DNA of 64,000 nt from Nocardia sp. BMG51109 (GTDB lineage: Bacteria; Actinomycetota; Actinomycetes; Mycobacteriales; Mycobacteriaceae), in the NCBI RefSeq assembly GCF_000526215.1, contig NZ_JAFQ01000004.1:6820001-6884000 (forward strand), read 5' to 3'. The translations under genes and the position numbers were made by a program. Below, piece by piece: positions 1-64,000 of this stretch (position 1 is the first letter of the stretch; the number at the start of each line of letters is the position of its first letter). The notes beneath the pieces are model-generated. The model was not told the origin of the DNA, made no database searches, and saw nothing but the letters and a program-made list of their open reading frames with translations.

Positions 1-19
1 CCGGCGCGGCGGCGCGGGG

Positions 20-676
20 TCAGACGCGGCGCATCACCGAGACCACCTTGCCCAGGACGACGGCACGGTCGCCGTCGATGACGTCGTAGGCGGGGTTGCG
101 GGGCTCGAGGTAGACGTGGCCGCCCCGGCGGCGGAACACCTTGACCGTGGCCTCCTCGTCGATCATGGCGGCCACGATGTCGCCGGTGTGCGCCTCGGGC
201 TGGCGGCGCACCACCACGATGTCGCCGTCGCAGATGGCGGCGTCGATCATCGAGTCGCCGCGCACGCGCAGGCCGAAAACCGTTCCGCGGCCGACGAGTT
301 GGCGCGACAGGGTGAGCACGTCGTCGGCGTGCTCCTCGGCCGTGATCGGGGTGCCGGCGGCGATGTCGCCGACCACCGGCACCGGCACCGAGTCCTCGTC
401 GCGTTCGCGCGGCGCCGCGGACTCCAGGAACAACCGCACGTCGATCGGGCGCGACAGCGAATCGGCGCGCCGCAGGAATCCCTTGTCCTCCAGCGCCTTC
501 AGATGCTGCGACACCGACGACGAGGACCGCAGCCCCACCGCGGCCCCGAGTTCCCGGGTGCTGGGCGGGTACCCGTGCCGGATCACCCAGTCGCGGATCG
601 TGGCGAGGATCCGCTGCTGGCGCGGCGGCAGGGTGGAGGTGTCGAGGTGGTCGAACGCATCGTCGTATCCGGTCAC
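20..676 (-). CDS. lexA: LexA-family SOS repressor/autopeptidase
   Basis: DNA-binding repressor that self-cleaves on RecA filaments. With the GTG start at 676 it has 218 residues. A winged helix-turn-helix lies at about 14–70, and the S24 peptidase domain starts near 97. The scissile Ala107-Gly108 lies in GDIAAG, the nucleophile is Ser142 in RGDSM, and the general base is Lys179 in ATVKVF, so it should be cleavage-competent. The start is uncertain: no good ribosome-binding site precedes 676, and the frame stays open to 766 through a 24-bp tandem repeat. It lies downstream of an LCP gene, whereas mycobacterial lexA sits near nrdR, so it could be a second LexA. I saw no standard GAAC-N4-GTTC SOS box beside it. 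Confidence 0.9.
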   Translation of the reverse strand: MTGYDDAFDHLDTSTLPPRQQRILATIRDWVIRHGYPPSTRELGAAVGLRSSSSVSQHLKALEDKGFLRRADSLSRPIDVRLFLESAAPRERDEDSVPVPVVGDIAAGTPITAEEHADDVLTLSRQLVGRGTVFGLRVRGDSMIDAAICDGDIVVVRRQPEAHTGDIVAAMIDEEATVKVFRRRGGHVYLEPRNPAYDVIDGDRAVVLGKVVSVMRRV

Positions 677-694
677 CGGGGAATCGTACGGGGC

Positions 695-754
695 ACGGCA
701 GCACATGCCACCGAAGACACGGCAGCACATGCCACCGAAGACACGGCAGCACGC
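695..754. repeat. 24-bp tandem repeat in the lexA leader
   Basis: Two perfect copies of a 24-bp unit (695–718 and 719–742) and the first half of a third lie just upstream of the proposed lexA start. Read on the lexA strand in frame, each full copy would encode MCCRVFGG, so a start at 766 would give an odd Cys-rich leader. The block is more likely untranslated. Confidence 0.85.
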
Positions 755-803
755 CACGGCAGGCACGGCCGCCCGTGCCCGGCGAAACGCGCCGCCCGCG
801 CCG

Positions 804-2669
804 CTAATTCACGCAGGGGATGTCGGAGCCGATATTCGTGGTGACCGGATTGCCGGCGTTGCCGCCGTCCACCGGTGCCGCGGTGGTGGACGACGTGGCG
901 CTGCCGGACGAGGTCGACGTCGAACCCTCGCTGCCGGTCTCGCTCGTCCCGGACGCGGTCGTGCCGGTGGTCAGCGCGTCGGGCAGGCTGAAGTCGCTGC
1001 CGACCACGATCCTCACATGTCCGGACTGGATGTTCTTGGACGGCGCCGTCGGCAGCCCGCCGAGCAGGTCGGCGGCCTGGGTGGCGTCGGTCTCGGCGCC
1101 GGTGCCGTAGTAGACGACCGAACTGGAACCGTCACCGTAGCGGGCGTTGCCCACCTCGCCGGCGGTGAACCCCTTCTCGGACAGGGCCTTCGACACCTTC
1201 GCCGCCATTCCCGCCGGCCCCTCGGAGTTGACCACGTCCACGGTGCTGGTGGGGGTCTGCGCGGGCGCGGCCGGTGTCGGCGGCGCCTGCATGCCGAACG
1301 CGGCGCGCACCGTCTTCTTGATGGCCACCGGGTCCACGACGTTGACGTCCTGGCCGTCGACGTTCTGGAACGCCTTCACCGGCAGCGTCTGGAATTCGAT
1401 CGGAATCGTCCCGGCCTTGCCCATGGTCTGGGCGAAGTCCAGCAGGTTCCAGCCGTCCGACAGCACGATGTCCTGCTGTGCGGCATTGATCAGCTGCTGC
1501 AGCTTGCCCACGTTGGTGAGGGTGCCGGAATCCTTGAGCTGCTTGGCGACCGAGGTCAGGAACGCCTGCTGGCGATGGGTCCGGTCGAGGTCGCCGTTCT
1601 CCAGTTCGTGGCGCTGGCGCACGAACGACAGCGCGTTGGCCGCGTCCAGATGCTGCCGACCGGCCGGGAACACCGCACCCGAGTAGTACTCGTCGTCGAC
1701 CGGATGGTTGAGGCATACGTCGACGCCGCCCAGGATCTCGGCGAGATGGTAGAAGCCGATGAGCGAGATCTCGGCGAACCGGTTGATCGGCACCCCGGTG
1801 AGCTGCTTGACCGTCTGCACGATGGATTCGCGCCCGGCCTCGCGGCCCTTGTGCTCGATCTCGACCTTGTCCTTGACGCCCTGATTCTCCAGTTTCTGCT
1901 CCGCGTAGACCTTCTTGAGCCCGTACGCCTCCTTGATCTTGGCGTGGTCGTAGCCGGGGATGCCGCTGACCGCGACGTAGTCGTCGCGCGGGATGGAGAA
2001 GGCGGTGATCTTCTTCAGATCCTTCGGAATGTGCACCAGGATCAGCGAATTCGCGTTGTAGCCGCCCTCGCTGCCGTCGCCGGCGTGCAGCTGGTCGAGG
2101 ACGTTCTTGGGCAGGTCGTTGCCGTTCTGGTCCTTGCGGGTGTCCAGGCCGATCAGCAGGATGTTCAGGTCGCCGTCCAGGGCGGCGGCGTCCTCGGCGC
2201 TGATCACGCCGGAGCGGGTGAAGCCCCGGTCGACGCTGCGCTCGGTGTAGTAGGCGAATCCGGTGCCCGACAACACGACCACGGCGGTGGCGGCCGCCAG
2301 CACCCGCACGCCGATCCGCGCGGCACGGCCGGCCCGACCGGGTCGCTGCCGGGCGCCCCGGGAACCCCGGCCGCCTCGCTTGCCCGCGGGCTCGTACCGG
2401 TCCGTGGGGCTCTCGGAGATGTCGACCGGCATCGCCCGGGCGCGACGGTGCGTACCCGTCCCGGCCCGGGAATGCCGACCTGCCTCCGCGTCGGCACGAG
2501 GGCGCCGGCCCGGCTCCGGGTCGGCCGCGCGGGCATGCCGACTCCCGCCGGTCTCCGGTGCGGGCCGATCCCCGCCGCGGCGGCCGCCCTCGGCCGGTTC
2601 GCGCCGGGCACGACGACCACCGGGCGGCGGGTCCGGTACGACCGGGATCGGGTCGGTTCGATCGTTCAT
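804..2669 (-). CDS. LytR-CpsA-Psr (LCP) family cell-wall phosphotransferase
   Basis: LCP enzymes attach polyprenyl-linked glycopolymers such as arabinogalactan to peptidoglycan outside the membrane. The protein is about 621 residues. A long basic, Pro/Gly/Arg-rich cytoplasmic tail is followed by one membrane helix (VLAAATAVVVLSGTGFAYY) and the LCP catalytic domain, with ILLIGLDTR, the SIPRDDYV loop and the SFVRQRHE motif. A LytR_C-type domain (STVDVVNSEG) and a Ser/Thr-rich tail ending in CVN follow. The ATG at 2669 is preferred because upstream sequence is Arg-rich and non-domain, but no clear ribosome-binding site supports it. lexA follows on the same strand after about 130 bases. Confidence 0.88.
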   Translation of the reverse strand: MNDRTDPIPVVPDPPPGGRRARREPAEGGRRGGDRPAPETGGSRHARAADPEPGRRPRADAEAGRHSRAGTGTHRRARAMPVDISESPTDRYEPAGKRGGRGSRGARQRPGRAGRAARIGVRVLAAATAVVVLSGTGFAYYTERSVDRGFTRSGVISAEDAAALDGDLNILLIGLDTRKDQNGNDLPKNVLDQLHAGDGSEGGYNANSLILVHIPKDLKKITAFSIPRDDYVAVSGIPGYDHAKIKEAYGLKKVYAEQKLENQGVKDKVEIEHKGREAGRESIVQTVKQLTGVPINRFAEISLIGFYHLAEILGGVDVCLNHPVDDEYYSGAVFPAGRQHLDAANALSFVRQRHELENGDLDRTHRQQAFLTSVAKQLKDSGTLTNVGKLQQLINAAQQDIVLSDGWNLLDFAQTMGKAGTIPIEFQTLPVKAFQNVDGQDVNVVDPVAIKKTVRAAFGMQAPPTPAAPAQTPTSTVDVVNSEGPAGMAAKVSKALSEKGFTAGEVGNARYGDGSSSVVYYGTGAETDATQAADLLGGLPTAPSKNIQSGHVRIVVGSDFSLPDALTTGTTASGTSETGSEGSTSTSSGSATSSTTAAPVDGGNAGNPVTTNIGSDIPCVN

Positions 2670-2776
2670 GTCGACGTACAGTCTCACATCACGGTGCTGT
2701 GGATACGCTGAGAATGCGCTTTGCCGTACTGTGACATCCTGCACGCCGACCGCCGGAAATGCACATTTGCGGGCAC

Positions 2777-3499
2777 CTACCCGTTCGGCGCGTCGCCCAA
2801 TCCCGCCAGCGCGCACAGGTTGTCGAGCTGCCGGTCGAACACCTCGGCCCGGTCGGTGAAGGTGTCGGCGCCGTACATGTCGAACACCTCGGCGCTCACC
2901 GCGCCGATCAGCCCGCTCCACACCGACAGTCCCCGCACCAGCGCCCAATCCGGCAGTGCCAGATCGAATTCCGCGCCGATCCGGGCCAGATCGGCTGCCA
3001 GCGCCGGGGATACCGGCGGCAGCGGATCGGGTTCGCCGAGAAGCCCTGCGCGGTAGGCGTTCCCGAGAATCCTCAGCAGCGCGCCGATGACCCGGGTGCC
3101 GGGCGCGACGGTGCGCTCGGCGGGCGCGTGGTAGCCGGGCACCGGGGTGCCGAACAGCAGACCGTAGCGGGCCGGCTCGGCCAGCGCCCAGTCCCGCATC
3201 GCGACGCCCAGCGCCCGGAGGCGGCGCGCCGGCGCCTCCGAATCCGCCGAGTCCGGCGCCAGCGCGGCGTCGACCGCATCGGCCAGTTCGGTGTAGCCGT
3301 CGATGACGAGCAGCGTCAGCAACTCGTCGCGGCTGCGGACGTAGCGGTATACCGCCGAGGAGACGACGCCGAGATCGCGGGCCACCGCCCGCAGCGACAG
3401 CGCCGCCGCACCGTGCACGGCCAGGTGATCGCGGCCGATGCGCACGATGTCTTCCATGGTGCGGGCGCGAGCGCGGGCCCGGGGCGTGGTGGCGGACAT
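2777..3499 (-). CDS. TetR-family regulator, divergent from choD
   Basis: A 240-residue TetR repressor. The N-terminal helix-turn-helix (TMEDIVRIGRDHLAVHG, then LSLRAVARDLGVVSSAVYRYV) precedes an all-helical ligand domain. The ATG at 3499 has GGTGAAA upstream; an in-frame start nine codons earlier has less support. It is transcribed away from choD, and the 140-bp gap holds a palindrome (3579–3599), so it probably represses choD and perhaps itself. The ligand could be a sterol or its oxidation product; that is inference from the neighbour only. Confidence 0.88.
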   Translation of the reverse strand: MSATTPRARARARTMEDIVRIGRDHLAVHGAAALSLRAVARDLGVVSSAVYRYVRSRDELLTLLVIDGYTELADAVDAALAPDSADSEAPARRLRALGVAMRDWALAEPARYGLLFGTPVPGYHAPAERTVAPGTRVIGALLRILGNAYRAGLLGEPDPLPPVSPALAADLARIGAEFDLALPDWALVRGLSVWSGLIGAVSAEVFDMYGADTFTDRAEVFDRQLDNLCALAGLGDAPNG

Positions 3500-3578
3500 G
3501 GTTTCACCATGCCATATCGAGAGCACTGATTCCAGAGGAGATCGGCGCTCGCCAAACTATGAGGTACCGCTCGACACA

Positions 3579-3599
3579 GTTACTCTACTCGGTAGTAAC
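3579..3599. promoter_or_regulatory. Candidate TetR operator in the tetR–choD gap
   Basis: A 21-bp imperfect palindrome with perfect 6-bp outer arms GTTACT and AGTAAC, and a nested CTAC/GTAG pair. It ends 39 bases before the choD ATG, where a repressor would block transcription. This is typical placement for a TetR operator; binding is inferred. Confidence 0.6.
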
Positions 3600-3638
3600 C
3601 TTGCCGGCGTCACCGGCGACAGCAGCGAGGAGTGGCAT

Positions 3639-5366
3639 ATGACCCAGCCCGATACCGACTTCGACGTGCTCATCGTGGGCTCCGGATTCGGCGGCAGCGT
3701 TACCGCGCTGCGGCTGGTGGAGAAGGGCTACCGGGTCGGGGTGCTCGAGGCCGGGCGGCGGTTCACCGACGACCGGCTCCCCGCGACCAGTTGGGATCTG
3801 CGCAATTTCGTCTGGGCGCCGCGGCTGGGCTGCTACGGCATCCAGCGCATCCATCTGCTGCGCGACGTGCTGATCCTCGGCGGCGCGGGCGTGGGCGGCG
3901 GCTCGCTCAACTACGCCAACACGCTGTACGTGCCGCCGGAGCCGTTCTTCCGGGACGCGCAGTGGCGCGAGATCACCGACTGGCGCGCGGAACTGACGCC
4001 CTACTACGAGCAGGCCACGAAGATGCTGGGCGTGGTACGCAATCCGCACCTGACACCGGCCGACGAGGTCTTCCGGGAGGTCGCCGAGGATATGGGCGTG
4101 GCCGGCACGTTCGTGCAGACGCCGGTGGGGGTGTATTTCGGCGAGCCCGGAAAGACCGTGCCGGACCCGTATTTCGGCGGTGTCGGCCCGGACCGCACCG
4201 GCTGCCTCGAATGCGGCGAATGCATGACCGGCTGCCGCCACGGCGCCAAGAACACCCTCGTGAAGAACTATCTGTATCTGGCCGAACAGGCCGGGGCACA
4301 GGTGATTCCGCTGACCACCGCGACGGCGCTGCGGCCGCTGCCCGATGGGTCGTGGCAGGTCGACACCGAACGCACCGGCGCCTGGATCCGCAAGTCGCCC
4401 CGGTCGTTCACCGCCGGGCAGGTGGTGCTCGCCGCCGGCACCCGCGGCACCCAGCAGCTGCTGTTCGCGATGCGCGACAAGGGAATTCTGCCGGAGCTGT
4501 CGCCGCGACTGGGCGAGCTGACGCGCACCAACTCCGAATCCATCGTCGGCGCGGCCACCCGCCGGATGGATCCGGACCGCGATTTCACCCGCGGCGTGGC
4601 CATCACCTCCTCCATCCATCCCACCGCCGACACCCATATCGAGCCGGTGCGCTACGGCAAAGGCTCCAATGCGATGGGCCTGCTGCAAACCCTGATGGTC
4701 GACGGCGGCGGCCGGGTCCCGCGCTGGCTGCGGTTCCTGTTCGAGGCGCTGCGCCATCCGCGCACGCTGCTGTCGATGCTGAGCGTGCGGAACTGGAGCG
4801 AACGCACCGTCATCTCGCTGGTCATGCAGCACCTGGACAACTCGATCACCACCTACACCCGGCGCGGCCCGTTCGGGCGGCGGCTCACCTCGAAACAGGG
4901 CCACGGCCAGCCGAACCCGACGTGGATCCCGGCCGGCAACGAGGTGACCCGCCGAGTGGCCGACAAGATCGGCGGCATCGCCGGCGGCACCTGGGGCGAG
5001 GTGTTCAACATCCCCCTGACCGCCCACTTCCTCGGCGGCGCGGTCATCGGCGCCGATCGCGAGCACGGCGTGATCGACGCCTACCATCGCGTCTTCGGGT
5101 ATCCGACACTGAGCGTCGTCGACGGCGCCGCGGTCTCGGCCAATCTCGGCGTCAACCCGTCGCTCACCATCACCGCCCAGGCCGAGCGCGCGGCCGCGCT
5201 GTGGCCGAACAAGGGGGAGGCCGATCCGCGCCCGCCGCAGCATCGGCCCTACGAGCGCATCTCCCCCGTCACCCCGCGCGGTCCGGTCGTCCCGGCCGAC
5301 GCACCGGCCGCCTTGGTCCTGCCGATCGTCGAAATCCGGCCCGGCAGCCTGAAACCACACAGCTGA
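3639..5366 (+). CDS. choD: Cholesterol oxidase-like GMC flavoprotein (ChoD type)
   Basis: FAD-dependent GMC oxidoreductase of 575 residues, closely resembling Mycobacterium ChoD as I remember that sequence. ChoD is annotated as oxidising 3beta-hydroxysterols, although its substrate in mycobacteria is debated. The FAD dinucleotide motif GSGFGGS is near residue 12. GAGVGGGSLNYAN, the cysteine-rich CLECGECMTGCRHGAKN and the C-terminal VDGAAVSANLGVNPS region are all present. The ATG at 3639 has AGGAG six bases upstream; the open frame before it is the overlapping tetR. No guaB genes adjoin, unlike in Mycobacterium. It is probably controlled by the divergent TetR. Confidence 0.92.
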   Translation: MTQPDTDFDVLIVGSGFGGSVTALRLVEKGYRVGVLEAGRRFTDDRLPATSWDLRNFVWAPRLGCYGIQRIHLLRDVLILGGAGVGGGSLNYANTLYVPPEPFFRDAQWREITDWRAELTPYYEQATKMLGVVRNPHLTPADEVFREVAEDMGVAGTFVQTPVGVYFGEPGKTVPDPYFGGVGPDRTGCLECGECMTGCRHGAKNTLVKNYLYLAEQAGAQVIPLTTATALRPLPDGSWQVDTERTGAWIRKSPRSFTAGQVVLAAGTRGTQQLLFAMRDKGILPELSPRLGELTRTNSESIVGAATRRMDPDRDFTRGVAITSSIHPTADTHIEPVRYGKGSNAMGLLQTLMVDGGGRVPRWLRFLFEALRHPRTLLSMLSVRNWSERTVISLVMQHLDNSITTYTRRGPFGRRLTSKQGHGQPNPTWIPAGNEVTRRVADKIGGIAGGTWGEVFNIPLTAHFLGGAVIGADREHGVIDAYHRVFGYPTLSVVDGAAVSANLGVNPSLTITAQAERAAALWPNKGEADPRPPQHRPYERISPVTPRGPVVPADAPAALVLPIVEIRPGSLKPHS

Positions 5367-5501
5367 ACCACACAGCCTGGATCACACAGCCCGAACCGCG
5401 CGGCTCGAATCGCGAGCGCCGCACGGGCGGCGACGGCAGCGGGTGCGCACTTGCATCGCGTGCACGTACGCACCGCGCGCTTATCCGCGGTGGCCGCGGC
5501 C

Positions 5502-6596
5502 CTACAGGTACGGCGATACCTGCTGGACCGCCTCCACCGGATGCCCGGCCTGGATGGGAGCGCCGATCGCGGCGACCCGCCAGTTCCCGCTGCTGTCGCG
5601 GTACACCTTGGCCACCACCATGCCGGTGTGCGGGCCGCCGCCGTGCAGGTTGCCGCGCGCCAGTTCGGCATTCGTGCTGCCGTCCACCATCCGCCAGTAG
5701 CCGTTGCGGATGCGTTCGAAGGTGTGCCCGGCGTACGAGCTGACCACGAACAGCAGCGTGCTGACCTGCTGTGGTAGCCGGCCCAGGTCGACGGTGATCA
5801 CCTCGTCGTCGCCCTTGCCCTCGCCGGTCAGGTTGTCGCCGGAATGGCGCACCGCCCCGTTGCGGGACGAAAGATGGTCGTAGAAGGCGACATCCACGAG
5901 GTTCTGGCCGACGTACAGCAGCGCCGAGGCGTCCAGGTCGATCTCCAGCTCGCGCATCCCGCGCGGGCCGTGCACCTTCATCGGGTCCCAGCCGACGGCC
6001 ATCTTCACCAGCGACAGGTCACCGCCCTTGCGGACGTCCGTCAGCGCCACTTCCTGCCCGGGATCCAGCACCGCCGCCCCGACGTAGGCCGCCTCCGACT
6101 CGGCGCTGCCGATCGTCACCCCGTGCGCGGTCACCAGTGCGGCGAAACCGGCCGGATAGCCGTGCCCGAGCACCCGCACCTGCCAGTCGGCGCCGACCCG
6201 GTCCAGGTCGAAGGCGATCACCGCGGGATCCTGGCCCAGATCGTCGATCACGTACTCGTACACCAGGTTTCCGGTGGCGTCCTCGATGCGGACCGTGGGC
6301 GGCGGATAGTCGCCGAAATGGGACTGCTCGTCCTCGAGCGCTACCGCGATCCGCACGTGCGCGATCTCGGGCGGCAGATGTGCCAGCCCGACCGACAACA
6401 CCGGCGAACCGGGCACCAGGCGCAGGCCCGGACCGGTGGGCTGGTTGTAGAAGACCAGATCGTTCTCCCCGCGCACCCGGCCCGAGGAGTCCAGCAGCAG
6501 CGCCGCGATATCGACCGGCGCACTGTGCTGCACCGACACCGTGATGTCGTCGACGGCCAGGCGGTCGACTTGCCCCTTGGTCAGCTGTGCGGCCAC
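5502..6596 (-). CDS. Tandem TerD-domain tellurium-resistance/stress protein
   Basis: TerD proteins are calcium-binding cytoplasmic or membrane-associated proteins linked to tellurite resistance and stress. This one is about 364 residues with two TerD units. The first (about 1–165) has VDIAALLLDSSGRV and LVFYNQ. The second (about 190–360) is canonical, with LDASALLY, VAFYDHLSSRNGAVRHSGDN and the acidic loop GEGKGDDE. The first unit has weaker acidic loops, so calcium binding may be confined to the second. Start is GTG 6596 (VAAQLTKGQ, matching usual TerD N-termini) or GTG 6605. It stands alone, without other ter genes. Confidence 0.85.
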   Translation of the reverse strand: MAAQLTKGQVDRLAVDDITVSVQHSAPVDIAALLLDSSGRVRGENDLVFYNQPTGPGLRLVPGSPVLSVGLAHLPPEIAHVRIAVALEDEQSHFGDYPPPTVRIEDATGNLVYEYVIDDLGQDPAVIAFDLDRVGADWQVRVLGHGYPAGFAALVTAHGVTIGSAESEAAYVGAAVLDPGQEVALTDVRKGGDLSLVKMAVGWDPMKVHGPRGMRELEIDLDASALLYVGQNLVDVAFYDHLSSRNGAVRHSGDNLTGEGKGDDEVITVDLGRLPQQVSTLLFVVSSYAGHTFERIRNGYWRMVDGSTNAELARGNLHGGGPHTGMVVAKVYRDSSGNWRVAAIGAPIQAGHPVEAVQQVSPYL

Positions 6597-6728
6597 GCAT
6601 CCCACTTTACGTGGCCGCGCCCGCGCTGTCGGCCAACACGGGCGCGGCCGCGTGCCGCATCCGGCTCCGCGGCAACGAATTCCCCGCCCTCGCGCCGACC
6701 GGGTACCGTGACGGGCGCGAGACAGGCA

Positions 6729-6777
6729 CGACGGGAGGAGTTTCTCGGTGCGGCGACGGGAGGAGTTCTCGGTGCGG
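6729..6777 (+). repeat. Tandem duplication of a ribosome-binding site and start codon
   Basis: A unit of about 25 bp containing GGGAGGAG and a GTG start is present twice, at 6729–6753 and 6754–6777, differing by one T in a T-run. The two GTG codons (6748 and 6772) are in frame, so the lipoprotein below has two equally good initiation sites. Confidence 0.85.
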
Positions 6778-7320
6778 CACGGCGTCGGGCGGATCGGCGG
6801 GGTGGCGTTGCTGGCGACGGCGCTGGCGGCGACCGCGTGCGGCGGGGGCGACGACTCCGAGCCGGTGGCGGCCGGCCCGGTCCCCGCCACCGCGACGGCG
6901 TCCTCCACTACCGCGTCCTCGACCGCGGTCGCGAGCCCGACGGCCGCGGGCACCTCCGCCGACTATCCGGTCGCGCCGGCGCCCACGGTCGACGAGTTCG
7001 CCGGCAGCCCGCTGATCGAGCGCACCGAGTGGACCGACGATCCCGACGGGCGCCGCCTGCACGTCTATCCCAGTCCGGCCGGGCGCGCCGACAACTTCCC
7101 GCCCGCCCTGGACCGCGCCTGGGGCGAGGTGCTCACCCTGGCCCCCGACTCCGACACTCCGGGAATGTACGACCAGTTCAAGTGTCACTGGGAGTGGGCG
7201 CGCCTGGTCGCCCCGAACAAGCCGGCCTGGAACCTGGAACCGTGGCGGCCCGCCCTCGGCTATCAGGGCACCGTCAACGCCCTCTGCAACCCCGGCGGAC
7301 CGGATCCGGCCGGCAACTGA
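6772..7320 (+). CDS. Secreted lipoprotein, DUF2599-like
   Basis: About 182 residues. A basic N-terminus and hydrophobic segment end in the lipobox LAATAC, so the protein should be lipidated and anchored outside the membrane. A Ser/Thr/Ala linker follows, then a C-terminal domain with two cysteines (FKCHWEWARLVAPNKPAWNLE … ALGYQGTVNALCNP) that resembles DUF2599. GTG 6772 is chosen because GGGAGGAG lies six bases upstream, but GTG 6748 has an identical site and would add eight residues (MRRREEFS). Function unknown. Convergent with the next gene. Confidence 0.8.
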   Translation: MRHGVGRIGGVALLATALAATACGGGDDSEPVAAGPVPATATASSTTASSTAVASPTAAGTSADYPVAPAPTVDEFAGSPLIERTEWTDDPDGRRLHVYPSPAGRADNFPPALDRAWGEVLTLAPDSDTPGMYDQFKCHWEWARLVAPNKPAWNLEPWRPALGYQGTVNALCNPGGPDPAGN

Positions 7321-7335
7321 GAGCCGCCCGGCTCC

Positions 7336-7364
7336 GCGGACCACCGTGTTCTGCGGACCACCGT
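7336..7364. repeat. 12-bp direct repeat between convergent genes
   Basis: GCGGACCACCGT occurs at 7336–7347 and 7353–7364 in the short gap between the lipoprotein and PPOX genes. No terminator-like hairpin with a T-run is visible here. Confidence 0.6.
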
Positions 7365-7784
7365 TCAGAAGCCGCCGAGATCCGCCGACAGCCAGTGCTC
7401 CGGCCGCATGGTCACCACGACCTGCTCGCCGAGGCTCTCGGCGAACTCCAGATACCCGGCCACCTTGTCCGGGGGCAGGTAGCGCCGCACCATCGCCTCG
7501 TGCACCTCGTCGGTGGCCGGGGCGACACCGGTGACCGGCCCCTCCGCCGTCACGTACCGTACGGTCGGCTCCAGTCGCTCGACCATCAGGCTGAACCGCC
7601 CGGCGGCGTTGATCAGCTCCATCTTCTTCGAGCCGGGACCGGTCAGCAACCAGAGCTCGCCGGCGGTGTAGTCGTACCAGATCGGCACGGTCAGCGGCCC
7701 GCGACCGGCTGCCGCGGCAACCGCCAGGGCCCCGATGTGCGGCTCGGACAGGAACTCGTCACGTTCGCTCGGAGTCAGCGCCAT
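7365..7784 (-). CDS. PPOX-fold (pyridoxamine 5'-phosphate oxidase/F420-dependent) protein
   Basis: 139 residues with the split-barrel pattern of the PPOX superfamily: LTVPIWYDYTAGELWLLTGPGSKKMELI, then RFSLMVERLEPTVRYVTAEGPV. Members bind FMN, F420 or heme; which cofactor applies here cannot be read from the sequence. Start taken at ATG 7784 (MALTPSERDEFL); GTG and ATG codons just upstream are possible. It is transcribed divergently from the sulfur operon, with a 180-bp shared promoter region that contains repeats. Confidence 0.8.
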   Translation of the reverse strand: MALTPSERDEFLSEPHIGALAVAAAAGRGPLTVPIWYDYTAGELWLLTGPGSKKMELINAAGRFSLMVERLEPTVRYVTAEGPVTGVAPATDEVHEAMVRRYLPPDKVAGYLEFAESLGEQVVVTMRPEHWLSADLGGF

Positions 7785-7861
7785 GATCATCACGGTACCG
7801 CCCGATCGGGGCCCGGCACAGCCTCGTCCGGCGGCACCGCGTCGGCGTGTCGAATGACGTT

Positions 7862-7904
7862 CGCGAAACTCCGCGAAACTCGTTGTCCGCGAGAACGTTC
7901 GAAC
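7862..7904. promoter_or_regulatory. Repeat-rich promoter region of the sulfur/PLP operon
   Basis: CGCGAAACTC occurs twice in perfect tandem (7862–7881), followed at 7893–7904 by overlapping palindromes GAACGTTC and GTTCGAAC. The block ends about 60 bases before the proposed TTG start of the operon. Such an arrangement could bind a regulator; it does not have the N4 spacing of a LexA box. Confidence 0.45.
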
Positions 7905-7966
7905 ACCTCACGAAAAGTGCGTATCGTGGATCGAGTCGGAGCGTTACGACCCGAAGGAGCGTCGCG

Positions 7967-9271
7967 TTGCGGTCACCTGCGCCATGGTCTGCCCCCGCCG
8001 GGCCACCGGCGGCCCGGGACCGGTCACCGGCGCCCCGCCGCGCGGATGTTCGCCCGCTGTTCCCCGCCCTCGCCGAGACCTCCGAGGTCTACCTCGACAG
8101 CGCCTCGACCACCCAGAAACCGCGCCCGGTGATCGAGGCCGTGCACCGCTACCACAGCACCCGCACCGCCAACGCCGGCCGGGGCACCTATCCGTGGGCG
8201 ACCGCCCTGACCCGCGACCTGGAGGGGGTGCGCGAGCACACCGCGCGATTCCTCGGCGCCGCACCCGACGAGGTGGTGTTCACCGCCGGTGCCACCGCCG
8301 GCCTCAACGCGGTCGCGCTCGCCTGGGGTCTGGCCGCGCTCGGCGACGGCGACGAAATCCTCTACAGCCCACGCGATCACGCCTCGAACGTCTATCCGTG
8401 GTGGCAGCTGCGCACCACGCTCGCCCGCTTCGGCCGGCACATCCGGCTGGTGCCCTACCGGGTGACGGCACTGGGCGAGGCCGACGTCGACGACATCGCC
8501 GCCAAGCTCACCCCGCGCACCCGGCTGATCACCGTCGCCCACCTGCACCACGTCTTCGGCGCGCTGAGCACCCTCGAGGAGTTGCGCGGCCGGATCGATC
8601 CGGGCGTGCTGCTGTGCTTCGACTGCAGCCAGAGCGGCGGGCACCTGCCGGTGCGGGTCACCGAGCTGGGCGCCGATTTCGCGGTGCTGTCGGCGCACAA
8701 GATGTTCGGGGCGCCCGGCACCGGCGTGCTCTACTGCCGCCGCCGCGTCCACGACCAGCTGACCGCGTTCCTGCCCGGCGGCAATTCCGGTGTGGCACCG
8801 GCGGAATCGGGCCTCGCGCCCCGGGCGATGCCCGCCCGGCTGGAGGGCGGTACACCCGATATCGCGGGCATTCTCGCCCTGGGCGCGGCACTGGATTTCC
8901 TCGACGAGGCCGGCCTCGATACGGTCGCCGCGCACAACCGGGCGCTGACCGAGCGGCTCGTCTCGGGCCTGCGCCCGCTGCCGGGACTGGAGTTCCTGCC
9001 CGGCCCCGCGCACGCGCCGTGCGACAACGGGTACGGCATCGTCTCCTTCACGCTCGACGGCATCGGATCCACCGATCTCGGATTCGTGCTCGCCGAGTTC
9101 GGTTTCCTGGTCCGCACCGGCGCACACTGCGTGCCGCCGCGCGGCGGGCCGGCCGGCCAGGCCGCCGCCGATGATGATTCGGTACGGGTGAGCACCCACC
9201 TGTACAACACCGCCGACGAGATCGACCGGTTCGTGCGGTGTGTCGCCACGATAGCCACGGAGGTCCGATGA
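7967..9271 (+). CDS. SufS/CsdA-type cysteine desulfurase-like PLP enzyme
   Basis: Class V aminotransferase-fold protein of about 434 residues. It has the SufS-style N-terminus (YLDSASTTQKP), the PLP-lysine motif SAHKMFGAPGTG (about Lys245), and the C-terminal loop RTGAHC with a cysteine (about Cys388) where group II desulfurases carry the persulfide cysteine. It should therefore release sulfur from cysteine or a related amino acid. The TTG start at 7967 is chosen for AAGGAG seven bases upstream; the frame stays open further back but without domain sequence. No sufBCD or sufU is present. It is the first gene of a four-gene operon and its stop overlaps the next ATG (ATGA). Confidence 0.85.
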   Translation: MRSPAPWSAPAGPPAARDRSPAPRRADVRPLFPALAETSEVYLDSASTTQKPRPVIEAVHRYHSTRTANAGRGTYPWATALTRDLEGVREHTARFLGAAPDEVVFTAGATAGLNAVALAWGLAALGDGDEILYSPRDHASNVYPWWQLRTTLARFGRHIRLVPYRVTALGEADVDDIAAKLTPRTRLITVAHLHHVFGALSTLEELRGRIDPGVLLCFDCSQSGGHLPVRVTELGADFAVLSAHKMFGAPGTGVLYCRRRVHDQLTAFLPGGNSGVAPAESGLAPRAMPARLEGGTPDIAGILALGAALDFLDEAGLDTVAAHNRALTERLVSGLRPLPGLEFLPGPAHAPCDNGYGIVSFTLDGIGSTDLGFVLAEFGFLVRTGAHCVPPRGGPAGQAAADDDSVRVSTHLYNTADEIDRFVRCVATIATEVR

Positions 9272-10548
9272 CTACCGACCAGGCGCAACCCCGCTACGAC
9301 CGGCGCGCGGCCTCCCGCGTCCTGGCCGGACTGGCCCGGCCGGGACTGTTCGCCGCGATACCGGCGCCGGGCGACACCCACATCGAATACACCTGCACGC
9401 CACTGCGTTTCGAACCCGGCAGCCATCTCACCCTGTCTCAGCGGCTGTATCTGGAGCGGTTCATGCCACCGTGCCGCCCCGACCAGGTGACCAGCGCGAC
9501 CCACCGCGTCGCCTGGACCGACTCCGACGGCATCCCCAACACCGGCCACATCCGCGACGGCGGGCTCGGCCCGATCGTGCCGATCGCCGTGCGCGAGACC
9601 GCGCTGCGCCTGTGGGGTGCGCTCGCCGCCGATACCGCACTGGCCCAGCGCATCTCGGCGCTTCGACCCGACGAGAGCGCGCTGCTCGCGGGCACCACCA
9701 CCGACCACGAACCGGTCGACATCTTCCGTGTCGGTATCGAGGCGTGTGGCCGCGCGCTGGCCCAGCACGCCCTGCTGGCCCGCTCGACGCCCTACCGTAC
9801 GCCCGTCGAATTCGCGTGCGGCATGCGCGATTCCGGCATATTCGGGGCGGTCGCCACGCGCTGGTTCTGGGAGTTGCAGGCCTCCACCTACCGGCGCGGC
9901 ATGATCCCGGTGTCGTTCGCCGCACAGTCCGACGGCAGCGTCCGCTACACCGCCGAGACCGTGGCGACCCTGCGGGCGATGAAGGACGCCACCATCGCCG
10001 ACGCGCACACCGTCATGCGGCGCGCCACCACCACCGAGGGACTGTCGGCGCCGGCGGCCATCGAGAAGTATCACGACGAGCTCGACCTGATCTCCCGCCA
10101 GTACGCGCTGCTGCCGCCGGGCACCCGCCCGGCCTGCCTGGCCGCCATGCCGCATCGCCTCGACGACGACCACTACAGCCTGCTGCCGGTGGTGGTGGAG
10201 CATTTCGTGGACCTGTTCCGCGACACCCTCACCCGGCTCACCGTCGCGCGGATACCCGCCGAATCCGAGCCCGGCACCGGCGACGATCTCGCCGCCGCGG
10301 ACCAGATCTTCTACGTGCCCGACATGAACTGCAAGCACTGCGTGCGCACCATCACCGGGGTGCTGGAGTCGATGCGGATCCGCGTGCACGACATCGACCT
10401 GATCAGCAAGCGGGTGGTGGCCGAGTTCCGCAGCCCGCGCAACCGGCATCGCGCGTTCGAGGCGCTGCGCGACGGCGGCTACAACCCGGCGCTCACCCGG
10501 GCGGCCGTGGCGGCCACCGCCTCCGGCGGCACGGACACCGCGGTATGA
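9268..10548 (+). CDS. Protein of unknown function with C-terminal HMA metal-binding domain
   Basis: 426 residues. The first 340 or so match no family I recognise. They are rich in Arg, His and Thr and contain several isolated cysteines (FMPPCRPDQ, IEACGRAL, EFACGMRDSG). The C-terminus is a heavy-metal-associated domain: FYVPDMNCKHCVRTITGVLES, with the MxCxxC site at about Cys355/Cys358, then the rest of the small alpha/beta fold. HMA domains bind Cu(I), Zn or similar metals and dock with partner HMA domains. Start ATG 9268 overlaps the desulfurase stop, with GGAGG upstream. Its stop overlaps the next gene (ATGA), so the proteins are co-translated. It may deliver metal to, or sense metal for, the pathway of its neighbours. 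Confidence 0.8.
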   Translation: MTTDQAQPRYDRRAASRVLAGLARPGLFAAIPAPGDTHIEYTCTPLRFEPGSHLTLSQRLYLERFMPPCRPDQVTSATHRVAWTDSDGIPNTGHIRDGGLGPIVPIAVRETALRLWGALAADTALAQRISALRPDESALLAGTTTDHEPVDIFRVGIEACGRALAQHALLARSTPYRTPVEFACGMRDSGIFGAVATRWFWELQASTYRRGMIPVSFAAQSDGSVRYTAETVATLRAMKDATIADAHTVMRRATTTEGLSAPAAIEKYHDELDLISRQYALLPPGTRPACLAAMPHRLDDDHYSLLPVVVEHFVDLFRDTLTRLTVARIPAESEPGTGDDLAAADQIFYVPDMNCKHCVRTITGVLESMRIRVHDIDLISKRVVAEFRSPRNRHRAFEALRDGGYNPALTRAAVAATASGGTDTAV

Positions 10549-12050
10549 CCTCCGCGGCGCCCACGCTGCCGGCCGCAACGCATCCGCTGGTACGCGCCTT
10601 CCTCGACACACCCGGCGCCGCCGAGGAGGCGGTGGCGCGCTTCGGCTCCCCCGCCCACCTGGTGTTCCCGCAGGTGTACACGGACAATCTGGACCGGCTG
10701 CGGTCGGTGCTGGAGGCCCGGCTGTCGCGGTACCGGATCTGCTACGCGCACAAGGTGAACCGGTCCCGCGCGCTGCTGCGCACCGCCGAGTCGGCCGGCA
10801 TCTCCGTCGACGTCGCGTCTCCGCGCGAACTCGCCGCGGCCGCCGACGCCGGATTCGGCCCGGCGCGCATCGAGGTCACCGGCCCCAAGGGCGAGGCGAT
10901 GCTGCGCGCACTCGTCGGCGCGGCGGTCACGATCAACGTCGACAATCCGTGGGAGCTGGACCGCATCGCCGAGCTGGCCGGTGAGCACACGCCCGTGCCG
11001 GTGCTGCTGCGGGTGTCGGGGTTCGAGGCGAGCGCGGTGAGCCGGTTCGGGATCCCGCTCACCGAGATCGAGCAGGCGCTGTCGGTGGCCTCGGCCCGGC
11101 GCGACCGGATCACGCTGCGCGGCTTCGCCTTCCACCTCGATTCCGGCGAGCAGGCCGAGCGGGTCCGGGCGGTGCAGGCCTGCCTGGAGCTGATCGAACG
11201 CGCCTACGGCCACGGCCTGGCGCCGACCGTGCTCGATATCGGCGGCGGGCTGCGCCAGGTGTTCACCGCCGACGCCGACCGGTTCGACGGCTATGTCGCC
11301 GCGCTGCGGGAGGCGCTGCTGGGCCGCGGCGAGCCGATGACCTGGGGCGGCAACACCTTCGGCTTCCATCTCGACGACACCGGTGTGCGCGGCACCCCCG
11401 TATTCCACAAATACGCCAACACCGTGCCCGCCGCCCGGATGCTCGACGAGCTGCTGTGCGCGCCGCTGGAGGCGCACGGCGGCCGCACCGTCGCCCAGGT
11501 CGCCGACGAGAATCTGCTCGAGCTGTGGCTGGAACCGGGCAAGGCGCTCGTCGACCATGCCGGAATCACCTGCGCCCGAGTCGAATTCGTGAAACGAGCC
11601 GCCGACGGCAGCGTGCTGGTCAACCTCGATCTCAGCCGCGACACCGTCACCCCGGCCGACCAGGAGGTGATGGTGGATCCGATCGTGTTGCCCGCCACCG
11701 GATCCGCCGAGCCCGCCACCGCGACCGGATCGGTCGGTGTGTTCTTCGCCGGACGACTGTGCCTGGAACGCGATCTGATCACCAATCACAAGGTCTGGCT
11801 CGACGCGCTGCCGCGGCCGGGTGACCTCGTGGTGTTCCCCAACACCGCCGCCTACCACTCCGACCTGTCGGCGGCCGCCGCATCCCTGCACCCGCTGCCG
11901 CCGAAACTGGCGGTCACACACCGCGACGGAATCTTCCACGTCTGCCGCGACGCCGACTACGACCCCACCCCGCCCCCCGAACACGCGCCGAGCACGCCAC
12001 CCCGCGCGCTCTCGCACACCCCGGCCCGGCCCACGCACGGGATGCCGTGA
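10545..12050 (+). CDS. Fold-III PLP-dependent decarboxylase (Y4yA/LysA/ODC-like)
   Basis: 501 residues with the alanine-racemase-type barrel of DAP/ornithine/arginine decarboxylases. PLP lysine is Lys70 in YAHKVN. VDVASPRELAAA, a FHLDSGEQ segment and the phosphate-binding LDIGGGL follow. The C-terminal beta domain has LEPGKAL and AGRLCLERD, the latter at the position of the family's catalytic cysteine. It probably decarboxylates an amino acid with a modified side chain. Similarity is greatest to the Y4yA group rather than to LysA, and no lysine-pathway genes are nearby. The last 30 residues are Pro-rich and look disordered. Start and stop overlap the neighbouring genes. Confidence 0.82.
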   Translation: MTSAAPTLPAATHPLVRAFLDTPGAAEEAVARFGSPAHLVFPQVYTDNLDRLRSVLEARLSRYRICYAHKVNRSRALLRTAESAGISVDVASPRELAAAADAGFGPARIEVTGPKGEAMLRALVGAAVTINVDNPWELDRIAELAGEHTPVPVLLRVSGFEASAVSRFGIPLTEIEQALSVASARRDRITLRGFAFHLDSGEQAERVRAVQACLELIERAYGHGLAPTVLDIGGGLRQVFTADADRFDGYVAALREALLGRGEPMTWGGNTFGFHLDDTGVRGTPVFHKYANTVPAARMLDELLCAPLEAHGGRTVAQVADENLLELWLEPGKALVDHAGITCARVEFVKRAADGSVLVNLDLSRDTVTPADQEVMVDPIVLPATGSAEPATATGSVGVFFAGRLCLERDLITNHKVWLDALPRPGDLVVFPNTAAYHSDLSAAAASLHPLPPKLAVTHRDGIFHVCRDADYDPTPPPEHAPSTPPRALSHTPARPTHGMP

Positions 12051-13390
12051 TGCGCTACGACCACATCACCGACCTGATCGGCAACACCCCGCTGCTGCGG
12101 CTTGATCCGGCCGTGCACGGCCTGGCCGGTGTGCAGCTGTACGCGAAACTGGAGTCCTGCAACCCGTTCGGCTCGGTGAAGGACCGCGTCGCGTGGGGCA
12201 TGATCCGCGACGAACTCGGCGAGATCACCGCGCACGGCCGCACCCTGATCGAGGCCTCCAGCGGCAACACCGCCAAGGCGCTGCGCATCCTGGGCGCCCT
12301 GCACGGGGTCGGGCTGCGCGCGGTCACCAACCGGATCAAGGTCACCGAGGTGCGCGACCTGCTGCAGCTGTTCGGCACCGAGATCGAGGAACTGCCCGGG
12401 CTGTCGGAATGCCCGGACCCCACCACCCCCAACGACGTCTACTCGGTCATCGAGTCGACCATGGCGAAAAGCCCCGGCGCCTACCATCATCCGTCGCAGT
12501 ACACCAACGACAAGAACGTCGAGGCGCACTACCACGGCACCGGCCGCGAGATCCACGAGGACCTCGCCCGCGACGGCGTGCACCGGATCGACTATCTCGC
12601 AGGCGGTCTCGGCACCACCGGCTCCACCCGCGGCGCGGCCTCGTATCTGCGCAAACACCATCCGGACCTGCGCGCGCTGGCGGTGGTGTCGGAGCGCTCG
12701 GACTTCATCCCCGGCATCCGCTCGGAAACCGAGATGTGGGAGGTGGGCCTGTTCCGGCCCGACTTCTACGACCACATCCTCACCGTCGACTCCGGCCGCG
12801 CCGTCGACGCCACCCTCGAACTGGCCACCGGCTACGGCATCCTGGCCGGGCCGACCAGCGGCGCCACCTACGCGGCGACACTGGATCACCTACGCTCCCT
12901 GGACGATTCGGCCCGCACCCGCGGCGATCCGCTCGTGGCCGTGTTCGTCGTATGCGACCGGCTCGAACCGTACCTGTCCTACATCAAGAAACGCCGCCCG
13001 GACCTGTTCGGCCGCACCGGTTCCCGCGCCGAACCACCGGCCGCGGCGGAACTCGACGCGGTCCCGGCGCTGTCCCCGCGGGCGCTGGCCGACCTGGACG
13101 CCACCGCCCGCCCGACCATCGTCGACACCCGCGGCGCGATGGCCTACCGGATCGGGCACGTGCCCGGCGCGCTGAACATCCGCGACGACCAACTCGACGA
13201 CATGTTCGCCCAGGGCGTCCCGTTCTCCCGCTCGCGCCCACTGGTTTTCGTCTGCCCGGTGGGCGAGGTGTCCCGGCGTTTCGCGGCACTGGCCCGGCGC
13301 GGCGGCTACGACGCGGCCAGCCTGGACGGCGGCATCGTCGCCTGGCGCGACGCCGGCATGCCGATGGAGACCGCACCGCGCCCGCACTGA
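12050..13390 (+). CDS. Cysteine synthase-family enzyme fused to a rhodanese domain
   Basis: 446 residues. Residues 1–320 are a fold-II beta-substituting PLP enzyme: LIGNTPLLRL, PLP lysine Lys44 in NPFGSVKDR, substrate loop EASSGNTAKAL, phosphate loop GLGTTGSTRG. Residues 345–440 are a rhodanese with VDTRGAMAYRIGHVPGALNI and an active-site cysteine (about Cys401) in CPVGEVSRR. The enzyme half could make a beta-substituted alanine from an activated serine, while the rhodanese could hand over a persulfide, perhaps charged by the desulfurase encoded first. ATG 12050 overlaps the previous TGA by one base. This is the last gene of the operon; a palindromic repeat follows. Confidence 0.85.
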   Translation: MRYDHITDLIGNTPLLRLDPAVHGLAGVQLYAKLESCNPFGSVKDRVAWGMIRDELGEITAHGRTLIEASSGNTAKALRILGALHGVGLRAVTNRIKVTEVRDLLQLFGTEIEELPGLSECPDPTTPNDVYSVIESTMAKSPGAYHHPSQYTNDKNVEAHYHGTGREIHEDLARDGVHRIDYLAGGLGTTGSTRGAASYLRKHHPDLRALAVVSERSDFIPGIRSETEMWEVGLFRPDFYDHILTVDSGRAVDATLELATGYGILAGPTSGATYAATLDHLRSLDDSARTRGDPLVAVFVVCDRLEPYLSYIKKRRPDLFGRTGSRAEPPAAAELDAVPALSPRALADLDATARPTIVDTRGAMAYRIGHVPGALNIRDDQLDDMFAQGVPFSRSRPLVFVCPVGEVSRRFAALARRGGYDAASLDGGIVAWRDAGMPMETAPRPH

Positions 13391-13430
13391 CCCCGGCTCA
13401 CACCAATATCCTGCTCACCCGCCACCCCAC

Positions 13431-13530
13431 TGCCATTCCGGCATGCCACCACTTCGTCATTCCGGCATGCTTCGGCCGGAATCCCGATCGGCAAGCGTGG
13501 ATCCCGGCCAAAAACACGCCGGGACGACGG
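13431..13530. repeat. Palindromic intergenic repeat of the CATTCCGGCATGC type
   Basis: ATTCCGGCATGC occurs twice (starting near 13435 and 13460). It is followed by GGCCGGAATCC, GGATCCCGGCC and CGCCGGGACGACGG, so the block can fold back on itself (CGTC…CCGG against CCGG…GACG). Blocks with this look occur as dispersed, mobile palindromes in many GC-rich genomes. The remainder of the gap up to 13670 shows nothing I recognise. Confidence 0.55.
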
Positions 13531-13670
13531 GAAGAACATCCGATGCCGGGTGACAGCCAGCGGACACCACCTACCACGTCGGTGCCACCTGCCCAGCGCT
13601 CCGGTGTGGACAGCCGACAGCCGTGCGTATACATGGGTGGACCCTTACCCGACTCTGTCGTAAGCCGCGC

Positions 13671-13964
13671 TCAGCGCTGGTCGAGCGCCTGGATCAGCAG
13701 GTCCTTGATTTCGGCGACGTTCTCCTCGATGGAGCGGACCCGGGCGTTGGTCTCGCCCATCTTGCCGGCCAGCCGTTCCTCGGCGCCGTCGACGCGGGCG
13801 GCCAGGCGCTGCTCCACGCCGTCGATCTGGGAGTCGAGCACCGCGAGGCGTTCGCGGGTCTGCTGGCCCAGGACGTTGACCATCGACAGCACGGCCTTGT
13901 AATCCGCGCGGTCGGCCTCCAGCGCGGCGACGCGGGCCTCGAGTTCGGCGAGAGTGGCGGACAT
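13671..13964 (-). CDS. Small coiled-coil protein
   Basis: 97 residues, almost entirely heptad-like helix (LAELEARVAALEADRADY … LDSQIDGVEQRLAARVDGAEERL … IEENVAEIKDLLIQAL). No membrane segment or signal peptide. It probably forms a dimeric or trimeric coiled coil; function unknown. The ATG at 13964 begins MSATLAELE. It stands alone on the minus strand between the sulfur operon and the antiporter gene. Confidence 0.7.
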   Translation of the reverse strand: MSATLAELEARVAALEADRADYKAVLSMVNVLGQQTRERLAVLDSQIDGVEQRLAARVDGAEERLAGKMGETNARVRSIEENVAEIKDLLIQALDQR

Positions 13965-14066
13965 TCAGCGATCTTAGACCGGCGGTGCACGTGCGCGCAC
14001 CCCGTCGAATCACCCGGTGGCGAAACCGATTGCGCTGGTCGCGGCACCTCCTGGCACGATGATCAG

Positions 14067-15968
14067 GTGCATATCGCAGTCGGATTGGTGATTCTGGTCG
14101 CCGTCGCGGTGGCGCTGGCCGCGCTCGCCCGGCGGCTCGGCATGGCCGAACCGCTGCTGCTCACCGTCGCCGGGGTGATCGCCTCGTACCTGCCGTTCGT
14201 CCCGCAGATCGACATCGAGCCGGAGCTGGTGCTGCTCGGACTGCTGCCGCCGCTGCTGTATACGGCGGCCATCAACACGTCGCTGATCGAGTTCCGGCCG
14301 AAGAAGCTGCCGATCGCGCTGCTGTCGGTGGGCCTGGTGCTGTTCTCCACTTTCGCTGTGGCCGTGGTGGTCTGGTGGCTGCTGGCGGTCCCGTTCGCCA
14401 CCGCGGTGGCGATCGGGGCCGTCGTGGCGCCACCGGACGCGGTGGCCGCGATCGCCGTGGCCCGCCGGGTCGGGATGCCGCGGCCCATCGTCACGCTGCT
14501 GGAGGGCGAGTCGCTGTTCAACGACGCCACCGCGCTGGTGGCGTTGCGCACCGCGATCGCCGCGATGGCCGGCAGCTTCAGCATCTGGCAGGCCGGCGGC
14601 GACTTCTTCTACGCCGCCGGCGGTGGCGCGCTGATCGGCGCGGTCGCCGCGGGCGTGCTGGCGGTGCTGCGCCGCCGCATCGGCGACCCGGTGCTCGACA
14701 CCAGCGTGTCGCTGCTGGCGCCGTTCGCCGCGTACCTGCCCGCGGAGGCCGCGCACGCCTCCGGGGTGACGGCGGTGGTGGTCTGCGGCCTGATCCTCGG
14801 CCAGGGCGCACCGGTGTGGCAGTCGGCCGCGTCCCGCATCGCCGAGCGCACCAACTGGCGCACCATCCAATTCCTGCTGGAGAACGCCGTTTTCCTGCTG
14901 ATCGGCCTGCAGGTGCGGCACATCGTCGAGGACGCCTGGAACAGCGGCCTCGACCACGGCACCCTGCTGCTCGCCTGCGCCGCCGTGCTGGCGACGGTGG
15001 TCGTGGCGCGCCCGGTGTGGGTGTTCCCCTCGATCTACCTGCCGTGGTTCATCCGGTCCCGCCGCGCCCGGTGGATGGCCCGCCGGAACCCGGACGCGCC
15101 GCCCGGCCGGCCGAAACCGGCGTGGACCGGGCCCGCCGTGGTGTCGTGGTCGGGCATGCGCGGCGTGGTGACGCTGGCCGCCGCCCTGCTGCTACCCGAC
15201 GACACCCCCGAACGCGCGACACTCGAACTGCTGGCGCTCGTGGTCGTCGGCGGAACGCTACTGCTGCAAGGCGTTTCGCTGCCCCTGCTGGTCCGGCTGC
15301 TGCGGCTGCGCGGACCCAGCCGCGCCGAGGACGCCCTGCAGGAGGCGAACCTGCTGCAGCAGGCCACCGCCGCCGGGCTCGCGGCGCTGGCGGCCGAGAC
15401 CGCGCCGGAGACACCCCCGGACGTCGTCGAGGCGCTGCGCGACCGGGTGTCGCGGCGCGCGTTCGCCGCCTGGGAACAGCTCGGCCGCGCCGAATCGGTG
15501 CGGGTCACTCCCAGCGGCGAGTACCGGCGGCTGCGGCTGGCGATGCTGCGCGCCGAACGCGAGACCGTGCTGCGGGTGCGCGACGCGGGCACCGTCGACC
15601 ACGAGGTCCTCGCGCACGTGCTGGCGACGCTGGATATGGAGGAGTCGACCATCGACCGCGTCGCCGAGGTCGACGAGGAGCCGACCGGACCGCTGCGCGG
15701 CCGCGGTTCCGGGGACTGCGAGCATCTGCGCGCCGCGCCGCACATCGCCGTCACCGATCCGCCGGAGGCCTGCGCCGAATGCCTGGCCGAGGGCCTCACC
15801 TGGGTGCACCTGCGGATGTGCCTGGACTGCGGCCACGTCGCCTGCTGCGACTCCTCCCCCGGCACGCACGCCACCCGGCACTTCCACGCCACCGGCCACC
15901 CGGTGGTCCGCAGCGTCGAGCCCGGCGAGAAGTGGCGCTGGTGCTACGTCGACGAGTTGCTCGGCTGA
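14067..15968 (+). CDS. CPA1 Na+/H+ antiporter with C-terminal UBP-type zinc finger
   Basis: 633 residues. The first 420 form a cation/proton antiporter with about 12 membrane helices, including VVAPPDAVAAIAVARRVG (the DA-type ion site), LLEGESLFNDATALV and VVSWSGMRGVVTLAAALLLP. A charged helical cytoplasmic region follows (about 440–550). The last 85 residues hold a zinc finger: CEHL, ACAECLAEG, RMCLDCGHVACCDSSPGTHATRHFHATGHP, the Cys/His pattern of UBP fingers. In eukaryotes this domain binds ubiquitin C-termini; what it reads in bacteria is unknown. Start GTG 14067 places the first helix directly at the N-terminus. Confidence 0.85.
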   Translation: MHIAVGLVILVAVAVALAALARRLGMAEPLLLTVAGVIASYLPFVPQIDIEPELVLLGLLPPLLYTAAINTSLIEFRPKKLPIALLSVGLVLFSTFAVAVVVWWLLAVPFATAVAIGAVVAPPDAVAAIAVARRVGMPRPIVTLLEGESLFNDATALVALRTAIAAMAGSFSIWQAGGDFFYAAGGGALIGAVAAGVLAVLRRRIGDPVLDTSVSLLAPFAAYLPAEAAHASGVTAVVVCGLILGQGAPVWQSAASRIAERTNWRTIQFLLENAVFLLIGLQVRHIVEDAWNSGLDHGTLLLACAAVLATVVVARPVWVFPSIYLPWFIRSRRARWMARRNPDAPPGRPKPAWTGPAVVSWSGMRGVVTLAAALLLPDDTPERATLELLALVVVGGTLLLQGVSLPLLVRLLRLRGPSRAEDALQEANLLQQATAAGLAALAAETAPETPPDVVEALRDRVSRRAFAAWEQLGRAESVRVTPSGEYRRLRLAMLRAERETVLRVRDAGTVDHEVLAHVLATLDMEESTIDRVAEVDEEPTGPLRGRGSGDCEHLRAAPHIAVTDPPEACAECLAEGLTWVHLRMCLDCGHVACCDSSPGTHATRHFHATGHPVVRSVEPGEKWRWCYVDELLG

Positions 15969-15975
15969 CGGCCAC

Positions 15976-15981
15976 TACTGT
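15976..15981 (+). promoter_or_regulatory. Candidate -10 box (TACTGT), leaderless start
   Basis: TACTGT ends seven bases before the GTG at 15989, and no Shine–Dalgarno sequence is present, as expected for a leaderless mRNA. It lies in the 20-bp gap after the antiporter stop. Confidence 0.4.
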
Positions 15982-15988
15982 TGGGCCC

Positions 15989-16615
15989 GTGCACTCTGGT
16001 CAGGACTCCGCCGATCCCGAACCCCGCATCTGGGGCGGGACGACGCTCACCGAACGCCGCGAGACGCGCCGCGCCGCACTGCTCGAGGCCGCGCTGGACC
16101 TGATCGGCGAGGCCGGCGCCGGTGCGGTCACGATGCGCGCGGTCTGCCGCCGGGCCAACCTCACCGACCGCTACTTCTACGAGAGCTTCACCGGCCGCGA
16201 CGATCTGCTCGACGTCCTCTACCGCCTGGTGGCCGACGAGTTCCGGGAGCCGATGACGGCCTTCGCCGCGCTCGACTCCCCCACCCGCGACCGGGAGCTG
16301 GCCCAGGTCCTGGTCGACAAGGTGCTCGAGGATCCGCGCAAGTCCCGGCTGTTCCTGGTGGAGCCGTACTCGAGCACCGGCCTGGGCCAGACCACGATCG
16401 CGGTGATGCCGACATTCACCCGGCTGATCCAGGACCACCTGTTCAACCACGTCACCGACCCGGTGGCCCGCCGCATGGCCGCGCTCACCATGGCCTCCGG
16501 CAACGCGGGCATGTTCTCGGCCTGGCTGAACGGCTCGCTGAAGGTCACCCCCGAGCAGGTCGTCGACCACCTCGTCGAGGTGATCACCATCTATCGCTCG
16601 ATGTACCGCGGCTGA
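15989..16615 (+). CDS. TetR-family regulator
   Basis: 208 residues. Helix-turn-helix at about 20–65 (RRAALLEAALDLIGEAGAGAV, then MRAVCRRANLTDRYFYESF), followed by a helical ligand domain ending in ITIYRSMYRG. It begins 20 bases after the antiporter stop, so it might be cotranscribed with it or use its own leaderless promoter (TACTGT at 15976). Target unknown; the antiporter is the obvious candidate, but no palindrome is seen there. Confidence 0.82.
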   Translation: MHSGQDSADPEPRIWGGTTLTERRETRRAALLEAALDLIGEAGAGAVTMRAVCRRANLTDRYFYESFTGRDDLLDVLYRLVADEFREPMTAFAALDSPTRDRELAQVLVDKVLEDPRKSRLFLVEPYSSTGLGQTTIAVMPTFTRLIQDHLFNHVTDPVARRMAALTMASGNAGMFSAWLNGSLKVTPEQVVDHLVEVITIYRSMYRG

Positions 16616-16677
16616 TCACGGCGGTCGCGCGGTCCCGGCGCCGCACCCCGGCACAGTGCTATTCACGAAGTCGCCGT

Positions 16678-17400
16678 TCACGAAGGCCGCGGTTGCGCCG
16701 ACCGGCCGGTGGGCAGCCGGGCCTCGAGACCGTCGAGCACGCACAGCAGGCCGAAGTCGTAGGCGACCGCCCGCGCGGCGGCCGGATCGGTCGGCATCGC
16801 CCGCTTGTAGTCGGCGAGCAGTTCCGGATAGCCGGCCGCCAGATCCTCCATGACCGCCATCGCGCCCTCGTAATCCCAGTCCCCGCCCCCGGCCCGCATC
16901 AGGCTCAGCTCAGGAAGGACCTGGCCGAGCACGTAACCCATCACGGTGCTGGAGGCCAGATAGATGTCCAGCCCGGCGAATCCGGCCTGCACGAACGCGC
17001 GCCGCAGGCGGTCGCTGCGCTCGAACGCCTGCGGGCCGACCATCGGCATCCGGCCCACGAGCCCGCCCACCCACGGATGCTCGAGCATGCCGGCCCGCAG
17101 GCTGTAGGCGAAGGTCGTGAGCACCGTGCGCCACGACTCCCCTTCCGGTTCGGGGACCTCGACCAGGCCCCAGAACTCGTCGAGCGCCAGCTCCAGAAGC
17201 TCTTCCTTGTTCGCGACGTACCAGTAGATGCTCGTCGCCCCGGCGTTCAGCTTCACGCCGAGCTTGCGCATGCTCAGCGCCTCCAGCCCCTCCGCGTCGA
17301 GCAACTCGACCGCGGCCGCCACGATCTGCTCACGCCCCAGCCCCGTGCTCCGGGGCCGGCGCGGCGGGCGGGTCCACACCGACGAGAACTCTTTGGCCAC
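16678..17400 (-). CDS. TetR-family regulator of the adjacent DHA2 exporter
   Basis: 240 residues. Helix-turn-helix (REQIVAAAVELLDAEGLEAL, then MRKLGVKLNAGATSIYWYV) and a TetR_C-type drug-binding domain similar to tetracycline repressors. GTG start at 17400 is supported by AAGG seven bases upstream. It diverges from the exporter at 17454, and a 31-bp palindrome covers the exporter start, so repression relieved by an exported drug is likely. A lone GCACAGTGC half-site also lies beyond its 3' end at 16651. Confidence 0.87.
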   Translation of the reverse strand: MAKEFSSVWTRPPRRPRSTGLGREQIVAAAVELLDAEGLEALSMRKLGVKLNAGATSIYWYVANKEELLELALDEFWGLVEVPEPEGESWRTVLTTFAYSLRAGMLEHPWVGGLVGRMPMVGPQAFERSDRLRRAFVQAGFAGLDIYLASSTVMGYVLGQVLPELSLMRAGGGDWDYEGAMAVMEDLAAGYPELLADYKRAMPTDPAAARAVAYDFGLLCVLDGLEARLPTGRSAQPRPS

Positions 17401-17420
17401 AGCGTCACCTTAATTCACTA

Positions 17421-17451
17421 GCACAGTGTTCGAGTTCATCGTACGCTGTGC
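17421..17451. promoter_or_regulatory. TetR operator overlapping the exporter promoter
   Basis: Inverted repeat with outer arms GCACAG and CTGTGC, extended to 9 of 11 matching positions per arm. It overlaps TACGCT (17442–17447), the probable -10 box of the exporter, six bases before GTG 17454. Bound repressor would therefore occlude the promoter. Confidence 0.65.
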
Positions 17452-17453
17452 GA

Positions 17454-18935
17454 GTGGAATCGAACGTTGTACGAGAATCGTCCGCTGAGGTCGCCCGCGA
17501 TCCGCGTCGCTGGTGGATCCTGGGGGTCCTGTGCCTGTCGCTACTGGTGCTGATGATCGACGGCACCGTGCTCAATCTCGCCATTCCGTCGCTGATCCGG
17601 GAGCTCGGCGCGAGCCCGTCGGACGTCCAGTGGATCCTCGACGCCTACGTGCTGGTGTTCGCGGGCCTGCTGCTGACCGCCGGCGCGCTGTCCGACCGGT
17701 TCGGGCGGCGGCGGATGCTGATCACCGGCCTCGCCCTGTTCGGCGCGGCCTCGCTGGTGGCGGTGCTGTCCACCGAACCGTGGCAGGTGATCGCCTCGCG
17801 CGCCGCGATGGGCGTGGGCGCCGCGGTGCTGATGCCGTCCACCCTGTCCATCCTGATGACCACCTTCGCCGAGGACGAGCGGCGCAAGGCCATGGCGGGC
17901 TGGTCGACGGTGTCGATGGTCGGCATCGTGCTCGGCCCGACGCTGGGCGGCCTTCTGCTGCAACACTTCTGGTGGGGTTCGGTGTTCCTGATCAACATTC
18001 CCGTCGCGATCATCGCGATCGTGGCCACCGTGGCGCTGATGCCGGAGACCTACGGGCAGCAGCGGCCGGTCGACCTGGTCGGTGTGGCGCTGTCGATCGT
18101 GGCGCTCACCGCGACGGTGTACGTGATCATCGAGCGGGAGTGGAACATCCCGGTCATCGCGCTGGCGATCGCGGCTGCGGCCGGATTCGCCTACTGGGAG
18201 CATCGCTCGCCGAATCCCATGCTGCCGCTGGGGGTCTTCCGCAACCGCGACTTCACCGGCACCTGCCTGACGCTGCTGCTGATGGTGTTCGGGATGGGCG
18301 CGGTGTTGCTCATGCTCACCCAGTACCTGCAGTTCGTCCTCGGCTACGGCCCGATGGCGGCCGGGCTGGCGCTGCTGCCCTACGCGGTGGCCGCGGCGGT
18401 GTGCAACGGGCTGGGCGCCACCCTCGGTAAGAAGCTGAGCAACAAGACGCTCATCGTCTCCGGACTGCTGGTGATGGCCGCGGCCTTCGCCGTACTGGCC
18501 AACGCCGGCGGCTATCCGTGGGTGCTGGCCTCGATGCTGATCATGGGCATCGGCGGCGGCCTGGCCGGACCGGCCGCCTACGCCGCCATCATGGGCGCCA
18601 TCCCGCTCGAGCACGCCGGCGTGGGCTCGGCGATGAACGACACCCTGCAACAGGTCGGCCAGGCCATCAGCATCGCGGTCCTGGGCAGCGTGCTGGCCGG
18701 CCAGTTCACCGCGCACATGCCCGCCGACCTCCCGCCCGCCGCCCACGACAACATCGGCACCGCCCTCCAACTCGGCTTCGCCGACGCCGCCGGCACGGCC
18801 TACACCACCGCCATGTCCGTCGGCTCCTGGATCAGCGCCACCTTCGCCACAGCCGCCGCCCTCCTCGGCCTGGTCCTACTACGCACCCGCAAACCCGACC
18901 AGCCCCAGCAGGCCGAGGCCCCGTCGGCCGCATAA
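17454..18935 (+). CDS. DHA2-family (EmrB/QacA-like) MFS exporter
   Basis: About 493 residues with 14 predicted membrane helices, a proton-driven multidrug efflux protein. Motif A variant GALSDRFGRRRM follows helix 2, and VLMIDGTVLNLAIPSL in helix 1 is typical of DHA2. Motif C-like VGIVLGPTLGGLL is in helix 5. GTG 17454 is chosen because TACGCT lies six bases upstream; GTG 17448 would abut that box. It is divergent from and probably regulated by the TetR at 16678. A bidirectional terminator follows. Confidence 0.87.
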   Translation: MESNVVRESSAEVARDPRRWWILGVLCLSLLVLMIDGTVLNLAIPSLIRELGASPSDVQWILDAYVLVFAGLLLTAGALSDRFGRRRMLITGLALFGAASLVAVLSTEPWQVIASRAAMGVGAAVLMPSTLSILMTTFAEDERRKAMAGWSTVSMVGIVLGPTLGGLLLQHFWWGSVFLINIPVAIIAIVATVALMPETYGQQRPVDLVGVALSIVALTATVYVIIEREWNIPVIALAIAAAAGFAYWEHRSPNPMLPLGVFRNRDFTGTCLTLLLMVFGMGAVLLMLTQYLQFVLGYGPMAAGLALLPYAVAAAVCNGLGATLGKKLSNKTLIVSGLLVMAAAFAVLANAGGYPWVLASMLIMGIGGGLAGPAAYAAIMGAIPLEHAGVGSAMNDTLQQVGQAISIAVLGSVLAGQFTAHMPADLPPAAHDNIGTALQLGFADAAGTAYTTAMSVGSWISATFATAAALLGLVLLRTRKPDQPQQAEAPSAA

Positions 18936-18941
18936 CCCGAA

Positions 18942-18980
18942 AACGCTCCCGCCCAAGATTTCTCCCCGGGCGGGAGCGTT
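18942..18980. terminator. Bidirectional terminator between two exporter genes
   Basis: Perfect 13-bp stem AACGCTCCCGCCC / GGGCGGGAGCGTT with a 13-base loop, between the convergent DHA2 genes. A-rich sequence lies before it and a T-containing stretch after it, so it can serve both strands. Confidence 0.9.
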
Positions 18981-18997
18981 CTCGTCTATACCGATAC

Positions 18998-20527
18998 TCA
19001 GTGCCCCATCATCGCCGCCGGGGCGCCGACGGCCGGATCCGGATCCTTCGGTTTGCCTCGGGACAGGAATGCCGCCGGGATCAGGGTCAGGACGACCAGG
19101 ACCACCGCGACGATGTAGGTGTGGGCGAAAGCGGTTGCGGCCTGGGTGAAACCCTCGTCCAGGACGTCCGGGGGGACCTTCTCGGCGATCGACGGGTCCA
19201 GGTTCGAACCCATCGCGATCTGCGCGGACTGCTTGTCGTTCAACAGGTTCGTGAGCACCACCGACATCGTCGCGGTACCGATCGACGCCGCGGTCTGGTT
19301 CACGATGTTCATCAGCGTCGTGCCACGCGCCACCTGCTGGTGGGTCAGCGTCCGGATGGCCGCGGTCATGGTCGGCATCATCGTGCAGCCCATGCCCAGA
19401 CCTGTCACGAACAGCGCCCCGCCGATCAGCCAGTACGAGGTCCCGGCGCCCAGCTGGGTGAAGAAGGCCAAGCCGACGGCGATGACCGCGACGCCGGTCA
19501 TCACGATCTTGCCCGGACCGATCTTGTCGACCAGGCGCCCGGCGATCGGCATCGTCAGCATCGCGCCCAGACCCTGTGGCGCCAGCAGCAATCCGGCATC
19601 CAGCGCCGTCTCGCCGCGCACCTGCTGCAGATAGCTCGGCAGCAGCAGACCCGACCCGAAGAACGCCACGGCGAACAGCAGCATCGTCAGCACCGCGAAG
19701 GTCAGGTCCCGGTTGCGGAACAGGTGCAGGTCGATCAGCGGATGCTCGGTCCGCACCGCGTGCAGCACGAACAACACCAGCAGCACCAACCCGATCGCGG
19801 CCGGGATCAGCACCTTCCCCGCCATCACCGTGTGTTCCTCGGGAATCGAGGACACACCGAACAGGAACAACGCCAGACCCGGCGAGGCCAGCAGCATGCC
19901 GAGGAAGTCGAACGACTCCGACGGCTCGGGCCGGTCGGACGGAAGCACCAGCACCGCCAGAATCAGCCCGACCACGCCGATCGGGATGTTGATCAGGAAG
20001 ATCCACTCCCAGTGGAAGCCGATCAACCAGCCGCCCACGATCGGGCCGAGGATCGGGCCCAGCAGCATGGGAACGCCGAGGATCGCCATCACCCGCCCCA
20101 CCCGCTGCGGGCCGGCCGCATGGGTCATGATCGTCATCCCCAGCGGCATCAGCATGCCGCCGCCGAGACCCTGGATCACCCGGAACGCGATGAGCGACGG
20201 CATGTCCCACGCCGTCGCACACAGCACCGAGCCGAGCACGAACAACACCAGCGCCGTGATGTACAGGCGCTTGGTGCCGAACCGGTCGGCGGCCCAGCCG
20301 GTCAGCGGGATGACCGTGGCCAGGGCCAGCGTGTACCCGGTCATCGCCCAGGCCGCGACGGCATAGGTGACGCCGAACTCGGTCTGGAACTTCGGGATGG
20401 CGACGGTGACGACGGTGATGTCGAGGATCGACATGATCGCGCCGAGCACGACGACGCCGGCCACCTTGAACACCGCGCCGTCGAGCTTGTCCGACGCCGG
20501 CGCGGGAATATCCGGAGGAGTGGTCAC
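18998..20527 (-). CDS. DHA2-family (EmrB/QacA-like) MFS exporter
   Basis: 509 residues, 14 membrane helices. Helix 1 has GAIMSILDITVVTVAIPKFQ, the DHA2 signature with an acidic residue in the membrane. GWAADRFGTKRLYI is the motif A loop and ILGVPMLLGPILGPIVGG is motif C. The ATG-poor N-terminus starts at GTG 20527 with AGGAGT upstream. The cytoplasmic tail is Pro/Asp-rich. It is unrelated in detail to the convergent exporter at 17454, so the pair is not a recent duplication. No regulator gene adjoins it directly. Confidence 0.87.
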   Translation of the reverse strand: MTTPPDIPAPASDKLDGAVFKVAGVVVLGAIMSILDITVVTVAIPKFQTEFGVTYAVAAWAMTGYTLALATVIPLTGWAADRFGTKRLYITALVLFVLGSVLCATAWDMPSLIAFRVIQGLGGGMLMPLGMTIMTHAAGPQRVGRVMAILGVPMLLGPILGPIVGGWLIGFHWEWIFLINIPIGVVGLILAVLVLPSDRPEPSESFDFLGMLLASPGLALFLFGVSSIPEEHTVMAGKVLIPAAIGLVLLVLFVLHAVRTEHPLIDLHLFRNRDLTFAVLTMLLFAVAFFGSGLLLPSYLQQVRGETALDAGLLLAPQGLGAMLTMPIAGRLVDKIGPGKIVMTGVAVIAVGLAFFTQLGAGTSYWLIGGALFVTGLGMGCTMMPTMTAAIRTLTHQQVARGTTLMNIVNQTAASIGTATMSVVLTNLLNDKQSAQIAMGSNLDPSIAEKVPPDVLDEGFTQAATAFAHTYIVAVVLVVLTLIPAAFLSRGKPKDPDPAVGAPAAMMGH

Positions 20528-20689
20528 CGCTTCAGCCTGCCAGGTGCATTTTCAAATGACCAGAACCTTTTCCGGTGCCGGCCGCGATCGCCTCGACTCC
20601 GCCCCGACGTTGCGCAACCATTGCCGTAGAGTGCCGCTCACCTCGTTGTCCGCCCTGATTCACCGTTGTCCGGCAAGGAGTTCCCCGCG

Positions 20690-20929
20690 ATGACCGACCC
20701 GGTGCACGGTTCTACCGGTACGCTCACATCGCCGATCCGGGGCGCAGGCATGCTCGGGGAGGTCCTGGTCGCGATCCGAGGGGGAACCGAAATCTACATC
20801 GCGCGAGCCGCCGAACCACTCGCCGCCGGCACCACGGTGCTCGTCGTGCAGGTCAATCCCGGCCGGATCGTCGATGTCGTGCCGTGGATACCGCTGGACG
20901 CCGCACCGGGTGGGGACACAACGCAATAG
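20690..20929 (+). CDS. Short NfeD-like OB-fold protein, no membrane segment
   Basis: 79 residues. The core (GMLGEVLVAIRGGTEIYIARAAEPLAAGTTVLVVQVNPGRIVDVVP) resembles the soluble C-terminal OB-fold of NfeD proteins, which partner SPFH/flotillin proteins, but the membrane part is missing. ATG 20690 has AAGGAG upstream. The flotillin gene starts 14 bases after its stop, so the two form an operon. Confidence 0.65.
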   Translation: MTDPVHGSTGTLTSPIRGAGMLGEVLVAIRGGTEIYIARAAEPLAAGTTVLVVQVNPGRIVDVVPWIPLDAAPGGDTTQ

Positions 20930-20943
20930 CAAGGGAGACAACA

Positions 20944-22044
20944 GTGCTGGGGTACCACGTACCCGATCCCGACGAGGCGATGCTCGTCAGTGGCGGACGC
21001 GCCAAGGACAATGCGCCGTTCCGGGTCATCATCGGCCGCGGCACCTGGGCCGTGCCGTTCTTTCGCAAGGTCAGCTATCTGTCGCTGGCCATGTACGAGG
21101 CCGAGATCAAGGAACGCTGCGTCACCAAACAGGCGATCCAGCTCGACGTGCGGGCGGTGATCGCCTTCAAGATCGCCAACGACACCGCCTCCATCGTCAA
21201 TGCGGCGCAGCGATTCCTGTCCGAACAGGAACGCGAGATGTCGGTGCTCACCGGCCGCATCTTCTCCGGACATCTGCGCTCGATCGTCGGCTCGATGACG
21301 GTCGAGGAGATCATCCGCGAACGCCAGAAACTCGCCGACGAGGTCCTCGTGGCCTCCAAGGTCGAAATGAGCAATATCGGCCTCTGGGTCGATTCCTTCC
21401 AAATTCAATCAATCGACGACGGCGATCTCGGCTACATCTCCGCGCTCTCGGCGCCACACAATGCCGCGGTCCAGCGCGACGCCCAGATCGCCCAGGCCCA
21501 GGCATCCCAGCTGGCCGCCGAGGCCGAACAACAATCCCAGCGCAAACAGGCCGAATACGCCCGCGAAACCGCACTCCTGCGCGCCGGCTACCAGCGCGAT
21601 ATCGACAAGGCCAACGCGGAGGCCGCCCAATCCGGTCCGCTCGCCGAGGCCGTCGCCCTGCAGGAGGTGCTCACCGCCCGGGCAGAACAGGCCCGCAAGG
21701 AAGCCGCACTGCGCGAGGAACAATTGCAGGCCGAGGTCGTCAAACCCGCACGGGCCGAGGCCGAACGCGTGCGCATCCTCGCCGAGGCCGAGGCCGACAG
21801 CACCCGCATCCAGGCCGAGGCCGCCGCCTCCAACAACCGCATCGCCCTCGACCAACTACTCATCGAGCAGCTCCCCGAAATCGTCAAACAGGCAGCTCAG
21901 GGGCTCAACAACGCGAACCTGACCGTCCTGAACGGCCCCGAGGGAATGGGCGAAATGGTCAACGGCATGGTGGGCCAGGGACTTACGGTGTTCAATTCCC
22001 TGCAGAGAGCTCTTTCCTCCGACAAGGAACAGCAGGACGGTTAG
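20944..22044 (+). CDS. Flotillin-like SPFH/band 7 protein
   Basis: About 366 residues. An SPFH domain occupies about 15–180 (FRVIIGRGTWAVPFFRKVSYLSL … MTVEEIIRERQKLADEV). A long Ala/Glu/Gln-rich coiled coil (180–320) with repeated EA/AEA steps follows, typical of flotillins that scaffold membrane microdomains. There is no clear N-terminal membrane helix, so attachment would be peripheral. GTG 20944 has AAGGGAG six bases upstream. It is paired with the short NfeD-like gene before it. A second, differently organised SPFH/NfeD pair lies at 51299–52962. Confidence 0.85.
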   Translation: MLGYHVPDPDEAMLVSGGRAKDNAPFRVIIGRGTWAVPFFRKVSYLSLAMYEAEIKERCVTKQAIQLDVRAVIAFKIANDTASIVNAAQRFLSEQEREMSVLTGRIFSGHLRSIVGSMTVEEIIRERQKLADEVLVASKVEMSNIGLWVDSFQIQSIDDGDLGYISALSAPHNAAVQRDAQIAQAQASQLAAEAEQQSQRKQAEYARETALLRAGYQRDIDKANAEAAQSGPLAEAVALQEVLTARAEQARKEAALREEQLQAEVVKPARAEAERVRILAEAEADSTRIQAEAAASNNRIALDQLLIEQLPEIVKQAAQGLNNANLTVLNGPEGMGEMVNGMVGQGLTVFNSLQRALSSDKEQQDG

Positions 22045-22082
22045 AGTGGCCGCACAGGGACCGCTACGAGGAGCAGGTGTAG

Positions 22083-22475
22083 GTGTCTACCGGGAAATTG
22101 GTGTCCTTCGATAGTTCGCGGGGGTTCGGCTTCATTCGTCCGGAAGACGGGGGCCCCGATGTGTTCGTCCACGTCAACGACATCGGATTGGACGAGGACG
22201 AGCTGCGACAGGGCCGAGTATTCGAATTCGAGGTGACCGAGGGCGACCGCGGACCCAAGGCGGTCAACCTGACCGCGGTCGGGGGGCCACCCGCCCCGCC
22301 ACCACGGCCGCGCACTCGCGAACGCAATTCGGGCCCGCTCACCGCCGCCGAACACAAGCGATTGATCACCGAACTCCTCCTGGACGCCAGCCCCGCCCTC
22401 ACGGCCGGCGAAATCATCACCATCCGCGAACGGCTGACCGATTTCGCCGACCAGCACGGCTGGCTCGAGAACTGA
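22083..22475 (+). CDS. Cold-shock domain protein with C-terminal extension
   Basis: 130 residues. Residues 1–66 are a cold-shock domain, a single-stranded nucleic-acid binder: GKLVSFDSSRGFGFIRPEDGGPDVFVHVNDI carries the RNP1-like GFGFI and RNP2-like DVFVHV motifs. A Pro/Arg linker and a 50-residue helical tail (LTAAEHKRLITELLLDASPALTAGEI) follow, as in mycobacterial CspB-type proteins. GTG 22083 is preceded by GAGGAG. It sits just downstream of the flotillin gene; a hairpin follows it. Confidence 0.87.
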   Translation: MSTGKLVSFDSSRGFGFIRPEDGGPDVFVHVNDIGLDEDELRQGRVFEFEVTEGDRGPKAVNLTAVGGPPAPPPRPRTRERNSGPLTAAEHKRLITELLLDASPALTAGEIITIRERLTDFADQHGWLEN

Positions 22476-22523
22476 CACTCTCGAGAACCGACACCGTGGG
22501 CATACGATCTTTGCTGAGCGGTC

Positions 22524-22549
22524 GCGGGCGATGAATTCACATCGCCCGC
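22524..22549. terminator. Hairpin after the cold-shock gene
   Basis: Perfect 10-bp inverted repeat GCGGGCGATG / CATCGCCCGC around a 6-base AT-rich loop, between the cold-shock gene and ligC. There is no T-run. It may be an intrinsic terminator of the T-poor actinobacterial kind or an operator. Confidence 0.55.
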
Positions 22550-22587
22550 ACCGTCGGTATGGGTGAGACCGACCCGAGGAGGATCGC

Positions 22588-23685
22588 GTGGACCTGCCCG
22601 TCCTACCGCCCGTCAAGCCGATGCTGGCCAAGTCCGCATCCGACCTGCCCCGCGACCCCGGCCTCCACTACGAGCCGAAATGGGACGGATTCCGCTGCAT
22701 CGTCTTCCGCGACGGCGCCGAGGTGGAACTCGGATCACGCAACGACCGGCCGCTGACCAGATACTTCCCGGAGCTCGTCGCACTGCTGACCGAGGCCCTG
22801 CCCGACCGCTGCGTGATCGACGGCGAGATCGTCGTGGTCACCGAGCACGGCCTGGACTTCGACACCCTCCAGCAACGCCTGCACCCCGCGGCGTCCCGGG
22901 TCAACAAGCTCGCCGCCGAGACCCCGGCCAGCTTCGTCGCCTTCGACCTGCTCGCCCTCGACGACCGCGACCTCACCGAACACCCCTTCGCCGAGCGCCG
23001 CGCCCTCCTCGAGACGATCATCGACAACACCCACGAGCGACTACACCTCACACCCCTGACCTCCGACCCCGACATCGCGCACGACTGGTTCACCCGCTTC
23101 GAGGGCGCCGGCTTCGACGGCGTCATGGTGAAGGCCACCGACCTGCCGTATCTGCAGGACAAACGCGTGATGATCAAGGTCAAACACGAACGCACCGCCG
23201 ACTGCGTGATCGCCGGATTCCGCTGGCACAAGGACGGCCAGGGCATCGGCTCACTGCTCCTGGGCCTCTACGACGACCAGGGCCGCCTGCACCACGTCGG
23301 GGTGGCCAGCAGCTTCACCGCCGCCCGCCGCAAGGAACTCGTCGACGAACTCGCACCGCTGCGCGAGAACGCCCTCGACAACCACCCCTGGCGCGACTGG
23401 GCCGACGCCGCCGCACAGGCCAGGGCCGACGGCAAGATGCCCGGTGGCCTGAGCCGCTGGACCGGCGGCAAGGACCTCTCCTGGGAGGCCCTGCGACCCG
23501 AACTCGTCGCCGAGATCCGCTACGAACACGTCATGTCCGGGCGACTGCGGCACGGCGGGCGGCTGGTCCGCTTCCGCGACGACCGCACCCCCGAATCGTG
23601 CACCTACGCCCAGCTCGACGAGGTCGCCCCCGCCGAACTCGCCGATATCTTCGCCGAAGCCAAGAAGGCGGGGGCCCGGAAATGA
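22588..23685 (+). CDS. ligC: ATP-dependent DNA ligase, LigC type
   Basis: 365 residues, a stand-alone ATP-dependent DNA ligase that seals nicks after AMP transfer to a lysine. Motif I is EPKWDGFR, with the adenylated lysine near residue 31. Later motifs include VIDGEIVV, FDLLALD, EGAGFDGVMVK and KRVMIKVK. The C-terminal OB domain runs from about 215. Length matches mycobacterial LigC (about 358). GTG 22588 has GGAGGA upstream. Its stop overlaps the Prim-PolC ATG, as in Mycobacterium, where the pair acts in base-excision-type gap repair. Confidence 0.92.
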   Translation: MDLPVLPPVKPMLAKSASDLPRDPGLHYEPKWDGFRCIVFRDGAEVELGSRNDRPLTRYFPELVALLTEALPDRCVIDGEIVVVTEHGLDFDTLQQRLHPAASRVNKLAAETPASFVAFDLLALDDRDLTEHPFAERRALLETIIDNTHERLHLTPLTSDPDIAHDWFTRFEGAGFDGVMVKATDLPYLQDKRVMIKVKHERTADCVIAGFRWHKDGQGIGSLLLGLYDDQGRLHHVGVASSFTAARRKELVDELAPLRENALDNHPWRDWADAAAQARADGKMPGGLSRWTGGKDLSWEALRPELVAEIRYEHVMSGRLRHGGRLVRFRDDRTPESCTYAQLDEVAPAELADIFAEAKKAGARK

Positions 23686-24740
23686 GTTCCGCCGTGGATA
23701 TCGAGGCCGACGGCAGAACCGTCACGATCAGCAACCCGGACAAGATCTACTTCGGCAAGCGCGGCGAGACCAAACTCGATCTGGTGCGCTACTACCGGTC
23801 CGTCGCCGAACCGTTCCTGCGCACCGTGCGCGACCGCCCGGTCATGCTGGAACGCTATCCCGACGGCGCGAGCGGAAAATCCTGGTTCCAGAAGCGGGTT
23901 CCGAAATCCGTGCCGAACTGGCTGCAGACCACCGAGGTCTCCACCCCCAACGGCACCACCAGCGACGCCCTCGTCGCCGCCGACCTCGCGCACATCCTCT
24001 GGGCGGTCAACCTCGGCGTTCTGGGCTTCCACGTCTGGCCCACCCACGCCGACGCCGCCGAGCCGGGCACGGCCCCCGCCGTCTACGACGCCGCCGGAAC
24101 GCTGCTGCCGCCCACCGGAGTCACCGACGAACTGCGCATCGACCTCGACCCCTCCCCCGGCACCGGCCTCGACGAGCTCCGGCAGACCGCGCTGCGCACC
24201 CGCGACCTGTGCGCCGAACTCGGCATCGACTCCCGCGTCAAGACCTCCGGCTCCCGCGGCCTGCACGTCTACATCCTGCTCGAACCGCGCTGGGACGGCT
24301 ACCAAGTGCGCGACGCCGCCGTCGCACTCGCCCGCGAACTCGAACGACGCCACAGCGACCTGATCACCGCGCAGTGGTGGAAGGAGGAACGCGGGCGCCG
24401 CATATTCATCGACTACAACCAGAACGCCCCGCACCGCACCGTTTTCGGCGCCTGGTGCGTGCGGCCCAAGGTCGGCGGCCAGGTCTCCACCCCGCTCGCC
24501 TGGGACGAACTCGACACCATCGTCCCCGACGACCTCACCCTCGCCACCGTCCCCGCCCGCGTCGCCGAACGCGGCGACCCCTGGGCCGACCGCACCCCGC
24601 AATCGATCGAACCACTCCTGAAAATGTCCGCACGCGACCGGGATTCGGGCCTCATGGACGCCCCCTGGCCCCCGGTCTACCCGAAAATGCCCGACGAACC
24701 TCCCCGCGTCCAGCCCAGCCGCGCCCGCAAGGAGGAGTAG
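23682..24740 (+). CDS. LigD-polymerase-domain protein (Prim-PolC type)
   Basis: 352 residues, a primase-polymerase of the archaeo-eukaryotic primase fold that adds ribonucleotides at short gaps. The catalytic acidic pair lies in ELRIDLDPSPG; KTSGSRGLHVYI is the nucleotide/phosphate-binding stretch; IFIDYNQNAPHRTVFGAW precedes the third acidic region. No ligase or nuclease domain is fused, unlike LigD. ATG 23682 overlaps the ligC stop (ATGA), so the two are co-translated and probably physically associated. Confidence 0.9.
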   Translation: MSSAVDIEADGRTVTISNPDKIYFGKRGETKLDLVRYYRSVAEPFLRTVRDRPVMLERYPDGASGKSWFQKRVPKSVPNWLQTTEVSTPNGTTSDALVAADLAHILWAVNLGVLGFHVWPTHADAAEPGTAPAVYDAAGTLLPPTGVTDELRIDLDPSPGTGLDELRQTALRTRDLCAELGIDSRVKTSGSRGLHVYILLEPRWDGYQVRDAAVALARELERRHSDLITAQWWKEERGRRIFIDYNQNAPHRTVFGAWCVRPKVGGQVSTPLAWDELDTIVPDDLTLATVPARVAERGDPWADRTPQSIEPLLKMSARDRDSGLMDAPWPPVYPKMPDEPPRVQPSRARKEE

Positions 24741-24857
24741 CGCGCCGCCCTCCCGGCACGACGCACCTCCGCCATCCCGGCACGGGCTGCGTCGCGAAGC
24801 AGGAAATAGCACGGATTCGAGTTACCTGGCGGCGCATTACGGTTGGCCGACTGGCCC

Positions 24858-25035
24858 GTGTCATCGACCGAGATCGACCTCGAGACGAGGTTCGGGACTA
24901 CGCGAGCGCGCAAGTCGGGGGGGCAGGTCGGGCTTGCCGCTGGTGCTGTTGCCGGGCATGCCCGGCAACAGCTTGTTCTGGATGCCGTTCATCGAGGAGT
25001 TGGCGCGCGAACACAGGTGGCCCCTGGCCCGGTAG
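24858..25035 (+). pseudogene. Frameshifted, truncated alpha/beta-hydrolase remnant
   Basis: From GTG 24858 the frame reads STEIDLETRFGTTRARKSGG, a typical hydrolase N-terminus. It then reaches a run of seven G (24917–24923), after which the family sequence continues one frame over: GLPLVLLPGMPGNSLFW, then MPFIEELAREHR, ending at TAG 25033. That covers only the first 55 or so residues of a protein normally near 280; the nucleophile elbow and the rest are gone. A TetR gene occupies the space beyond. Apart from this remnant, 24741–25096 shows nothing else convincing. Confidence 0.7.
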
Positions 25036-25096
25036 ATGTACGACGAACTCGACGGCCAACGTACGGAACACGCCCGAGCGACGGGAGCAGGAGCGG

Positions 25097-25768
25097 CTAC
25101 TTGCCGCCGCCTCCCTCGACCTTGGGGAACGACTGGGTGACCAGTGTCAGGAGCATGTCCGCCAGCAGGTCGTGCACCTGTTCGCGGTTCAGGCTGCCGC
25201 GCGTGATCCATTCCCGGCCAGCGGCTTTCACCAGGCCGCCGTAGGCGCGCACCAGCGCACGCAGCTCACCGCTGTGCTCGGAATCCGACAGTCCCACCAT
25301 CTGCAGCAGCCGATCGGCCGCGGCATCATCGGCCTCGTCGAGGATGCGCTGCACCTCGGGATCGTCGCCGATGCCCTCGTGCCCCGTCACCTTCACCCAG
25401 GTGCTGCCGTGCTCGCCGATCGTGCCCAGCAACCACGACACGCTCGCATCGACCCGCTCCCTGGCCGTACCCGTCGGCACGACCATATGGTCGGGGCGCG
25501 GCAGCGTCACCATCCGGCGCACCACCGCCAGATACAGATCCCGCTTGTTGCCGAAATAGTGGTTGATCAGCCCGCGCGCCACGCCGGCCCGCTGCGCCAG
25601 CTCCGCGGTGGACACCGCCGCGTAGGGCCGCTCCCCGAACATGGCGATGGCGCACTCCAGGATCTGCGCGCGCCGCTCGTCGGGTTCGAGCCGGCGCCGC
25701 GGGGCCGGGGAATCGGCCTCGGCGGACGCGGCGCCGTCCCGGGGGGTCGTTTCAGAGTGAGCGGGCAA
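25097..25768 (-). CDS. TetR-family regulator coupled to acyl-CoA dehydrogenase
   Basis: 223 residues. A charged N-terminal tail precedes the helix-turn-helix (DERRAQILECAIAMFGERPY, then VSTAELAQRAGVARGLINHYF) and a C-terminal ligand domain. The tail ends in Gly-Gly-Gly-Gly-Lys. The TTG start at 25768 has GAAGGA six bases upstream and overlaps the end of the acyl-CoA dehydrogenase gene, so translation is coupled. It probably regulates that operon in response to a fatty-acyl ligand (inference). Confidence 0.82.
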   Translation of the reverse strand: MPAHSETTPRDGAASAEADSPAPRRRLEPDERRAQILECAIAMFGERPYAAVSTAELAQRAGVARGLINHYFGNKRDLYLAVVRRMVTLPRPDHMVVPTGTARERVDASVSWLLGTIGEHGSTWVKVTGHEGIGDDPEVQRILDEADDAAADRLLQMVGLSDSEHSGELRALVRAYGGLVKAAGREWITRGSLNREQVHDLLADMLLTLVTQSFPKVEGGGGK

Positions 25769-26897
25769 TGAGATCCTTCATCACCTCGTTGGAGCCGGCC
25801 AGGATGCGCAACACCCGCGCGCCCGTATAGAGCTGAGAGATCGGGTATTCCGTCATATATCCATATCCGCCGAACAGTTGCAGGCAACGATCCACCACGA
25901 TACCCAACTGATCGGTCAGCCAATATTTCGCCATAGCGGCCGTCGGAATGTCCAGCTCGCCACGCAGGTGCTTGACGATCGCCTCATCGAGGAACGTGCG
26001 GCTCACGGTCGCCAGCGTCTTGCACTCGGCCAGCTCGAATTTGGTGTTCTGCATCGCGAACAGCGGCTTGCCGAACGCCTCGCGTCCCTTGGTGTACTCG
26101 ACGGTCAGATCGACGGCCTTCTCCATCATCGCCACCGCCATGATCGCGGTGACCAGCCGCTCCTGGGCCAGCAGCTGCATCATCTGATAGAAGCCCTGGC
26201 CCTCGGCCTCGCCGAGCAGATTCGACGCCGGCACCTGCAGCCCGTCGAAGAACAGCTCCGCCGTGTCCTGCCCCTTGCCGCCGATCTTGGACAGGATGCG
26301 GCCGCGCTCGAAACCCGGAGTGTCGTCGCCGACCTCCGCGAAGATCAGCGATACGCCCGCGGCGCCCTTGGTCGGGTCGGTCTTCGCGGCGATCACGATG
26401 CCGTCGCACAGCCAGCCGTTGGAGATGAAGATCTTCGAACCGGTGATGACGTACTCGTCGCCCTCACGCACCGCGCGGGTCTTGATGTTCTGCAGATCCG
26501 AGCCGGTGCCCGGCTCCGTCATGCCGATCGAGAGCACCATCTCGCCGCTCGCCGCCTTCGGCAGCACCCGCCGCTTGAGCTCCTCCGACCCGAACTCGTA
26601 GAGGTACGGCGCGATGATCGAGGAATGCACCGGCATGCCCAGCGCGCCGTCGCCGGTATAGGACTGCTCCTCGATGATCGCCGCCTCGTGCGCGAAAGTG
26701 CCTCCGCCGCCGCCGTATTCGGCCGGGATGGCGGCGCACAGCAGCCCCAGCTCGCCGGCCCGGTTGTACAGTTCACGGTCCGGGTGCCCCTGGGCCACGA
26801 ACTTCTCCTCGTGCGGGACCACTTCCTTGTCGAAGAAATTCTTCGCCAACTCCCGTACGGCCTCGATCTCGTCGTCGCTCCATGCGGCGCGCGCCAT
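25752..26897 (-). CDS. Acyl-CoA dehydrogenase (FadE family)
   Basis: 381-residue flavoenzyme that introduces the alpha,beta double bond in acyl-CoA. LSIGMTEPGTGSDL binds FAD and substrate, YVITGSKIFISNG follows, QERLVTAIMAVAMMEKAVDLTVEYTKGREAFGKPL leads to the helical domain, and LQLFGGYGYMTEYPISQLYTGARVLRILAGSNEVMKDLI is the C-terminal catalytic segment. ATG 26897 has GAAGGG upstream. The chain-length preference cannot be read here. It is divergent from the SDR gene at 27104 and coupled to a TetR downstream. Confidence 0.9.
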   Translation of the reverse strand: MARAAWSDDEIEAVRELAKNFFDKEVVPHEEKFVAQGHPDRELYNRAGELGLLCAAIPAEYGGGGGTFAHEAAIIEEQSYTGDGALGMPVHSSIIAPYLYEFGSEELKRRVLPKAASGEMVLSIGMTEPGTGSDLQNIKTRAVREGDEYVITGSKIFISNGWLCDGIVIAAKTDPTKGAAGVSLIFAEVGDDTPGFERGRILSKIGGKGQDTAELFFDGLQVPASNLLGEAEGQGFYQMMQLLAQERLVTAIMAVAMMEKAVDLTVEYTKGREAFGKPLFAMQNTKFELAECKTLATVSRTFLDEAIVKHLRGELDIPTAAMAKYWLTDQLGIVVDRCLQLFGGYGYMTEYPISQLYTGARVLRILAGSNEVMKDLIARSL

Positions 26898-26947
26898 CGC
26901 TGTTGCCCTTCGTCTCGTGCCCGGCCGAACCGGCCCTTCGGCACCAG

Positions 26948-26974
26948 CGTGTACCACTATTGGCGCAATGTCAA
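26948..26974 (-). promoter_or_regulatory. Possible sigma-A promoter of the acyl-CoA dehydrogenase operon
   Basis: A perfect TTGACA -35 box lies on the minus strand at 26969–26974, followed by TACACG after 15 bases (26948–26953) or CACGCT after 17. The -10 assignment is weak. The site points towards the dehydrogenase start at 26897. Confidence 0.4.
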
Positions 26975-27103
26975 CAAGCGCCCGGCGGCCCTCCGGCCGG
27001 TCCTCGACGGCCCCGACCAGCACCGCGTGCGGGGTCAAGTCCGACCCGATGCGACAATGAGCGCGGCACACCCTCCGCACCCGAAGGACCGACACACAGC
27101 ACG

Positions 27104-28564
27104 ATGGCCGAGAACGACCCGACGAGCCCCGCGGCATCGGAACCCGCCATCGATCCCGACGAACTCGCGATCTGCCTCCGGGTGCTCGACCGAGCGGGAC
27201 AGCTCGACAAGGACCACCCCGATTCGGTTGCCGTGCAGCGCGCCGTCGGGCACATGTTCAAGCAGCTCAAGCGCCGCCGCCGCGTAGCGGCCCGCGACGC
27301 CAAGACCTCCGCCGATCGCGCCGTCGTCGCCGGCACCGCCACCGGCTCACCGAACCGCATCGACGACGAGACCGCGGGAATCCCGCTGTCCTCGAACACC
27401 GTCGGCTCCAGCGCCGGCACGCTGACCCGGCCCCGCCCCTGCTACATCTGCAAACAGCGCTACACCCGGGTCGACTTCTTCTACCACCAGCTGTGTCCCG
27501 GCTGCGCCGCCCGCAACCACGCCAAGCGCGACGCCCGCACCGACCTCACCGGCCGCCGCGCCCTGCTCACCGGCGGCCGCGCCAAGATCGGCATGTATAT
27601 CGCGCTGCGACTGCTCCGCGACGGCGCGCACACCACCATCACCACCCGATTCCCGCACGACGCCGTCCGCCGCTTCACGGCCGAGGAGGACAGCGCCGAA
27701 TGGATCGGCCGCCTCCGCATCGTCGGCATCGATCTGCGCGACCCCGCCCAGGTGGTCGCGCTCGCCGACGACGTGGCGGCACAGGGCCCGCTCGACATCC
27801 TGATCAACAACGCCGCCCAGACGGTGCGCCGCTCCCCCGGCGCCTACGGCGCGCTCGTCGAGGCCGAATCCGGGCCGCTGCCCGCCGGCGAGCTGCCCGA
27901 CACCGTCACCTTCGGCAAGACCATGCAACCGCACCCCACCGCCCTCACCGCATCCCTCGCCCCCGCCCTGTCCGCCGCCGACGTCACCGAACTGGCACTG
28001 CGCGCGGGATCGGCCACGCCCGAACGGATCTCGCGCGGCATCGCCATCGACGCCGGCGGCCTGGTCCCCGATCTCGCCCACACCAACAGCTGGGTGCAGA
28101 CAGTCACCGAGGTCGACCCCACCGAGCTGCTCGAGGTGCAGCTGTGCAACTCGGTGGCACCGTTCCTCCTGGTCTCGCGACTGCGCCCGGCCATGTCGTC
28201 CGCCCCCGCCCGCCGCAAGTACGTCGTCAACGTCTCGGCCATGGAGGGCGTCTTCGGCCGCGGATACAAGGGCCCCGGCCATCCGCACACCAATATGGCC
28301 AAGGCCGCCCTGAACATGCTCACCCGCACCAGCGCCCGCGAGATGTTCGAGGCCGACCGCATCCTGATGACCGCCGTCGACACCGGCTGGATCACCGACG
28401 AGCGCCCGCACTTCACGAAGGTCCGCCTCGCCGACGAGGGCTTCCACGCACCGCTCGACCTCGTCGACGGCGCCGCCCGCGTCTACGACCCCATCGTCCG
28501 CGGCGAGCACGGCGACGACCTGTTCGGCTGCTTCCTCAAGGACTACGAACCGTCCAACTGGTGA
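27104..28564 (+). CDS. Short-chain dehydrogenase-like protein with N-terminal zinc ribbon
   Basis: 486 residues. Residues 15–70 are a charged helical region. Residues 113–134 hold two CxxC pairs (CYIC … CPGC) spaced like a zinc ribbon. From about 148 comes a Rossmann fold with an unusual nucleotide loop, TGGRAKIGMYIALRLL, in place of TGxxxGIG. DILINNAAQ is the SDR motif near the middle. At the catalytic site the expected YxxxK reads TNMAK (about residue 396), so tyrosine is replaced by threonine. An insert of about 90 residues precedes it. Either the chemistry differs or it is a binding protein. Start ATG 27104. Confidence 0.82.
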   Translation: MAENDPTSPAASEPAIDPDELAICLRVLDRAGQLDKDHPDSVAVQRAVGHMFKQLKRRRRVAARDAKTSADRAVVAGTATGSPNRIDDETAGIPLSSNTVGSSAGTLTRPRPCYICKQRYTRVDFFYHQLCPGCAARNHAKRDARTDLTGRRALLTGGRAKIGMYIALRLLRDGAHTTITTRFPHDAVRRFTAEEDSAEWIGRLRIVGIDLRDPAQVVALADDVAAQGPLDILINNAAQTVRRSPGAYGALVEAESGPLPAGELPDTVTFGKTMQPHPTALTASLAPALSAADVTELALRAGSATPERISRGIAIDAGGLVPDLAHTNSWVQTVTEVDPTELLEVQLCNSVAPFLLVSRLRPAMSSAPARRKYVVNVSAMEGVFGRGYKGPGHPHTNMAKAALNMLTRTSAREMFEADRILMTAVDTGWITDERPHFTKVRLADEGFHAPLDLVDGAARVYDPIVRGEHGDDLFGCFLKDYEPSNW

Positions 28565-28620
28565 GCACCGCCTCCCGCTCTGTGCTGTTTTTGTCGCGAG
28601 ATTCGGTCGGTCGCCATTAT

Positions 28621-28872
28621 CGAGACTCATGTTTGAATGCGCATAGGTCGATAGCGGTATTGGATATCCTCTCCCGGATCGACCTGCGGCGGAACCCGGT
28701 CCGTCTGCCACTCCGGGCCCGTCTCACGTCGACCCCGCACGTGACTTCACGTGTCGATGTTGTTGGCTCTCTGCGTATTTGCCGACGCCACTCCCCCATC
28801 CGGGCCCCAGACGCCCCTCGTCGAGACACATGCTCGAATTCGCATATCGGTGTATGGATATTGGAATGTCCT
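28621..28872. repeat. Pair of imperfect 50-bp direct repeats
   Basis: Copy A (28621–28670) and copy B (28822–28872) both begin CGAGACNCATG and share GAATNCGCATA and TATTGGA segments, matching at roughly three quarters of positions. They may be remains of a dispersed repeat or paired binding regions. Confidence 0.55.
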
Positions 28873-28968
28873 GCGCGGCAAGCCCGCCGGCACCGCACCG
28901 GTGCACGCCGTCTGCCGGAGTGACCGGTTCGGCGAATTTGCCAGGTGCGCGCGGGTGCGTCGCCCTTC

Positions 28969-28974
28969 TAATCT
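28969..28974 (+). promoter_or_regulatory. Candidate -10 box (TAATCT), leaderless start
   Basis: TAATCT ends six bases before ATG 28981, with no Shine–Dalgarno sequence between, fitting a leaderless transcript. Confidence 0.5.
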
Positions 28975-28980
28975 GGATGT

Positions 28981-29361
28981 ATGTACCGGGTGCTGGCCGA
29001 TGCCACCGCGAGTGTGCACTTCCTGTTCATCGCCTATCTGGTGACGGGCGGCTTCCTGGCGTGGCGGTGGCAGTGGACCATCTGGACGCATGCCGCCGCC
29101 GTCGCGTGGGGATTCAGCACGGTGCTGATCGGCGTCGACTGCCCGCTCACGCACCTGGAGAACTGGGCGCGCGGGCGGGCCGGCGAGAGCGAGCTGCCGA
29201 CCAGCGGATTCATCGACTACTACATCACCGGGGTGCTGTATCCGAGCAGTGCGCTGGGCCTCGTCCGGATGCTGGTCATCCTCGTGGTCGCGGTGTCGTG
29301 GGGCGGGTTGTGGTGGCTGTCGCGACACCGCGACTACCCCGCGCAGCTGCGCCGCCCGTAA
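28981..29361 (+). CDS. DUF2784-family membrane protein
   Basis: 126 residues with about four hydrophobic segments (ASVHFLFIAYLVTGGFLAW, WTHAAAVAWGFSTVLIG, the VLYPSSALGLVRMLVILVVAV stretch). The conserved pattern VDCPLTHLENWAR with a later FIDYYITGVLYP is characteristic of DUF2784. Function unknown. Its stop lies three bases from that of the convergent thioesterase gene, leaving no room for a separate terminator. Confidence 0.82.
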   Translation: MYRVLADATASVHFLFIAYLVTGGFLAWRWQWTIWTHAAAVAWGFSTVLIGVDCPLTHLENWARGRAGESELPTSGFIDYYITGVLYPSSALGLVRMLVILVVAVSWGGLWWLSRHRDYPAQLRRP

Positions 29362-29364
29362 CCG

Positions 29365-30117
29365 TCACGAGAGGCGGGCGGCAACGAAGCTGGCCACCTG
29401 CGGAACCTTCTCGTCGAGGTAGAAGTGGCGGCCCGGGAATATCTCCAGCTCGAAATCGCCCGTGGTGTGCTCGCGCCAGGCACCGGCCTGCTCCGCGGTG
29501 ACGGTGGGGTCGCCGTCGCCGAGCATCGCGGAGATGTGGCAGCGCAGCGGATCACCCGGCCGGAACGTGTAGGTCTCGACCGCCCGATAGTCGTTGCGGA
29601 CGGCCGGTAATACGAGTTCGGCGATGCTCGGCTCGCTGCGCAGGACGGACACGGCGGCAGGATCGTCGGCCAGGCGTTCCAGTTCCGCGATCAGCTCCGC
29701 GTCGGGCGCCTCGTGCAGACGGCCCGGATAGGGCGCGGTGGGGGCGATCCGGCCGGAGACGAACAGCCGAGTCAGGGTGTGCCCCTGCGCTTCCAGTCGC
29801 CGGGCCGTCTCGAAGGCGACCGTGGCGCCCATGCTGTGGCCGAACAGCGCCAGCCCCTCGGACCCGCCGGCCGGCAGGACTCGCGCCACCTGTTCGGCCA
29901 TCTCCTCGATATCGGCGATCATCGGCTCGCCCAGCCGGTCCTGCCGGCCCGGGTACTGCACCGCGAGGACCGTGTAGCCGTCGCCGATCTGTTGCGCGAG
30001 AGCCCGATACGCGCTCGCCGACCCGCCGCCCGCCGGGAAGCACACCAGCACCGTCCGCGGCCGCGCCGCCGTCCGGAACTCCCGCAGCCAATCGGCGCCG
30101 ACGCCGTTTCCCGTCAT
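29365..30117 (-). CDS. Type II thioesterase (alpha/beta hydrolase)
   Basis: 250 residues of the external thioesterase family that clears mis-primed carrier proteins on PKS/NRPS lines. CFPAGGGSASAYRALAQQI forms the oxyanion region, GHSMGA holds the nucleophile (about Ser94), GDGDPTV the aspartate and PGRHFYL the histidine. ATG 30117 has GAGGAGG seven bases upstream. No synthase gene is in the window, so it must serve a distant assembly line or has another role. Confidence 0.87.
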   Translation of the reverse strand: MTGNGVGADWLREFRTAARPRTVLVCFPAGGGSASAYRALAQQIGDGYTVLAVQYPGRQDRLGEPMIADIEEMAEQVARVLPAGGSEGLALFGHSMGATVAFETARRLEAQGHTLTRLFVSGRIAPTAPYPGRLHEAPDAELIAELERLADDPAAVSVLRSEPSIAELVLPAVRNDYRAVETYTFRPGDPLRCHISAMLGDGDPTVTAEQAGAWREHTTGDFELEIFPGRHFYLDEKVPQVASFVAARLS

Positions 30118-30252
30118 GATCGTGCCTCCTCGATACGCAACCTTCCCGGGGCGGCCCGCACAAGCCGAACCCGACACGCCACCACCGAGCATTCCACGTC
30201 CACCGGCCCGGTACACGGCCGCGCGCGACACCGGCCGGAGCCGGCCGCGGAA

Positions 30253-30825
30253 CTACTTGGCGCGCAGCGTTTTCACCGCCAGTTCCATATCGTCACCGTC
30301 GAGCAGTTCACCCGCGGGGGCCATCAGCGAGAGCACGGCATACCCCTGGACGAGCACGAAATAGAGTTTCGCCACGGCGCGGGCCTCCTTCGCCGACAGG
30401 TCCGGGTGCACCTCGCACAGCATGGCCGCCAGGTCGGCATAGGCGCGTTGGGTCGCCTCGGACAGGTACGCCTGCAGTTCCGGCGAACGCGCGATGCGCA
30501 CGCCGTTCTCCAGGCTCAGCAGCACCTGCTCGTGGTCCTTCTGCACCACGTCCAGCATCCCGTTCCAGGTCGGCGCGATCGACTCCCACAGCGAGGCCCC
30601 CTCCCCCGCGTCCCGGATCGCCGCCTCCATGCCGTCGCCGATCTCGGTTCCGATCGATTCGGTGATCGCCTCGGACACCAGGCGGTCCTTCGAACCGAAG
30701 TGGTAGCCGATGGCCGCCAGGCTGACACCGGCCGCCGTGGCGATATCGCGCGCCGTCACCTTGGCGAGCCCCCGCTCGAGGATCGCCTTGCGGGCACCGG
30801 CCAAGAGGTCTTCACGGTTTCCCAT
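30253..30825 (-). CDS. TetR-family regulator of the divergent monooxygenase
   Basis: 190 residues. Helix-turn-helix (REDLLAGARKAILERGLAKV, then ARDIATAAGVSLAAIGYHF) and a compact C-terminal domain. It diverges from a flavin monooxygenase gene across about 100 bases that contain two related TTAGACATTTGT sites, the likely operators. Monooxygenase substrates or products are plausible inducers. Confidence 0.87.
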   Translation of the reverse strand: MGNREDLLAGARKAILERGLAKVTARDIATAAGVSLAAIGYHFGSKDRLVSEAITESIGTEIGDGMEAAIRDAGEGASLWESIAPTWNGMLDVVQKDHEQVLLSLENGVRIARSPELQAYLSEATQRAYADLAAMLCEVHPDLSAKEARAVAKLYFVLVQGYAVLSLMAPAGELLDGDDMELAVKTLRAK

Positions 30826-30846
30826 GCGTTCACCCTATCAGCCGTC

Positions 30847-30899
30847 TTAGACATTTGTTCTAGACATACGTTCCACCCGCGTGTTAGACATTTGTCTAA
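30847..30899. promoter_or_regulatory. Two TetR operator sites between tetR and monooxygenase
   Basis: TTAGACATTTGT occurs at 30847–30858 and 30884–30895. The second copy is a nearly perfect palindrome (TTAGACA, two bases, TGTCTAA; 30884–30899). The first is a distorted one that also contains TCTAGA. Dual sites suggest cooperative binding and joint control of both divergent genes. Confidence 0.7.
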
Positions 30900-30928
30900 G
30901 ACATTCGAACAAGGAACGGGACGATGCC

Positions 30929-32143
30929 GTGAACGCCTCCGCACACACTCCGCACATCCTCGTCTCCGGCGGCGGTATCGCCGGAAATGCCGTTGCGCTG
31001 CAACTGCTTCGATCCGGCCACCGGGTCACCGTCGTCGAGCGGGCCACCGCTCCCCGGCCGGGCGGCCAAGCCGTCGATCTGCGCGGCCCCAGCCGCGAGG
31101 TCGCCGAGCGCATGGGGCTGATGCCCGGAATCCGCAAGTACCAGCTCCGCGAACTGGGCATGTGCTACGTGGACGCGCGCGGCCACGAGTACGCGGCCAT
31201 GCCGATGGAGATGTTCGACGGCAAGGGCCCGGTCGCCGAGATCGAGATCACCCGCGGCGACCTGAACCAGGTTCTGTTGGACGAGGTCGTCTCCGCCGGC
31301 GGCGAGCTGGACTACCGCTACGGCCAGTGGATCGAGGCACTGCGCCAGGACGAGGCCGGGGTGGACGTGACCTTCGCCGACGGCCGCATCGAGCGATTCG
31401 ATCTCGTCGTCGGCGCGGACGGCGTGCACTCCGCGACGCGGCGGCTGGCGTTCGGGCCCGAGGAGCGGTTCGCGACGTACCTCGGCGGCTACGGGGCGTT
31501 CTTCACCATCCCGACGCCGGCGGGCGTGCGGCCCGGCTGGTTCGCCATGCGCAGGGTTCCCGGCGCCACCGTCGGCATCCGCCCCGATGGAGACCCCGAG
31601 ACCGCCAAGGCGATCATCACGCTGCGCGCCGCGCCGAATCCCGCGCTGCGCCGCGACATTTCCGCCCAGCAACGACTGATCCGGGACATGCTCGCCGACG
31701 CCGGGTGGCACGCGCCGGCCGTGCTGGCGGCGATGGCGACGACGCCCGACTTCTATTTCGACGAGCTGGCGCGCATCGATATGCCGACGCTGGCGGCGGG
31801 ACGGGTCACGCTGGCCGGTGATGCCGGGTACTGTGGTTCGCCCATGACGGGGATGGGCACCGCCATGGCGCTCGTCGGCGCATACATCCTCACCGGAGAA
31901 GTCGCCGCCACCCCGGCCGATCTGCCGGCGGCGCTCGCTCGCTACGAGGAGAAGGTCACGCCGTTCCTGGCAGAGGCCAAGCAGATGCCCGGCGGCGGAA
32001 TCAGGATGATGCTGCCGAACACCAGAGTCGGCGCGAGCCTGGCTCGCGCCTCCGTGCGGATCATGATGTCGCGGTTGCTGCGGCCGGTGATGGTCAAGGC
32101 GTTCTTCTCCACGACCGACGGTTACGAGTTGCCCTCGTACTGA
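30929..32143 (+). CDS. FAD-dependent monooxygenase (class A, PHBH fold)
   Basis: 404 residues. GGGIAGNAVALQLLRSGHRVTVVER is the N-terminal FAD motif, DLVVGADGVHSATRR the DG motif, and VTLAGDAGYCGSPMTGMGTAMALVGAYIL the GD motif near the C-terminus. These enzymes hydroxylate aromatic or drug-like compounds using NAD(P)H. Substrate not predictable; tetracycline- and rifampicin-inactivating enzymes belong to the same superfamily. GTG 30929 is the only reasonable start; an AAGGAA lies somewhat far upstream. Divergent from its probable repressor. Confidence 0.87.
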   Translation: MNASAHTPHILVSGGGIAGNAVALQLLRSGHRVTVVERATAPRPGGQAVDLRGPSREVAERMGLMPGIRKYQLRELGMCYVDARGHEYAAMPMEMFDGKGPVAEIEITRGDLNQVLLDEVVSAGGELDYRYGQWIEALRQDEAGVDVTFADGRIERFDLVVGADGVHSATRRLAFGPEERFATYLGGYGAFFTIPTPAGVRPGWFAMRRVPGATVGIRPDGDPETAKAIITLRAAPNPALRRDISAQQRLIRDMLADAGWHAPAVLAAMATTPDFYFDELARIDMPTLAAGRVTLAGDAGYCGSPMTGMGTAMALVGAYILTGEVAATPADLPAALARYEEKVTPFLAEAKQMPGGGIRMMLPNTRVGASLARASVRIMMSRLLRPVMVKAFFSTTDGYELPSY

Positions 32144-32357
32144 GCGTCATTCGAGCCTCCGCCGCCCGGCCGGGGCCTCCCGCCGCCAGACACCGGAGCG
32201 GAGCCCACGGGACGGAGGTCCCGCTGCCGGTCCGGCGGCGGTTCGCCGACGAACTCCCGGACCACCCGTGACCACGATCCGGATCGCCGGCCCGTTCCGA
32301 GTCGACCGCGTCGGCACGCGAGTCACCGGGGCCGCCGGTCTCCGGTGCGGCCGGAGG

Positions 32358-32385
32358 TTTACCCCTTCGTGTCCGTCGCTAGGCT
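32358..32385 (+). promoter_or_regulatory. Sigma-A-like promoter of the nucleoside hydrolase gene
   Basis: TTTACC (32358–32363), 16-base spacer, TAGGCT (32380–32385). The predicted transcription start falls at or next to GTG 32393, giving a leaderless mRNA. The rest of the 249-bp gap (32144–32392) shows nothing else. Confidence 0.5.
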
Positions 32386-32392
32386 CGGGGCC

Positions 32393-33430
32393 GTGCGGCA
32401 GAAGATTCTCCTGGACGTCGACACCGGCATCGACGATGCGCTGGCGCTGCTGTATCTGCTGGCCAGCCCCGAGGCCGAGATCGTGGGCATCGCCGCCACC
32501 GCGGGCAACGTTCCGGCGGCACAGGTGGCGGCGAACAATCTCGCCCTGCTCGACCTGTGCCGGGCGCCCGGGATCGAGGTCGCGCTGGGCGCCGGCGAGC
32601 CGTTGGCGGTTCCGCTGCGCACCACCGAGGACACGCACGGTCCGCAGGGCATCGGGTACGCCTCGTTCCCGCCCTCGCCGCGGGCGCTGTCGGACCGGGA
32701 CGCGGCCCGGCTCTGGGTGGACACCGTCCGGGCCCACCCGGGCGAGATCGTGGGCCTGTGCACGGGCCCGCTCACCAATCTGGCGCTCGCGCTGCGCCTG
32801 GAACCCGAACTGCCGCACCTGCTTCGGCGCCTCGTGGTGATGGGCGGGGCGTTCGACCATCCCGGTAACACCACGCCCACCAGCGAGTGGAACGTGCACG
32901 TCGACCCGGAGGCGTGGAAGGAGGTCTTCGACGCCTTCTCCGTGGCTCCGGCCGACCGGCGGCCGGTGGTGTGCGGGCTGAACGTCACCGAGTCCATCGC
33001 GATGTCTCCCGACCATCTGGTGCGGCTGGCCGAGCGGGCCGACAGCATTCCGATCGAGTTGCTGTCCGAGCACGACCGGCCCGGCGGGGACTCCAAGGCC
33101 GGCAATGCGATCGTGCGGTTCGTGACCGATGCCGTGCGGTTCTATTTCGAGTTCCACCGCGACCACGCTCAGGGGTATCTCGCGCATATGCACGATCCGT
33201 TCGCGGCCGCGGTCGCGCTCGATCCGGCCCTCGCGCGCACCCGGCCGGCCACCGTCGACGTCGAGCTGGGGGGTGCCCTCACGCGCGGCACCACCGTCGC
33301 CGACCGCGCGGGCATGTGGGGCCGGAAACCCAACGCGGACATCGTGACCGGCACCGATCCCGAGGCATTCTTCGACCGGCTGATCGCCCGGGTCGGCGAC
33401 TTCGCCCGGGCGACATATCCGCCGGAGTAG
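32393..33430 (+). CDS. Inosine/uridine-preferring nucleoside hydrolase
   Basis: 345 residues. The N-terminal LLDVDTGIDDALALL is the calcium-binding DxDxxxDD signature. LCTGPLTNLALALRLEP, VVMGGAF, SEWNVHVDPEA and the late MHDPFAAAVALDP (aspartate/histidine of the active site) match the family. It cleaves the N-glycosidic bond of nucleosides for salvage. GTG 32393 has no ribosome-binding site but an excellent leaderless promoter. It is convergent with the adenylate cyclase gene. Confidence 0.9.
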   Translation: MRQKILLDVDTGIDDALALLYLLASPEAEIVGIAATAGNVPAAQVAANNLALLDLCRAPGIEVALGAGEPLAVPLRTTEDTHGPQGIGYASFPPSPRALSDRDAARLWVDTVRAHPGEIVGLCTGPLTNLALALRLEPELPHLLRRLVVMGGAFDHPGNTTPTSEWNVHVDPEAWKEVFDAFSVAPADRRPVVCGLNVTESIAMSPDHLVRLAERADSIPIELLSEHDRPGGDSKAGNAIVRFVTDAVRFYFEFHRDHAQGYLAHMHDPFAAAVALDPALARTRPATVDVELGGALTRGTTVADRAGMWGRKPNADIVTGTDPEAFFDRLIARVGDFARATYPPE

Positions 33431-33448
33431 GCGGAAGCCGTTGCGGCG

Positions 33449-35011
33449 CTAGCCGACCGGTCGTGCGAGCCCGGTCGGCTCGACCCGGCCACGCAAGACG
33501 ACGGCATCGCCGAGCTTCCAGCGAACGCGCTCGGCCTCGTCGGCCGCCGCCAGCGTGGTTGCCGAAGCCAGCACCCGGCCCGGCTCCTGCTTGGCCAGCT
33601 CGCACAGCCGGGCCGCCTCGTTGACGGCGTCGCCGATCACGGTGAACTCGTACCGGCTGCGCGCGCCGACGTTGCCCGCCACGACCCGGCCGGACGAGAC
33701 CCCGATCCCGGCGTCGAATTCCCTTGCGCCGTCGGCCAGCCGATCGTGGATGGCGCGCGCGGCCGCGAGCGCCGAGCCGGCGAAATCGTCGAGCGGCGCC
33801 GGGGTGCCGAAGACGGCGAGCGCGGCATCCCCCTCGAACTTGTTGATCAGGCCGCCGTGCCGTTCCACCTCACCCACCACGACGGCGAAGAAGTCGTTGA
33901 GGATGGCGACGATCTCGTTCGCCGGCCGCGTGGCCGCCAGCGTGGTGGAACCCATGATGTCGATGAACAGCGCCGCCGCCTCGCGTTCCTCGCCGCCGAG
34001 TTCGCGGTTGCCGGCCAGCGCGGCGGAGGCGACCTCGGCGCCGACGTGCCGGCCGAACAGGTCGCGGATCCGCTCCCGCTCCCGCAGGCCGTCGACCATG
34101 CGGTTGAAACCGCTCTGCAGTTCCCCCAATTCGGTGCCGTCGAACACCGTGACGTGGACGTCGAGATCGCCGCCCTCGACCCGTCGCAGTGCCCGCCGCA
34201 CGGTGCGCACCGGCGCGACCGTGGCCGCCAATGTCTGCGTCATCAACACCAGCCCGAACACCAGCGTCGCGCCGCCGAGCGACAGGACGCAGACCGCCAG
34301 CCGGGCCCCGCTGAACTCCATGCCCGACAGGTAGAGCACGGCCAGCACCATGGCCAGCGCGACCGGTGCGCCCGTACCGACCGTCCAGACCAGGACCGAC
34401 CGGCCGAACACTCCGAGCGCGCCCAGCCGGCGCGTCGGCGCGGCCTCCAGCACCCGCGAGGTCACCGGCCGCAACGCGAACTCCGCGATCAGATAGCTGT
34501 TGGCGCAGACGACGACCACGGTGAAACCGATGCCCAGCACGAACTTCGGCACGAAACCCGGGTCCACCACACCGTACAGCGGCGTCAGCACCGCCGCGCC
34601 GCCCAGCCAGAGCACGCCCACCAGCACCATCAGCCGGCGCGGCACCCGTGCCGCGGCCGCCTGTTCGGCCTCCGTGGGGACACGGTCCGGGTCGATCGAC
34701 CAACGCAGTGTGCGCAGACCCCAGACGGTGCCCCAGACCACCCCGATCAGCACCGCCACGGCCATGTACAGCGGACCGGCGACGAAGGTCAGCAGCACCA
34801 GATCCCAGCCGAACACCGACGGGCCCGGCAGCACGAAGCCGACGAGCGCGATCGCCACCGCGATGCCGATCAGATTCGCCGTCACCAGCGGAACGGTCAG
34901 CAGGGTCTGCACCCGCAGCCGCCGTCGCCCGGACGTCTCGTCGGCCGATCCCAGCAGCCGCGACCCCCACGGGGCCGGCCCGAGCGCGGCGGTGCTCACG
35001 TCGTCGGTCAT
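33449..35011 (-). CDS. Membrane class III adenylate/guanylate cyclase with HAMP domain
   Basis: 520 residues. About six membrane helices lie between 40 and 270, followed by a HAMP domain (VRTVRRALRRVEGGDLDVHV) and a C-terminal cyclase domain from about 330. ALFIDIMGSTT supplies the first metal aspartate, INKFEGDAALAVFG the lysine and second aspartate, and YEFTVIGDAVNEAARLCELAK the transition-state Asn/Arg region. The layout matches the mycobacterial Rv1318c–Rv1320c group. TAGGCT six bases before ATG 35011 suggests a leaderless mRNA. Its cAMP could act through the CRP-like site at 44248. Confidence 0.9.
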   Translation of the reverse strand: MTDDVSTAALGPAPWGSRLLGSADETSGRRRLRVQTLLTVPLVTANLIGIAVAIALVGFVLPGPSVFGWDLVLLTFVAGPLYMAVAVLIGVVWGTVWGLRTLRWSIDPDRVPTEAEQAAAARVPRRLMVLVGVLWLGGAAVLTPLYGVVDPGFVPKFVLGIGFTVVVVCANSYLIAEFALRPVTSRVLEAAPTRRLGALGVFGRSVLVWTVGTGAPVALAMVLAVLYLSGMEFSGARLAVCVLSLGGATLVFGLVLMTQTLAATVAPVRTVRRALRRVEGGDLDVHVTVFDGTELGELQSGFNRMVDGLRERERIRDLFGRHVGAEVASAALAGNRELGGEEREAAALFIDIMGSTTLAATRPANEIVAILNDFFAVVVGEVERHGGLINKFEGDAALAVFGTPAPLDDFAGSALAAARAIHDRLADGAREFDAGIGVSSGRVVAGNVGARSRYEFTVIGDAVNEAARLCELAKQEPGRVLASATTLAAADEAERVRWKLGDAVVLRGRVEPTGLARPVG

Positions 35012-35017
35012 GTATGC

Positions 35018-35023
35018 AGCCTA
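35018..35023 (-). promoter_or_regulatory. Candidate -10 box (TAGGCT), leaderless cyclase start
   Basis: On the minus strand TAGGCT ends six bases before the cyclase ATG at 35011, with no Shine–Dalgarno sequence. Confidence 0.45.
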
Positions 35024-35065
35024 AGTGCCGACCGCGCCCGCCACGTCGCGGCGCGATACCGCCCG

Positions 35066-35737
35066 CTACCGGACCCGCTCGAAATGGAACGGGCACTGCG
35101 TTCCGCCCCAGCCGATCGTCGTGTCCCGATCGAATCGGAAGCCGTGCCGGTCCGGGTCGATCACCTCGATCCAGTTGGCGTCGAACGCGCACATCGCCGG
35201 GGTCAGCTCGGCGGCCGAGTGCGCTTCGAGCACCTCGTGGTAAAAGCAGCGCACGACGTTCAGGTGGTAGCGGCCGTCGTCGTCGGCGGCACGCTCGAAC
35301 TCGAAACCCGTTCCGAACGCGTACTCTTCGCGAGACTTGGACACCGCGACCATGGCGGCGAACGGGTCGGGGGCGTTGTCCAGCATCGCCCGTGTCCCGG
35401 CGCGCAACGCGTCGCCCAGCGGTTCCACGAACGCGCGCCGCACGGCCGATATCGCCTCGTCGCGGCCGAGTACCGGCGCCAGGACGCGGTATCCGACGAC
35501 CAGCGCGAGCGTCATCCGCAGGTTGAACCGGGCCGGCTCGTCCACGATCCGGTCGGCGCTCGCGGCCTCGAGTTCCGCGAGCCGGGCACGCATGGACGCG
35601 GCCGGAGCGGACGCCGGCCCGTGCTCGCCTGCCGTCGCGGCGATACTGTCGAAGAAGGCATCGACGAGCAGTGCCGTGTCGTGTTCCGGATCGGGAACGT
35701 AATCGCCTGTGCCGAGGCCGAATTGGTCGGTGTTCAC
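35066..35737 (-). CDS. L-2-amino-thiazoline-4-carboxylate hydrolase-like protein
   Basis: 223 residues resembling the ATC hydrolase family, which opens the thiazoline ring on the way to cysteine in some pseudomonads. Conserved-looking C-terminal motifs are RCFYHEVLEAH, MCAFDANWIEVIDP and GGTQCPFHFER, with cysteines that may be catalytic or metal-binding. The N-terminus (LLVDAFFDSIAATAGEHG) is helical. GTG 35737 is supported by AAGGA seven bases upstream; longer starts add Arg-rich non-domain sequence. Many homologues have unknown substrates, so true ATC activity is unproven. Confidence 0.72.
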   Translation of the reverse strand: MNTDQFGLGTGDYVPDPEHDTALLVDAFFDSIAATAGEHGPASAPAASMRARLAELEAASADRIVDEPARFNLRMTLALVVGYRVLAPVLGRDEAISAVRRAFVEPLGDALRAGTRAMLDNAPDPFAAMVAVSKSREEYAFGTGFEFERAADDDGRYHLNVVRCFYHEVLEAHSAAELTPAMCAFDANWIEVIDPDRHGFRFDRDTTIGWGGTQCPFHFERVR

Positions 35738-35740
35738 GAA

Positions 35741-35759
35741 ACTGTCCTTTCGAGACAGT
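35741..35759 (-). promoter_or_regulatory. Hairpin with ribosome-binding site in its loop
   Basis: ACTGTC and GACAGT form a perfect 6-bp stem around a 7-base loop that contains the AAGGA of the downstream gene (minus strand). It could tune translation initiation. The rest of the 35738–35919 gap shows nothing else. Confidence 0.35.
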
Positions 35760-35919
35760 CCGGTCCCGAACACAGCCACCGCGCCTGTCGAGGCGGCCGA
35801 CCGTGCTCGCAACCGAACGAGCACGCCGACGCGCTCCACCGACCTACCTGGCGTCAACGATGCAGATTGTTACTGACGACGGCAGGATGACACATACCCC
35901 GCGGTGACGTCCAGTCCGC

Positions 35920-37248
35920 TCAGCGGGCGTCGAAGGCGCGCAGGATCTCCTCGGCGGCCAGGGCCGGGGTTACCGAGCCGTCCCGGACGCCCTTTTCCAC
36001 CTGGGCCCGAAGGGATTTCACCGCCGGGTTCTCGGCGAGGCGGCGCAGGAGCTGGTCGTGCACCATGGTCCAGGTCCAGTCGACCTGCTGGCGGCGGCGC
36101 TTCTCGGCGAATTCCCCCGCCTCGGTGAGCACTCGGCGGTGTTCGAGGACGGTGTCCCAGAACTGGTCCAGGCCCGTCCCGTTCAACCCGCTCATAGTGA
36201 GAACCGGTGGGCGCCAGAGTGATTCGCGGGGATGGATGAGCCGCAGCGCGCCCTGCAGCTCGCGCGCGGCGGATTTGGCCTCGATCTCGTGCTTGCCGTC
36301 GGCCTTGTTGACGGCCACCAGGTCCGCCAGTTCCAGCACGCCCTTCTTGATGCCCTGCAGCTGGTCTCCGGTGCGGGCCAGGGTGAGGAAGCAGAACGCG
36401 TCGACCATGTTGGCGACCGTCACCTCGGACTGGCCCACCCCGACCGTCTCCACCAGGATCACATCGTAGCCGGCGGCCTCCAGCAGCACGATCGTCTCGC
36501 GGGTCGCCTTGGCCACTCCCCCGAGCGTTCCGGCGGTCGGTGACGGCCGGATGTAGGCGTCGCGCTCCAACGACAGCCGCGCCATCCGGGTCTTGTCGCC
36601 GAGGATGGATCCGCCGGTGCGGGTCGACGACGGGTCGACCGCCAGCACCGCGACCCGATGGCCCTCGCCGATCAGGTACATGCCGAGCCCATCGATGAAC
36701 GTCGACTTGCCCACGCCCGGAACGCCGGTGATGCCGACGCGATTGGACTCGACGCGCTCCGGATCCGGCGTCAGCTCGAGCAGCAGCTGCTGGGCCGCGT
36801 CCCGATGGTCCGCACGCGTCGACTCCACCAGGGTGATCGCCCGCGCCAGCCCGGCCCGCTCGCCGTTGCGCACGGCGTCCGCCAGCCGCGGCACGTCTAT
36901 CGCACGCCGGCCGCCGCCACCACCCGTCCGGGCGGGTGCCGCGCCCCGCGCCGCGGGAGCCAGGCCGCGCTCGGTCGAAAGCGCCTGTGTCCCGGGAATA
37001 TCCACTGCCGCACCACCTCCTCGCGAGGCCGAACCCCGTCCCGCGCTCTCCTCCGTGGCGGAATCCTCGTCATCTGCCGGACGCCCGCCGCCGGGTCCGG
37101 CCGGATCGGCGGGCGAGCGAGGATCGCTCCCACCGCCCGCGGCGGCTCCCCTGCCATCGCCCGGATCCCCGGACCCGGACGGTGCCGAGCACCCGGTGGC
37201 GCCGGATGTTGCGGCGCCACCGGCGGTCCGACGACCTCGACCGCTCAT
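35920..37248 (-). CDS. meaB: MeaB GTPase chaperone of methylmalonyl-CoA mutase
   Basis: 442 residues. MeaB protects and reloads B12 on methylmalonyl-CoA mutase. [18 protein letters not shown] is the P-loop (about residue 175), followed by [35 protein letters not shown] and AVNKADG, all MeaB hallmarks. The first 115 residues are Gly/Ala/Ser/Pro-rich and disordered, unlike the usual 330-residue protein. ATG 37248 overlaps the mutB stop (ATGA), so if this start is used the tail is translated. An internal start before [11 protein letters not shown] would give the normal size. Confidence 0.92.
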
Positions 37249-39542
37249 TCCGCTCCGGTGGGAGCGCTACCGCCGATCTCGTGGCCCAGTTCCCCGGCGA
37301 GCTTCTGCAACAGGTCCACGGCGGCGTCGGCGATCACCGTGCCCGGCGGGAAGATCGCCGCGGCGCCGGCGCGATGCAGCTCCTCGAAATCGCCCGGCGG
37401 GATCACGCCGCCGACGATCACCAGGATGTCGGGGCGGCCGACGTCCGCCAGTGCCTGCCGCAGCGCGGGCACCAGCGTCAGGTGACCGGCCGCCAGCGAC
37501 GACACGCCCACGACGTGCACGTCGTTGTCGGCCGCCTGCCGCGCCACCTCCTCCGGCGTCTGGAACAGCGGGCCCACATCGACATCGAAGCCGAGATCGG
37601 CGAAGGCCGTGGCGATCACCTTCTGGCCCCGGTCGTGCCCGTCCTGACCCATCTTGGCGACCAGGATGCGCGGGCGGCGGCCCTCGGCCTCGGCGAATTC
37701 CTCGACGAGATCGATGGCCCGGCTGATATTGGTCACCTTTCCGGCCTCCTCCCGGTATACGCCCGAGAGGGTACGGATCTCGGCCTGGTGCCGCCCGTAC
37801 ACCTGCTCCAGCGCGTCGGAGATCTCGCCGACGGTGGCCTTCGCGCGCGCGGCATCGATCGCCAGGGCGAGCAGGTTGTTGCCCATGCCGCCGTCGGCCG
37901 GGTCACTCCGCGAGCTCCGTTCCCACGCCGCGGCCCTGGACAATTCGGCCAGCGCACGCCGGACCTCGTCCGGGTCGCGGTCGGCGCGCAGCCGGCGCAG
38001 CTTCTCCTCCTGCTCGGCGCGCACCCGCGAGTTCTCGACCTTGAGGACCTCGATCTGCTGATCCTCGTCGACCTGGTACTTGTTCACGCCGATCACCGGC
38101 TGCTGGCCGGTGTCGATGCGGGCCTGGGTGCGGGCGGCGGCCTCCTCGATGCGCAGCTTCGGAATGCCCTCCGAAATCGCCTGTGCCATACCGCCGTGCG
38201 CCTCCACCTCGGCGATGTGCGCCCGCGCGCGCTCGGCCAGCTGGTGGGTCAGCCACTCCAGGTAGTAGGAGCCGCCCCACGGGTCGATCGGCCGGGTGGT
38301 GTTGGACTCCTGCTGGATGAGCAGCTGGGTATTGCGCGCGATGCGGGCGGAGAAGTCGGTCGGCAGCGCCAGCGCCTCGTCGAGGGCGTTGGTGTGCAGC
38401 GACTGGGTGTGGCCCTGGGTCGCCGCCATGGCCTCCACACACGTGCGGGCGACGTTGTTGAACACGTCCTGCGCGGTGAGCGACCATCCGGAGGTCTGCG
38501 AATGGGTGCGCAGCGACAGCGATTTCTGATTCTTCGGCTCGAACTTCGAGACCAGCTCGCTCCACAGCAGCCGCCCGGCGCGCAGCTTCGCGACCTCCAT
38601 GAAGAAGTTCATGCCGATCGCCCAGAAGAACGACAGCCGCGGCGCGAACTGGTCGATCTCCATGCCCGCGTCCAGCCCGGCGCGGATGTACTCCACGCCG
38701 TCGGCGAGGGTGTAGGCCAGTTCCAGATCCGCTGTGGCACCGGCCTCTTGAATGTGATAGCCGGAGATGGAGATGGAGTTGAACTTCGGCATCCGGGCCG
38801 AGGTGTAGGCGAAGATGTCGGAGATGATCCGCATCGACGGCTTCGGCGGATAGATGTAGGTGTTGCGGACCATGAACTCCTTCAGAATGTCGTTCTGAAT
38901 GGTTCCGGCCAGCTGTTCGGGCTTGACGCCCTGCTCCTCGGCGGCCACGACGTAGAGCGCCAGGATCGGCAGCACCGCGCCGTTCATCGTCATCGACACC
39001 GAGACCTGGTCCAGCGGAATGTGATCGAACAGTTCCCGCATGTCCAGGATGGAGTCGATGGCCACGCCCGCCATGCCGACGTCACCGGTCACGCGCGGGT
39101 GGTCGGAGTCGTAGCCGCGGTGCGTGGCGAGGTCGAACGCCACCGACAGGCCCTTCTGCCCGGCCGCCAGATTGCGCCGGTAGAAGGCGTTGGAATCGGC
39201 CGCCGTGGAGAAGCCCGCGTACTGGCGGATCGTCCACGGCTGGTTCACATACATCGTCGGGTACGGACCGCGCACGAACGGCGCGACGCCGGGTACCGAA
39301 TCCAGCGGATATCCCTCGGCGACAATGCGATCCCGATCGGCCTCGGTGAACACCGGCGGCACGTCGATGCCCTCGGGCGTCGGCCACACCAGTTGTTCGG
39401 GCGACTGGTGATTCGCCGCCGCGGCGGCCGCGACGAACGCATCGACCCGCGCGGTCGTATTCGATGCGCGGTCCACCGCCGGATCGCCCAGCGGCACCTC
39501 GGCGAAACTGCCGATGACATGCTCGGTTTCTCGTGTGGTCAT
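37245..39542 (-). CDS. mutB: Methylmalonyl-CoA mutase large subunit
   Basis: 765 residues. The adenosylcobalamin enzyme interconverts succinyl-CoA and methylmalonyl-CoA, for propionate, odd-chain fatty-acid and cholesterol catabolism. The N-terminal barrel (about 60–600) includes [38 protein letters not shown] and [12 protein letters not shown]. The C-terminal B12-binding domain contains [12 protein letters not shown] with the cobalt-coordinating histidine, then [14 protein letters not shown]. The start directly follows the mutA stop (TAG then ATG). Both are co-translated with meaB. Confidence 0.95.
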
Positions 39543-41417
39543 CTACGCTCCCAGCTTTTCCAGCAGGCCGGACAGGGCCGCCACCGCATCCATGCGGGCC
39601 GTCAGGAATCCGTCCGGCCGCTGCGTACCGGTCAATTCGGCCACCGCCTTCTCCGGCCCGGCCAGCAGCACCGTCGCCACGCCCGCGCCGCGCAGTTGCT
39701 CGACGGCCGGGCCGACCTCGGTAGCATAACGGGCGTCGGAGCCGCACAGCACGGCGACCGTGGCGCCGGATTCGGTTGCGGCCGCACCGATTCCCGACAT
39801 CTCCAGCGCGCCCGGATTGATCGCCTCGATCCCGCCCGACGCCATCAGGTTCGCGGTGAAGGTGACCCGCACGTTGTGCTCGGCGATCGGGCCCAGCGGG
39901 ATCAGCACCACCCGAGGCCGGGCGCCGTGCGCGGCCAGACAGGCATCCGAGCGGTTGCGCAGTTCCTCGAAGGCCGCGCCGTAGCGCGCCACCCGGCCCG
40001 GCCGGCGCGCCTGTTCCGACAGCGGGCGCTCGCCCGCGTCGGGGAACTCGTTGACGCCGGTGACCGCCGTCTTCCGGTGTGCCACATCGTTTTCCCGCTG
40101 TGCGCGCACCGCCGCGATGCGCTCCGCCAGCAGTCCCGACTCGAGCGCCGCCAGGTACCCCCCGGCCCGCTCGATCTCCTGCATGAACTCCCACGCCTTG
40201 CCGGCCAGCCCCTCGGTCAGGCTCTCCACGTACCAGGACCCGGCGCCCGGGTCGCGCACGTGGCCCAGATGCGACTCCTCGAGCAGGAGCAACTGGGTAT
40301 TGCGCGCCATCCGCTCGGAAAACGCCTGCGACACCTCGACCTCGCCCGGCGGCAGGGCCGAATCGAACGGCAGCACCGTCACGTAGTCGGCGCCGCCTAC
40401 CCCGGCGCCGAACGCCGCCAGCGTGGTCCGCAGCATGTTCACCCACGGATCGCGCTGGGTCATCATGGCCGCCGACGTGACCGCGTACTGCGGCGCGCCA
40501 CCGGATGCCGGGGCGCCCAGTTCGTGCGCCACCCGCGCCCACAACCGGCGGCCCGCCCGGAACTTCGCGATGGTCTCGAACTGGTCGTCGGTGGCGGCGA
40601 ACCGGAACATCACCTGGCCCAGCGCATCCGCGACATCGATGCCGGCGTCGGTGAGCAGCCGCAGGTACGCCAGACCCGCGGCCACCGCGGCACCGAGCTC
40701 CTGCGCGTCCGAGGCGCCCGCCTCGTGAAAGGCGAGGCCGCACACGGTGAGCGCGCGCACCGTCTCCGGCCGGGCGATCGCCTCCCGCGCCAGCACCACG
40801 GCGGTCTCCGTGTCGGCGTGCTCGCTACCGGCGAACCGGCTGGTCAGCGGCGTGACGCCGAGCGAGATCTGGATATCGGCGCGATCCGGCTCGGCGACGC
40901 CCTCGATCCGGTACTCGTCCAGCACCGAGAACAGCCGGGCGGCAACCGCTTTCGCGTCCGCACCCGCGTCCAGCACCAGCGGCGCCAGCTCGAACAACAT
41001 CCCGCGCAGCGCCACCGGCAGGTCGTCGACCGCCACGCCGCGCGCACCGGCGCCCAGCCATACCGCGCCGACGCCGTTCTCCAGCGCCGACAGCAGCTCC
41101 CGGTTCACCGCGGCGGCGTCGCCGCCCCCGAAGCGGGCCGCGACATGCCAGCCGCGCCGCACGTCCCGGGTGGCGTCGGTGCCGCGCACGAACGGGAATT
41201 CGCCCGGCAGCGGCCGCTCGGGCAGCTCGTCGCGCCGGGTGTAGAGCGGGGCTACCGTCAGCCCGTCGTAGGTCGAGACGCCGAGCAGCCGCTCCGGCTC
41301 GTCACCGAGCTCGGACGCGTCCACCTTGCGGCTCTTGGCCAAAACTCCGGCCACGCCCTTGCGCCATGCGGCATACTCGGGCACGACGTCCGTACCCGAA
41401 TCCGAACCCATCGGCAT
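39543..41417 (-). CDS. mutA: Methylmalonyl-CoA mutase small subunit
   Basis: 624 residues, the non-catalytic partner of MutB. It has the same barrel plus B12-like fold, but the C-terminal domain (VAVLCGSDARYATEVGPAVEQLRGAG) lacks the DxHxxG cobalt ligand, as expected. VSTYDGLTVAPLYTRRD near the N-terminus and DPWVNMLRTTLAAFGAGVGGADYVTVLPFD in the middle are typical. ATG 41417 (MPMGSD) has AGAGGA upstream; ATG 41411 is equally possible. First gene of mutA–mutB–meaB. The 240-bp upstream gap shows no clear regulatory site. Confidence 0.94.
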   Translation of the reverse strand: MPMGSDSGTDVVPEYAAWRKGVAGVLAKSRKVDASELGDEPERLLGVSTYDGLTVAPLYTRRDELPERPLPGEFPFVRGTDATRDVRRGWHVAARFGGGDAAAVNRELLSALENGVGAVWLGAGARGVAVDDLPVALRGMLFELAPLVLDAGADAKAVAARLFSVLDEYRIEGVAEPDRADIQISLGVTPLTSRFAGSEHADTETAVVLAREAIARPETVRALTVCGLAFHEAGASDAQELGAAVAAGLAYLRLLTDAGIDVADALGQVMFRFAATDDQFETIAKFRAGRRLWARVAHELGAPASGGAPQYAVTSAAMMTQRDPWVNMLRTTLAAFGAGVGGADYVTVLPFDSALPPGEVEVSQAFSERMARNTQLLLLEESHLGHVRDPGAGSWYVESLTEGLAGKAWEFMQEIERAGGYLAALESGLLAERIAAVRAQRENDVAHRKTAVTGVNEFPDAGERPLSEQARRPGRVARYGAAFEELRNRSDACLAAHGARPRVVLIPLGPIAEHNVRVTFTANLMASGGIEAINPGALEMSGIGAAATESGATVAVLCGSDARYATEVGPAVEQLRGAGVATVLLAGPEKAVAELTGTQRPDGFLTARMDAVAALSGLLEKLGA

Positions 41418-41647
41418 CGCTGCTGTTCCTCTTCCACTCGATCCGCTACTTCAGCTGTACCGGACAACCGGCCCCGGCCCAACCCTTCGCATCACCTTCG
41501 CAGCCCGCTGCGTGTTTCGTTCACATGACGCTCGAGCTACGATTCGAGCAGGTCGGCAGGCGCTTCGGTTAACGAGCATTCGTCGTCGCACCCCTGATGC
41601 TAATCGCCCGGTCACGAAATGTTCGCGCAGCCTCCCATACCACCGGG

Positions 41648-41653
41648 TAACCT
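41648..41653 (+). promoter_or_regulatory. Candidate -10 box (TAACCT), leaderless start
   Basis: TAACCT ends six bases before GTG 41660; no Shine–Dalgarno sequence is present. Confidence 0.45.
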
Positions 41654-41659
41654 GGCGCG

Positions 41660-42346
41660 GTGCTGAGCAGACTCCGCAATCCGCGTGTCCTCGCGCTGCT
41701 GGTACTCGGCGGGGCGCTGCTCGCGGCCGCTCTGCTGGCTCCGCACCCGGCCCCGCAGCAGATCCGGGACTGGGCGCATTCGGTCGGGCCGCTGTTTCCC
41801 CTGGTGTTCTTCGCCGTGCACGCGATCATCACGGTGGCGCCGTTTCCCCGCACGGTCTTCACCCTCAGCGCCGGCCTGCTGTTCGGCCCGGTGCTCGGCA
41901 TCGGCGTGGCGGTGGCGGCGACGACCGTGAGCGCCGTGCTGGCCCTGCTCCTGGTGCGCACGCTGGACCGGCAGCGGGTCGCGGCGCGGCTGACCCATCC
42001 CGCGGTGCGCGCGGTGGACCGCAGGCTCGAGCGGCGCGGCTGGCTGGCCGTGGGCTCGCTGCGGTTGATCGCGGCCGTGCCGTTCTCGGTGATCAACTAC
42101 TGCGCCGGGCTGTCGTCCATCCGGATGCTGCCGTACCTGCTCGCCACCGTGCTCGGCATCCTTCCCGGCACCGTCGGCGTGGTCGTGCTCGGCGACGCGC
42201 TCACCGGCCGCACCGATCCGGGATTCCTGGTGCTGTCGGGGGTATGCCTGGCGCTCGGCGTGATCGGGCTGATCGTCGACGCCCGATGGGGAGCCGAGCA
42301 GTTCGCCGATCCCGTTGCCGCGGAAGAGGAACCGGTCCATACCTGA
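41660..42346 (+). CDS. TVP38/TMEM64 (SNARE-associated/VTT domain) membrane protein
   Basis: 228 residues with about five membrane segments. The central VTT domain has FAVHAIITVAPFPRTVFTLSAGLLFGPVLGIGVA, then RLIAAVPFSVINYCAGLSSIRMLPYLLATVLGILPGTVGVVVLGDAL, the re-entrant-loop signature (PFP … GxxxGxxLG … RL…PFxxxNYxxG). Relatives are implicated in lipid scrambling or membrane homeostasis. Leaderless GTG start. Divergent from mutA. Confidence 0.85.
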   Translation: MLSRLRNPRVLALLVLGGALLAAALLAPHPAPQQIRDWAHSVGPLFPLVFFAVHAIITVAPFPRTVFTLSAGLLFGPVLGIGVAVAATTVSAVLALLLVRTLDRQRVAARLTHPAVRAVDRRLERRGWLAVGSLRLIAAVPFSVINYCAGLSSIRMLPYLLATVLGILPGTVGVVVLGDALTGRTDPGFLVLSGVCLALGVIGLIVDARWGAEQFADPVAAEEEPVHT

Positions 42347-42528
42347 TCGGCGTGCCCGGTCGGCGCCCCCTGCCCGCCGAGTCGGCGGCGCCCGTTTGCC
42401 GTCGACGACATTCCAGACGGCCGAGGCGCTGGTGGCCGCCGTCCCGGCCGCTCGTCCGACCGGCGCCCCGGCGGTCGCCGGCGAAATTCGGATGCCGGTA
42501 GGCGGTCCGCGATGCGACCCTGTCGATC

Positions 42529-43380
42529 ATGCCCCTGCTACCGCATCCGACCCCGGAGCAACTGCGCCGCGATCCGCTGCCGCTGCGCGGCCGAACCGCA
42601 TTGGTTACCGGTGCCAGCCGGCGTGGCGGAATCGGGTACGCCGTGGCGCGCCGGCTCGCCGCCTACGGCGCGAGCGTCTATCTGCATCACCACGTGCCAC
42701 ACGATGCGAAACTGCCCTGGGGCGCGGACCGGCCCGCCGATGTCGCGGCCGGGGTGCGCGCGGCGCTCGCCGATTCCGACGCCCGCGTCGCCGACGGTCC
42801 GGGCGATCTGTCCGATCCCGCGGCACCCGCCCGGCTCGTCGCCGAGGCGACGGATGCGTTGGGCACCCTCGACATTCTCGTCGCCAACCACGCGCTCAGC
42901 GGCGGCGACGGCACACTCGACACCATCGACGCCGCCATGCTCGACGAGCACTGGGCCATCGATACGCGGTCGGTGATCCTGTTGGTCCAGGCATTCGCCA
43001 CCGCTCGCGCATCACGGCCCGGCGGCCGGGTCGTCATGATGACCTCCGGACAGGACATCGCCGACGGCATGCCCGGTGAGCTGGCCTACGCGTTGCAGAA
43101 AGGGGCGCTCGCGTCGATAACCCGCACTCTCGCAACATCGTTGGCGGACCAGCGGATCACCGTGAACACTGTCAATCCCGGCCCCGTCGACACCGACTAC
43201 CTCGACGGCGCGGACTACGAGTTCGTCGCCGGGCGGTTCCCGGCCGGGCGCTGGGGAATGCCCGACGATCCGGCCCGGCTGATCTCCTGGCTGGCCACCG
43301 ACGAGGCCGAATGGATCACCGGGAACGTCATCGACTCCGAGGGCGGATTCCGCCGCTGGCCCCCGGACGGGCTCGGGTAG
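42529..43380 (+). CDS. Short-chain dehydrogenase/reductase
   Basis: 283 residues. TALVTGASRRGGIGYAVARRLAAYGA is the NAD(P) loop, DILVANHALSGG replaces the usual NNAG, the active serine is in MMTSGQ, and YALQK is the catalytic YxxxK. VNTVNPGPVDTDY and WITGNVIDSEGGFRRW complete the classical SDR pattern. Substrate unknown. Annotated relatives are often called 3-ketoacyl-ACP reductase-like without proof. A strong terminator lies 60 bases downstream. Confidence 0.87.
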   Translation: MPLLPHPTPEQLRRDPLPLRGRTALVTGASRRGGIGYAVARRLAAYGASVYLHHHVPHDAKLPWGADRPADVAAGVRAALADSDARVADGPGDLSDPAAPARLVAEATDALGTLDILVANHALSGGDGTLDTIDAAMLDEHWAIDTRSVILLVQAFATARASRPGGRVVMMTSGQDIADGMPGELAYALQKGALASITRTLATSLADQRITVNTVNPGPVDTDYLDGADYEFVAGRFPAGRWGMPDDPARLISWLATDEAEWITGNVIDSEGGFRRWPPDGLG

Positions 43381-43438
43381 CGCGCAGGACGGCCCACGCG
43401 ACCGCGCCCGCCGGGCCGTTCGTCGTCCGGAGACGACT

Positions 43439-43472
43439 CGGCCCCGCCCCGGGCGAACCCGGGGCGGGGCCG
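43439..43472. terminator. Strong intrinsic terminator hairpin
   Basis: Perfect 15-bp stem (CGGCCCCGCCCCGGG pairing with its complement at 43458–43472) closed by a CGAA tetraloop, between the SDR and convergent rpf gene. No long T-run, as usual in actinobacteria. It can act on both strands. Confidence 0.88.
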
Positions 43473-43598
43473 TCGAACTCGGATTCTCCGCAGCACCTTT
43501 CGATACGTCCTGCGGAGCCCTCCGAATTGCCCGCGGCGTTCGCGTGGTGTCGTCCGGGCGATACGGCCGCGGGGCGTTGCGGAATTCCCGACCGGGCC

Positions 43599-44105
<507 letters not shown>

Positions 44106-44247
44106 CGGTAGATCACGTTGCAATAACAACCATTAAGTCTCGACCAGTACGTCAGACGGTTGTCGTTTATGCAGCTTAAAACGGACGAAATGTGTATTAC
44201 AAAGTCGTAGTTATCTTGCCGTTATGTGTTCGGGATCACTACGAAAT

Positions 44248-44263
44248 TGTGACCCAGGTCACG
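44248..44263. promoter_or_regulatory. CRP/GlxR-type binding site upstream of rpf
   Basis: TGTGACCCAGGTCACG matches the TGTGA-N6-TCACA consensus of cAMP-receptor-type regulators at all but the last base. It lies in an AT-richer stretch (44105–44300) upstream of the rpf leader. Mycobacterium CRP is known to control rpfA. From 44300 to 44644 I see nothing further. Confidence 0.7.
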
Positions 44264-44644
44264 TTTAATGGACAGGTATACCGCCTCACCACCGGTCCTA
44301 TTTCACGGCATGAGGCCACCGAGCGAGCGTGCGGAAGCGTACAGCAATTGATCTTGATCATCCGGCAGATGACCCGCTATCGACAAGAACGGATCACCAC
44401 TGCCGTGGTTCGGCTCCCGGCCGGCGCACCGAGAACTGTGTCACCGCCCGTTCATCTCTCGACACCGCGGACTCGGAGGTAATTCGTTTCGCCACTCCGG
44501 GATTCCCGAGAAACGCGAATCGGGAGACAATGGCCCGGAAGCCCGAATCGACGTCCCCCCAAGACATTTGCGACACCGGCACCGGACATACCGGACCGCG
44601 CCCGTATCCGCCGTGACGACCTCGAACGGTCCGCGGGGACTCGA

Positions 44645-45016
44645 TCAGGCGCAGAGGGCCTGCACCGTCGTGTAGGCCAGCAGCGTCGCCCCCAGCCCCG
44701 ACACCACGCTGACGACCACGTTCAGCGCGGCGTACAGATAACTGCGCTCCTCGGCCAGGCGGACGGTCTCGTAACCGAAGGTGCTGTAGGTGGTCAAGGC
44801 GCCACAGAACCCGGTGCCCAGCAGCGCGAGGGCCGGCGTGCCCAGGGCCGCTCCGGTGAGGCCGCCGAGTACGAGGCAACCGGTGAGGTTCACCAGGAAC
44901 GTGCCCCACGGAAAGACGCCGTCGTGCCGGCTCAGGACGGCCCGATCGATGAGATAGCGCAGCGGCGCGCCGACCATCGCGCCGAGGAACACGAGCACGG
45001 CCGTCACGAGCGGCAC
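44645..45016 (-). CDS. crcB: CrcB/Fluc fluoride channel subunit
   Basis: 123 residues, four membrane helices. FLGAMVGAPLRYLIDR, FPWGTFLVNLTGCLVLGGLTG (the conserved polar-track Asn) and LGTGFCGALTTYSTFGYETVRL (the phenylalanine/threonine fluoride path) are diagnostic. Small Fluc channels export fluoride as dimers. GTG 45016 is preferred. Together with the next gene upstream it probably makes a heterodimer of oppositely oriented subunits. Confidence 0.92.
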   Translation of the reverse strand: MPLVTAVLVFLGAMVGAPLRYLIDRAVLSRHDGVFPWGTFLVNLTGCLVLGGLTGAALGTPALALLGTGFCGALTTYSTFGYETVRLAEERSYLYAALNVVVSVVSGLGATLLAYTTVQALCA

Positions 45017-45086
45017 TCCCGCATCGGCGCACCCGCACGACGGCCCGACGTCCCGTCCGGGCGCTCCCCCGCCGCCGCGGCCGGGC

Positions 45087-45584
45087 TCACGCGGCACCCT
45101 TCCGCCGGGCGCGCACTCCCTCGTACACACCACGGGTCAGGCGCATCGCGGCGAGCGTGGCGAGCAGCGCGCACACCAGCGTGCCCGCGAGATAACCGAA
45201 CCCCGTCACCACGGTGTCCGGGCGCAGCAGGTCGCGGGCCTCGTCGGCATAGGTGGAGAACGTGGTGAACCCGCCGAGCACTCCGACGCCCAGGAACGGG
45301 CGGACCAGCGGGTGCGCGGTCCGGATATCGGTGATCGCGACCATCAGCACGCCGATCAGGAAACAGCCCGAGACATTGGTGACGAAGGTGGCCCACGGAA
45401 ATCCGCCAGGGGGCGTCGGCCACCACCGGGCGAGCCCGTAGCGGGCGAGCGCGCCCAGGCCACCGCCGATGCCGATCACGCACAGCACCCCGACGGGGAA
45501 CCGCGCCCGTTCGCGCCGCGCCGGCTCGATATCCGGCTCGATCGGCTCCGCCGGATCCGGCGGCTCGATTCGCCTACTGGTCAC
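45087..45584 (-). CDS. crcB: CrcB/Fluc fluoride channel subunit
   Basis: 165 residues. An acidic and basic cytoplasmic tail of about 27 residues precedes four helices: GIGGGLGALARYGLARWW, FPWATFVTNVSGCFLIGVLM, GVGVLGGFTTFSTYADEARDL and a last hydrophobic segment. The tail and different charge bias from the partner at 44645 fit opposite membrane orientation. ATG 45584 follows a fluoride riboswitch. First gene of the two-gene fluoride-export operon. Confidence 0.93.
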   Translation of the reverse strand: MTSRRIEPPDPAEPIEPDIEPARRERARFPVGVLCVIGIGGGLGALARYGLARWWPTPPGGFPWATFVTNVSGCFLIGVLMVAITDIRTAHPLVRPFLGVGVLGGFTTFSTYADEARDLLRPDTVVTGFGYLAGTLVCALLATLAAMRLTRGVYEGVRARRKGAA

Positions 45585-45624
45585 ACACGTCTCCTACACG
45601 ACTCGACCACGCGGGTCGGTATCG

Positions 45625-45689
45625 GGTAGGGACTGTCGGCGGCGGGCATGCCGCGGTTGTTCCGGGCCGATCCCGGAGCGGCGAGCCCC
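45625..45689 (-). ncRNA. Fluoride riboswitch (crcB motif)
   Basis: Reading the minus strand: GGGGCT (45684–45689) pairs with AGTCCC (45629–45634) as P1. CCGGG/CCCGG around ATCGG forms P2. AACAACCGC matches the conserved AACAAACCGC joining segment. GCGG/CCGC is P3, and GACAGTCCCTACC matches the conserved GATGATGCCTAC end. It lies 40 bases before the crcB start. Fluoride binding would turn on channel expression. Confidence 0.82.
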
Positions 45690-45772
45690 ACCGCCGCATC
45701 CGTACGTCAGGATAGCCGGATCCGTTCCGGCGCCGGAGCCGCGGTGCGCGAGACCATGAACAATCCGCGAGA

Positions 45773-47650
45773 TCACGACCCGCGCTCGTCCGGAGCCGCG
45801 GCGGGCCAGTGGTCGATCGCGCCCACACCATGCGGTCCTGCGGGGTGCACGCCCGGGCCCAGTCCTGCCGAGCCCGACTTCGGCGGGATGTCGCGTTGCC
45901 GGCGGGCCGTGCCTTCGCTCGCCGGCTCTGCCGCCGGCTCCCGCCGCTCCGGCTCGCGTTTCTCCCGCGGTGACGTCGGCCGCAGCGCGTCGGCGTCGGC
46001 GCACCAGCGCTCGGCCCGGCGGCGCAACTCGTTCTCGTCGGTCTCGTCCACCAGCAGACTCCCGTACTCGGGGGCGACGCGGACGACCGAGCCCAGATGC
46101 CGTAGGCAGCGCGAGATGCCCAGCCGGTGATCGAGATCCCGGTACCGGGTGAGGGCGCGCTGCCAGTGGCGCAACGCCCGGCGCGGCTCGCCGCGCAGCC
46201 ACCACAGCACCCCGAGGGTCTCGTACACCTGCGCGAGGCCCGAGGGATCCCGTCCGTTCCGGGCGAGCGATTCGGCGACCGCCAGACGGTTGCGCGCGGC
46301 CTCCAGGCGCCCCTGGTACAGGTGCACCACCGACAGATCGATCAGGACGCTGACCTCACCGACGACATCCTTGCGCGGCAGGCGATTCCACGCTCGCTTC
46401 AGCGCCCGCTCCGCGTTGCCGAGCCCGCCCGGCCGACCCAGCCAGATCCTGGCGAGACGTTGATCCCACCGAGCCGACAAACCCGCGCGGTATCGGTGCA
46501 GCCAGGTCACCGACAAGGCGCGGGTGGACTTCTCCCCGGCCCGGATCGTGGCCTGCCCCGCACCGGAACCGGCCTCGACGGGTGTCCTACCGGCCCGGAT
46601 CGCCGCCAGGTCGTGTTCGAGCGGAAATTCGGACGTTCCCCCGTCCAGCGGTCTCGTCAGTTCCCAGACGATATCGGCCACCGCGGTTCTCATGGCGTCC
46701 CATCCGTTGCGCGCGTACCAGGAATCCAGGGCGTCGGCGATGTGCACCAGGTCCCCGACGCCCGCCGGCAGCGCGTTCTCCTTCGACAGGGTCAGACAGG
46801 TCGACAGCAGATTCCGCAGGTACTCCCCCTCCGATTCGAACCACCGGCGTGCGCCGACCGCCAGTCGCGCGCTGTCCAGCGCCGCGGACCAGCGCCGGGC
46901 CCGGTCCGCGTGATACCGGATGAGCGCGGGCACCGCGGCCTGCCACCGGTCTCCGTCCACCACCCGCCGGTCGAAGCCGCCCGCCGGCGGCTGCCAGCGC
47001 ACCCGGACCCGGTCCCGGACCACACGGTGCACCAGGCCCGCCGCCACCAGGCGGTCGATCTCCGCGCGCTCGGAGAACAGGTCACCGGCCTCGCGGCTGG
47101 GCAGCCGCACCCCCACCGTCCCCATCGCCGACACCATCTCGTACAGCGCCGCCGTCTCGTACTCGGCGAAGGGCAGCGTCTTCAGCACGGCCACCACCGG
47201 ATCGTCCGGCAGCGCCGGCCTCCCACCGCCACGGGCGGGTTCGAGCGCATCTACCGGCATGCCCGATGCGGACTCGGCACCGAGCGGGGATGCGGACTCC
47301 TCCGCCCTCACCTCCGGCCCCGGCGGCACGAGATCCGCGGTCATCCGGATATCCCGCTCGGCCCGCCAGCGCATCCGCACCTCGGTGGCCTTGCGCCACA
47401 ACAGGTACGCACCGGCGGAGACGACGACCAGCGCGGCCACCCGGCTCAGCCAGGACGACACCGAAACCAGCATCCGGCTCTCGTCCACCCAGCTCTCCAG
47501 CAACTTGCTGACGATCTCCAGCAGGATCGAGGTGGCGATCACCGAGGAACCGCTCAGAAACCCTTGCCACACCGAGGATTTCGAGATCACGTCCAGCGAC
47601 GATCCGGGTTCGCCGGCCGGTTCGGCCGGGCGTTCCGGTACCGATGTCAC
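45773..47650 (-). CDS. Membrane protein with C-terminal TPR-like repeats
   Basis: 625 residues; no family recognised. Two hydrophobic segments near the N-terminus (GFLSGSSVIATSILLEIV and LSRVAALVVVSAGAYLLW) are followed by a basic stretch. A region near 185–265 looks like a winged helix (FAEYETAALYEMVSAM … LVAAGLVHRVVRDRVRVRW). Alpha-helical repeats from about 430 (VSVLIDLSVVHLYQGRLEAARNRL, GLAQVYETLGVLWWLRGEPRRALRHW) resemble TPRs. The Pro/Arg tail is disordered. GTG 47650 overlaps the permease stop and has GGAGG upstream, so it belongs to the permease/binding-protein unit. It may be a sensor or adaptor. Confidence 0.72.
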   Translation of the reverse strand: MTSVPERPAEPAGEPGSSLDVISKSSVWQGFLSGSSVIATSILLEIVSKLLESWVDESRMLVSVSSWLSRVAALVVVSAGAYLLWRKATEVRMRWRAERDIRMTADLVPPGPEVRAEESASPLGAESASGMPVDALEPARGGGRPALPDDPVVAVLKTLPFAEYETAALYEMVSAMGTVGVRLPSREAGDLFSERAEIDRLVAAGLVHRVVRDRVRVRWQPPAGGFDRRVVDGDRWQAAVPALIRYHADRARRWSAALDSARLAVGARRWFESEGEYLRNLLSTCLTLSKENALPAGVGDLVHIADALDSWYARNGWDAMRTAVADIVWELTRPLDGGTSEFPLEHDLAAIRAGRTPVEAGSGAGQATIRAGEKSTRALSVTWLHRYRAGLSARWDQRLARIWLGRPGGLGNAERALKRAWNRLPRKDVVGEVSVLIDLSVVHLYQGRLEAARNRLAVAESLARNGRDPSGLAQVYETLGVLWWLRGEPRRALRHWQRALTRYRDLDHRLGISRCLRHLGSVVRVAPEYGSLLVDETDENELRRRAERWCADADALRPTSPREKREPERREPAAEPASEGTARRQRDIPPKSGSAGLGPGVHPAGPHGVGAIDHWPAAAPDERGS

Positions 47651-49842
47651 CGCAGTTCGCCTCCCGTCAGGCCGGGAACCAGCAACCGCCGCCAGGTCAG
47701 CAGGACGAGGACGACCGGCGGAATCGCCGCGAGCAGCGCGCCGGCCGCCAGATGCGCCATGTTGTCGTGGAACGCCCGCGCCTCGCTCCACAGCAGCAGC
47801 GACCACGGGCTCGCATCCGCACCGCCGACCTGCTGCCCGATGAAGAAGTCGTTCCAGATCTGCACCATCTCGAGCACCGCGACCGCGCCCACGGCCGGGC
47901 CCGCGGTGCCCAGCACGTACCGGGCGGCGATCGACGTCGGGATCAGCCCGCGCCCCACATCCGCGATCGGGCTGTCCTCCGGGGCCAGCAGGGCGCCGCG
48001 CAGGATCAGGATCGCGATCGGCAGGCCGATCGCCGAATGCGTGAGGATCAGCGGCATCGAGGTTCCCGCCAGGCTGTTGTCCTCGATGAATGCCCGGATC
48101 GGCCCGATGTAGACCTGCACCGGCATCGCCGCCAGCACCACCAGGGCCGCCACGGCGAGACGCGAGCGCACCCCTCGCGGATCCAGTGTCGCCGCGTAGA
48201 ACGCGGGCGGCAGCGCGGCCGTGACGGTCAGGCACGTCGCCACGATCGCGACCCAGGCGGCGGTCAGCAGCGCGTGCCACAGCTCCGTGTCCTGCCACAC
48301 CGAACGAGGGCCGGTGAACGCGGAGCCGTCCGGTCCGGCCCAGCTCGCCACGATCAGGGCGATCAGCGGAGCCAGCATCAGGATCGGCAGCAGGCCCGCG
48401 CGCAGACCCGGTCCGATGATGCGCAGCCGAGCCGGGCGGGCCCCCGGCAGGCCCCACCGACCCGATGCCGGACCCGAACGCAGCGCCAGATGCACCGGTA
48501 TCGCTCGTGCCGCCGGAGCGCTCCAGCGCGTGCCGTGCCTGCGCACGCCCGTTTGCAGCAGCCACGCGCCCAGCCCGACGACCACCGCCAGCGGAATCGA
48601 ATAGACCGCCGCCGCAGCACGATTCGCCGGGCCGTCGATGGTCAGATGCCACCAGTACACGGTCGAGGTGTCCAGCGCGTACTGCTGGGAGCCGGGGACC
48701 GCGATCAGCACCACGTCGAACACCCGCGCCGCGGCCACCGCCACCACCAGCCAGAGCATCAGCAACACCGGATTCAGCAGATCGACCAGTCGTTCGATCC
48801 ACTGCCACCACTCCCGGCACACCCGCGACCACGACGTACCCTTCGGGTCGGACCGCCTCGACGGCCACCGCGGATGCGGGCCGAGGTGTCGCTTGCGCAC
48901 CGGGTCGGACTCGACGGCGTCGGCCGCCGAACGCAGCAGCACGAACAGCGCGCCGGACCACGTCCACACGAAGGCGACGACGAGCATCACCAGATACAGA
49001 ACTACTTGCAGCAGAACACTTTCCGCCGGGTAGACGATCGGCTCGAACAGCAGCCGGAAGGCCAGGCCCGCCACGAACGGCGACACCGCGAACGACAGGA
49101 TCAGCGGCCACCAGGGCCACCAGGCGCGCCGGGTCTTCCACGCCGACAGCAGGGCGATCAGCAGGATCAGCGTGGCCGCGACCACCCAGCCCAGTGTGAA
49201 GGCGTAGGCCCTGGCGCCGTCGCCGCCGAGCGTCGACACGATCGCCGCACCCGCGGTGACCAGGGCAGCCGCCGGTATCACCGCGGCCTTCGACACGGTC
49301 CACGGGTCCCGGCCGCCACGGCCCCACCACACGACACACAGTGCGGCGGTGAGGAACAGCGACCAGTACGGCAGCGACTCCCCATGCCGGGGACCGGCCG
49401 CCGCGACCCCGGCGAAAGGTACGACCAGCAACACGATCGATCCCGCGAATTCCCGGTGAGGTTCGCCGGGCCATTCCGCGACATATCGCACCTTCGAACG
49501 CGGCCCGGCCGGGACGGCCCACGATCCACTCGATCCTGCCGGGCTCCGACGACTGCGCCACAACCGCGTCAGCAGGGCGCCGGCCACGACGACGACCGCG
49601 CACCAGGCCACGATCGCGCGGCCGTCGCCCCGACCGGCCGCGAGCACGACGGTCGCGACCGCCGGCACCACCAGCAACGCCACGATGAGCACCAGCGCGG
49701 GCAGTTGCATGGCCGCCGCCATCGGGCGGCTCAGATTCCGGCCACCCACCAGCGGCCCGGCCATGGGCCGCAGCGCCAGTTCCAGTTCCACTCCGAACCC
49801 GCTGATCCGGCCGTCCGGCCGGGCCGATTCCCTACCCTTCAC
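47647..49842 (-). CDS. Fused two-domain ABC-type permease (MalF–MalG-like)
   Basis: 731 residues with some 16 hydrophobic segments. The N-terminal third contains extra helices. The middle resembles MalF (SPFVAGLAFRLLFEP … ARVFDVVLIAVPGSQ). The C-terminal third resembles MalG (LTAAWVAIVATCLTVTAALPPAFYAA … MVQIWNDFFIGQQV). The EAA loop that docks the ATPase is degenerate in both halves: SPIADVGRGLIPTSIA in the second, and an inserted basic stretch in the first. GTG 49842 overlaps the binding-protein stop. No ATPase gene is adjacent. Confidence 0.75.
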   Translation of the reverse strand: MKGRESARPDGRISGFGVELELALRPMAGPLVGGRNLSRPMAAAMQLPALVLIVALLVVPAVATVVLAAGRGDGRAIVAWCAVVVVAGALLTRLWRSRRSPAGSSGSWAVPAGPRSKVRYVAEWPGEPHREFAGSIVLLVVPFAGVAAAGPRHGESLPYWSLFLTAALCVVWWGRGGRDPWTVSKAAVIPAAALVTAGAAIVSTLGGDGARAYAFTLGWVVAATLILLIALLSAWKTRRAWWPWWPLILSFAVSPFVAGLAFRLLFEPIVYPAESVLLQVVLYLVMLVVAFVWTWSGALFVLLRSAADAVESDPVRKRHLGPHPRWPSRRSDPKGTSWSRVCREWWQWIERLVDLLNPVLLMLWLVVAVAAARVFDVVLIAVPGSQQYALDTSTVYWWHLTIDGPANRAAAAVYSIPLAVVVGLGAWLLQTGVRRHGTRWSAPAARAIPVHLALRSGPASGRWGLPGARPARLRIIGPGLRAGLLPILMLAPLIALIVASWAGPDGSAFTGPRSVWQDTELWHALLTAAWVAIVATCLTVTAALPPAFYAATLDPRGVRSRLAVAALVVLAAMPVQVYIGPIRAFIEDNSLAGTSMPLILTHSAIGLPIAILILRGALLAPEDSPIADVGRGLIPTSIAARYVLGTAGPAVGAVAVLEMVQIWNDFFIGQQVGGADASPWSLLLWSEARAFHDNMAHLAAGALLAAIPPVVLVLLTWRRLLVPGLTGGELR

Positions 49843-51200
49843 CGGACGCCACTCTCTGCGGCCGCCAGCCCCGCGATGGCCGCGTCGGTGGCCGCGCCGA
49901 TCCGGCCGGGACTCCGGTATCCGACGTCGACCAGGAAATTCGTCAGGATCCGCCAGAGACCGTTGCGCCGTCCCAGCGGTCCCAGCAGATCGGCGAATCC
50001 GAACACCTCCCACGCGTTCAACTCGCCGGCGACGTCCTTGAAGATCCCTTGGTAGGAGGCGGGTTTCGTGGTATCTCGCCGTGGCGCGACGAATCCGCCG
50101 TACCGGGCCATCCAGGGCTGTGGCGCTTCCTTCGCGGCCAGCGCCGCGACCAGGGCCTCGGCCCGCTCCCCCGCCTTCGTGGTGATCACCATGACATCGC
50201 CGCCCCCGATCCGCGGGGGCCGGTATCCGCGGCCGAATGCCGGGAACGGCATCACCCCGACCGTGCCCGTCGAACGACCGGTCCGCCGAAGACTCTGCCG
50301 GACAACGGGTTCGGCGAAGTCCGGGGCGACCACCATCGCGGCGCTCCGGTACAGGAACACGTCGCGGATCGCATCGGAGAACTGCCGGCGCAGCGTCTCC
50401 GCGACCCGGCCCGGGAAGGCATCCGGGTGGCCCCACACCTGTCCGAGCACGGTGAAGGCCGCACGGACCCCCGGGCGGTCCCAGTTCCGGTGCGGCGCCG
50501 GTACATTCGCGCCGCGCGCATCGGCGGGGAGTTCCGTCAGCTCCTCATAGTCCGCCGGCGCCACGGTGCGCAGGACGTTCGCGAACATGTCGGCCAGCAC
50601 CCAGCCGTCCGCGGCACCGAGAGCGAGCAGCCGGCGCTCGCCTCGTGCGAACGAGCCGATCCGGTCCGGCCAGTCCGACAGCGCCCAGGACCGCGGCGCG
50701 TCCCCGTCGCCGAACGCCTCCCGGTCGTACCACACCAGCGACTTGTTCGCGGCCTTGAACGGCACGCCGTACAGGCTCTCCGCGTCGCCATCGATAGTCC
50801 TGTGCCACAGCAGCTCCCGCCACGGGGGTCCGTAGAGCGGTGGGCCGGCCGCCGTCCACAGCGAGTCACCGACCGCACGCAATCCGGTCCCGGCCAGCTC
50901 TCGTACCCGCCCGGCCTCCGGGAGCATCACGATATCCGGCGCATCGCGACCGGCGATATTGAGCGCGGTATCCACGTCGTCGCCCAAGGGCAGGACATCG
51001 ACCGGATAGGGATAGGCCGACGCATCCGCGCCGGGCGAGCGGATGCGCTCCAGGACCGCCTGAAATGCCGTCAGCCCCGCGCCGTCCCACGGCACCGCGA
51101 TGCGCAGGACGCCCGGATCGTTCCCGAAAACTCCCGGCGCGCAGGCGGACAGCAGCGGGGCGAGCGCCCCCGCCCGAAGTACCGCTCGTCGCGTCGCCAT
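49839..51200 (-). CDS. ABC-type sugar-binding lipoprotein (Tat-exported)
   Basis: 453 residues. MATRRAVLRAGALAPLLSAC combines a twin-arginine signal and a lipobox. The mature part has the family-1 solute-binding layout: LRIAVPWDGAGLTAFQAVLERI, APDIVMLPEAGRVREL, LYGVPFKAANKSLVWYDREAF and GGDVMVITTKAGERAEALVAAL. The ligand is probably a carbohydrate, but this is unproven. ATG 51200. First gene of a three-gene unit with GTGA overlaps throughout. Confidence 0.82.
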   Translation of the reverse strand: MATRRAVLRAGALAPLLSACAPGVFGNDPGVLRIAVPWDGAGLTAFQAVLERIRSPGADASAYPYPVDVLPLGDDVDTALNIAGRDAPDIVMLPEAGRVRELAGTGLRAVGDSLWTAAGPPLYGPPWRELLWHRTIDGDAESLYGVPFKAANKSLVWYDREAFGDGDAPRSWALSDWPDRIGSFARGERRLLALGAADGWVLADMFANVLRTVAPADYEELTELPADARGANVPAPHRNWDRPGVRAAFTVLGQVWGHPDAFPGRVAETLRRQFSDAIRDVFLYRSAAMVVAPDFAEPVVRQSLRRTGRSTGTVGVMPFPAFGRGYRPPRIGGGDVMVITTKAGERAEALVAALAAKEAPQPWMARYGGFVAPRRDTTKPASYQGIFKDVAGELNAWEVFGFADLLGPLGRRNGLWRILTNFLVDVGYRSPGRIGAATDAAIAGLAAAESGVR

Positions 51201-51298
51201 CGTCCCCGATAACCGCCTCGGTGCGGCCCGGCGCGTCAGCTCCGGGGGCCGGTCCTACGAACCGGCTATCCGGAACATCCGCCCGGACCGCATCGGTG

Positions 51299-52528
51299 TT
51301 ACCGGCCCTGCGGGTACTCGGGCGGCTGCCACGGCCGATTCTCGCCCGGCTGCGACGGCGGGAACGGCGGGGCGCCGCCGATCGCGCCCGGCGACTGCGG
51401 CAGATTGCGCGAAGGGATCGGCGGCACCGGCGATTCCACCGGTGTGGCCGCCGCCGCCTCCGCCGCGCGCACCGCCCGTTCGGCGGCGGGATCGGTCTTG
51501 ATGTCGAACCAGTCGGCGACCTCGTCGGAGTCGTCCTCCGGGCGATCGGCGGCCACCCCGTCGGGCGCCGGCTCGTAGCGGAACACCCCGTCCTCGCCCT
51601 GGGTGCCGAAGTTGCGCGCGAAGCCCTCCAGGGCCTTGCCGAAGTCGCTGGGCACCATCCACACCTTGTTGGCATCGCCCTTGGCGACCAGCGGCAGCGT
51701 CTGCATGTACTGGTAGGCAAGCAGTTCCGGGGTGGGCTTCCCGGATTTGATTGCGGCGAAGACCTTTTCGATCGCCTTCGCCTGGCCCTGCGCCTGCAGG
51801 TAGGCGGCGGCGCGTTCACCCTGCGCCCGCAGGATCCGGCTCTGCCGTTCGCCCTCCGCGCCCAGGATGGCCGACTGCTTGTCGCCCTCCGCCGTCAGGA
51901 TCTGCGCCTGCTTGGAACCCTCGGCGGACTTGATCTGGGCCTCCCGGTTACCCTCCGCGGTGAGGATCATGGCCCGCTTCTCGCGGTCGGCCTTCATCTG
52001 CTTTTCCATCGACTCCTGGATCGACGGCGGCGGATCGATGGCCTTCAGCTCGACTCGCGCGACCCGCAGGCCCCACCGGCCGGTGGCCTCGTCGAGCACC
52101 CCGCGCAGCTGCGAGTTGATCTGGTCGCGGGAGGTCAGGGTCTCCTCCAGGGTCATGCCGCCGACCACGTTGCGCAGCGTCGTGATGGTCAGCTGCTCGA
52201 CCGCCGCGATGTAGTTGCTGATCTCGTAGACCGCCGCCTGCGGGCTGGTGACCTGGAAGTACACCACCGAGTCGATCTGAACCGTCAGGTTGTCCTGGGT
52301 GATCACCGGCTGCGGCGGGAACGACACCACGCGCTCGCGCAGATCGACCTTCGCCCGGATCCGGTCGGCGAACGGCACCAGGAACGTCAGCTGGCCGGAC
52401 ACGGTGCGCGAATACCGGCCCAGCCGCTCGATGACCGCGGCCTCGGCCTGCGGCACCAGCGCGATCGATTTGAACACCACCACCACGACCAGCACAACGA
52501 GGACGATGGCGACGATCAGTACAGCCAT
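51299..52528 (-). CDS. SPFH/band 7 membrane protein (stomatin/QmcA-like)
   Basis: 409 residues. An N-terminal helix (LIVAIVLVVLVVVVVFKSIA) anchors the SPFH domain (VPQAEAAVIERLGRYSRTVSGQLTFLVPF … LRNVVGGMTLEETLTSRDQI). A coiled coil of repeated AEG steps (ILTAEGNREAQIKSAEGSKQAQILTAEGD) follows, then a Pro-rich disordered tail. Stomatins form membrane rings that regulate proteases. ATG 52528 shares one base with the nfeD stop (TAATG), so the pair is co-translated. Confidence 0.9.
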   Translation of the reverse strand: MAVLIVAIVLVVLVVVVVFKSIALVPQAEAAVIERLGRYSRTVSGQLTFLVPFADRIRAKVDLRERVVSFPPQPVITQDNLTVQIDSVVYFQVTSPQAAVYEISNYIAAVEQLTITTLRNVVGGMTLEETLTSRDQINSQLRGVLDEATGRWGLRVARVELKAIDPPPSIQESMEKQMKADREKRAMILTAEGNREAQIKSAEGSKQAQILTAEGDKQSAILGAEGERQSRILRAQGERAAAYLQAQGQAKAIEKVFAAIKSGKPTPELLAYQYMQTLPLVAKGDANKVWMVPSDFGKALEGFARNFGTQGEDGVFRYEPAPDGVAADRPEDDSDEVADWFDIKTDPAAERAVRAAEAAAATPVESPVPPIPSRNLPQSPGAIGGAPPFPPSQPGENRPWQPPEYPQGR

Positions 52529-52962
52529 TAAGGCCCCTTCCACACGACGGCGTGCGCGCCGTCGATCTTCATGACGTAGACGGTTTCACCCTCGGGGTAC
52601 TCCTCACCCGGATGCATCGGGCGCGCGCTCCACACCTCACCGCCGATCTTGACCTGACCGGTGTGCTCGTTGACCGTCTCGAGCACCCGCGCGGACTTGC
52701 CCGACAGCGCATCCACATTGGTGGGCGTGGGCGGCGGAGTCGCGAAGCGCCGCAACAGCATCGGCCGCACCAGCAACATCAGCGCGATGGCGCTCACGCC
52801 GAAGACGACGGCGTCGACCAGGAGCGAGGTGCCCGCCAGCCCCGACACACCCGCCGTCGCGAGCGCGGCACCACCCAGCATGAGCAGCGTGAAATCACCG
52901 GTGAGCATTTCGGCGGCCGCGAGCAGTATCCCCGCGACCAGCCACACGATTGCGGCCACCAC
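52528..52962 (-). CDS. NfeD-like membrane protein
   Basis: 144 residues. Two to three membrane segments (IVWLVAGILLAAAEMLTGDFTLLMLGGAALATAG, LLVDAVVFGVSAIALMLLV) are followed by a C-terminal OB-fold (GKSARVLETVNEHTGQVKIGGEVWSARPM). This is the short NfeD type without the protease domain, typically encoded with a stomatin, as here. GTG 52962. Confidence 0.88.
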   Translation of the reverse strand: MVAAIVWLVAGILLAAAEMLTGDFTLLMLGGAALATAGVSGLAGTSLLVDAVVFGVSAIALMLLVRPMLLRRFATPPPTPTNVDALSGKSARVLETVNEHTGQVKIGGEVWSARPMHPGEEYPEGETVYVMKIDGAHAVVWKGP

Positions 52963-53118
52963 CTCACTCTAGTGTGCGAAAGCCCACGATGAACGGATAC
53001 ACGCGCAATCGGAACATCGTCTCGAGGGAACTTCTCGGCGAACGTCGCAGGCGCGCGTATGCCCGGGCGGCACCGCATTCCCACTCGCCCGGACCGCGGT
53101 CCGGACCGCCGCTGCGGG

Positions 53119-53124
53119 TATTTT
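53119..53124 (+). promoter_or_regulatory. Candidate -10 box (TATTTT), leaderless start
   Basis: TATTTT ends seven bases before GTG 53132; no Shine–Dalgarno sequence lies between. Confidence 0.4.
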
Positions 53125-53131
53125 CTAGGCC

Positions 53132-53959
53132 GTGAGTGCGCGGGAATACGGGGACATCTATGCGGGACATACCCGGAAGCGGAAGCGGGCGGTACCGGAG
53201 GTGGCGGCGGAGCGCGATCTCGTCGCCGAGGACGCGGCCACCGGATTCTGCGGCGCCGTGGTCGGTTTCGACCGCAGCTACGACGGCGACTTCGTCAAGC
53301 TCGAGGACCGGCACGGCGCGGTGCGGCTGTTCGCGCTGCGGGAGGCGGCGTTCCTGATCGACGGGCAACCGGTCACCCTGGTCCGTCCGCAGGCGGCCGC
53401 CCCGGCACGGCCGACCCGTTCGGCCTCGGGGTCCACGCGCGTCGAGGGGCTGCGGGCGCGGGTCGCGCGCACCAGCCGGATCTGGGTGGAGGGCGTGCAC
53501 GACGCCGCGCTGGTCGAGCGGGTCTGGGGGCACGACCTGCGCGTGGAGGGCGTGGTCGTCGAGCATCTCGAGGGATTGGACAACCTCGCCGAGCGGCTGG
53601 CCGAGTTCGAGCCGGGACCCGGCCGCCGGGTCGGGGTGCTGGTCGACCATCTGGTCACCGGATCCAAGGAGACGGGCATGACCACCGGTCTCGGCCCGCA
53701 CGTCCTGGTGACCGGTCATCCCTATATCGACGTCTGGCAGGCCGTGCGCCCGGCGGTGCTCGGGATCCCGTCCTGGCCCGAGGTGCCGCGCGGCGAGGAC
53801 TGGAAGACCGGCGTCTGCCGCCGCCTGGACTGGGGTACGCCGCGCGACGGCTGGCGGCGGGTCTACGACGCCGTCGGCAGTTTCCGCGATCTGGAATCAC
53901 CACTGATCGGCGCGGTCGAGCGGCTCATCGACTTCGTCACCGAACCCGATATGCCCTGA
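53132..53959 (+). CDS. DUF3097-family protein
   Basis: 275 residues, an actinobacterial conserved protein of unknown function. GFCGAVVGFDRSYDGDFVKLEDRHGAVRLF near residue 30 and RVARTSRIWVEGVHDAALVERVWGHDLRVEGVVVEHLEGLDNL in the middle look like a Toprim-like nucleic-acid or nucleotide domain (EGxxD, then DHLVTGSKE). No membrane segment or signal. GTG start is leaderless. It diverges from nfeD. Confidence 0.82.
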   Translation: MSAREYGDIYAGHTRKRKRAVPEVAAERDLVAEDAATGFCGAVVGFDRSYDGDFVKLEDRHGAVRLFALREAAFLIDGQPVTLVRPQAAAPARPTRSASGSTRVEGLRARVARTSRIWVEGVHDAALVERVWGHDLRVEGVVVEHLEGLDNLAERLAEFEPGPGRRVGVLVDHLVTGSKETGMTTGLGPHVLVTGHPYIDVWQAVRPAVLGIPSWPEVPRGEDWKTGVCRRLDWGTPRDGWRRVYDAVGSFRDLESPLIGAVERLIDFVTEPDMP

Positions 53960-54107
53960 TCCCGGTACCCGGCGGAATGCGCGTATCCCGAACGGTATTC
54001 GAGTCCCGGCCGCGGACCTCCGAGGTCACCGACCGGGCGACCCGTGCCTGGCGACCGGCCGTCCCCCGGCTGCCGGACACCGCCGGGTGGGCAGGCAATT
54101 GCCCAGT

Positions 54108-54113
54108 TATGCT
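54108..54113 (+). promoter_or_regulatory. Candidate -10 box (TATGCT), leaderless start
   Basis: TATGCT ends six bases before ATG 54120, without a Shine–Dalgarno sequence. Confidence 0.45.
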
Positions 54114-54119
54114 CGAAAC

Positions 54120-54932
54120 ATGTGTTCTCCCAGTGCGACGCTGACGGTGTGGGCCGGTTCCTGGCTGGCCGGCCACAGCGCGCCCGACGACGTGCTGGAC
54201 GCGCTGCGGGCCTGGGCGCCGCGGCACGGCGTCGCCGCCGGTGATCCGGTCACCGGCGGGCGCACCGGGCTGCCGTGGCCGACCGCCGAACCGCTCGCGC
54301 CCGGTACGGGAATCATGATGCTGCTCAAGGTCATCCGCGAATCGCTGGACGATCCGGACGCCCGGCTGCGGCTGGTGCTACCGGTGCCCGGCGACGTCCG
54401 CGGCGTCCCGCCGGGCACCGAGTTCGCCACGGCGGCACTGGAAGCCGAGGAAGGCCTGCTGGCCGGGCCGCCCGGCGCGGAGGGCATCGGCCTGGTTCCA
54501 CAGTGGTCCGCCGAGGACACCCTGCAGTGGACCGTCTATCACATCACCATCCCGGATCCCGTCCCCGATATGGCCCTGGGCGAGGCCGAGCACACGATGC
54601 GCGAGGCGGTCCGCGACGCCGCCGACGCGCTGATGCAGGTGCAGACCACGGGCGTCGGCACCGACGACATGGACCCGAGGGAACTGGTGGAGGCCGAACT
54701 GGCCGACTATTCCCGGCACATCTATCCGGACTCGGCGCCGCTGCGGGCCCGCCGCATCCTCGACACCGCCGACCACGTGGCGGCGATCCTCACCGTGGCG
54801 CAGCAGGCCCCGGCGTCTTCCCCTGCCTCGGCGAGCGCCATGCACGCACAGGAGACGCTGCTGCGCCCGCTGTGGGATGCGATCCGCGCCGCCCGGCTCG
54901 CCGCGGTGCACTCCGCCGCCGGCACACACTGA
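54120..54932 (+). CDS. Conserved actinobacterial hypothetical protein
   Basis: 270 residues. LTVWAGSWLAGHSAPDDVLDALRAWAPRHGV opens the protein; a middle region (LRLVLPVPGDVRGVPPGTEF) precedes a helical C-terminus (ADALMQVQTTGVGTDDMDPRELVEAEL … LRARRILDTADHVAAILTV). No signal or membrane segment. I recognise the general type from related actinomycetes but know no function. Start ATG 54120 has a leaderless promoter. It follows DUF3097 on the same strand. Confidence 0.75.
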   Translation: MCSPSATLTVWAGSWLAGHSAPDDVLDALRAWAPRHGVAAGDPVTGGRTGLPWPTAEPLAPGTGIMMLLKVIRESLDDPDARLRLVLPVPGDVRGVPPGTEFATAALEAEEGLLAGPPGAEGIGLVPQWSAEDTLQWTVYHITIPDPVPDMALGEAEHTMREAVRDAADALMQVQTTGVGTDDMDPRELVEAELADYSRHIYPDSAPLRARRILDTADHVAAILTVAQQAPASSPASASAMHAQETLLRPLWDAIRAARLAAVHSAAGTH

Positions 54933-55062
54933 GGCCCGCAGCCCTTTTCGGCACGGCGCCTGCCCGCCGTCGCCTCCCGTGCGGCAGACCCTGGTGCGGC
55001 GCGCGACGCGCCCGCCGGTATCGTGCCCGACCCGGCCATCGCGCAGACACGAGGTGATACGG

Positions 55063-55806
55063 ATGCGAATATCCCGCGCCGCGGCCGCGGCCCTGACGGC
55101 CGCGCTCGTCGGTCTCGGCACCTGTGCCGCGGCACCGGCGCACGCCGTGGTCGGCGGCGCCGACGCCGACGCGGCGGCCTACCCCTGGCTCGCCGCCCTC
55201 GGCACACCGCTCTACGCGACCCGGCCCGGCGGCCAGTTCTGCGCGGGGTCCCTCATCGCACCCGACCGGATCCTCACCGCCGGGCACTGCGGCGCACTGG
55301 CGAAGGTGCTGCCCGGCACGCGGGTCACCTTCGGCCGCACCGATGTCGCCGACTCCGCCGGAACCACCGTGGGCATCAAGGATGTTCGCATCCACCCGGG
55401 ATTCCGGGTTTCGCCGTTCGGCGGCGACGCGGCCTTCCACGACGATGTCGCGGTGCTCACCCTGGCCGAGCCGGTAGCACTGCCCACCGTGAAGGTCGGT
55501 GCCCCGCACGGCGATTCGGCCGAGGTGCTGGGCTGGGGCGTCACCGCCGACGACGACTCCAACAGCCGCCTGCACGCCGCGACGATCCCCCTGCTGCGCG
55601 ACGCCGACTGCGCCGCCTACGGCGCCGAATTCGATCCTCGCGAGGCGCTGTGCGCCGGCTCCCCGGCCGCCGACGCCGCCCAATTCGACAGCGGCGGACC
55701 GGTTCTGGTGGACGGCACGCTGGTCGGCGTCGTCTCCTGGGGTAAGGGCAGCGCCGAGCCCGGCTATCCCGGCGTCTATGCGCGGGTGCCCGCACTCGAT
55801 TTCTGA
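55063..55806 (+). CDS. Secreted trypsin-like serine protease
   Basis: 247 residues. Signal peptide RAAAAALTAALVGLGTCAAAPAHA, then a chymotrypsin-fold domain starting VVGGADADAAAYPW as in mature trypsins. Triad: His in TAGHC, Asp in HDDVAVL, Ser in FDSGGP; the usual GDSGGP glycine is phenylalanine. Cysteines pair as in small bacterial trypsins. ATG 55063 has AGGTGA upstream. The target is unknown. Confidence 0.9.
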   Translation: MRISRAAAAALTAALVGLGTCAAAPAHAVVGGADADAAAYPWLAALGTPLYATRPGGQFCAGSLIAPDRILTAGHCGALAKVLPGTRVTFGRTDVADSAGTTVGIKDVRIHPGFRVSPFGGDAAFHDDVAVLTLAEPVALPTVKVGAPHGDSAEVLGWGVTADDDSNSRLHAATIPLLRDADCAAYGAEFDPREALCAGSPAADAAQFDSGGPVLVDGTLVGVVSWGKGSAEPGYPGVYARVPALDF

Positions 55807-55819
55807 GTTCGCCGGCACG

Positions 55820-55846
55820 GTGGACCACAGTGCGGTGGACTACAGT
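55820..55846 (+). promoter_or_regulatory. 12-bp direct repeat including the -10 box of pmt
   Basis: GTGGACYACAGT occurs at 55820–55831 and 55835–55846, 15 bases apart. The second copy contains TACAGT, which ends six bases before ATG 55853 and fits a leaderless start. The repeat may be a regulator site or a duplicated promoter element. Confidence 0.5.
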
Positions 55847-55852
55847 ATCGAC

Positions 55853-57397
55853 ATGGTCCAGCCGGGCGCACCCGCCGCGCCACGGTCGATGACCGCCCCC
55901 GCGCCGCTGCGGCCCACGCCCGATTTCGGTCCCTGGGACACCGCACGCGGCTGGTGGGTCACGCTCGTGCTCACGGTCGTCGGCGCGGTCACCCGGTTCT
56001 TCCGGCTCGACTACCCGACCGGCGGCGGCGCGCCGGTCTTCGACGAGAAGTACTACGCCTCCCAGGCATGGGAAATCCACACCGGCGCAGCGGGTGTCGA
56101 GGACAACCCGGGCTACGGTCTGGTCGTCCACCCGCCGATGGGCAAGTTCCTGATCGCCGCGGGCGAGGCGCTGTTCGGCTACGGTCCCTGGGGGTGGCGG
56201 TTCGCGGCCGCCGTCGCCGGCAGCCTGCTGGTGCTGCTCGTCGTCCGCATCACCCGCCGCCTCGCCCGATCGACGATGATCGGCGCCATCGCCGGAATCC
56301 TGTTGATCGCCGACGGTGTCAGCTTCGTATCCTCGCGCATCGGCATGCTCGACGTCTTCCTGGCGCTGTTCGCCACCGCGGCGCTCGGCTGCCTGGTCGT
56401 CGACCGCGACGACGTGCGACAACGGATGGCCCACGCCGATCTGGCGGGACGCACCGCGTCGGGTCTCGGCCCGCGAATCGGGGTGCGCTGGTGGCGATTC
56501 GGCGCCGGCGTGCTACTCGGACTGGCGTGCGCGACGAAATGGTCGGGCGGGTATTTCCTGGTCTTCTTCGTCGTGCTCGCGCTGGGGTTCGACGGGGCCG
56601 CACGGCGGGCCTACGGCGTGGCCCGCCCGTGGCTGAGCACCGTCGCGCGCGACCTGGTCCCGGCGCTCTACGCGCTCGCCGTCGTTCCGCTCGCCGTCTA
56701 TCTGGCGTCCTACGGCGGCTGGTTCGCCGCCGAGACGGCGGTGTACCGGCATGTCGCCGGGGTACAGATCGGCGGCGACGGTCCCTTCGCCGTCGTCCCG
56801 GACGCACTGCGGTCGCTGTGGTTCTATCACGGCGAAATGCTCGGCTTCCATACCGGGCTGACCAACTCCGCGGGCAACCATCACGAGTGGGAGTCCAAGC
56901 CGTGGGCCTGGCCGATGAGCCTGCGGCCGATGCTGTACTACCTGCCCGACCCGGCGCACAGCACCGGATGCGGTGAGCCCAAATGCATCAGCGCCGTCAT
57001 GCTGCTGGGGACGCCGGCGATCTGGTGGCTCGCGTTCCCGGTCCTCGGCTGGGCACTGTGGCGCACCGCGGTCCGGCGCGATGGGCGCTATGCCGCCCTG
57101 CTCACCGGATACGGCGCCGCCTGGCTGCCCTGGTTCGGCGCGCTGGACCGGCAGATGTACTTCTTCTACGCCACCGCCATGGCTCCGTACCTGGTCATGC
57201 TGCTGGCCCTGGCACTCGGCGAGATCCTCGGCAGGGCGGAGGATTCCTTCGAGCAGCGCCGCACCCGTTTGCTGCTGGTATGCCTCTATCTCGGCCTCGT
57301 TCTGGCAAATTTCGCCTGGATCTATCCGATCCTCACCGCGATCCCGCTCACCTTCTCCACGTGGCTGCACGAACTGTGGTTACCCAGTTGGCGCTGA
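55853..57397 (+). CDS. pmt: Protein O-mannosyltransferase (PMT, GT39)
   Basis: 514 residues, polytopic. It transfers mannose from polyprenyl-phosphate-mannose to secreted proteins. FRLDYPTGGGAPVFDEKYYASQAWEIHTG holds the catalytic DE in the first extracytoplasmic loop. HPPMGKFLIAAGEALFGYGPWGWRF and SRIGMLDVFLALFATAALG are family hallmarks. LTNSAGNHHEWESKPWAWPMSLRPMLYY lies in the large loop. It resembles the Mycobacterium enzyme Rv1002c. Leaderless ATG. Confidence 0.92.
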   Translation: MVQPGAPAAPRSMTAPAPLRPTPDFGPWDTARGWWVTLVLTVVGAVTRFFRLDYPTGGGAPVFDEKYYASQAWEIHTGAAGVEDNPGYGLVVHPPMGKFLIAAGEALFGYGPWGWRFAAAVAGSLLVLLVVRITRRLARSTMIGAIAGILLIADGVSFVSSRIGMLDVFLALFATAALGCLVVDRDDVRQRMAHADLAGRTASGLGPRIGVRWWRFGAGVLLGLACATKWSGGYFLVFFVVLALGFDGAARRAYGVARPWLSTVARDLVPALYALAVVPLAVYLASYGGWFAAETAVYRHVAGVQIGGDGPFAVVPDALRSLWFYHGEMLGFHTGLTNSAGNHHEWESKPWAWPMSLRPMLYYLPDPAHSTGCGEPKCISAVMLLGTPAIWWLAFPVLGWALWRTAVRRDGRYAALLTGYGAAWLPWFGALDRQMYFFYATAMAPYLVMLLALALGEILGRAEDSFEQRRTRLLLVCLYLGLVLANFAWIYPILTAIPLTFSTWLHELWLPSWR

Positions 57398-57502
57398 TTC
57401 GGATCGGACACACCGCGTCCGGACGTACGCTGACCCTAGTCACCGGTAGCCGCGGCATGCCGGGCCTCGGCCGGTGGCGAGCTGATCAGTGATGAGGAAC
57501 TG

Positions 57503-58342
57503 ATGACCGTGCCGGAACCGACCGTGACGTCCTCGACCGTCGTCTCCGCCGACGGCACCACCATCGCCTATCTCACCGTCGGCCGCGGGCCCGCCCTCGT
57601 CGTCGTGCCCGGTGCGCTCTCGGTGGCCGCCGGATACCTGGACTTCGCCCGAGCGCTCGGGGAACAGTTCACCGCGCATGTCGTCGAGCGCCGCGGGCGC
57701 GGCCGCAGCGGCCCGCAGGGACCGGAGTACCGCATCGACAAGGAGCGCGAGGATCTGCTCGCCGTCTGCGACAAGACGGGGGCGCGGTTGCTGGTGGGGC
57801 ACAGTTACGGCGGGCTCGTGGTGCTGGAGACCGCGCGCGGCTGCCCCGATATCCGCAAGGCCGCCGTCTACGAACCGGGACTGTCGATCGACCGGTCCGT
57901 ACCCACCGGCTGGATGTCCGCCTACGAGCGAAACCTGGTCCGGGACAGGCCGTTCGACGCGTTCGTCGAATTCGCGCGGGCGATGGGCCCCGAATCCGCC
58001 CGCCGCGCGCCGCGCTGGCTGATGCGCCGCATGATGCCGCTGGCGCTCCGGGGCCCGCAGCGGAGCATCGTGCTGGGCCAATTGACGGAAACCCTGCGTG
58101 AGCATCGCGAGATCGCCCGGCTCGACAACACCTACCCGGCCTATCGCGAGATCGCGGCGGAGGTGCTGATCCTGCAGGGTGGCAGGGACCACACCACACA
58201 GGCCGATATCGACCGCGCCACCCTCGAATACACCATTCCGCACTGCACCGGGCACCTGTTCCCGGACCTGGACCATTTCGGTATCGATAAGGGCGACCCC
58301 GGACGCGTCGCGGGCATCGTCGGCACCTTCTTCGCCGGCTGA
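57503..58342 (+). CDS. Alpha/beta-hydrolase
   Basis: 279 residues. LVVVPGALSVAAGYLDFARAL (oxyanion region), GHSYGG with the nucleophile (about Ser100), LILQGGRDH with the acid, and PDLDHFGID with the histidine. RRGRGRSGPQG is the strand-4 loop. It may be an esterase or C–C hydrolase; substrate unknown. ATG 57503 has GAGG upstream. Convergent with hemH. Confidence 0.88.
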   Translation: MTVPEPTVTSSTVVSADGTTIAYLTVGRGPALVVVPGALSVAAGYLDFARALGEQFTAHVVERRGRGRSGPQGPEYRIDKEREDLLAVCDKTGARLLVGHSYGGLVVLETARGCPDIRKAAVYEPGLSIDRSVPTGWMSAYERNLVRDRPFDAFVEFARAMGPESARRAPRWLMRRMMPLALRGPQRSIVLGQLTETLREHREIARLDNTYPAYREIAAEVLILQGGRDHTTQADIDRATLEYTIPHCTGHLFPDLDHFGIDKGDPGRVAGIVGTFFAG

Positions 58343-58367
58343 CCCCGTCGCGCCGGCCCGGGGCGTT

Positions 58368-59414
58368 TCAGCCGCGGCGACGCGGTGGCTCGCAGCAGCC
58401 GACGACGCACGGTGCGCCGTCGGTGGTGCAGCCGTATCCGGGCACGGTCCCGAGCCGGCGCGGCGCCACGCCGGACAGATGCTCCCCCACCAACTCCGCG
58501 ATCATCCGCGCGAACCGCGGATCCGTCCCCGGCGTGGCGGCGCGGGCGAACGCCATACCGAGTTCGGCGGCCTTCTCGGTCGCCTCGTTGTCCAGGTCCC
58601 AGATCACCTCGAGATGGTCCGACACGAAACCCACCGGGCACACCACCACGGCGTCGATTCCCTTGGCCGACAACGCTTCCAGGTGGTCGACGATATCCGG
58701 CTCCAGCCACGGCACCTGCGGCGGACCCGACCGCGACTGCCAGACGACGTCGAAGTCGTCGAATCCCGTTGCGCCGGCGCACAACCGGGCCGCGTCGACG
58801 ACCTGGCGGCCGTAGAGATGCCCGCCGTCGTCCGGCGGCCCGGCCGCCGCATCGGCCGACACCGGGATCGAGTGCGCCGTGAACACCAGCCGCACCCGAT
58901 CGCGCCGGTCGAGGGGAATCCGCTGTACCGCGGCGCGAATCGCGTCGGCGAAGGCGTCGATGAACAGCGGGTGATCGAAGAACTGGCGCAGCTTCACCAG
59001 CCGCGGCGCCGACTCCCCGGCCGCCGCCCGCGCCCGCACGATGTCCTCGTCGTACTGTCGGCACCCCGAATACCCGCCCCAGGCCGAGGTTGGAAACGCC
59101 AGGGCCGCACCGACTCCGTCGTCCCGCATCCGCGCGACGGTGTCCTCCACCATCGGATGCCAGTTGCGGTTGCCGAAATAGACCGGCAGTTCGATGGCCT
59201 GCCGGCCGAATTCCGCCTCGACGGCCGCGATGATGTCGCGATTCAGCGCGTTGATGGGCGAGACGCCACCGAAATGGTGGTAGTGCTCGGCGACCTCGGC
59301 CAGCCGCTCCGGGGGAACGCCACGACCCCGAGTGACGTTCTCCAGGAACGGCATCACCTCCTCGGGCCCCTCGGGCCCGCCGAAGGACAGCACCAGCAGC
59401 GCGTCGTACTCCAT
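58368..59414 (-). CDS. hemH: Ferrochelatase (coproporphyrin type)
   Basis: 348 residues. In actinobacteria this enzyme inserts iron into coproporphyrin [30 protein letters not shown] is the N-terminal signature, [11 protein letters not shown] holds the iron-site histidine, and [21 protein letters not shown] holds the catalytic Glu. Cysteines for a [2Fe-2S] cluster are present (GYSGCRQY, and [13 protein letters not shown] at the C-terminus), as in mycobacterial ferrochelatase. ATG 59414 has AGGTGG upstream. Last gene of fabG1–inhA–hemH. Confidence 0.94.
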
Positions 59415-59487
59415 GCCCACCTCAGTTCGCATCCAAGCCGTCATGGTCCGGACGACGCGGCCCGGTCACCGCGCGCCGACTATCCGC

Positions 59488-60324
59488 TCAGTTGGCCGAC
59501 CAGTTCTCCGGGAACCAGGTGTTGTGGCTGGCCCCGCCGTCGACGTAGATGATCGACCCGGTGGTGCCGGGCAGCCAGTCCGACAGCACCGTGACGATCG
59601 ACTTGGCCACCACGGTCGGGTCCTCGACGTCCCAGCCGATCGGCGACGCGCCGTCCCAATAGGTGTTCAGCATGGTCAGCTGCTTGGCGTCGTCGGTCGC
59701 GGTGCCGGCGATGGCCTTGGCGGCCAGCGTCTTGATCGGACCGGCGGCGACCAGATTCGAGCGAATCCGCTTGGCCTCGCCCACTTCTCGCGCCACGTAC
59801 CGGTTCACCGACTCCAGCGCGGCCTTCGCCACGCCCATCCAGTTGTAGTAAGGCAGCGCGGTGCGCGGATCGAAGTCCATGCCCACGATCGAGCCGCCCT
59901 CGTTCATCGCCGGCAGCACCGCCCGCGCCAGCGACGCGTAGCTCCACGCCGAGATCTCGAACGACTTCGCCGCATCCGGGCCCGGGCCGTCCAGGAACGG
60001 CTTGGCCTCCGGGCCCATCAGGGTGCGCGGCGCGAACGCGATCGAGTGGAGCACACCGTCGACACCCTCCGGCGCGAGTTCGCGAACCTTGTCCGCCAGC
60101 GCGGCCAGATCCTCCTCGCTGGTGACGTCGAGGCCGATGGCCGGGGGGATCTCCTGCGGCAGCCGCTTCGCGATCCGGTCGATCAGCCGCAGCCGCTCGG
60201 GAATGCCGGTGATGATCACCTTCGCGCCCTGCTCCTGCGCCACCTTGGCGGCGTGGAAGGCGATCGAGGCGTCGGTGATGATGCCGGTGATGAGGACGGT
60301 CTTGCCCTCGAGCAATCCGCTCAT
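59488..60324 (-). CDS. inhA: Enoyl-ACP reductase InhA
   Basis: 278 residues. It reduces the trans-2-enoyl-ACP in FAS-II mycolic-acid elongation using NADH and is the isoniazid target. [21 protein letters not shown] is the NAD loop, HSIAFAP contains the serine changed in resistant mycobacteria, and [20 protein letters not shown] carries the Tyr/Lys pair. The C-terminal substrate loop and [14 protein letters not shown] are intact. ATG 60324. It follows fabG1 by about 100 bases. Confidence 0.96.
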
Positions 60325-60421
60325 GAAATTCGGGGTCTCCTGTTCGGGGGTCTGGTGGATTCGTGCGCCGGTACGCCGACAGTCTCGCCGAGCGCGGAAC
60401 GCCGGGTGCGGCCCTGGATGC

Positions 60422-61255
<834 letters not shown>

Positions 61256-61297
61256 TCACGGGGCCGGCGAACGAGTGCGCGGTTCGCCCGCGATCCG

Positions 61298-62302
61298 CTA
61301 CGGCAGCCGCTGCCGGTAGAGCAGTCCGGCGACCGCACCCGCGGAGGTGAGCAGCAGACCGATCAGCAGCCACGGCCGGCTCGCATCACCCATCTGCATC
61401 TCGTAGCCGATCTGCTTGTCCAAGGTGTCGTACACGGCGTTGAGTTCCTCGAGCGAGGACGCGGTGTAGAAGTCGCCGCCGGAGATCTTGGCGATCTCAC
61501 GCAGCGAATCGTCGTCCACCGCCACCCGGACCTGTTGCGCGCCACGGCCGTCCGGGTCCGGGATCTCCACGCTGCCCCACGTCGTGCCGAACGAGATGGT
61601 CGACACCGGAACGTTCTTCTGCTTGGCCGTGCGGGCCGCGACGAAGCCGTGCCGGGGATTGTCGACGTCCTTGTCGTCGGGCACGGTCTGCTTACCGTCG
61701 GACATCAGCACGATCCGGGCCGGCGGCGGGGTCCCGGCGCCGCCGAGCACCGACCCCAGCGTCTCGATGGCCTGCATGGCGCTGAAGATGCCCTCACCGG
61801 TCGCGGTGCGCTCGGACAGCTTGATGTTGTTGATGGCCGCCTTCACGGCCTCGCGATTGGTGGTCGGCGACACCTGCACCGAGGCCGTGCCCGCGAAGGT
61901 CACCAACCCGAGATTGATTCCGGGAGTGAGACCCTCGGCGAAATCGCTGGCCGCCTCCTTGGCCACCTGCAGGCGCGACGGCGGCACGTCGGTCGCCTCC
62001 ATCGACAGCGACACGTCCATCACCAACATCACGGTGGCGCGGTTGCGGGGCACCTTCTTGGCGGCCTGCGGGCCGGCCGCCGCGATCGTCAGCAGCACCA
62101 GGCCGACCAATATCAACGCCACCGGCACGTGCCGGAAGCCGCTGGGCCGCTTGGGCGCGACCCGCTCCAGCGTCTCCATATTCGCGAACCGGAGCAGATG
62201 CTGCTTGCGCCGGCGCTGCACCACCACGTAGAGCAGTGCGATCGCGGCGACGACGAGCAGGAACGCCAGCCAGGCGGCGGCGGTGAAATGCGAAATACTC
62301 AC
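61298..62302 (-). CDS. VWA-domain membrane protein of the MoxR operon
   Basis: 334 residues. Two N-terminal helices ([40 protein letters not shown]) flank a basic loop. The von Willebrand A domain follows with the MIDAS motif DVSLSM and [15 protein letters not shown]-terminal helix ([18 protein letters not shown]) re-enters the membrane. It matches the layout of Rv1481. GTG 62302 overlaps the DUF58 stop (GTGA). It probably works with MoxR as a chaperone or envelope-stress complex. Confidence 0.9.
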
Positions 62303-63305
62303 TGTCGAGGGACCTGACCGGACGGGGCGCCGAAGGTGTGGCGCCGGGTGGACACGAACCGGACGACGTCGGCGATCCAATCCCGGTCGGTGCGCAGCGT
62401 CAGCACCGGGGCTCCGCTGCTGCGCAGCGCCTGCTCGACCTGACCGCGGTGCCGCCGCGCCGCGCGGGTGAAATCGCTACGCAGCGTGGGGGTTACGGTG
62501 AACTCCCGGGTGCGGCCGGTCTCGGGATCGTGCAGCACCACGTCACCCACGTCGGGCAGTTCCAGATCCAGCGGATCCAGCACCTCCACCCCGAGCAGAT
62601 CGTGGCGGCCGGAGATGGCGCGCAACGACCGTTGCCAGTCGATGTCGCCGAGGAAGTCCGAAATCACCACGGCCAGACCGCGTTTGCGCTGCGGGCGGCG
62701 CAGCGACTCGATCGCGCCGCGCAGGTCGCCGCGCACGCCGTCGGCCGCGTGCGGGGTGGTGGCGATGTCACGCAACATCGCCTGAGCATGAACCCGCCCG
62801 CTGCGGGCGGGAATCCGGAACAGCCGCTCGCCGTTGGCGACGACGGCGCCGATCCGGTTGCCGCCGCCGCTGGTGAGGTAGGTGACCGCGGCCGCAGCGG
62901 CGACCACCAGATCCCGCTTCTGGCACAGCGCGGTGCCGAAGTCGAGGCTGGCGGACAGGTCGACCACGAGCCAGGTCTCCAGCTCCCGGTCGGCGATCAT
63001 CTGCCGCACGTGCGGATGGGTGGTGCGGGCCGTGACCGACCAGTCCATCTGGCGCACGTCGTCGCCCGGCTGATACAGCCGGGCCTCACCGGGTTCGGAC
63101 CCCGGGCCCGGGATCAGGCCCTGGTGGTCGCCGTGCAGCACGCCGTCCAGGCGCCGGCGCACGGTCAGTTCGAGGGTCTTCAGCGCGGCCGACAACCGCG
63201 GATCGTTCAGATTGCCGGAGCGGAACGAGGGCGGGGCCGCACTGTGCTTCGTCGGTGGGACCTTCGGTGAATTCGTCACTGGCGCAACCGAATCCGACGC
63301 TCCGG

Positions 63306-63309
<4 letters not shown>
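62299..63309 (-). CDS. DUF58-family protein
   Basis: 336 residues, soluble. The DUF58 signature [19 protein letters not shown] is near residue 95. A VWA-like stretch ([26 protein letters not shown]) follows. The N-terminal 35 residues are disordered. GTG 63309 overlaps the moxR stop, and its own stop overlaps the VWA gene start, so the three proteins are co-translated. Same order as Rv1479–Rv1481. Confidence 0.9.

Positions 63310-64000
<691 letters not shown>

Follow-up and report, generated by a model that had tools for sequence, protein, structure and literature searches.

Organization of the operon

Four open and intact reading frames, A, B, C and D, lie on the forward strand between 7967 and 13390 of the window, that is, the whole stretch of 64,000 nucleotides of Nocardia sp. 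BMG51109 that was analysed. They overlap successively by 4, 4 and 1 bases, as the initial annotation had described, and these overlaps would fit a single transcript with coupled translation. When 18 upstream regions of the genus, that of the window among them, were aligned, promoter, GGAG-like ribosome site and a TTG or GTG start codon fell into register, which supports TTG 7967 as the start codon of A. The promoter region conserved in the genus (7875-7927, forward strand) reads GAAA...TTG..CGCGAGAA.NTTCGA...TGCGTATCGT and contains an extended -10-like element at 7918-7927, the pattern of which occurs in 17 of the 18 regions. When the Nocardia genome itself was scanned with the pattern TTCGA-N10-22-TGCGTATCGT, the single match was the promoter of the operon, and the idea of a regulon sharing this promoter was rejected on that basis.

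The neighbouring genes, named by eye from their translations with no family search behind the names, look like a GMC-type oxidoreductase, a TerD-like protein, a lipoprotein, a PPOX-like protein, an NhaP-like antiporter and TetR/MFS genes. Outside the window, gene calls came from our own codon-usage caller and not from annotation. Among the neighbours read in this way, no Suf, cysteine-pathway or lysine-pathway gene was seen adjoining the operon, in line with the earlier statement that Fe-S assembly, cysteine and lysine genes are missing there, and no conserved transporter was seen beside it. Co-occurrence of the four genes elsewhere had been chosen beforehand as one point on which the initial annotation should stand or fall; the genes do co-occur, and since their order recurs across the genus, the association is not due to chance.

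Domains and conserved residues

The domains originally assigned to the four products, a desulfurase with its persulfide cysteine, an HMA protein, a fold-III decarboxylase and a synthase-rhodanese fusion, are confirmed by domain matches and conserved residues. Conservation is counted here over the alignment rows that reach the residue, after removal of orthologues with less than 80% of the length of the window protein.

Gene A (7967-9271, forward strand) encodes from its TTG start a SufS-like cysteine desulfurase of 434 residues (Aminotran_5 match, 1e-86). The persulfide cysteine Cys388 (codon 9128-9130) lies within the motif RTGAHC; the type II motif is written RxGxHCA in PMC8300815. With this RxGxHC motif and the PLP lysine, A belongs to the type II (SufS-class) enzymes. 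Cys388 is kept in 43 of 44 orthologues, the remaining one being a gap, which fits locus L025, and the PLP lysine in 44/44; among 89 paralogues the persulfide cysteine is present in 87 and the other two are gaps. A scores 304.9 bits with the SufS subfamily model (cut-off 475.1) and no sufBCD-type genes were seen by eye among its neighbours, so that it is assigned neither to SufS itself nor to a Suf operon. It also stays below the model of family 2A encapsulin cargo desulfurases (256.3 bits, cut-off 800), and no encapsulin gene was noticed by eye among the adjoining genes. Because the genome holds two other desulfurase-like genes, at 38-39% identity, a general desulfurase seems not to suffice in place of A or A'.

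Gene B (9268-10548, forward strand; 426 residues) combines an N-terminal part of no known family with a C-terminal HMA-type metal-binding domain at about residues 346-406 (10303-10485). The domain carries the MxCxxC signature as MNCKHC and, with its profile match, is assigned to the HMA type. The window protein (P0002) scores 19.0 bits, below the Pfam gathering score of 24.8, and the HMA match is found at E≤1 in all 20 aligned members. The CxxC is kept in 53/53 orthologues, as are Cys69, His79, His167 and Cys290 of the N-terminal domain. The initial annotation had passed over these N-terminal residues, about 340 in number, which match no family: a search of Pfam, NCBIfam, PADLOC, PDB sequences, plasmids and phages returned no relatives of the domain (about residues 1-340). 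A reading of it as a diiron oxidase was dropped when the spacing of its invariant His, Glu and Asp residues did not seem to fit that family.

Gene C (10545-12050, forward strand) encodes a y4yA-like fold-III PLP decarboxylase of 501 residues, of the LysA/ornithine decarboxylase superfamily. The protein matches Orn_Arg_deC_N with 95.4 bits (Pfam threshold 23.4) and has the PLP lysine, the Cys-x3-Asp motif and the EPG loop of this superfamily. Lys70, which binds PLP, Cys406, Asp410 and His197 are identical in 51/51 orthologues; the PLP lysine is present in 87 of 88 paralogues, with one gap. The loop reads EPGK here versus EPGR in 87/88 paralogues, again with one gap. C is not a diaminopimelate decarboxylase by the LysA model TIGR01048 (113.3 versus 297.9 bits).

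Gene D (12050-13390, forward strand; 446 residues) encodes a cysteine-synthase-like PALP domain (about residues 1-310, 12050-12979) fused to a rhodanese domain (about residues 339-440, 13064-13369). The latter scores 54.4 bits against a Pfam gathering score of 22.2 and has its active-site cysteine, Cys402 (codon 13253-13255). Both Cys402 and the PLP-binding Lys44 are found in 50/50 orthologues and 89/89 paralogues, and the Asn of the SGNT motif is retained as well. D falls short of the cysKM subfamily model (161 bits, cut-off 344.15) and of the SbnA model TIGR03945 (137.8 bits, cut-off 349.95), and no SbnB partner was seen among its neighbours; it is classed neither with CysK/CysM nor with SbnA. 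Its matches to CysM, CysK, CBS and O-phosphoserine sulfhydrylase entries are better than that to SbnA.

A sister module and the exchange of the desulfurase

A paralogous module, C'-D'-A', occurs in Streptomyces, in some Nocardia and in other actinomycetes; we found no published name for it. Like the window operon it encodes the same three enzyme types, and D' has the same fused rhodanese domain, with identities to the window proteins of about 34-38% (C), 46-49% (D) and 38-43% (A). It differs in lacking B, in its order C-D-A and in the methyltransferase gene, with a Zur-like box, that mostly adjoins it. Among 89 D' loci, C' is present in 88, A' in 89 and the methyltransferase in 81; 80 of these loci were taken as the best among at least 579 candidates, so the sample leans towards Streptomyces.

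Every one of the 150 Nocardia genomes examined contains B together with at least one D-type gene. In a search of 396 genomes of the phylum, 11 matched B; three matches extend beyond the HMA region, all in Nocardia, and the other eight are weak and lie in or around the HMA part only. Judged from the genomes searched, B is a Nocardia-only protein.

A is absent from 10 of the 150 Nocardia genomes. All 10 are among the 19 that carry D', while none of the 131 genomes without D' has lost A (one-sided Fisher test, 8e-11, kinship ignored). These losses correspond to about six independent events on a tree of 55 genomes, which were chosen to hold the D' carriers; the tree was built from B, C and D sequences and is not a species tree, and its labels were taken from search E-values. 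B, C and D are retained in all 10 genomes lacking A, and A' reads open in nine of them. The 19 carriers were called by D', and A' was inspected in the 10 genomes lacking A and in G003 and G004. Because A is lost only where D' is present, A' seems to replace A as a dedicated sulfur donor. This exchange and the unvarying sulfur-carrying cysteines lend support to the earlier proposal that desulfurase and rhodanese-synthase are partners.

Two genomes fit the exchange poorly, and either may reflect a draft error. G028, a genome lacking D', shows matches to A split over two reading frames, so that A may be broken there without replacement; in G032, which has lost A, A' has one internal stop. Elsewhere, A runs off the end of a contig in G472, and an initial partial match in G499 turned out to be an open A.

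Zinc context of the sister module

A Zur-like box precedes the methyltransferase gene in 71/73 cases plus a further 7/8, and was absent from 70 of the 88 C' upstream regions. These putative boxes were scored with a matrix seeded from a consensus and trained on the sequences that precede ribosomal, CobW, zinc-transporter and Zur genes of the same loci, the C', D', A' and methyltransferase regions having been left out. With a stricter cut of 18 bits, boxes remained before 50/73 and 7/8 methyltransferase genes and 40/62 ribosomal or CobW genes, compared with 10/88 for C', 0/89 for D', 0/90 for A' and 42/913 for other genes. Zinc-starvation genes lie near 21 of the 89 sister modules, and no zinc marker gene was found in the stretch fetched for the other 68.

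The promoter of the window operon scores 4.4 with this matrix, so that Zur control of this operon was rejected; only 2 of 18 promoters of the genus reach 11. Near the operon, none of 26 control loci has a zinc marker gene, although this count is not strictly comparable with that for the sister module: protein clustering served for the 89 loci and tblastn for the 26. With no Zur box, no zinc markers nearby and most C' genes lacking a box, the window operon is linked to zinc by kinship only. Zur-controlled metallophore clusters, such as those for coelibactin and EDDS named in PMC6103462, resemble the sister module, by description only, in tying a small-molecule pathway to zinc starvation; a Zur-like box is found at the sister methyltransferase, whereas the window operon has none. 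Since the sister version in Streptomyces lies beside zinc-starvation genes, the pathway may make a metal-handling compound. The link to metal made in the initial annotation is supported through the CxxC of the HMA domain and this zinc context.

A proposed sulfur relay and its alternatives

We propose that the four genes form a dedicated sulfur-relay biosynthetic pathway, a reading to which we give a probability of about 40%. A would take up cysteine sulfur as a persulfide on Cys388 and pass it on to D, at Cys402 of its rhodanese domain. The synthase half of the same protein would let an aminoacrylate, derived from a serine-type substrate, react with this sulfur or with a nucleophile made from it, yielding a sulfur-bearing beta-substituted alanine. 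C would decarboxylate this product to a small aminothiol-type amine, and B, binding a soft metal (Cu or Zn) at the CxxC of its HMA domain, would couple the product to metal handling. The intact active sites, the conservation of the operon and the loss of A only alongside the paralogous module are established at the level of sequence, and from these we infer that A and D are donor and acceptor. The substrate, the product, the metal and the role of the N-terminal domain of B are guesses within this scheme. The relay agrees with the retention of the sulfur-carrying cysteines of A and of the rhodanese in both operon types, with the sister module of the same three enzymes and with the decarboxylase residues of C. 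Against the relay, making a cysteine-like product from cysteine sulfur would be a waste with any ordinary acceptor, and the sister module contains no equivalent of B. As a whole, the interpretation first given to the operon is partly supported.

It is possible, though we would not bet on it, that the operon and its Zur-linked sister represent a new class of metal-handling small molecules, built from cysteine sulfur through a desulfurase-rhodanese-synthase relay and a decarboxylase, with no NRPS or siderophore synthetase. The Nocardia version, free of Zur control, would be tied to a metal-binding protein that contains a new domain, and the zinc-starvation version would be methylated.

SbnA, SbnB and SbnH form the route to staphyloferrin B. 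This route and the rhizobial y4yA clusters share with the window operon a cysteine-synthase-like enzyme encoded beside a fold-III decarboxylase, and D could accordingly be an SbnA-like 2,3-diaminopropionate-type synthase, C an SbnH-like decarboxylase, and the product an ethylenediamine-type building block of a metallophore, with A and the rhodanese in a side role. C is about 34% identical to y4yA, related SbnB/y4yA/SbnA/MATE-like clusters occur in the same genus, and an ATP-grasp gene adjoins C'D'A' in two sister loci, together with an Opp-type importer in L138 and an ABC ATPase in L055. The parallel with y4yA drawn initially is real but partial: the NGR234 cluster has cysteine synthase, octopine-dehydrogenase family, IucA/IucC and MFS genes, whereas beside the window operon we saw no SbnB-like or other dehydrogenase, no IucA/IucC or other siderophore synthetase and no transporter, and found instead a desulfurase, a rhodanese domain and an HMA protein. 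Given also the low SbnA score of D, and because it leaves unexplained why the sulfur-carrying cysteines do not vary in A and D, we judge this nitrogen-based route unlikely.

The constancy of B throughout the genus, its invariant cysteines and histidines and its absence from the Zur-linked sister module would suit a relay that modifies or loads B itself. Sulfane sulfur, or a thiol derived from D and C, would then build a metal-thiolate or metal-sulfide site, a cofactor maturation with no diffusible product. Protein persulfidation needs no decarboxylase, however, B lies far from C-D in G021 and G469, and the Cys/His pattern is weak evidence because many residues of B are invariant anyway; such a role appears quite improbable.

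A and D could also recycle sulfane sulfur into cysteine, as a supply or repair system in which C uses cysteine or a close analogue. Family 2A encapsulin operons, as described in PMC8346489, link a SufS-like desulfurase with serine acetyltransferase and rhodaneses. The window operon shares their pairing of desulfurase and rhodanese but has the rhodanese fused to a synthase and a decarboxylase present, with no encapsulin or serine acetyltransferase gene seen by eye adjoining it. The cycle would be futile, and a decarboxylase accompanies D at almost all loci, which makes cysteine supply very doubtful.

Rhodaneses release sulfite from thiosulfate, and D distantly matches the cysteate synthase model (102.5 bits, cut-off 600), so D might convert sulfite or thiosulfate, handled by its rhodanese domain, into cysteate or sulfocysteine, which C would decarboxylate to taurine-like compounds. 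This has little to commend it, as A would not be needed, yet nearly all genomes have A or A' alongside D, and D matches CysM and CysK more strongly. Cyanide handling by D as a beta-cyanoalanine synthase with a rhodanese can hardly be the function: both activities occur in its two families and beta-cyanoalanine synthases are among its PDB matches, but the exchange of A, the presence of C and B and the zinc context would go unexplained, and no nitrilase or cyanogenic gene was noticed by eye nearby.

Implications

The four-gene Nocardia operon looks like an uncharacterised pathway that moves cysteine sulfur onto a small molecule. We found no description of this gene set in open-licence PMC full text, which is not proof of absence. 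With parts of the pathway, B and a D-type gene, in 150/150 Nocardia genomes, no function found in the literature searched and a domain without a family, the operon marks a real gap in the biology of the genus. Through the exchange of A by A', the pairing of donor and acceptor in persulfide transfer becomes directly accessible to genetics. The zinc-linked sister module of Streptomyces offers a way to a product, because its methyltransferase should be induced when zinc is depleted. An aminothiol metal ligand, should the product prove to be one, would represent a type of metallophore made by PLP enzymes alone.

A conserved operon of the genus Nocardia

The initial annotation had proposed a four-gene operon, and this was borne out: all four reading frames are genuine, unbroken and closely packed. 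The first gene, A (7967-9271), encodes a protein that has the SufS-class desulfurase motif yet scores below the cut-off of the SufS model; its start was set by a conserved promoter and an aligned TTG/GTG 3' of a GGAG-like site. C (10545-12050) encodes a fold-III decarboxylase scoring far under the LysA cut-off, and D (12050-13390) a cysteine-synthase-like domain joined to a rhodanese. The protein encoded by B (9268-10548) has an HMA domain at its C-terminal end, while its residues 1 to ~340 matched nothing in the collections searched and so represent a domain of no known family. After removal of orthologue rows under 80% length, the active-site residues are invariant in all aligned rows reaching them. 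An intergenic repeat-like stretch with CATTCCGGCATGC lies 3' of D (13420-13500).

The order A-B-C-D is kept in 17 of the 20 same-genus loci fetched first, including L025 of genome G028, where A is matched in two frames. In L022 and L024, B-C-D persist but A is reduced to a short C-terminal remnant, and L040 has C-D alone. B and a D-type gene are each present in 150/150 same-genus genomes. Among 396 genomes drawn from the phylum, B was matched in 11: three are of the same genus and the other eight matches are weak, confined to the HMA part or its surroundings. None of the 12 same-family genomes of other genera listed from this draw matched B. Two related genomes retain a solitary B distant from C-D (L067:8806-10032 in G021, and G469:C1:1202689-1203888).

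Apparent exchange of the desulfurase

A is missing in 10 of the 150 Nocardia genomes, whose best matches to it range from 9.3e-60 to 3.8e-63; the remaining 140 all match it at 6.4e-130 or better. All 10 fall among the 19 genomes carrying D', the D paralogue of a sister module C'-D'-A' that lacks B; the remaining nine D' carriers retain A. A tree built from the B, C and D sequences of 55 genomes, chosen to hold the D' carriers, requires six losses of A, all in D'-bearing lineages, which make up 0.253 of the branch length. The A remnants in L022, L024 and L151 are unlike one another, which fits separate loss events. A' is open in nine of the 10 A-less genomes and carries one internal stop in G032 (locus L055). 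G028, which lacks D', fits an exchange poorly: its A may be broken without replacement, or else the draft is in error. The stop in A' of G032 and the two-frame match of A in G028 are either real breaks or draft errors. Counting G028 as a loss leaves D' in 10 of 11 A-less genomes (Fisher 8e-10) and in six of seven events. The simplest reading is still that A' serves C-D instead of A, so that A would be a specific donor rather than a general desulfurase.

The sister module and zinc

Searching with the D alignment located the sister module in Streptomyces, Kitasatospora, Nocardiopsis, Streptoalloteichus, Micromonospora, Actinoplanes, Paractinoplanes, Couchioplanes and some Nocardia. Of 89 D' loci analysed (L068-L147, L052, L053 and L055-L061), among them the best 80 of at least 579 D' candidates, 88 have a called C' and all 89 an A'. 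A methyltransferase of either of two families occurs in 81 loci (73 + 8), and in 72 loci a gene of the first family directly follows A' in the same orientation. In L138 the module lies beside genes for an ATP-grasp protein and an Opp-type importer; in L055 its neighbours are an ATP-grasp gene and, read by eye, an ABC ATPase gene. Such neighbours would suit a product that is a small, ligated metal ligand, but the ATP-grasp family was seen in only 2/89 loci. A small His-rich protein lies near the module in 11/89 loci; the copy at L053:8431-8733 matched no Pfam family. An acetyltransferase-like gene, its nature guessed from sequence, adjoins or lies near the module in 20/89 loci (e.g. L113:6784-7344).

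At an 11-bit cut, Zur-like boxes were predicted upstream of 71/73 methyltransferases of the first family and 7/8 of the second, compared with 18/88 for C', 2/89 for D', 0/90 for A' and 41/852 for other genes. Zinc-starvation markers (CobW, paralogues of L31, L28, S14 or S18, Zur, ZnuA or ZnuB) were counted in 21/89 sister loci, the other 68 having none, and in 0/26 control loci (20 ABCD loci, five third-type loci and the window). Such genes are described as actinobacterial Zur regulon members in PMC6103462. These predicted boxes and markers tie the sister module to zinc starvation, chiefly through its methyltransferase.

A candidate sulfur relay

Evolution and residue conservation support a predicted sulfur transfer from A to the rhodanese. 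A would load itself with sulfane sulfur, which the rhodanese of D would take over; going by family chemistry, the synthase of D would then make a sulfur-bearing beta-substituted alanine, C would strip its carboxylate and B would deal with a metal. Several points speak against such a relay: no conserved transporter was seen alongside ABCD, no Zur-like box was found at the window operon, G028 and G032 fit poorly, and the use of cysteine sulfur is costly.

Two more clusters, with SbnB-like dehydrogenase, y4yA-like decarboxylase, SbnA-like synthase and MATE-like exporter genes, lie in the same genome at G000:C4:7048000-7067000 (L064, checked against models) and G000:C4:771000-789500 (L065, read by eye, with ABC-importer-like genes also close by). 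By curated cut-offs, the proteins of the operon are not members of the SbnA, LysA, SufS or encapsulin cargo families. By analogy, the operon may work like a sulfur version of the SbnA/SbnH pair.
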